DNA of 23,421 nt, taken from positions 1-23,421 of the IMG/VR virus record IMGVR_UViG_3300030329_000908. The stretch is one strand, 5' to 3'. Under the pieces are notes generated by a model. The model did no database searches. It was not told where the DNA came from and saw nothing but the letters and a program-made list of their open reading frames with translations. Made by a program: the position numbers and the translations under genes. The DNA comes from a virus. Positions 1 through 23,421 of this stretch are shown piece after piece (the stretch's first letter is position 1; the number at the start of each line of letters is the position of its first letter).

Positions 1-97
1 AATGAATCCAGCTGTGCCTTACCGGCTGTCCAGCGGAGTCCATATTCTCTAGCCTATCTAGCTCTATATCTAGGCGTTCTATTGGCGGTTCATATAA
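1..97 (-). other. Open minus-strand frame continuing past a TGA to the left window edge
   Basis: After the TGA at 98-100 the same minus-strand frame stays open to the window edge. It reads LYEPPIERLDIELDRLE and then some 14 further residues, which looks helical and charged. An ATG at 41-43 could start a separate gene, but no Shine-Dalgarno sequence precedes it. The frame may be the 5' end of another small gene, or the rest of the preceding 33-residue peptide if the TGA is read through or is a sequence error. I do not recognise a family. Confidence 0.25.
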
Positions 98-199
98 TCA
101 GAACACGAATATGCCAACAAGTAAGCCCACAGCAAACCATATAATATTAGGAGCGTAACGTGAGCCAAAGTCTTTAATGTAATCTTTAAATGCAGCCAT
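98..199 (-). CDS. Short single-pass membrane peptide, 33 aa
   Basis: The frame starts at ATG 197-199 and ends in TGA 98-100. The product has a charged N-terminus (MAAFKDYIKDFGSRY) followed by a strongly hydrophobic stretch, about residues 18-33 (NIIWFAVGLLVGIFVF), that ends exactly at the stop codon. This predicts one membrane segment with the N-terminus in the cytoplasm. It lies downstream of a holin-like gene on the same strand, so a lysis role (small holin, or the N-terminus of an inner-membrane spanin) is possible but not shown. There is no good ribosome binding site. The frame continues open beyond the stop with coil-like sequence, as an i-spanin would, which leaves open whether this is the whole product. 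Confidence 0.45.
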   Translation of the reverse strand: MAAFKDYIKDFGSRYAPNIIWFAVGLLVGIFVF

Positions 200-237
200 G
201 AGGTAAAGTCTATCTTCGGCATATCTATTGTCAATGA

Positions 238-465
238 CTATTCATCACGACCCATAGTTTCGTCAATAGTGTCGTCTGACATCTTTTTGCCTAGCGTTCT
301 AAGCCATCTCATCCGTTCTGTATTCCACCTCATCCGCTCTGCGTTCCACCTAAGACGCTCATTCTCAAAATGACGTTCCCTTTTATTGGTCTGATAGATG
401 CTAAAGATTACCCAGCAGCCTAACGCCCCATAATTTATAAGTATCTCAGCAAAGCTATTAAGCAT
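238..465 (-). CDS. Small membrane protein with tandem heptad tail, holin-like in outline
   Basis: This is a 75-residue protein. Residues about 6-24 form a single membrane segment, followed at once by a positive cluster (NKRER) that predicts a cytoplasmic C-terminus. Residues 36-56 are three tandem heptads, ERLRWNA, ERMRWNT and ERMRWLR, with a tryptophan at the same place in each. At DNA level they are three 21-bp units at 298-360. The tail ends in an acidic segment. One N-terminal membrane helix followed by a charged amphipathic tail is the outline of BhlA/UviB-type holin-like proteins, so a lysis function is a reasonable guess, but there is no diagnostic motif. Its start overlaps the end of the upstream metallopeptidase gene by 8 bases, so the two are probably co-expressed. 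Confidence 0.6.
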   Translation of the reverse strand: MLNSFAEILINYGALGCWVIFSIYQTNKRERHFENERLRWNAERMRWNTERMRWLRTLGKKMSDDTIDETMGRDE

Positions 466-766
466 TAAACCATTCTCTTAATTCTTTGTTGTCCTCTGCT
501 ATCCCCCAAGCCGTCTGAGAGATTGAGTAAACATCTTTATGCTCCATTTCTAGCCCTAGCAAATCCTCAATAACGTGAAGAATCTCGTGAACCAGAGTTA
601 TTTTTTGGTGTAAGGGAGAAGAGTCTGCATTCAGCTCTATCGTGTATGTCTCTGGGTCGTACTGTCCGTATACTGAGTCATCCTCTTCCCCATACTTAAC
701 AAGCATGACTTTAATAGGAACTCCCAATATTTTTATGGTCATAAGTGGGCTTCCAACATCAGTCAT
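458..766 (-). CDS. Small HExxH putative zinc metallopeptidase
   Basis: The product is 102 residues from the first ATG (764-766). It contains HEILH at residues 60-64 within the helix TLVHEILHVIEDLLG, the classic zinc-binding and catalytic HExxH signature. The second half (helix, then DNKELREWF) resembles small phage metallopeptidase-like proteins of the ImmA/SprT-like kind, in which a short beta region precedes the zinc helix. A second ATG at 740-742 (MTIKILGVPIK) is preceded by GGAAG at suitable spacing and may be the true start, giving 94 residues; no ribosome site precedes the first ATG. The substrate is unknown. Position next to membrane-peptide genes hints at a late or lysis-linked operon, but a role in host-protein cleavage is equally possible. 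Confidence 0.7.
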   Translation of the reverse strand: MTDVGSPLMTIKILGVPIKVMLVKYGEEDDSVYGQYDPETYTIELNADSSPLHQKITLVHEILHVIEDLLGLEMEHKDVYSISQTAWGIAEDNKELREWFNA

Positions 767-767
767 T

Positions 768-796
768 TTGACATTTAAACATAGCCATTTTGTAAG
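768..796 (+). promoter_or_regulatory. Candidate sigma70-type promoter for the plus-strand pair at 866-1905
   Basis: A perfect TTGACA box at 768-773 is followed after 17 bases by TGTAAG (791-796), which matches four of six -10 positions. It lies in the 99-bp gap between the divergent genes ending at 766 and starting at 866. The predicted RNA start, near 803, leaves a leader of about 60 bases that lacks a Shine-Dalgarno sequence. The call rests on sequence match only. Confidence 0.35.
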
Positions 797-865
797 TCAA
801 TAACGAAAAAGATGGAAAACAGTCGTAGAATCTGTCGATTATATATCTATAGTAAATAAACACTT

Positions 866-1597
866 ATGGTCAAGACCCTCGTAGTGCCTGATGTACATGT
901 GCCATTTCATTCGCACAAGTCTGAGAGACTGCTGCACCGGCTAATTAAGAACGAAAAGCCTGACAAGATAATATTTCTAGGGGATGTTTGTGATGTTCAC
1001 GCCCTGACCACTCATCCCAAAATCGTACACTGGCGTGATAACCTAGAAGACGAGCTAGAGCAGACAAATAAATATCTAGCAAAAATAAGGAGAACAGCTG
1101 GGGACAAGACAAGGATAATTTACATAAGGGGTAACCACGAATATCGGTGGGAACGGATGATTGACAAGTGTGTACCGTATATGTCTGTTACGAGAAACAT
1201 GTTGCCACATTTTCTAGGTCTTAAAGAATTAAATATTAAGTGGGTTAAAGATGCTGGCAAGACTCCAGTGCGAACCACAACTGGGCAAGGCAAGGTACGC
1301 TTTTTACATGGGCACGAAGTCAAAGGCTCTAGCGCGTTTCCAGCTCGTCATGCCCTTAAGATAGGTCAACTACTAGGAGAATCAGTACACATCGGCCATA
1401 CGCATAAGTTCGGGATAATGTTTTTCACCTCACCGCAGCAGGGAGAATTGTTCTGCGTTGAAGGTGGTTATGTCGCTCAAAGAGAGAGTGAAGGGATGAG
1501 CTACGCATTTCCCCACAATATGTGGACAGCCGGTGTGTATTGTATTTACGACGACAGAGACAAATCATCTCCATTGCCAAAGGTATATAAAATATAA
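866..1597 (+). CDS. Calcineurin-like metallophosphoesterase
   Basis: This 243-residue protein carries the full set of metallophosphoesterase motifs in order: D9-V-H11, G39-D40-V-C-D43, G89-N90-H91-E92, H148-G-H150-E and G177-H178-T-H180. These residues bind the two metal ions in the calcineurin/Mre11/lambda-phosphatase superfamily, and the length suits a single-domain phage enzyme. The substrate could be a phosphoprotein, a cyclic nucleotide, a nucleotide or DNA, and cannot be read from the sequence. It is the first gene of a two-gene plus-strand unit flanked on both sides by minus-strand genes. The next gene begins in the TAATG of its stop codon. No ribosome binding site is evident ahead of the start. 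Confidence 0.88.
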   Translation: MVKTLVVPDVHVPFHSHKSERLLHRLIKNEKPDKIIFLGDVCDVHALTTHPKIVHWRDNLEDELEQTNKYLAKIRRTAGDKTRIIYIRGNHEYRWERMIDKCVPYMSVTRNMLPHFLGLKELNIKWVKDAGKTPVRTTTGQGKVRFLHGHEVKGSSAFPARHALKIGQLLGESVHIGHTHKFGIMFFTSPQQGELFCVEGGYVAQRESEGMSYAFPHNMWTAGVYCIYDDRDKSSPLPKVYKI

Positions 1598-1905
1598 TGG
1601 GCAGAGGCAAGCGTATGGAGGATTTAAAATGCAAAAGCTTTACGCCTTTGACAGAAGAAGAGCTAACGCATTTAAACCCCATAGGGCTAAAGCAAGGCAA
1701 TACAGAAGTTGATAGGTTTTTGTTAGCCAAACTGCTCAGCGAGCGTGATAGATTGCAGTGTGTTCTTGAAGCTGCAAAGTGGTTAATAGAAGAATTAATC
1801 CAGGCAGGTATGATTGAGCGAGAACACAAGCAGTTGTTAGAGCCTGACGAACTAGAACGAGCAATATATGTTTTAAGAAACTCTGTAACTAGCTGGAAAA
1901 AATAG
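1597..1905 (+). CDS. Helical protein of unknown function
   Basis: The gene gives 102 residues from the ATG that overlaps the phosphoesterase stop (TAATG). An alternative start at 1615 (MEDLKCKSF) has GAGG about 8 bases upstream and would shorten the protein by six residues. The sequence is charged and largely helical, with a continuous helix-rich stretch from about residue 42 to 95 and no membrane segment or recognisable motif. I do not recognise a family. Tight coupling to the phosphoesterase suggests that the two act together or share timing. Confidence 0.6.
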   Translation: MGRGKRMEDLKCKSFTPLTEEELTHLNPIGLKQGNTEVDRFLLAKLLSERDRLQCVLEAAKWLIEELIQAGMIEREHKQLLEPDELERAIYVLRNSVTSWKK

Positions 1906-2033
1906 TAAGGGCTACGTTAGTTATGATGCTAACGAGGCAAAAGCAAGGGAAATTAAATGATACTGAAAAGAAAACCTTGTTTCTGCAAGTGTAAGGAGTA
2001 ACACCCCCCTCACTGTCTAGAATTATACAATAG

Positions 2034-2237
2034 CTATTTACCTAGAATCAATCTATCTTTTCCTTTTCTTGTAATTCGTACCATCCAAACCTTGCCATTT
2101 TTTCTAGGCGAAGTTTTGATGTATCCCAACTGCATCATGCGACCATGAGAATCACGATTAACTCGTTTCCACCAGCTACGAATATCCATCTCACCCATTG
2201 TGAGCAAATCAAGAGCCTGTAAAGAGTTACTGTTCAT
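2034..2237 (-). CDS. Small winged-helix-like protein
   Basis: A 67-residue basic protein. The C-terminal half (LGYIKTSPRKNGKVWMVRIT, then RKGKDRL) has the look of a recognition helix followed by a two-stranded wing, as in small winged-helix DNA-binding proteins. An AGGAG sits about 11 bases before the start. It is the last gene of the minus-strand operon, directly downstream of the cytosine methyltransferase. It could be a regulator of the operon or a methylase accessory protein. The fold call is by pattern only. Confidence 0.55.
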   Translation of the reverse strand: MNSNSLQALDLLTMGEMDIRSWWKRVNRDSHGRMMQLGYIKTSPRKNGKVWMVRITRKGKDRLILGK

Positions 2238-2264
2238 TGTAAAAATGCTCCTGTAATTGTTCAG

Positions 2265-3269
2265 CTAGTAAATTAAATCTTTCCATAATGTTCTAAAAGC
2301 CAACTCGCAAGTATCTGGCACTACACCATTTCCAAGCAATCTTAATCTGTCCACTCTGTTGGTAGTTGGGTCCAGTTTACTGGCAATCCCATTAATTGTT
2401 CTACCCAACTTGGGTTTAACCTGTACTTTGGAGGTTCTTCCATCTCCACTGCATCTCTCAGCTTCGCCCCAAATGTTTGGTTGCTCGACTTGCGCAGACT
2501 CTTGAATCCATCTTTTGTTTTCAGAGTTTCTATTCTCCCCCCCTCCGCATCTGACGTTCTTGGAGTTGGAAATGACTCTGGGTTCTTCCCATTCAAATTG
2601 TTCCTCGTTAGGTCTTGCTGGGTATTTACTGACCCATGAACTTGCTCTCCTAGATTGTGTTTCCCCCTGTCCCAGGTTGCCGCCCTTGAGTCTTGTTCCT
2701 TCGGAGTTCCCCAACTTTGCAAGGATGAAGATTCTTTTTCTAAGGTGTGGCGCACCAATTTCAGCCGCGCTGAATGTTCCCCACGCACACGAATAACCTC
2801 TGCTTTCCAAATCTCTAAGGACATAGAGGAGTACCGATTCTCCGTCTGCTGTTTTTCTACTAACGATTCCTTCAACGTTTTCCAATAAGACATATCTTGG
2901 TCTGCAAAGGGTAATGCCTTCTGATATGTAAGGGTAGATGTGCCTGGGGTCTTCAACTCCTTGCTTTTTTCCTGCGACGGAAAAGGGTTGACATGGGAAT
3001 CCCGCAGAGAGGATGTCCACGCATCCACGAAACTTTCTGTAAGGGAAGGCTTTAACGTCCGTAAAAATAGGAGCTTCATCCACTTTACCTTCTTCAATCT
3101 TTGAAGCCAGGTTTGCGATTGCGAAGGCTTCGATTTCCACATAACCGATTGTTCGCAAAGATGGGAAAACTCTTTTAAGTCCTCGTCCGATTCCATCGTA
3201 TCCTGTACACAAACATAAGTGGTTAACTTGCTTTTCGGTAATGACATTGGTGTTATAATCATTTTTCAT
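2265..3269 (-). CDS. dcm: DNA (cytosine-5-)-methyltransferase
   Basis: This 334-residue enzyme transfers a methyl group from S-adenosylmethionine to C5 of cytosine in DNA. A motif I-like segment (LCLCTGYDGIGRGL) lies at residues 18-31. Motif IV, GFPCQPFS, carries the catalytic C93, and motif VI, ENV, is at 130-132. Motif VIII, GAPHLRKRIFILA, covers 172-184, and motifs IX-X, RVDRLRLLGNGVVP, cover 305-318. The stretch between motifs VIII and IX (about 185-300) would hold the target recognition domain; its sequence gives no specificity I can read. The start overlaps the end of the upstream resolvase gene by 11 bases. In a phage it may protect DNA from host restriction. A second long frame lies inside this gene (see the 2342-3262 entry). 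Confidence 0.93.
   Translation of the reverse strand: MKNDYNTNVITEKQVNHLCLCTGYDGIGRGLKRVFPSLRTIGYVEIEAFAIANLASKIEEGKVDEAPIFTDVKAFPYRKFRGCVDILSAGFPCQPFSVAGKKQGVEDPRHIYPYISEGITLCRPRYVLLENVEGIVSRKTADGESVLLYVLRDLESRGYSCAWGTFSAAEIGAPHLRKRIFILAKLGNSEGTRLKGGNLGQGETQSRRASSWVSKYPARPNEEQFEWEEPRVISNSKNVRCGGGENRNSENKRWIQESAQVEQPNIWGEAERCSGDGRTSKVQVKPKLGRTINGIASKLDPTTNRVDRLRLLGNGVVPDTCELAFRTLWKDLIY
2342..3262 (-). CDS. Overlapping +1 frame inside the methyltransferase gene, methylase-associated motifs
   Basis: A 306-codon frame is open across more than 90% of the cytosine methyltransferase gene, shifted +1. It begins with ATG 3260-3262, only 7 bases after the main start. Its product contains VRGEHSARLKLVRHT, then WGTPKEQDSR and RGKHNLGEQVHG, then FPTPRTSD, and ends with LNPSWVEQLMGLPVNWT. 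From memory, WPTP...D and LNPxWVEWLMGFPxGWT are recurrent motifs in proteins annotated as phage methylases. Here they fall on the same DNA as motif VIII and the region just before motif X of the main frame. It may be a translated second product, or a fossil of an ancient frame switch between two methylase lineages. No ribosome site of its own is seen. Expression is unproven. Confidence 0.35.
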   Translation of the reverse strand: MIITPMSLPKSKLTTYVCVQDTMESDEDLKEFSHLCEQSVMWKSKPSQSQTWLQRLKKVKWMKLLFLRTLKPSLTESFVDAWTSSLRDSHVNPFPSQEKSKELKTPGTSTLTYQKALPFADQDMSYWKTLKESLVEKQQTENRYSSMSLEIWKAEVIRVRGEHSARLKLVRHTLEKESSSLQSWGTPKEQDSRAATWDRGKHNLGEQVHGSVNTQQDLTRNNLNGKNPESFPTPRTSDAEGGRIETLKTKDGFKSLRKSSNQTFGAKLRDAVEMEEPPKYRLNPSWVEQLMGLPVNWTQLPTEWTD

Positions 3270-3786
3270 TTATTTTATTATTGTTTATTCTACCCCATTC
3301 GGCTATATGACAAGAATCTGCATAACCATCAGCTGTCCTAATAGGCTTTTCAAAGAGAATTAATTCACCATGTGCCTTCTTGGCTTGCCTTATTGATTCT
3401 TCTTTAGTCCAATTTGTATCTTTAATTATGTCTCCAAACAAATCTTTTTGCCAGAGCTTTGGCGGTATAGGCGTAAACCTGCTTTCGCCAACAACATCAA
3501 GGCAAATTGCGTGAAGCCTACCGTTGTTAAATCCGCTAGTATAAGCCGAAACATTCCCCATGTGATAGCTAGCGGATTCTTCCACCACTATCCTTTCGAT
3601 ATCAAAACATTGAAGCCATTTCTTTAATGCTTTAATGTCTAACACACTTCTAGTTTTCTTTAATCTGTAGCATGGTACAGCCTTAATGTGTGGTAAATCC
3701 CTAGAACCTATGAGGCTACCGAACTGGTCGATAGCCACACAAGCACCATTAATACCTGTATCAATTCCTATGAAGTGGTTATTCAT
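3259..3786 (-). CDS. RuvC-like Holliday junction resolvase
   Basis: The product is 175 residues from ATG 3784-3786, chosen because GGAG stands six bases before it; an in-frame ATG at 3796-3798 lacks such a site. It shows the RNase H-fold resolvase pattern. The first strand, HFIGIDTGINGACVAID, carries D9; strand four, ERIVVEES, carries E69; the C-terminal helix, TADGYADSCHIAEWG, carries D153 and D157. These acidic residues match the metal-binding set of RuvC-type junction endonucleases. It would cut branched replication or recombination intermediates before packaging. It lies between a LexA-type DNA-binding gene (8-base overlap) and the methyltransferase (11-base overlap), and acts in the same pathway as the annealing protein at the head of the operon. 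Confidence 0.82.
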   Translation of the reverse strand: MNNHFIGIDTGINGACVAIDQFGSLIGSRDLPHIKAVPCYRLKKTRSVLDIKALKKWLQCFDIERIVVEESASYHMGNVSAYTSGFNNGRLHAICLDVVGESRFTPIPPKLWQKDLFGDIIKDTNWTKEESIRQAKKAHGELILFEKPIRTADGYADSCHIAEWGRINNNKINEK

Positions 3787-3997
3787 CAGACACTCCACTG
3801 GTTAATTTCACAGAACGCCACCCTGTACTACGCTCAACAACTCCCTTCCGTTCAAGATTGTTTAGCATAGCGGTAACAGCTGGAGGCGTAACGCCTAGAC
3901 ACCCTGCTATTTCCTTATGAGTTGGCACTTTACCAATGATTGTAAACCCTTCCAAAACACGAACGAGTTTCTTTTGTTTGTTAGTTAGCTTAACCAT
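3779..3997 (-). CDS. LexA-type winged-helix DNA-binding protein without a protease domain
   Basis: A 72-residue protein that matches the outline of the LexA N-terminal domain. LTNKQKKLVRVLEGF forms the first helix, followed by GKVPTHKEIAGCLGV (helix-turn-helix entry), TPPAVTAMLNNLERKGVVER (recognition helix) and a short wing (STGWRSVKL). The Ser/Lys autopeptidase half of LexA is absent, so it cannot self-cleave in the SOS manner. GGAGG lies six bases before the ATG, one of the best ribosome sites in the operon. It is the likeliest transcription regulator visible in the window; palindromic DNA at 5628-5642 is a candidate target, but no binding evidence exists. Confidence 0.75.
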   Translation of the reverse strand: MVKLTNKQKKLVRVLEGFTIIGKVPTHKEIAGCLGVTPPAVTAMLNNLERKGVVERSTGWRSVKLTSGVSDE

Positions 3998-4472
3998 TGC
4001 ACTTCCTCCACACAGAAACTTTGCGACCCTTAGCTCTAAGCCTAGAAGATTTAATCATTTGACCTGTATCTTCAATCTTGTTAGCTCTGTTTGCTTCTTT
4101 AAAGATTGCGCCTATAACATTTCCACCCCTAGCAGATATTTCTGTAGCTGTTTGCTCGTCAAGACGCGCCCATAAATCGTCAGAAGTGAACGCTAATGGC
4201 ATGCACTCTGTCAAATATTCAAGCTCTTTTCGCAATTTGACTAGCAATTCCTGCTTAGTTGACTTAATTATCTTATCACAAGCTTTATTGCCTAGTTCAA
4301 CTGCGGCCTTAGCATCCATTTTGTCAGCATATCCAGACTTTACCATTTCCAGAAATGACAAGTATCCAGTTTCTTTGCAAGAAGGGCATGGTCGTTTTTC
4401 TCTTTTGTCTTCAACCCATTCATATTCGTAGCCGTCGCCAAGACAAATCTCACAGTTATAAAATTTATTCAT
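3990..4472 (-). CDS. CxxC zinc-finger protein of unknown function
   Basis: The product is 160 residues from ATG 4470-4472. This start is favoured because GGAGG stands seven bases before it; an upstream in-frame ATG overlaps the previous gene's stop as TAATG. The N-terminus has two pairs, C7-x-x-C10-LGDG and C29-x-x-C32-KETG, in the DnaJ-like CxxCxGxG style, and presumably binds one zinc ion. A helical middle (about 45-100) follows. The C-terminus (SARGGNVIGAIFKEANRANK, then IKSSRLRAKGRKVSVWR) is basic and looks like a helix plus wing, suggesting nucleic-acid binding. It sits between the annealing protein and the LexA-type regulator, so a replication or recombination role is likely. I do not recognise the family. 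Confidence 0.65.
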   Translation of the reverse strand: MNKFYNCEICLGDGYEYEWVEDKREKRPCPSCKETGYLSFLEMVKSGYADKMDAKAAVELGNKACDKIIKSTKQELLVKLRKELEYLTECMPLAFTSDDLWARLDEQTATEISARGGNVIGAIFKEANRANKIEDTGQMIKSSRLRAKGRKVSVWRKCNG

Positions 4473-4483
4473 GGTCGCCTCCA

Positions 4484-5482
4484 TTAGAATGGTATCTCAT
4501 CTACAGTTCCACCAAACTCGTCCATAAGTTCTTGAGCAGGAGCACCAGTCAAATCAGGGTTGTTGCTTTTTCTAGTTAAAGCGTAAGAGAGAGACATTCC
4601 GCCCCTTCCGTTAACCTCATTAAGCAATACTTCGCCGTTAGATTTAAGCTCTTGAACAGCTTCTCTGCCTTTGTTCAGGGCTTTAAGAGCACCGTAAGCG
4701 TTGTAACTAACCTCGCCGTTCCACTCCTTATGACCCAAAGCGTACTCGCCAAAGGTTTTAAACTTACTGCTTTGAAGAAATAACCCTTTAGGGCTTTGCC
4801 AAGCTGTGCAGTGGTCAAACATTTTTAGCTCAAACCTAGCTCGCTCCAAGCCAGTAATCTCAGATATTTCTCCCATCAGATTATTCCAATCGCTAGGAAG
4901 CTTTTCCCCATTCTGAACCCAACCTTTAGTTCCTTGTGGGGGTGGAGTAAATCCTGAATTGCTAGGAGTTTGAAGTGGCGCTGCTCCTTGAGCAATGGCG
5001 TTAAGTTCTTCCACAGTAGGGTTTTGCGTCTGTTGAGCTACGGGCTGTGGAGCTGGTTGCGGTGCAGGTTGAGCGTTTCCGTTCTGCTTAAAGTCAGTAT
5101 CAAACTCCTCCTCTCCATAAACGCCTTGGGCTTCCAACCCAAGAATAGCAACAATCCCCCTAACAAGACATCTCTTAAATGCCATTTCTGGGGCGTGGCT
5201 ACGCTCTGGAGTATTCTTAGTGCCATCAAATCGGCACGACCCATTCATCTCTACAGTCCTACCATCCTTGTGAGTAAATCTAGCAGTTATAGCCCAAATT
5301 CCTTCTCTTGCAGTCTCTCTTATTGTAGCGTAAGTAATCTCTTCTGCGTACATAATTTTTTCTGCACCATGCTTAGTAAGACACCAATTATTGTGAAGCT
5401 GATAAAAGTCAGCGAACTTTCCTTGCTCCAGACTATATTTCTGTGCAAGACCGAGGATATTATTTTCTGCTCTTGAAGCCAT
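4484..5482 (-). CDS. Putative single-strand annealing/ssDNA-binding recombination protein with SSB-like tip
   Basis: A 332-residue protein. The N-terminal domain (about 1-125) has a beta-rich core (GIWAITARFTHKDGRTVEMNG) and the segment SHAPEMAFKRCLVRGIVAILG. This recalls the hAxEMAxKRAxGRAxLxxLG helix of phage Rad52/Sak-like annealing proteins. A Gln/Pro/Ala linker (about 137-155, with repeated QPAPQPAPQ) leads to a C-terminal domain rich in aromatic residues. The last residues are DEFGGTVDEIPF, close to the acidic DDIPF tip by which bacterial SSB proteins recruit partners. As first gene of the operon with a resolvase and methylase, it would anneal or protect single strands during replication. 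The exact family is uncertain. The leader is AT-rich and has no Shine-Dalgarno. Confidence 0.65.
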   Translation of the reverse strand: MASRAENNILGLAQKYSLEQGKFADFYQLHNNWCLTKHGAEKIMYAEEITYATIRETAREGIWAITARFTHKDGRTVEMNGSCRFDGTKNTPERSHAPEMAFKRCLVRGIVAILGLEAQGVYGEEEFDTDFKQNGNAQPAPQPAPQPVAQQTQNPTVEELNAIAQGAAPLQTPSNSGFTPPPQGTKGWVQNGEKLPSDWNNLMGEISEITGLERARFELKMFDHCTAWQSPKGLFLQSSKFKTFGEYALGHKEWNGEVSYNAYGALKALNKGREAVQELKSNGEVLLNEVNGRGGMSLSYALTRKSNNPDLTGAPAQELMDEFGGTVDEIPF

Positions 5483-5537
5483 TTTATTTATTATTTGTTA
5501 AGTGATGCAGTAGACTAGCTACCGCGTGAACATACAC

Positions 5538-5564
5538 ATTACAAAACTTTACCGTTCATGTCAA
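5538..5564 (-). promoter_or_regulatory. Candidate sigma70-type promoter for the minus-strand DNA-metabolism operon
   Basis: Read on the minus strand, TTGACA (5559-5564) is followed after 15 bases by TGTAAT (5538-5543), which matches five of six -10 positions. The spacer is short; a 17-base spacing gives the poorer TAATGT. It lies about 55 bases upstream of the first gene of the operon, starting at 5482. Sequence match only. Confidence 0.4.
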
Positions 5565-5599
5565 ACAAATTAATAAAAAAAATAAAAAAGCGATTGTTC

Positions 5600-5627
5600 T
5601 TGACAAGATTAACCGCCTCGCTAGGCT
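5600..5627 (+). promoter_or_regulatory. Candidate promoter for the virion module
   Basis: A perfect TTGACA (5600-5605) faces the plus-strand virion genes. The matching -10 is weak: TAGGCT at 5622-5627 with a 16-base spacer. The 15-bp palindrome at 5628-5642 begins immediately after it, where a bound protein would block RNA polymerase. The promoter may need an activator, or the TTGACA may be chance; a phage-specific promoter cannot be excluded. Confidence 0.3.
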
Positions 5628-5642
5628 ATCGCTAATAGCGAT
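5628..5642. promoter_or_regulatory. 15-bp palindrome (possible operator)
   Basis: ATCGCT-AAT-AGCGAT is a perfect 6-bp inverted repeat around a 3-base centre, in the divergent region between the minus operon and the virion module. A further copy of AGCGATT stands at 5589-5595. The size and symmetry suit a dimeric helix-turn-helix protein, and the LexA-type protein encoded at 3779-3997 is the obvious candidate. It could also fold as a short RNA hairpin. Confidence 0.4.
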
Positions 5643-5679
5643 GTAGTATAAAACGCTAACAGCTATTAAAAAAAATTCA

Positions 5680-5704
5680 AAAAGGCTTTATATAAAAGGC
5701 TTTA
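5680..5704 (+). repeat. 11-bp direct repeat upstream of the virion module
   Basis: AAAAGGCTTTA occurs at 5680-5690 and again at 5694-5704, a 14-base period, ending 25 bases before the first virion-module gene. Tandem copies in a leader can be protein or polymerase binding sites. No function can be assigned. Confidence 0.5.
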
Positions 5705-5729
5705 CGGAAACTTACACAACAAGCTTACA

Positions 5730-5900
5730 ATGGACGAAGAGGACAAGACTCCTATTATCTCTAAAGAATTAATAAATTTCTTAGAAAATGTGATTCCACC
5801 TACTGACCATAAGCCTTCTGACGATATTAAAGAAATAATGTTTCAAGCCGGAAAGCGTGAGGTTGTTAACTTTTTAAAAGATTTACACTTAAACCAATAA
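5730..5900 (+). CDS. Short conserved-type podovirus protein, 56 aa
   Basis: The frame runs from ATG 5730-5732 to TAA 5898-5900. The product is acidic at the N-terminus (MDEEDKTP), then reads ISKELINFLENVIPP, SDDIKEIMFQAGKREVVNFL and KDLHLN. The pattern 'LIxFLExxxPP...D.KEIMFQAGKREVVxFLK' is like a family of short proteins of about 55-70 residues that I recall from marine podoviruses, lying near replication or structural genes. The function is unknown. It is the first gene after the divergent control region and lies 7 bases before the gp7.3-like gene, so it heads the virion operon. Confidence 0.65.
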   Translation: MDEEDKTPIISKELINFLENVIPPTDHKPSDDIKEIMFQAGKREVVNFLKDLHLNQ

Positions 5901-5907
5901 AAATATT

Positions 5908-6201
5908 ATGGCAGACCCCGTAACAATGGGAATAATGATGGCAATGCAAGCTGAGGGCATGAGAAAACAACACGTTGCTGGACGCATTCAAAGAGAAACT
6001 CAAGAAGAAGCAGCAAGAAAAGCGGAAGAGCGTTCTAAGGCTCAAGAAGCTAGAAATCTTATGATTCGTCAGCAGGAAGCTAAAAGAAAAGAAAATGTTC
6101 AAACAACTCCTGTTACCAAGAATCCTTTTGCTGGTGGACGTAAAGATATGCGTTCTCAATTCACCATAGGCGGTGGCGGAGAATCTGGTGCTAATTATTA
6201 G
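5908..6201 (+). CDS. gp7.3-like virion protein
   Basis: A 97-residue, very hydrophilic protein. After a Met-rich start (GIMMAMQAEGM) comes a long charged helix (about 25-70) rich in Arg, Glu, Lys and Gln. A Gly-rich end, GGRKDMRSQFTIGGGGESG, closes the protein. In T7 the gene immediately before the portal encodes gp7.3 (99 aa), a virion protein with a similar size, charged body and C-terminal GGKK...GGGINI. Position, length and C-terminal pattern agree, while the rest has no convincing similarity by eye. It may contribute to tail assembly or adsorption. The portal gene starts two bases after its stop. Confidence 0.6.
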   Translation: MADPVTMGIMMAMQAEGMRKQHVAGRIQRETQEEAARKAEERSKAQEARNLMIRQQEAKRKENVQTTPVTKNPFAGGRKDMRSQFTIGGGGESGANY

Positions 6202-6203
6202 AA

Positions 6204-7760
6204 ATGGGAAAAAAATTATATGAAAAATTAGAAGACGAGCGTGAGCAGTTTCTAATTAGAGCTAGGCGTTGTTCAGAACTGACATTGCCCCTTGTTATTC
6301 GTGATAAATATTATCACAAGCAAACATCTACGCTATCTTATGATACCCCTTATCAATCACTTGGAGCTAGAGGTGTAAACAATTTAGCATCTAACTTAAT
6401 GCTGTCTTTGTTTCCTAGCAATATGCCCTTTTTCAGGCTACTTGTTAGTGATGTTTCTTTTGAGCAGTTTGGAGAGCAGGCAGACCAAATAAAAGCAGAA
6501 GTAGATGAATCGTTAGCTACTATTGAAAGAACTGTTCTTGAAGAATTAGAAAATAAAAACCTTAGACCTACTATTTTTGAAGCGTTAAAGAATCTTCTTA
6601 TTGCTGGGTCATCTTTAATTTATGTCCAGCCAGACGGTTTGGTTAGAAATTATTCTATTGAAGACCATGTGGTTCACCGCGACATTGAAGGAAATGTTAC
6701 GGACATTATTATTAAAGAGCAGATAAGCCCTCAAGTGGCAGAGAATATGGGGATTGAATTACCTAGCGATTCTCACGAAGAGGACAAGAAAAACATAGCT
6801 ATCTATACTTGTGTTCATTTAGAAGACGACAGGTATTACGTTTACCAAGAAGTTAACGGAAAAGTTTTAGACAACAAAGAGTATTACGACTTAGACAAAC
6901 TACCTTTCTTAGCATTAAGAATGACAAAAGTAACTGGTGAATCTTATGGTCGAAGCTATGTAGAAGGGTTGTATGGAGATTTAAATTCTTTAGAAGGACT
7001 TCAAAAGGCTCAAGTCGAGGCGGCGGCCATCGCCTCAAAAATTGTTTTTATGGTTAACCCCGCGTCGACAACTCGTGCAAAAAACGTAGCTCAGGCAGAA
7101 AATGGAGATGTTATTAATGGCGTTGCAAGTGATGTTACTACTCTACAGGCAAATAAAGGCAATGATATGTCAGTTGCTTTTCAAGCTTCTCAAACGTTAG
7201 AGCGTAGGCTTTCTTATGCTTTTAATCTTTTAGATGCAAGTCTACCTACAAAGGGAATGACTACTGCTACTGAGATTAATGCAATCGTAAATTCTTTAGA
7301 GAAAGTTCTTGCTGGCGCATACTCTATGCTCGCAAGTGAATTTATGCGACCTTTGGTTAAAGCTATTATTGACAGGCTTACAGTTGAAAAAGTTATTCCA
7401 GAACTTCCAAGGGATGTGAAACTAATTATTAGCACAGGCATTTCTGCGTTAGGTAGAACTAGCGATTTGGAAAGGCTTCAACAATTTGTAGGCATGGCTA
7501 CGCAAATGACACCCGAAGCGTATTCACAAGTTATTGACCAAAGAGCTTTAATGAAATCTTTAGTTAGAGCTATTGGCGTAGATAAAGATATATTGAAATC
7601 AGATGAGCAGTTAGCTATGGAACAAGAGCAAGCTATGATGGCTCAACAGCAACAAATGGAAATGCAACAAGCCATGATGCAACAAGAGCAACAGGGCAGA
7701 CTTGTAGAAAAGGTTGCTCCACAATTACTAGAACAAGCAAAAGAATCTGAACAACAATGA
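6204..7760 (+). CDS. Portal (head-tail connector) protein, gp8-like
   Basis: A 518-residue T7-type connector (T7 gp8 is 536 aa) that forms the ring at the capsid vertex through which DNA is packaged and ejected. The N-terminus (ERxQFLxRARRCSELTLPLV), the segment TPYQSLGARGVNNLASNLML followed by LFPSNMPFFRL, and LPFLALRMTKVTGESYGRSY are typical of the podovirus connector family. The C-terminus is a Gln/Met-rich tail (about 470-500) as in other T7-type portals. It overlaps the scaffold gene by four bases (ATGA). Confidence 0.93.
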   Translation: MGKKLYEKLEDEREQFLIRARRCSELTLPLVIRDKYYHKQTSTLSYDTPYQSLGARGVNNLASNLMLSLFPSNMPFFRLLVSDVSFEQFGEQADQIKAEVDESLATIERTVLEELENKNLRPTIFEALKNLLIAGSSLIYVQPDGLVRNYSIEDHVVHRDIEGNVTDIIIKEQISPQVAENMGIELPSDSHEEDKKNIAIYTCVHLEDDRYYVYQEVNGKVLDNKEYYDLDKLPFLALRMTKVTGESYGRSYVEGLYGDLNSLEGLQKAQVEAAAIASKIVFMVNPASTTRAKNVAQAENGDVINGVASDVTTLQANKGNDMSVAFQASQTLERRLSYAFNLLDASLPTKGMTTATEINAIVNSLEKVLAGAYSMLASEFMRPLVKAIIDRLTVEKVIPELPRDVKLIISTGISALGRTSDLERLQQFVGMATQMTPEAYSQVIDQRALMKSLVRAIGVDKDILKSDEQLAMEQEQAMMAQQQQMEMQQAMMQQEQQGRLVEKVAPQLLEQAKESEQQ

Positions 7761-8608
7761 ACGCAGAAAATAATATTTTACATCACTCAGTAACAATTCC
7801 TACAGACGGAGTTGACTCGACTAAGGGGTTTACTCAAGAAGAAGTAGAGAAATACAACATTACTCAAGAAGAACTAGCAGCAGCAGGTCAAGAAGACCCA
7901 GCTCCTAGAACAGAAAAAATATTGGGTAAGTTTGAAACTCAAGAAGATTTGCAAAACGCATATCAAGCATTGGAGAAAAAGCTACATGAACCGAGCAACA
8001 ATCAAATTCAAGATACTAATTCTGAGAATCCAGAACCGTCTAGTGGACAAGTTAGCGAAAATAACAATACAGAGAACAGTTCCGAGCCTAATCAGGAAAA
8101 CACCAATACCGAAAATAACACTGAAAGAACAGCTGTTACTGAGGCTTATCAAGCTTTGCAAGAAGCTGGGGAAATAAACGAAGAAATTTACGCTAAGTTT
8201 GAAGAAGCTGGCGTTCCTAAAGAATTAGTTGACCGCGTTCAAGAATTAGAACAATACAAAGCTGATAACGAAATGAAAGAAATGTCAGCAGGTGTTGAAG
8301 ATTATAAAGGTCTAATTAGTTGGGCAGCTAACAATTTGTCAGAAAATGAAATAACCACTTATGACAACATAATGGAAAACGGAACTCCAGACGAGATGCG
8401 TTTTGCAATCAAAAACCTAGATGCTCGAATGAGAGCAGAAACCAAATCACCGCAATCAAATCTAGTTAAAGCTGATGCGATTGCTCATTCTGAGGGCGGA
8501 TATAAAACACAAGCTCACATGCTTGCAGATATGCAAGACCCTCGTTACCACTCAGACCCTAGCTTTAGAGATAAGGTTATGGAAAAATCTTTTAAATCTA
8601 AATTTTAA
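7757..8608 (+). CDS. Capsid assembly scaffold protein, gp9-like
   Basis: A 283-residue acidic protein between portal and capsid genes, the T7 gene 9 position. Order along the chain: an N-terminal part with the helix KFETQEDLQNAYQALEKKL (about residues 56-74), a low-complexity Asn/Glu/Ser/Thr linker (about 80-125), a helical region (about 130-170), and a basic C-terminus that ends in KSFKSKF. A flexible acidic protein with a short basic C-terminal helix is the usual design of podovirus scaffolds, in which the C-terminus contacts the capsid protein. Its ATG lies in the ATGA that ends the portal gene. Confidence 0.85.
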   Translation: MNAENNILHHSVTIPTDGVDSTKGFTQEEVEKYNITQEELAAAGQEDPAPRTEKILGKFETQEDLQNAYQALEKKLHEPSNNQIQDTNSENPEPSSGQVSENNNTENSSEPNQENTNTENNTERTAVTEAYQALQEAGEINEEIYAKFEEAGVPKELVDRVQELEQYKADNEMKEMSAGVEDYKGLISWAANNLSENEITTYDNIMENGTPDEMRFAIKNLDARMRAETKSPQSNLVKADAIAHSEGGYKTQAHMLADMQDPRYHSDPSFRDKVMEKSFKSKF

Positions 8609-8610
8609 TC

Positions 8611-8961
8611 ATGGCAGTATCAATACTTAAGGACAATTCATCTATGCGTGTGGAAAAACACACATTAGGAGGCGGGGCTTTTAGCACCGAAGCTTTACAT
8701 CTACAAGACGCAAGAACAGTATATTTTCACGCAGACGGAGCAGTTCAATACTGGATTCCAGAATTTGACGACAGTGCTGTTGGAATAAAAAAGGATGGCA
8801 CAAATGCCGTTGCAATGGATATTCCAGCAAGTGAAAGTGTTTTTGCTCCCACTGCTTCTAAAGCTGGAGTTATTGCAGAAGGACACATACCACTCTTTTT
8901 ACTTTTAAAAGATGGAAGCAGTAGCGCAAATGTTGTCTACGTTTACATTATTAAACGATGA
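8611..8961 (+). CDS. Unknown structural-type protein between scaffold and capsid
   Basis: A 116-residue protein with an all-beta look and no charged helices: short strands (RTVYFHADGAVQYWIPEF, SVFAPTASKAGVIAEGHIPL, NVVYVYIIKR) joined by Gly/Ser/Asp turns. T7 has no gene in this slot, where scaffold is followed directly by the capsid gene. Many other phages place a small beta-rich decoration or head-stabilising protein there, so a capsid decoration role is a reasonable inference. Only two bases separate it from the scaffold gene. Confidence 0.7.
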   Translation: MAVSILKDNSSMRVEKHTLGGGAFSTEALHLQDARTVYFHADGAVQYWIPEFDDSAVGIKKDGTNAVAMDIPASESVFAPTASKAGVIAEGHIPLFLLLKDGSSSANVVYVYIIKR

Positions 8962-9098
8962 CCAAATCACTAATCGAGTCGTTATCAACTAGCCCTTACC
9001 AAATGCCTTGCGAGGCAATGGTCTTGGATAACTTCTTAGATGTGTATTCGATTATGTTTTTCTTTTTGTCAAATTTATTTTTGACTTTTACTTTTTAA
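8958..9098 (+). CDS. Possible 46-aa hydrophobic protein
   Basis: A short frame starts in the ATGA that ends the preceding gene and stops at TAA 9096-9098. The product has a polar N-terminus (MTKSLIESLSTSPYQM) and a Phe/Leu-rich C-terminus (IMFFFLSNLFLTFTF) that could span a membrane. The ATGA coupling favours translation. The T-rich DNA alone could produce such residues by chance, so the call is tentative. Confidence 0.3.
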   Translation: MTKSLIESLSTSPYQMPCEAMVLDNFLDVYSIMFFFLSNLFLTFTF

Positions 9099-9111
9099 CG
9101 CCAATAAACCA

Positions 9112-9118
9112 TAGGAGG
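9112..9118 (+). promoter_or_regulatory. Strong ribosome binding site of the capsid gene
   Basis: TAGGAGG ends six bases before the capsid ATG. It is one of the few strong plus-strand Shine-Dalgarno sequences in the window. Most neighbouring genes have none, and this fits the need for high capsid output. Confidence 0.75.
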
Positions 9119-9124
9119 TTTTAA

Positions 9125-10075
9125 ATGGCATACCCAACAGATTCAACACCAAATTATCCAGGTAAGGAAGACTTGTCTGCATATTTGCGTGTTTTCGGGG
9201 GCGAAGTAGTAGCCGAATACAACAAGCGTACAGTTGTTAAGGACACTCTGCGTCAACGAAATATAACCAGTGGCCGTAGCTGCCAATTTCCAACAATTTC
9301 AACAGAGGCCGCTAAGCTTCATACTCCAGGTCAAGATTTATTTTCTTCTGGATATGATTCAGATATGTCCAATGATGAAAAAGTTATTCAAATTAACAAA
9401 CTCTTAATTGCGAAAGCATTTGTCGATTACCTTGATGAAGCTATGCAACACTACAATAGCCGCGCAGAATACGCTGCTCAAATGGGTGCTGCTCTAGCTA
9501 CAGCTTGCGACAGATGGTCAATAGGTGCTCTTGTTAAAGGCTCAGATTCTACTCGAAATCACGCTTCAGCTGCCGTTGCAGCATTGACAACTCAACAAAA
9601 GTTGGATGAGATTCAAGTAGCGGCTGGTCTTTTTGACAATAGAGCTGTTCCAACTGAAAATCGCTATATGCTCGTTACCCCTACAGATTATTATAATTTC
9701 ATGGGTATGGATGGTGTAGTCTCTAGCGACTTCGGTACTGGTGGAGACAGAAACAAGCCAGGTGAACTTCACTTTATGGGCTTTAAGATTCTTAAATCTG
9801 CTATCTGGGATGAGTTTGACCAAAACGCAACCATAGCTGCTGATTCCGCTGACCCTTTAAAAGACATGGATGGTCGCTCGACTTACGAGACAGACTTAAC
9901 CAAAGTTTGGGGCTTGGCTTATCATGGCGATGCTGCTGGCTGGGTTAATTTGCGAGGAATGACCACAGAAGCTTCATACGAAGCCTCAAGGCAAGGCACA
10001 TTGCTTGTAGCCAAACAAGCTGCTGGTGCGGGCATTTTACGCCCTCAATCTGCCATAAAAATGGCTGGTGCATAG
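9125..10075 (+). CDS. Major capsid protein, gp10-like
   Basis: A 316-residue protein with the T7 gp10A layout (T7: 345 aa). FGGEVVAEYNKRTVVKDTLR aligns with the N-terminal FAGEVLTAFERTSV region of gp10. It continues with SGRSCQFPTIS, then INKLLIAKAFVDYLDEAMQHY (gp10: IDGLLTADVMIFDIEDAMNHY), and EYAAQMGAALATACDRW. These are landmarks of the HK97-fold capsid protein in T7-type phages. It builds the icosahedral shell. A strong ribosome site precedes it and a terminator-like hairpin follows it, the same arrangement as gene 10 and its terminator in T7. Confidence 0.93.
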   Translation: MAYPTDSTPNYPGKEDLSAYLRVFGGEVVAEYNKRTVVKDTLRQRNITSGRSCQFPTISTEAAKLHTPGQDLFSSGYDSDMSNDEKVIQINKLLIAKAFVDYLDEAMQHYNSRAEYAAQMGAALATACDRWSIGALVKGSDSTRNHASAAVAALTTQQKLDEIQVAAGLFDNRAVPTENRYMLVTPTDYYNFMGMDGVVSSDFGTGGDRNKPGELHFMGFKILKSAIWDEFDQNATIAADSADPLKDMDGRSTYETDLTKVWGLAYHGDAAGWVNLRGMTTEASYEASRQGTLLVAKQAAGAGILRPQSAIKMAGA

Positions 10076-10088
10076 TTTTATTTTTTTT

Positions 10089-10130
10089 AGGTGGGGTGCT
10101 ATGCACCCTGCCTTACCCTTAACTTTTTAA
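10089..10130 (+). terminator. Terminator-like hairpin after the capsid gene
   Basis: AGGTGGGGTGC (10089-10099) pairs with GCACCCTGCCT (10103-10113) around a TAT loop, giving eleven pairs of which two are G-U. A CTTTTT run follows at 10123-10128. Eight T residues precede the stem as well. T7 has its partial terminator at exactly this place, after the capsid gene, where it lowers expression of the tail genes. The T run is set back about ten bases from the stem, so efficiency is probably partial. Confidence 0.6.
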
Positions 10131-10134
10131 TATT

Positions 10135-10728
10135 ATGGCTACTTTAAACACAACTACAGAACTAGAAGCAGTAAACACTATGCTTCAAACTATTGGCGAA
10201 TCTACAGTTACTACTCTTAGTGGTACTTTGCCTTACGAAGTTTCTTCTGCTCAAACAATATTAAACGAAGTTATTAGAGATGTTTGCATGGACTCTTATG
10301 TGTTTAATACAGAAGAAGAAAGAGTATTAACTGCAAACGGTGATGGCAAATATTCTGCCACTTCCCCACAAGACTACGTTCAAATTAGAAACGAAAGCAC
10401 AGAGGAAGACTATGTAATTCGTAGCGGTTTTGTTTACTCGATGAAAGACAAGACTGATACGTTTACTGCTGGAGCTACAATAACAATTACAGGAGTTTAT
10501 TTGCTAGACTTCTTAGATTTACCAGAGGCAGCAAAAAGATACTGCGTTATTAGAGCGTCAAGAATTTATGCTGACAGGTTGGTTGGCTCAAGAGATATTC
10601 GTTCATTTACTGAGCGAGATGAGTTAGAAGCAAAAGCAAAACTAACAGATTACGAATTTGGAATAGACAAGGTAAACATGCTTAGAGATAGTTCTTCTGT
10701 AAATAACATACTTATTAGACGTTCATAA
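10135..10728 (+). CDS. Tail tube protein A, gp11-like
   Basis: A 197-residue protein (T7 gp11: 196 aa). It begins TTELEAVNTMLQTIGESTVT, matching the gp11 start [20 protein letters not shown]. It continues with QTILNEVIRDVCMDSYVFNTEEE, then SGFVYSMKDKTDTF, and a C-terminal helix with RASRIYADRLVGSRDI. This is the gatekeeper ring that docks below the portal and starts the short tail. It is joined to the tail tube B gene by a TAATG overlap. The only odd point is the lack of a Shine-Dalgarno site; the leader holds the terminator-like hairpin. Confidence 0.9.
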   Translation: MATLNTTTELEAVNTMLQTIGESTVTTLSGTLPYEVSSAQTILNEVIRDVCMDSYVFNTEEERVLTANGDGKYSATSPQDYVQIRNESTEEDYVIRSGFVYSMKDKTDTFTAGATITITGVYLLDFLDLPEAAKRYCVIRASRIYADRLVGSRDIRSFTERDELEAKAKLTDYEFGIDKVNMLRDSSSVNNILIRRS

Positions 10729-13700
10729 TGGCATATACTAGAAAGAATATTAAAAACTTAACAGGGGGCGTTTCACAGCAACCTGATTCTGAGCGTTTTG
10801 ACAATCAATGTTCAGAGCAAAAGAACTTTCTTGCTGACCCTATTAAGGGATTGACTAAACGTGCTGGCACTAATTATGTGCAATATATAGATGACGGCGA
10901 AGCTTCTTTACAGCACCCAGCAAAGAACACATTTACCCACGTTATCAATCGTAGCACTTCTGAGCAACTTATGCTTTGTATTGGCTACGATGGTTCTGGA
11001 GCAGACGCTACACCTGACATATCTTTGTTTAAGCTAAACGAAGAAGACGCTAGTCTTGAAAAATTAGATGTAAGAGATGCAGATGGTAATTCTTTAGATG
11101 CTTCTGAGCTTAACTATCTTGATGTTACAAATGAGCAAGAAACACACCCTTACTCAGCGGTTACGATTGCTGATTACACGTTTATAGCAAATAAAGATAT
11201 AACTCCAGCGTTAAAAGCTACTACATCAGGTGGCACAGGAATGTATGAACGCGACCACGTTAAGCGTGGCATTATCTTTATTAAAGAAGGCGCGTATGAC
11301 TCTGGATACGAAATAAAAGCAACAGATTCAGAAGGCACACTTAGGTCAATTACAATTAGAACAACAAACTCTGCTAAAGGTGCTTCTGGTGGTGCTTCTG
11401 GTAATACAGGCACAATGGATGCTAGGTCAGATTTAATAGCTGGTGCTATTCATTATGCCCTAGAAGACACAACAGAAGCTCGTACTGCTAGAGTTTTTAG
11501 CACCACAAACGCATCTACTTACACAGACGTTACTACAAATATTCAAATAACGTATAGCGACAACAACGCTAACCAATTATTTAACGGAGATGGTGAAGGC
11601 TCAGATACAGCAGCAGAAAAGTTAAGAAGTGGAAGTAATTATGACCATGGTCATGTAACATTTGTAACGCAACCAAATGATAATGACAAAATAACCATAA
11701 CAGGTTGTGATGCAAGCAATACTACAAGAGCTTTTGAATTTGCTGGTACTACAAATACAGGCTCAGGTGGAACTAACGTAGGTGTTACAAAAGGTTCTAC
11801 AATGCTAGAGTCAATGGAAAATTTAGCCGAAGCAATAAACGGTGAAACCGACACTATAGCTGTAAAAGCAAATGTTATTTTTGACGAAACTAAGTCTTCA
11901 TATTTAGTTAATGTTCACTCTACTAGGGAAGGAACTTTAACTAACGCATCTGGTGGAAACATGGTTAGAACAACAGGAGCTGATGCTAGATTTACTGTTA
12001 CAGCTTTAGCTGGAGCAGATGCTTCTGACCAAGATGATTCGACTGCGCCAGTTAGAAACAAAATACATTTCCAACGACTTAAAGTAAAAGACGCTAACGA
12101 AACAACAGGTTCAATTATATCTTGGTATGCTTCGTTTGCATCAAAAGAAGATGCTGACGCTTCTAGCATTAGTATAGACGTAACGGATAGCTACGGAAAC
12201 ACAATGAGTAAATCTTACACAGATGTGTTAGACGATAGAGATGCTTTACCAACTACTGCGCCAAACAACTATGTGTTAAAGCTAGAAGGAAACGAAGAAA
12301 CAAACGTAGACGATTATTACGTTAAGTTTGTTGCTGATGACGCTAACGCAACAACAAATCAATTTAGCAAAGGCGAGTGGAAAGAAACTTTAAATATTGG
12401 TTTGCAATATCAAATAGACCCAGCAACAATGCCACACCAACTTGTCAAGCACAGTAGCACAGAATACAGATTTAAGCCAGCTACTTGGAGCGACAAGTCT
12501 GTAGGAGACGCATCGTCTGACCCAGCTCCTCAGTTTATAGGAAACCCAATAAGAGATATATTTTTCTATAAAAGCCGTTTAGGGGTGTTGGCTGGTGAAA
12601 GTGTTGTATTATCAGAAGTAGATAATGCGTTTAACTTTTGGAGAACATCTGTGGTCAATTTGCTTGACTCAGACCGCATTGACATCACGTCATCTGTAAA
12701 CGAGATAACCTATTTAAATTGGGCGATTCCGTTTTCTAACCAACTTGTAATATTCTCTGATAGGGCGCAATTCTTATTAACGCAAGGCAATCAAGGGCTA
12801 ACGCCATCAACGGCAGCTTTGTCTCTTGGTAGTAGCTATGAGAACAGCACACTATGTAGACCAGTAGTAAACGACAACAGTATTATTTTTGCTCAAGAGA
12901 AATCAGGTGCATCTGCGGTATATGAGATGTACCCAACAGGTTCAACAGAAATAAGCTTTGAGGCTAAGAGCATATCAGAGCATATACCTAGCTACATTAG
13001 CGGAAAGATTACAAAGATATCTGCTTCTTCGTTGGCAAACACAGTTGTAGTGCAGACAGATACAGGTGATAACACTTTGTATATGTACAAGTATTACAAT
13101 CAAGGAAATCAAAGAGTACAGTCAGCTTGGTCAAAATACGAGTTGGCTTGTAACTACATTAAAGGCGGTCATTTTATATCTGACAAGTTTCACATAATTG
13201 AAGGTCATCACGATGACTCAAGCACTGTAGTAAGTGATTGTCATTGGATTTTAACCTACATGAAGTTTGACAATACTGACAGCCTAACCAACTCTGTAGA
13301 TTTGGCATTTACAGTTCCTACTGGGTCAATGGCTGCAAATACACCTACATCTGGAAAAACAAGAATTACTGCTGAGTGGGATATTGCAGATAATGGTGAT
13401 GATGATGAAGGTAGAGAAGCCAAAATTATTGTATTTGATTCAGCGACAAATACTACTTACGAAGTAGACCACACCAATACGACTAATCAATATGTTGTTG
13501 TTACAGGAAACATTGCATCAACAGCTACTATTGTGTTGGGTTTAACATTTGAAGCGTCATACGAGTTTAGCAAACAATACATTAAGCGTGGTGGTAGAGA
13601 CGGCAAAGAGGTAGCGGTTACAGACGGCAGAACTACAACTAAGTGGTACGAGGTCTACTTTAACGATACCCAATACTTAAAATCTACTGTTAGTTTTCCC

Positions 13701-13928
13701 ACAGTTAGTGATTTTAAATCATCGTCTGTAAAAGAATATACAGGCTCATTTTCAGGTGGAGCGGTTATGGGAGACCAACCGTCAGAAACCTCAACATTAA
13801 GAACATCGGTTGCTGCAAGAAGCGACCTTCCAACAATTACTTTAAGTTCAGATACGCATCAGACAGTTACGATTACTGGTGCTGCTTTTGAGCTTATGCA
13901 CACATCTCGATTGTCGAGAACAAATTAA
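10728..13928 (+). CDS. Tail tube protein B (nozzle), gp12-like, enlarged
   Basis: A 1066-residue homologue of T7 gp12 (794 aa), the nozzle that closes the tail tip. Clear landmarks are KNLTGGVSQQPDSERFDNQC at the start and VTIADYTFIANKD near residue 145. Then come APNNYVLKLEGN...DDYYVKF near 510, TMPHQLVKHSS, GNPIRDIFFYKSRLGVLAGE, AIPFSNQLVIFSDRAQFLLT and a C-terminal YEFSKQYIKR region. The two landmarks at about 145 and 510 are some 140 residues apart in T7, so roughly 220 residues have been added between them. The extra part is Gly/Ser/Thr/Asn-rich and beta-like. It is coupled by TAATG to both neighbours. Confidence 0.9.
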   Translation: MAYTRKNIKNLTGGVSQQPDSERFDNQCSEQKNFLADPIKGLTKRAGTNYVQYIDDGEASLQHPAKNTFTHVINRSTSEQLMLCIGYDGSGADATPDISLFKLNEEDASLEKLDVRDADGNSLDASELNYLDVTNEQETHPYSAVTIADYTFIANKDITPALKATTSGGTGMYERDHVKRGIIFIKEGAYDSGYEIKATDSEGTLRSITIRTTNSAKGASGGASGNTGTMDARSDLIAGAIHYALEDTTEARTARVFSTTNASTYTDVTTNIQITYSDNNANQLFNGDGEGSDTAAEKLRSGSNYDHGHVTFVTQPNDNDKITITGCDASNTTRAFEFAGTTNTGSGGTNVGVTKGSTMLESMENLAEAINGETDTIAVKANVIFDETKSSYLVNVHSTREGTLTNASGGNMVRTTGADARFTVTALAGADASDQDDSTAPVRNKIHFQRLKVKDANETTGSIISWYASFASKEDADASSISIDVTDSYGNTMSKSYTDVLDDRDALPTTAPNNYVLKLEGNEETNVDDYYVKFVADDANATTNQFSKGEWKETLNIGLQYQIDPATMPHQLVKHSSTEYRFKPATWSDKSVGDASSDPAPQFIGNPIRDIFFYKSRLGVLAGESVVLSEVDNAFNFWRTSVVNLLDSDRIDITSSVNEITYLNWAIPFSNQLVIFSDRAQFLLTQGNQGLTPSTAALSLGSSYENSTLCRPVVNDNSIIFAQEKSGASAVYEMYPTGSTEISFEAKSISEHIPSYISGKITKISASSLANTVVVQTDTGDNTLYMYKYYNQGNQRVQSAWSKYELACNYIKGGHFISDKFHIIEGHHDDSSTVVSDCHWILTYMKFDNTDSLTNSVDLAFTVPTGSMAANTPTSGKTRITAEWDIADNGDDDEGREAKIIVFDSATNTTYEVDHTNTTNQYVVVTGNIASTATIVLGLTFEASYEFSKQYIKRGGRDGKEVAVTDGRTTTKWYEVYFNDTQYLKSTVSFPTVSDFKSSSVKEYTGSFSGGAVMGDQPSETSTLRTSVAARSDLPTITLSSDTHQTVTITGAAFELMHTSRLSRTN

Positions 13929-14428
13929 TGAAACTCTACATCAATTCTAACCCAAGCGTATTTGAAGCCACTAAGGTAAGTAAAATCCTTAGAGAAGACG
14001 AAGTAGTACCTTTAGAAGAATTAGGAGCTTCTCCGGCGGACAGCTGTTTGGCTGGGATTAAAGAATCTGAATATGTGTTCACAATAAACACTGAACACGA
14101 TGAACCTATTGCTTTAGTTGGGTTAGTAGAACATGAAGAGCAAGAAGACACAGCAGTTATTTGGTCTTTAAGCACAAACAGGGTAGCCAAATATCCTTTT
14201 GCGTTTGTAAAAGCTTTAAAAGAATTAATAGAGGAATACGGCGGATTATACTCTCGCCTAATTTCCTTTGCTTTAGCTGACAATTTTAGGCATCAACGCT
14301 TTCACAATGTAATAGGAATGACACCAACAGGAGAATATGTAGAGATTCCAAACACACTTTTAACCTATAGAGTCTACGAGTTAATGACAACTAAAGGACT
14401 TAACCAAATGTATTATGACCAAAACTAG
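13928..14428 (+). CDS. gp13-like internal virion protein with GNAT-like pattern
   Basis: A 166-residue protein in the T7 gene 13 slot, right after tail tube B. The layout matches gp13 (138 aa): EPIALVGLVEHEEQ, then VIWSLSTNRVAKYPFAFVKA followed by LKELIEEYGGLYSRLISFAL, then NFRHQRFHNVIGM. This parallels the T7 order 'LAIGGNCGD...CWFVTSDQV...VGNTSHIRFLKTIGAVF', which has a GNAT-like arrangement of strands. In T7 gp13 is needed for particle morphogenesis. An acetyltransferase activity is not implied. It overlaps the next gene by 14 bases. Confidence 0.7.
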   Translation: MKLYINSNPSVFEATKVSKILREDEVVPLEELGASPADSCLAGIKESEYVFTINTEHDEPIALVGLVEHEEQEDTAVIWSLSTNRVAKYPFAFVKALKELIEEYGGLYSRLISFALADNFRHQRFHNVIGMTPTGEYVEIPNTLLTYRVYELMTTKGLNQMYYDQN

Positions 14429-14669
14429 CGAAACTACGCACATACTGACTAACACTAAGTTAGCTCTAACCATTGCTGTTCCACTTATAGCAGCCATTGG
14501 TTTCTTCTATTCATTAAAATCGTCAGTAACACAGAACCAAGCGGATATAGAAAAGCTAGAAGCGAGGATGGAGCGGATAGACGATATGCTAGTTGAGAAC
14601 AACACAAACATTAAATTGATGCAAAAAGACATAACTATTTTAATTGAAAAAACGAAGGAGGCAAAATAA
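14415..14669 (+). CDS. Membrane-anchored coiled-coil protein
   Basis: An 84-residue protein. Residues about 16-33 (LALTIAVPLIAAIGFFYS) form one membrane segment. The rest (about 38-82) is a regular charged heptad helix (QADIEKLEARMERIDDMLVE, then IKLMQKDITILIEK). T7 has no such gene between 13 and 14. The plan, one anchor plus a coiled coil, fits an inner-membrane spanin, a holin-like protein or a virion component inserted during DNA ejection; nothing decides between them. It starts inside the end of the gp13-like gene, and its last codons carry the AAGGAGG ribosome site of the gp14-like gene. Confidence 0.65.
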   Translation: MTKTSETTHILTNTKLALTIAVPLIAAIGFFYSLKSSVTQNQADIEKLEARMERIDDMLVENNTNIKLMQKDITILIEKTKEAK

Positions 14670-15286
14670 TGGCTGACGCAGAAAACAATGACATGAGCAT
14701 GGACAGCATGGGTCAAATAATGGGGTGGATGCAAGCTTTAACAGGGCTTGCAGCAGGATTTGAGGGAGCAGCAAATCAACGTTCAGCATTAAAAATTCAA
14801 CAAATACAAAACAGGATTAACAGACGATTTGCCAAAGCTGAGTTTGACAGAAAAATGACTAGCTTGTTTCAGGCACATAGAGATTTAGAAGAACAATCTG
14901 TTCAGGCACACGCGCAAAGACAAAAAGCATATCAGCAACAAATGGGAAGTCTACGAGTCATGCAAGCTGAAAGAGGCATGTCTGGCACATCTGCCGCAGA
15001 AACAGCAAATCAACTAACTCGTAGCAATTTAGCAGCAGAACAAATAATGATTAAAAATATGGAGAAGCAACAGCGAGCAATGATGTATCAGCGTGAAGGA
15101 ATAGCAGATGCAAGGTTGGCTCAAGAGTTGGGATTTGATATGTCAGACGCAAATTTAAGGTCGCAATTACAGAACCCAGTATGGGGTCAATTAATGGCAC
15201 AGTCAGGTCAATACGCTTTAGATGGGCTTAATACATATTATAGTTTTGTTAAAGACACAGGGAGAAGCGACGACGCAATAGAATAA
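14669..15286 (+). CDS. Internal virion (ejection) protein, gp14-like
   Basis: A 205-residue protein (T7 gp14: 196 aa). The hydrophobic start (MGQIMGWMQALTGLAAGFEG) is followed by Ala/Gln-rich helices. The diagnostic stretch 'LRVMQAERGMSGTSAAETAN...EQIMIKNMEKQQRAMMYQREG' parallels gp14 'IRAAIGESMLEGSSMDR...EANMVTENYRRDYQAI'. In T7 gp14 leaves the capsid first and forms a channel in the outer membrane. It is preceded by AAGGAGG in the previous gene and joined to the gp15-like gene by TAATG. Confidence 0.85.
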   Translation: MADAENNDMSMDSMGQIMGWMQALTGLAAGFEGAANQRSALKIQQIQNRINRRFAKAEFDRKMTSLFQAHRDLEEQSVQAHAQRQKAYQQQMGSLRVMQAERGMSGTSAAETANQLTRSNLAAEQIMIKNMEKQQRAMMYQREGIADARLAQELGFDMSDANLRSQLQNPVWGQLMAQSGQYALDGLNTYYSFVKDTGRSDDAIE

Positions 15287-17856
15287 TGGCAGAAATACCA
15301 GAACCAAATATACAGGCAACTAATATACCAACAGGTGGAGGGGCTCAAGTTAACCTTAACTTTGTAGCTCCTGATAACGCATTTGCTAATTTATCCAAAA
15401 CTCTTGCTGGTGCTAGTCAAACTTTTTTAAATTTTAAAGATTTAGAAGATAGAGAAAATAAAAGTAAAGAAGTTTGGCAAGAACAAATTAAATCAATTAA
15501 AGGTTTAAAAGACACAGGCGATTTATCACAAGACGAAGTTGACAAAATTGTTAGGGAAGCAAATGCTAAAGCTCAAAAGGAAGGAATAATTAGAGCGCAT
15601 GAAAATTGGTCTACTATGAAAGCTGTTGAGGAAGAAAGGTCAAAACTTTTACACAATAAAAAAACAGCTTACTTTAAAATGCACATGGGTTCTTTGACAA
15701 ATCCTGATGAAAATTTTGCAAAGACTTATGAGGAAATAGAAGAAATGTTTGAAGAGGAGTACGCAGAAACTCCAGTGGCAACTGACTCTCAAGGGAATGA
15801 TATTTTTGCTGGAACAGAGGGAATGACTCCTATGCAGTTAGTAACGTATTCAAACAGCAGAACTGCTCACAAGGCATCTATAGAAGAGGCTATTGAGTTT
15901 AAAAAAGACCAACGCTCAAAAGAGGCTACAGCAATTAGGGTGCAATCAAACATTGCTGAGCTTTACAAAATGATTGATAACACTGGAGAAGGAGTAACTT
16001 CGGAAGTTATGACAATGCCTAGTATCGACCACAAAACTGGTAAAAGATTTGAAAGCTATGATGCTCAATTATTATCTGCTTATTTAAGAGGTGAAATTAT
16101 TAGGTCAGCAAATTTAGAAGAAGCATCAGAAATGGCTCAAAGCAGGTCAGAAATGTTGGATGAAGAATTAAAAGCATGGGAAGAGATAAATCAAAAATCT
16201 GCTATATATCACCCAAGAACTGGAAGACCTATTTACCATGATGAAGACGGTGTTCCTTATTCTGAAATTTCTGAAACTTACTTTTCTCCTCAAGCAGAAT
16301 CTCTTTTGGCAATGTTGGAAGAGCAAGCTGCTCAGCTGTATGACGCAGATATAGAAAATCCTAACCAAGTTTTAATGACATCTATCGAGTCTTTAGCAAA
16401 TGAAATTATTGATAATGCTTCTTTAGGAGATAAAACAGCCTTAACAAAGGTAAATGATTTAATATATGTTGTTCAGAGAGGATTTAGCCACATGACTTTA
16501 AATGGAGAAAAAGTTATGTTTGCGCCAGTGGGAACAAAGTCTCACGAAACTTTAGATGCAATAAGAGCAAGCGCAACAAAAAGATTTGAAGACTCTCAAA
16601 AACTTTTAAGCAGTTCTATCGACGAAAGCTTAGATAAAATAATTAAAAAGTTTAGAACGACTATAAGAGGTGGTCAGCCAGACAACTCTAAAAAAACACA
16701 AACTTATGAGGATTGGGTAACAGAGCAACGTGGAATTGCAAGTGATGAGGCAAACGAAATTAAAGGTTTTAGCCCGTCAGGACAAGCTAAACTTTTAAGA
16801 GATTTAAAAACAATTTCTGACAATTTAAGTTTTGGCGATGAATCACAAAAGGGCATTACATATTTTAATGCACAAAGCCTAGCACTAAGAAAAAATCTTT
16901 CACTTACGGAAGATAATTTTCAAAAAGAGCTAGACAAAATTCTTCATTCAGACGATGGAGACTTGTTAACTCAACAGCAATATGACGACTTAACTAAGAT
17001 TGCCGAAGACAGGCTTAAGGCAAATAAGGATATAAATGGCGAATTAAAAGGTACAGACTTACAAGACATGCAAGTTATTAATAGTAAAGTTACTGCCTAT
17101 TCAGACATTGACAAAGCGGACAGAGCAATAAATGTAAAAGTAATAGATATAAAAACAGAAGCCGATACTAAATTTTTCTTGACCGAAGCGGAGTCTGAAA
17201 CTTTTGATATAGTTTCAGCAGACAATGCCGAAATAGTGTCTAAAGAAAGCACTAATATTTACGACGCTCTTATTGGTGATTCAGTTTATAAGAAAGAAAA
17301 TCTTGACGACTTTAAATATCTTGACGAGAAGGGTCGACCTAATAAAGAATTTAGAACATATTTGCTTCGCATCGGGGTAGATAAAAGTGAAATAATGTCA
17401 ATGGTCGATACTTTTAAAATGTTAAAAAACGGAATTAATTTTAAAGGTATGAGTGTTAAGGGAAAAAGCACAGCTTACAGTAAGGCTTTAGATGGATTAG
17501 AAACATACATGGCTTACGCTTCTGTTTACGAACAAACATTAGACTTAAGAGAAGAAGAATATGACAAGATGTTTTTCGAGGACGAAATATTAAACAATGC
17601 TGTTGACGCTACTGATAGCGATTTAAGTAGAAGTACAGAAGAAGGTGAAGATAGTAACGCGACACTTAGACTTAAAAATAGAGAAGAAATACTAAAAGAA
17701 AGGATTCCACTTCAATTAACTCCAGAACAAATTGAAGCGCAAGGAGCTGGACTAGGTGGCATACAAGACCCAGTTGATGGCAAAGTTGTCGACAATAGAC
17801 CAAAAAGCGTTTCAGAAATAATGAAACAAACGGCAGAAAATAGAAAAAGAAGATAA
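15286..17856 (+). CDS. Internal virion (ejection) protein, gp15-like
   Basis: An 856-residue soluble, acidic, mostly helical protein between the gp14-like and gp16-like genes (T7 gp15 is 747 aa). The N-terminus carries a Gly/Pro-rich start followed by SKTLAGASQTFLNFKDLEDR, and a long alpha-helical body extends from about 60 to 790. There is no membrane segment and no catalytic motif. The identification rests mainly on position, size and composition. In T7 gp15 forms, with gp16, the tube that crosses the periplasm and takes part in pulling DNA into the cell. TAATG overlaps join it to both neighbours. Confidence 0.78.
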   Translation: MAEIPEPNIQATNIPTGGGAQVNLNFVAPDNAFANLSKTLAGASQTFLNFKDLEDRENKSKEVWQEQIKSIKGLKDTGDLSQDEVDKIVREANAKAQKEGIIRAHENWSTMKAVEEERSKLLHNKKTAYFKMHMGSLTNPDENFAKTYEEIEEMFEEEYAETPVATDSQGNDIFAGTEGMTPMQLVTYSNSRTAHKASIEEAIEFKKDQRSKEATAIRVQSNIAELYKMIDNTGEGVTSEVMTMPSIDHKTGKRFESYDAQLLSAYLRGEIIRSANLEEASEMAQSRSEMLDEELKAWEEINQKSAIYHPRTGRPIYHDEDGVPYSEISETYFSPQAESLLAMLEEQAAQLYDADIENPNQVLMTSIESLANEIIDNASLGDKTALTKVNDLIYVVQRGFSHMTLNGEKVMFAPVGTKSHETLDAIRASATKRFEDSQKLLSSSIDESLDKIIKKFRTTIRGGQPDNSKKTQTYEDWVTEQRGIASDEANEIKGFSPSGQAKLLRDLKTISDNLSFGDESQKGITYFNAQSLALRKNLSLTEDNFQKELDKILHSDDGDLLTQQQYDDLTKIAEDRLKANKDINGELKGTDLQDMQVINSKVTAYSDIDKADRAINVKVIDIKTEADTKFFLTEAESETFDIVSADNAEIVSKESTNIYDALIGDSVYKKENLDDFKYLDEKGRPNKEFRTYLLRIGVDKSEIMSMVDTFKMLKNGINFKGMSVKGKSTAYSKALDGLETYMAYASVYEQTLDLREEEYDKMFFEDEILNNAVDATDSDLSRSTEEGEDSNATLRLKNREEILKERIPLQLTPEQIEAQGAGLGGIQDPVDGKVVDNRPKSVSEIMKQTAENRKRR

Positions 17857-20800
17857 TGAAACAAGACCCAAACAACCCAACTGTATTAGAGTTTTTAAAG
17901 TCTCAGCGTAAGCGCATGGGCATACCTGAATCAGAAGCTCAAACTTTTAACGCTAACATGTATTTGTTTTCTAATGCAGTTAGGGGAATAGAATCAGATT
18001 ATAGACTTGATGCAAAAAGCCCAACAACTACAGCAAAGGGTGTTTATCAATTTACAGATGATAGCGTAATTACAGCAAAAAACAGAATGAAAAACATGGG
18101 CATAGACCAGAAGTATATAGATGCTATGCCCCAAGACCCTAGGCAGTGGAATGATGAGCAATCTGACATGGCGTTTTATGCAAACATGTTTGGTCAAACA
18201 GGCTCAGATAATTTTTTAAAGAAGATAGCTAAAGGAGATTCTGGTGCAATGAAAGAAGCGTATTATAAATTTCATCACACAAATCCAGATAAAAAAACAA
18301 TAGCTAGAACAGACAAATTTATTAATGCGGACACAATAACAGCAGCAAACAACATGATAGGTGTTAACCCTATGATGGGAGCTATGGGTGGAATGGGAGC
18401 AGCTATGGGAAGTGGAGGAACAGAAGGAGCAGAAGAGACAGGTCTTCCCAAAATGATTCCCAATATAAACAATTTACAAGAACAAAAAACTTATGCTGAT
18501 GCTATAACTCCACCTAAAGGGTTTAACCCATTTCAAGGAGCAGAACAAGAGCAAGTTAGTGGTGAGCCATTATTGTCTCCAGAAGCTCAGAGTGCAGCAG
18601 AAGTGGCTGGCATGGTAGGCTTTGGTGAGCCAGAAGAAGTAGGACAAGACATAGAACAAGATGTTCAAGAAACAAATGCCGCAGTTCAAAAATTAAAAGA
18701 AAGCAGAGGAGTTGGTTTTGAAGACGCAGAGCCACACGTTCAAAAAGCGTTTCAAGAATTTATAAATGAAAGAGAGCAAGAAGGAATTGTTGACCCAAAC
18801 TATACTCCTAAAGTTTATCTATCAGCCCATAAATGGATTGAACCACTACTAGGAAACTACAACCCAAACAGTTCATCTAATGGCATTCTTGAATTGTTAG
18901 AAAGGGTGCATGGCGAGACTCTTTATGATGCAAACAATGACGTTACATTAAGCCAAGAGTCTTTAAGTTATTTTGTTAGGCAATTAGAAGAACAAGGATT
19001 TTTTGCAGAAAATGGTTATCTTGAAAAACTACAAAAATACAAAGGTTTTTCTATACCAAAAAATTTAGATAACGAAACTATTATTTCTGCTTTATTGTAT
19101 CAAGACCTTTCATTTAAGCATGGTTCTTGGCAAGTAGAAAATATGCGTTACGCAGATGCTCAATCTTCTGCAAATCCATTAGGAATTAATAATCCTGATT
19201 ATATTAAATACATAACAGAGCACAAAACTGATGATGTGTTTACTAATATTAAAAATGGATTAGAAATTCATAGGGGATACCAAACTGGGAACATTCCCAA
19301 CCCTATGTTAAAGCCAGATGGAAGTGGGTTTGAAGACTTTACAAATTCACAAAAAGAAGAACAAGCAAACAAGCTTTTAACTTACAGATTGTTTGATGGC
19401 TCTGGAAAACTATCAGAATATAGAAGATATTTTAAAGACCCTTCCAAATTGGGAACAGTTGAGTGGATTGTTGAGGGCATAGGAAAATCTATGGCTAGAG
19501 CTTTCAATATGTTTGGACTAGAATATGAACCTATTGAGTTTGGAGATGACCCAGAATTAGGTGCTGGCTGGGAAATAGCTGGCTACACTATACCGACTGT
19601 TGCTACTGCTTTATTTACAAGAGGATTCGGCGGTGGAGCTTTAATGACAACAGGAGTTGCTGGAATGACAGACGCGTTGGTGCAGATGGCTACTCCTAGA
19701 GAGGAAAATTTATTTAACTTATTGTCTTATGCGGGAGAGGAAAGAGGATTTTCTTCTTTAGTACCAGACAATTTATTTGGAGATATTATTGCTCCAGTTG
19801 CAAGCGTTTTAGACGATGTTGCTGATAGCGATTTAATAGATGCGTTTACCATTAAAGAAGGAAATGAAAATATTCATAACGCTATTATTGGAAGTGTTGA
19901 GGGGTTGGCTGTGGGAACATCAGTTGGTGTTGCCATATCTGCGACTCTCCCATGGATTGTTAAAGCCGCATTAGTTGGCGGTAGCGTTGGTTCAGGAGTT
20001 GTAAAGGGGATTAAGATGTCTCCGCAAGCTGTTTCTAAATTAGCGAAAAAAGCACAAAATAGCTTTTTGTGGACAGAAGTAGAAACGCAAATGTATAAAG
20101 ATGCAATACAGGAAGCAAACGGCAGACTGGTTAATTTTTATGCTGGGGTTCCAGCTAAAGACATAGTAAAAGTTCTTAAAGCTATGGCAAAAGGTTTGTC
20201 AAAAGTTGTTAAGCTTAGAGGTCAAGGTAAAAAATATACAAGCACAGATTTTCACGAAGTAGTTAAGCAAAACGAAATTGAAGCTGACAACATTATTAAA
20301 AGCATTAAAGAAAATAAATATAAAGATGTTGATGATATAGAAGAAGCTATTGACAATCTTGACAAATCAATTTCCGAAGAAGCGAAAAAAGGAAATTTTA
20401 ATGTTCCTAGACCTATTAAAAAACTTACTAAAAAAATACTTGAGGCAAGAAAAGAATTAAATAAAGTTCGTGAAGACCTTACAGGTGAGTCTAAGGTTGT
20501 TAAAGAAAGTGAAGTAGGAGAACCAGAAAGAGGTCAAATATATGAAGACGCTTTAGAGTGGCTAGGAACTTCTCAACATGCTAGAGAGCTTAGGCAAATC
20601 TCAGAAGGTGATGAAGACATGCTTGATATTGTCAACCTTAGATATGAAAGGCAAGGCGAGCCCATACTTAAAGATATGGAAGATGTTAGGTTAAGGCTAG
20701 AAGATTTAGATGGCAAAGCAAAAACTATTAATGATAGATTTATGGCAAACCATGGTCGAGGTGTTGCACAAAACGGAATGGATGGTTATAGGTTTAGAAG

Positions 20801-23421
20801 TGAGGCAGAAGCAGAATTAAAAATTTATGAATACCTAGAAAGGAATTATGAATATTCTGATGCTTTAGGTGCTCCAAGCAAGGAGGTAGATGTAGAAATT
20901 AATTTGCCAAAAGCTAGTGAACCAGAAATACAAATAAGCGTTGCGCCTATTGACTCTATGAATATGAGCCAATTACGAAAATACATTTCAGACAATAACA
21001 TTGTAGATGCAGATGGCAACTTAATTAAGGGAACTTCTAAAGACGTTTTAAGAAAAAAAATCAGAAATGCCGAGTCTGCGTTCAAGCAAGCTGAAAAGAA
21101 AAAAGAAGTTAAGGTAGAGCCAGTCAGTAATAAGCAACCATTATCTTCTCCTAAAGAGTTTGAGGCTGAAATGAAGGAGGCGGAAGCTATTGAGGCAGAT
21201 GAATTAGATGAATTAAGTGATGTTGAGTATGTCGTTGACGACTTAGATGACTTGGATGATTTAGGTGATATTGATGCAGACGTAGAAAGATTTGATTTAG
21301 ACCCAGAGTTTAAAGAAGATTATAACGACGCAAGAATAGAAGACGCAGAAGAGAATGTTATTTTAGGCAAAGGTGGCGAGCTTGCTAAGAAACAATTAAA
21401 TCAAAGAATGTCTGAGTTTATTAAGTCAAGGCAAGCATATATAGGAGCACTATCTGGCGGAACATCTAAAGACAAAAAAGAATTATTAGCTGCTACTTTA
21501 AGAAGACATTTTGTTATGCTTCAAAGAGCTCTGGCAAAAATGGACGCTATTAATGGTAATGCTACGCAAACTGGTTATATGGCAAGAACAGTTCTTCCTC
21601 CTAAACAATCTTCGGGTGATTCAGCACTTTTAGATTGGCACAGGAAAGGACTTAATAAAGGTTATCTAAGCCCTAGAAACATTTTATCCTTAACAGAAAA
21701 ATATCATATAGGTAAAGATGGAAAGGAAATAGTTACCCAACATGCTAGGTCAGACAAAGGCTTGCAAGCTATGATTGATAGGTTTAATGAAAGCCCTATA
21801 TTAAAAACAAGAAGTATTCATAGACCTTTAACCCTTAATCCTCTTTCTGGTCAAAAGTTTTTTATGTCTTTTCCAAGACTTGCTCAGATTATAAAAGACC
21901 AAGGAAATGCTGGTTTAGTTTCTGGTTTTGGAACACAGTTTGCTGCAAGTGCTGGCTTGGCTTTGAAAAAGCCTAGAACTTATTTTGACAGTTTGGCTTT
22001 ACATGCAATGGTACTTGGAGGAGCAGATGTTGCAAGATTTAGAAAACAAGTTTTAAGAATAGAAAAAGCTATAAAAAAATCTGCTGTTAAAAATGAATCT
22101 TTGTTAAGAAGCAAGGGTGAAATAATTAAAGAGTTAAGGGTAGACCATAACATGCCTGACAATAAACCTATTAATTTAGTTCAAAGATTGTTTATACCAT
22201 CTGCTGACAATGTAGATATTGTTAGAAATATTGAAGAGCGTGGTGTTGATATAGATGATTTAAAACTAGATGAAGGCCAAGAGCCTTTAATGGTTGAATT
22301 GTTTGGCAAAGAATATGAAGTTCCAGTTTTTGGTTTAACATCTGGTGGTTTTGCTGCGGCACAACAAAGTGGAAAGGCAGCAAGAAAATATTGGATGATG
22401 GGAGTTTCTCTGAATGAAGCTATGGCAAGAGTTGTTATGTCTGGATTCATTGATAAATATACAAAAAACTTTGGCGGCAACTTACACACTAGAGAGCTTT
22501 TAAAAGAATTAATTTCGACTAAGATTTATCGAGGAGGAGAGTTAGAAAAATCTGTTGATGACTTGGAAATAACAGAAATGTTAAGAGCTTTAAGAGAGTG
22601 GAATGCTGGAAGGTCTGCTGGGGTGTTTGGTTTTAATGAACCCCAAGACTCATGGATGAAAACCAGAATGGGATATTGGTTAGACAAAAAAGAAGTTCCT
22701 GAAAAGCCAGAAGACTGGTGGTCAGAGCAAGCTGTAGAAAGTTGGAACAGGTGGCAAAACATAAACAGTTTATCGCCGAAAGAGTTTAAGCTTACTAGGG
22801 ATAAACTAGACATGATGTATGATGCTGACCAAGGTGCAAGAAGTAGAATGGAAGAATTAACTTTGCAACATGAAACAGATGCAGTTGCTAGTGCTTTCCA
22901 TGAGCTTTCTAAAAATCCTTGGACTGGTTTGTTTGCTAGGTTTGGAAAAACATCTGCTAACACATTTACTATGGGCATAGAGTCTACTCCACTATTTGGA
23001 CATTTTTGGTCAAGGCTTATTAAAAATAAAGGTAGGCAAACTCCAGCAGATATATTTAATGCGTGGGCAAAACAATCTGCATTTACAGGAGCTTTGCTTT
23101 TGGCTGGAACAATATATACTGTTACAAACAAATACAACAAGCGCAACCCAAAGAAAGAATTTAAAGAACAATTTAGTATTAACGAAAGGGGCGAAGTGGT
23201 TTTAAAAACTAAAGAACCAATGTGGAAAATACAAGAAAAGTGCATGGATAGATTTATTCATAATCCAGAACTTTTAGATGCAATGGTAGAAAGACATAAC
23301 ACTATTTACAACTTAGAGGGAGACAACGCTATAAATTCAGACGAGATGTTGGAAATTTTGTGGCAAGATTTAAAACCAGACAAAGGTGAAGCTACTATGA
23401 CATACGACAGGGCTGGCTTTG
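17856..23421 (+). CDS. Giant internal virion protein with transglycosylase domain, gp16-like (3' partial)
   Basis: The frame is open from ATG 17856-17858 (in a TAATG) to the window edge, 1855 codons without a stop; T7 gp16 has 1318. The N-terminal domain has the lytic transglycosylase signature GIESDYRLDAKSPTTTAKG followed by VYQF, with E46 as the likely catalytic acid. It would cut peptidoglycan as DNA is ejected. Hydrophobic segments at about 572-612 and 678-718 and near 1736-1755 could enter the inner membrane. Residues about 1035-1072 resemble a SAP-type helix-extended-helix (MSQLRKYISDNNI...GTSKDVLRKKI), and about 1113-1155 is strongly acidic. The rest is charged and helical. It would act as the last and largest ejected core protein. 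The end lies outside the window. Confidence 0.88.
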   Translation, partial: MKQDPNNPTVLEFLKSQRKRMGIPESEAQTFNANMYLFSNAVRGIESDYRLDAKSPTTTAKGVYQFTDDSVITAKNRMKNMGIDQKYIDAMPQDPRQWNDEQSDMAFYANMFGQTGSDNFLKKIAKGDSGAMKEAYYKFHHTNPDKKTIARTDKFINADTITAANNMIGVNPMMGAMGGMGAAMGSGGTEGAEETGLPKMIPNINNLQEQKTYADAITPPKGFNPFQGAEQEQVSGEPLLSPEAQSAAEVAGMVGFGEPEEVGQDIEQDVQETNAAVQKLKESRGVGFEDAEPHVQKAFQEFINEREQEGIVDPNYTPKVYLSAHKWIEPLLGNYNPNSSSNGILELLERVHGETLYDANNDVTLSQESLSYFVRQLEEQGFFAENGYLEKLQKYKGFSIPKNLDNETIISALLYQDLSFKHGSWQVENMRYADAQSSANPLGINNPDYIKYITEHKTDDVFTNIKNGLEIHRGYQTGNIPNPMLKPDGSGFEDFTNSQKEEQANKLLTYRLFDGSGKLSEYRRYFKDPSKLGTVEWIVEGIGKSMARAFNMFGLEYEPIEFGDDPELGAGWEIAGYTIPTVATALFTRGFGGGALMTTGVAGMTDALVQMATPREENLFNLLSYAGEERGFSSLVPDNLFGDIIAPVASVLDDVADSDLIDAFTIKEGNENIHNAIIGSVEGLAVGTSVGVAISATLPWIVKAALVGGSVGSGVVKGIKMSPQAVSKLAKKAQNSFLWTEVETQMYKDAIQEANGRLVNFYAGVPAKDIVKVLKAMAKGLSKVVKLRGQGKKYTSTDFHEVVKQNEIEADNIIKSIKENKYKDVDDIEEAIDNLDKSISEEAKKGNFNVPRPIKKLTKKILEARKELNKVREDLTGESKVVKESEVGEPERGQIYEDALEWLGTSQHARELRQISEGDEDMLDIVNLRYERQGEPILKDMEDVRLRLEDLDGKAKTINDRFMANHGRGVAQNGMDGYRFRSEAEAELKIYEYLERNYEYSDALGAPSKEVDVEINLPKASEPEIQISVAPIDSMNMSQLRKYISDNNIVDADGNLIKGTSKDVLRKKIRNAESAFKQAEKKKEVKVEPVSNKQPLSSPKEFEAEMKEAEAIEADELDELSDVEYVVDDLDDLDDLGDIDADVERFDLDPEFKEDYNDARIEDAEENVILGKGGELAKKQLNQRMSEFIKSRQAYIGALSGGTSKDKKELLAATLRRHFVMLQRALAKMDAINGNATQTGYMARTVLPPKQSSGDSALLDWHRKGLNKGYLSPRNILSLTEKYHIGKDGKEIVTQHARSDKGLQAMIDRFNESPILKTRSIHRPLTLNPLSGQKFFMSFPRLAQIIKDQGNAGLVSGFGTQFAASAGLALKKPRTYFDSLALHAMVLGGADVARFRKQVLRIEKAIKKSAVKNESLLRSKGEIIKELRVDHNMPDNKPINLVQRLFIPSADNVDIVRNIEERGVDIDDLKLDEGQEPLMVELFGKEYEVPVFGLTSGGFAAAQQSGKAARKYWMMGVSLNEAMARVVMSGFIDKYTKNFGGNLHTRELLKELISTKIYRGGELEKSVDDLEITEMLRALREWNAGRSAGVFGFNEPQDSWMKTRMGYWLDKKEVPEKPEDWWSEQAVESWNRWQNINSLSPKEFKLTRDKLDMMYDADQGARSRMEELTLQHETDAVASAFHELSKNPWTGLFARFGKTSANTFTMGIESTPLFGHFWSRLIKNKGRQTPADIFNAWAKQSAFTGALLLAGTIYTVTNKYNKRNPKKEFKEQFSINERGEVVLKTKEPMWKIQEKCMDRFIHNPELLDAMVERHNTIYNLEGDNAINSDEMLEILWQDLKPDKGEATMTYDRAGF

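Follow-up and report, generated by a model that had tools for sequence, protein, structure and literature searches.

Both polypeptides of the EcoHK31I methyltransferase are required in vitro, and its small subunit, of about 176 aa, is read from a different frame of the DNA that encodes the large one. M.EcoHK31I is composed of two polypeptides, the larger carrying motifs I-VIII and X together with a predicted recognition domain and the smaller carrying motif IX only, and M.AquI is split such that motifs I-VIII are located on one polypeptide and IX-X on the other (PMC3404938). EcoHK31I has been called naturally split (PMC3439449). In the current study, we examined a locus of an uncultivated phage (IMGVR_UViG_3300030329_000908) in which two long frames overlap on one strand, and we consider it likely that a single gene encodes here, in its two frames, a C5 cytosine methyltransferase made of two polypeptides like M.EcoHK31I, the assignment of both products to one enzyme being inferred without expression or activity data. 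To our knowledge, long overlaps between genes on the same strand have rarely been described for double-stranded DNA phages, and of two such frames annotation programs usually retain just one. No prior description of such an overlap in phage methylases was found in the literature, a search that was confined to open-licence papers and is weak evidence of absence.

The window, by which we mean the whole stretch of DNA that was analysed, spans positions 1 to 23,421 of this virus record, whose length is 23,421 bases, and genes for head-tail adaptor, capsid and tail lie elsewhere in it. The features of the locus, with the evidence on which they rest, are the following.

2265..3269, minus strand: frame A, a C5 cytosine methyltransferase of 334 aa (PF00145, PHROG_363, motifs I-VIII and X)
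2342..3262, minus strand: frame B (+1), 306 aa, PHROG_1008 family, the proposed second subunit with recognition region and motif IX
3267..3269, minus strand: start codon ATG of frame A
3260..3262, minus strand: ATG at which frame B starts, 7 nt 3' of the A start; it shares bases with the stop codon TGA (3259-3261) of the preceding gene, as ATGA
2709..3236, minus strand: A residues 12-187, folded catalytic domain with motifs I-VIII (PCQ, ENV, GAPHLRKR), as predicted by AlphaFold2 and Foldseek; A dN/dS about 0.1-0.25
2364..2708, minus strand: A residues 188-302, a spacer from motif VIII to X, mostly of low confidence in AlphaFold2; A NS/SS 0.72-0.80 with strong constraint in B
2268..2363, minus strand: A residues 303-334, motif X region (RVDRLRLLGNGVVP; AlphaFold2), mostly past the stop codon of B and used as internal control
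2729..2818, minus strand: B residues 149-178, a helix confidently predicted by AlphaFold2, overlapping the motif VIII region of A
2630..2713, minus strand: B residues 184-211, W-x-TP cassette 1, WGTPKEQDSRAATWDRGKHNLGEQVHGS (alignment, cassette count)
2447..2572, minus strand: B residues 231-272, cassette 2, FPTPRTSD...FGAKLRDAV (alignment, cassette count)
2366..2422, minus strand: B residues 281-299, motif-IX-like RLNPSWVEQLMGLPVNWTQ (alignment, AlphaFold2, comparison with Dcm and HhaI)
3259..3798, minus strand: upstream gene, Holliday junction resolvase-like, PHROG_1770, overlapping both start codons (profile match)

Frame A possesses the catalytic domain of a C5 cytosine methyltransferase, as attested by its matches to PF00145 (E 1.9e-31) and PHROG_363 (E 3.2e-49), by Foldseek and by the presence of PCQ and ENV. 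The chain of A does not itself supply motif IX and a recognition domain between VIII and X, since a scan of A with a profile of B ends detected no motif-IX-like window and the VIII-X segment combines low model confidence with weak constraint. The locus thereby resembles M.EcoHK31I (YGGCCR), in which the large chain carries I-VIII and X and motif IX lies on a second chain; judged by motif placement, both features recur in the window. Encoding in overlapping frames, as in EcoHK31I, applies to the window and to 163 of the 164 loci considered below. EcoHK31I is a bacterial restriction-modification enzyme whereas the window is of phage origin, and its recognition domain was predicted, not measured, in the large chain, while here the constraint between VIII and X and natural truncations point to B. 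Like M.AquI, the phages Catdawg and ArV1 have a split after motif VIII, in partly overlapping ORFs; the small subunit of AquI contains both IX and X, whereas the window keeps X in A and its overlap spans nearly the whole gene.

The preliminary description of this DNA had reported, inside the methyltransferase gene (3269 to 2265), a +1 frame open for 306 codons, and this frame, one base ahead of A and open over 306-307 codons, lies far beyond chance expectation: among 20,000 synonymous-codon shuffles of A the open +1 length averaged 95, with a maximum of 280, and none reached 307 (0/20,000), while frame +2 of the window gene contains 27 stops. Likewise, 0/1,000 synonymous shuffles matched the openness of B in each of 24 relatives. 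In dcm of E. coli K-12, a single-chain enzyme, the +1 frame has 14 stops and its longest open run is 88 of 473 codons. The peptide pairs that had been quoted as sharing the same bases, A GAPHLRKRIFILA over B EHSARLKLVRHT and A VKPKLGRTINGIASKLD over B LNPSWVEQLMGLPVNWT, were found where they had been placed. Chance or base composition as the cause of the open frame was ruled out by these shuffles and by 51 loci gathered through A, and sequencing error was ruled out since independent contigs and GenBank phages alike have B open.

A family with the pattern LNPxWVEWLMGFPxGWT, named in the preliminary description, does exist and corresponds to PHROG_1008, to which B of the window has a significant match (E 7.9e-9; 1.4e-10 in a second profile search) and B proteins of cultured phages match with E values of about 1e-18 to 1e-74. 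PHROG_363 (A) and PHROG_1008 (B) are thus, as had been suggested, two database families that constitute +1 readings of one DNA lineage; they bear the same library label, only 'DNA methyltransferase' in the case of PHROG_1008, and are not stated to be two frames of one DNA. The PHROG_1008 profile is itself composite, its positions 36-282 matching frame B and 286-321 frame A in the window, such that frame-B sequence is joined to motif X and one profile matches two frames of a dual-coding phage gene. Profile searches yielded no Pfam or NCBIfam match for frame B and no profile that links B to a known methyltransferase domain, and a search of solved structures with B gave no credible match.

The relation between the frames was constant. 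In all 164 distinct loci with both profiles B is A+1, the profile matches overlapping in 163 and only the ORFs overlapping in ArV1, and B without A was never found among them. Bacterial loci detected by PHROG_1008 alone, in 12 of 369 genomes of one class sample, all carry A one frame behind. When distinct loci were gathered with the A profile, 49 of 51 had a +1 ORF over >80% of A, the longest +2 ORF averaging 60 codons; in the remaining two (L121, 2882-4039; L165, 2302-3135) B is interrupted at one shared position, which separates an N-terminal part from the core, and each piece is open. In cultured phages B often starts at about this position, and from these two observations we infer that the core of B comprises about residues 125-306 and that the N-terminal part is a subfamily addition. 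Selection bias from gathering through B was considered and set aside because loci gathered through A behave alike, though the A profile was itself built from B-found loci: relatives were first collected via B and the A profile derived from those, and the counts do not give the share of dual-coding genes among all phage methylases.

PHROG_1008-matching B frames occur in +1 of methylase genes in Paenibacillus, Acinetobacter, Escherichia, Lacticaseibacillus, Pseudomonas, Vibrio and Synechococcus phages; the partly overlapping ORFs of Catdawg and ArV1 also match this family, and similar +1 ORFs are present in Klebsiella, Xanthomonas, Komagataeibacter, Porphyromonas, Bacteroides and Microcystis phages. 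In Escherichia phage K1H ('C-specific methylase' and 'Mte8-like protein') and Paenibacillus phage Bloom (gp56/gp57) both frames are annotated, as overlapping +1 CDS homologous to A and B, although B is shorter there and starts inside A, and no relation between the products is proposed in the annotation. A search of bacterial genomes with the single K1H protein returned 5 loci only, and a peptide-pattern search for close relatives of frame A found none, the patterns being too specific. The preliminary description had named three refuting conditions, namely a lack of genuine homologues of the alternate frame, frequent stop codons among close relatives and no drop in synonymous change in the main frame, and none of them held: B homologues are real ORFs (and annotated overlapping genes in K1H and Bloom), interruptions of B are very rare, and in A synonymous change falls across B and recovers past its stop.

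The suggestion of dual coding under selection in both frames was supported by tests of similarity, codon position and substitution class. Across 72 non-redundant genes (pairwise identity <62%), with synonymous shuffles as the null, B-frame (+1) similarity per column was 1.418 as against 0.243 +/- 0.011 for the shuffles, while the motif X columns past the stop of B, the internal control, had a +1 similarity of -0.26 versus -0.17 when shuffled, i.e. no excess. Mere relatedness of the sequences is ruled out as the cause of the similarity in B, given that the same genes show no excess past its stop. Differences per codon at A positions 1/2/3, scored in 51 independent close pairs, were 0.146/0.082/0.136 within the overlap and 0.107/0.065/0.279 after it. 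Isolated substitutions from 41 pairs were sorted by their effect in both frames (kappa 2), and the observed/expected values within the overlap were 5.5 for changes silent in both frames, 1.57 for those silent in A only, 1.87 for those silent in B only and 0.23 for those silent in neither; past the stop of B the corresponding values were 1.11, 3.37, 0.04 and 0.24. The shared DNA is therefore under purifying selection in both frames, and it is the internal control past the stop of B that makes this unambiguous. An RNA-structure constraint was excluded as it would not yield frame-specific substitution classes.

Regional ratios (NS/SS for A, SN/SS for B) revealed where each frame is held: A 0.10 and B 0.26 in the motif I region, 0.22 and 1.01 in the motif IV region, 0.25 and 0.26 from V to VIII, 0.80 and 0.21 between VIII and IX, and 0.72 and 0.16 in the IX region, with constraint in A only beyond the stop of B. 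Single ratios are rough because doubly silent changes are few (4 to 37 per region); second estimates (NN/NS, NN/SN) run in the same direction except in the motif IV region, where the second estimate for B is 0.33, so that B cannot be called constraint-free there. In the spacer, changes that are silent in B but alter A are favoured (NS 2.73 versus SN 0.71). Constraint is thus handed over between the frames, motifs I-VIII and X being held mainly in A and the VIII-X region, including motif IX, in B. The spacer of A is not function-free, as a stretch WPARPxExQxEWEEPR is conserved in A within it.

The AlphaFold2 model of A alone agrees with this regional pattern as an independent prediction: confidence is high for most of 12-187 and for 303-334, whereas 187-302 are mostly predicted with pLDDT <50, and in Foldseek only about 175-195 columns of the model align to HhaI, HaeIII or DNMT1. 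B alone is modelled weakly (mean pLDDT 56), with confidence at a helix at about 141-178 and at 281-306. This poor prediction could reflect disorder rather than folding upon binding and counts against a reading of two subunits.

The C-terminal end of B, RLNPSWVEQLMGLPVNWT, is near-invariant among relatives, with the pattern LNPxWVEQLMGLPxGWT. When a profile of 78 B ends was run along Dcm of E. coli K-12, the best window was by a wide margin the true motif IX, RLTPRECARLMGF / RLTPRECARLMGFEAPG, a score attained in 35 of 5,000 shuffled Dcm sequences; HhaI has KLHPRECARVMGYP / KLHPRECARVMGYPDSY at the same place. The location of motif IX on the second chain is, on sequence grounds, supported with moderate strength, the motif being short. 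Natural variants place the same segment in other contexts. The methylase of mycobacteriophage Fushigi is a single chain that includes the B-type motif IX in its own frame, immediately ahead of motif X, whereas in Catdawg (L201, 848-1799) and ArV1 (L202, 906-2376) A ends shortly after motif VIII and the overlapping B ORF carries IX and X, an AquI-like split. In L010-L012 (2955-4247) and L033 (2952-4208) a stop interrupts A directly behind VIII and leaves motif X to an A-frame ORF of its own, while B is uninterrupted, an arrangement that possibly represents a three-piece enzyme. As a separate observation, the front part of B persists in Fushigi (L192, 1471-2517) as a +1 ORF (1736-2056, LLPTPLARD) even though the B-type motif IX now stands in frame A, which looks like a frame merger. 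It had further been proposed that a frame switch would change the recognition region of a methylase in one step; this was not demonstrated, and the in-frame fusions of Fushigi, Catdawg and ArV1 are the only hints of it.

The start codons of the two frames lie close together. Overlapping starts of the form ATGTG (ATG for B, GTG for A) are present in 47 of the 72 relatives, another 10 share the arrangement of the window, with the ATG of B 7 nt behind the ATG of A, and the closest A/B pair is within 13 nt in 72/72; a Shine-Dalgarno-like stretch was seen just 5' of the B start in 34/72. A single ribosome landing site could, from this proximity, feed both frames.

Since the window fits the plan of EcoHK31I, except that recognition is placed in B on account of the selection pattern, the model of A and the natural truncations, we propose a dual-frame two-subunit methyltransferase. 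Frame A would yield the catalytic subunit, with motifs I-VIII, a spacer that is mostly disordered when modelled alone, and motif X, and frame B, started a few bases from A on the same stretch of mRNA, would yield a second polypeptide whose core (about 125-306) would provide a long helix, the W-x-TP cassettes, taken as the target-recognition region, and motif IX. The two would then assemble into an active enzyme, as published for M.EcoHK31I. The sequences themselves establish dual coding, selection in both frames and its hand-over, the fixed frame relation and where the motifs lie; translation of B in the phage, its binding to A and methylation of DNA by the complex are inferred. The preliminary description had spoken of two methylase-like proteins in overlapping frames, of which the overlap stands and the notion of two separate methylases probably does not; the products are probably two subunits of one.

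It remains conceivable, if unlikely, that B is a real, selected overlapping gene with a function of its own outside methylation, such as anti-restriction or regulation, and that A is a complete methyltransferase alone. Dual-coding selection is silent on function and B has no recognised domain, yet such a reading leaves A nearly devoid of amino-acid constraint and of a confident fold between VIII and X, and it sits poorly with a B-type motif IX that Catdawg and ArV1 join in frame to X, and Fushigi to a whole methylase, and with the failure to find B without A in any of the 164 loci (0/164). Even less credence can be given to the possibility that B is made mainly by ribosomal frameshifting from A to B after motif VIII, a fusion of I-VIII, recognition region and IX forming a second form of the enzyme; Fushigi does join an A-type N-terminus and a B-type motif IX in one chain, at least as an ORF, but B has its own start beside that of A in 72/72 relatives, mostly as ATGTG, B sequence upstream of motif VIII is itself constrained, and the fused product in the window would be without motif X.

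That the open +1 frame might be a by-product of the A protein sequence, its codon usage or RNA structure, with no second protein, has scarcely any standing left, and in the form of chance or composition it is already refuted. The G+C content of the gene, 0.445 against 0.386 in the window, would make stops rarer, but shuffles in which the protein and its codon usage are preserved do not reproduce the open frame in any of the relatives tested, the excess of NS over SN changes in the spacer (2.73 versus 0.71) is a pattern that RNA structure would not produce, and dcm of E. coli K-12 is not spared its 14 stops in the +1 frame.

One stretch of DNA of 300-500 codons serves two proteins in phages of both Gram-negative and Gram-positive hosts, and on the preferred reading, a dual-coding gene for two subunits, a widespread phage gene has been only half seen until now. 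Should B be a subunit, many of the genes annotated in phages as 'DNA methyltransferase' would yield an incomplete enzyme when cloned alone, and methylation assays would return false negatives. The locus also offers a clean natural case of two frames dividing structured and unstructured protein segments between them. New in this study are the scale across phages, the obligate overlap, the hand-over of selection, the overlapping starts and the shuffled W-x-TP cassettes.

By a simple pattern count across relatives, the middle of B contains from none to six W-x-TP cassettes, and the same cassette, e.g. GTPKEQDS, occupies ordinal positions one to five in different relatives. Their number and order vary as if units were shuffled with the A frame riding along (L006, L016, L034, L037, L039 and others). 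Variable recognition regions occur in multispecific phage C5 methyltransferases, and the B cassettes are reminiscent of these, their function, including that of setting the target, being inferred. We would suggest, as no more than a tentative generalisation, that there is a phage-borne class of C5 methyltransferases that is obligately dual coding, with the catalytic parts in one frame, recognition and motif IX in the other and overlapping starts, in which cassettes serve as exchangeable units of recognition, their reordering altering which sequence is methylated while A, for which the region is a spacer, tolerates it.

Several minor observations concern the surroundings of the gene. Resolvase genes near the methylase are also present in Bloom and in Synechococcus phage Yong-M2-251. 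The higher G+C content of the dual-coding gene (2265-3269) relative to its surroundings recurs in most relatives. At the other end of the window, an ORF of at least 1855 codons (17856-23420, plus strand) runs off the end of the record and is preceded by podovirus-like head-tail adaptor and tail genes.
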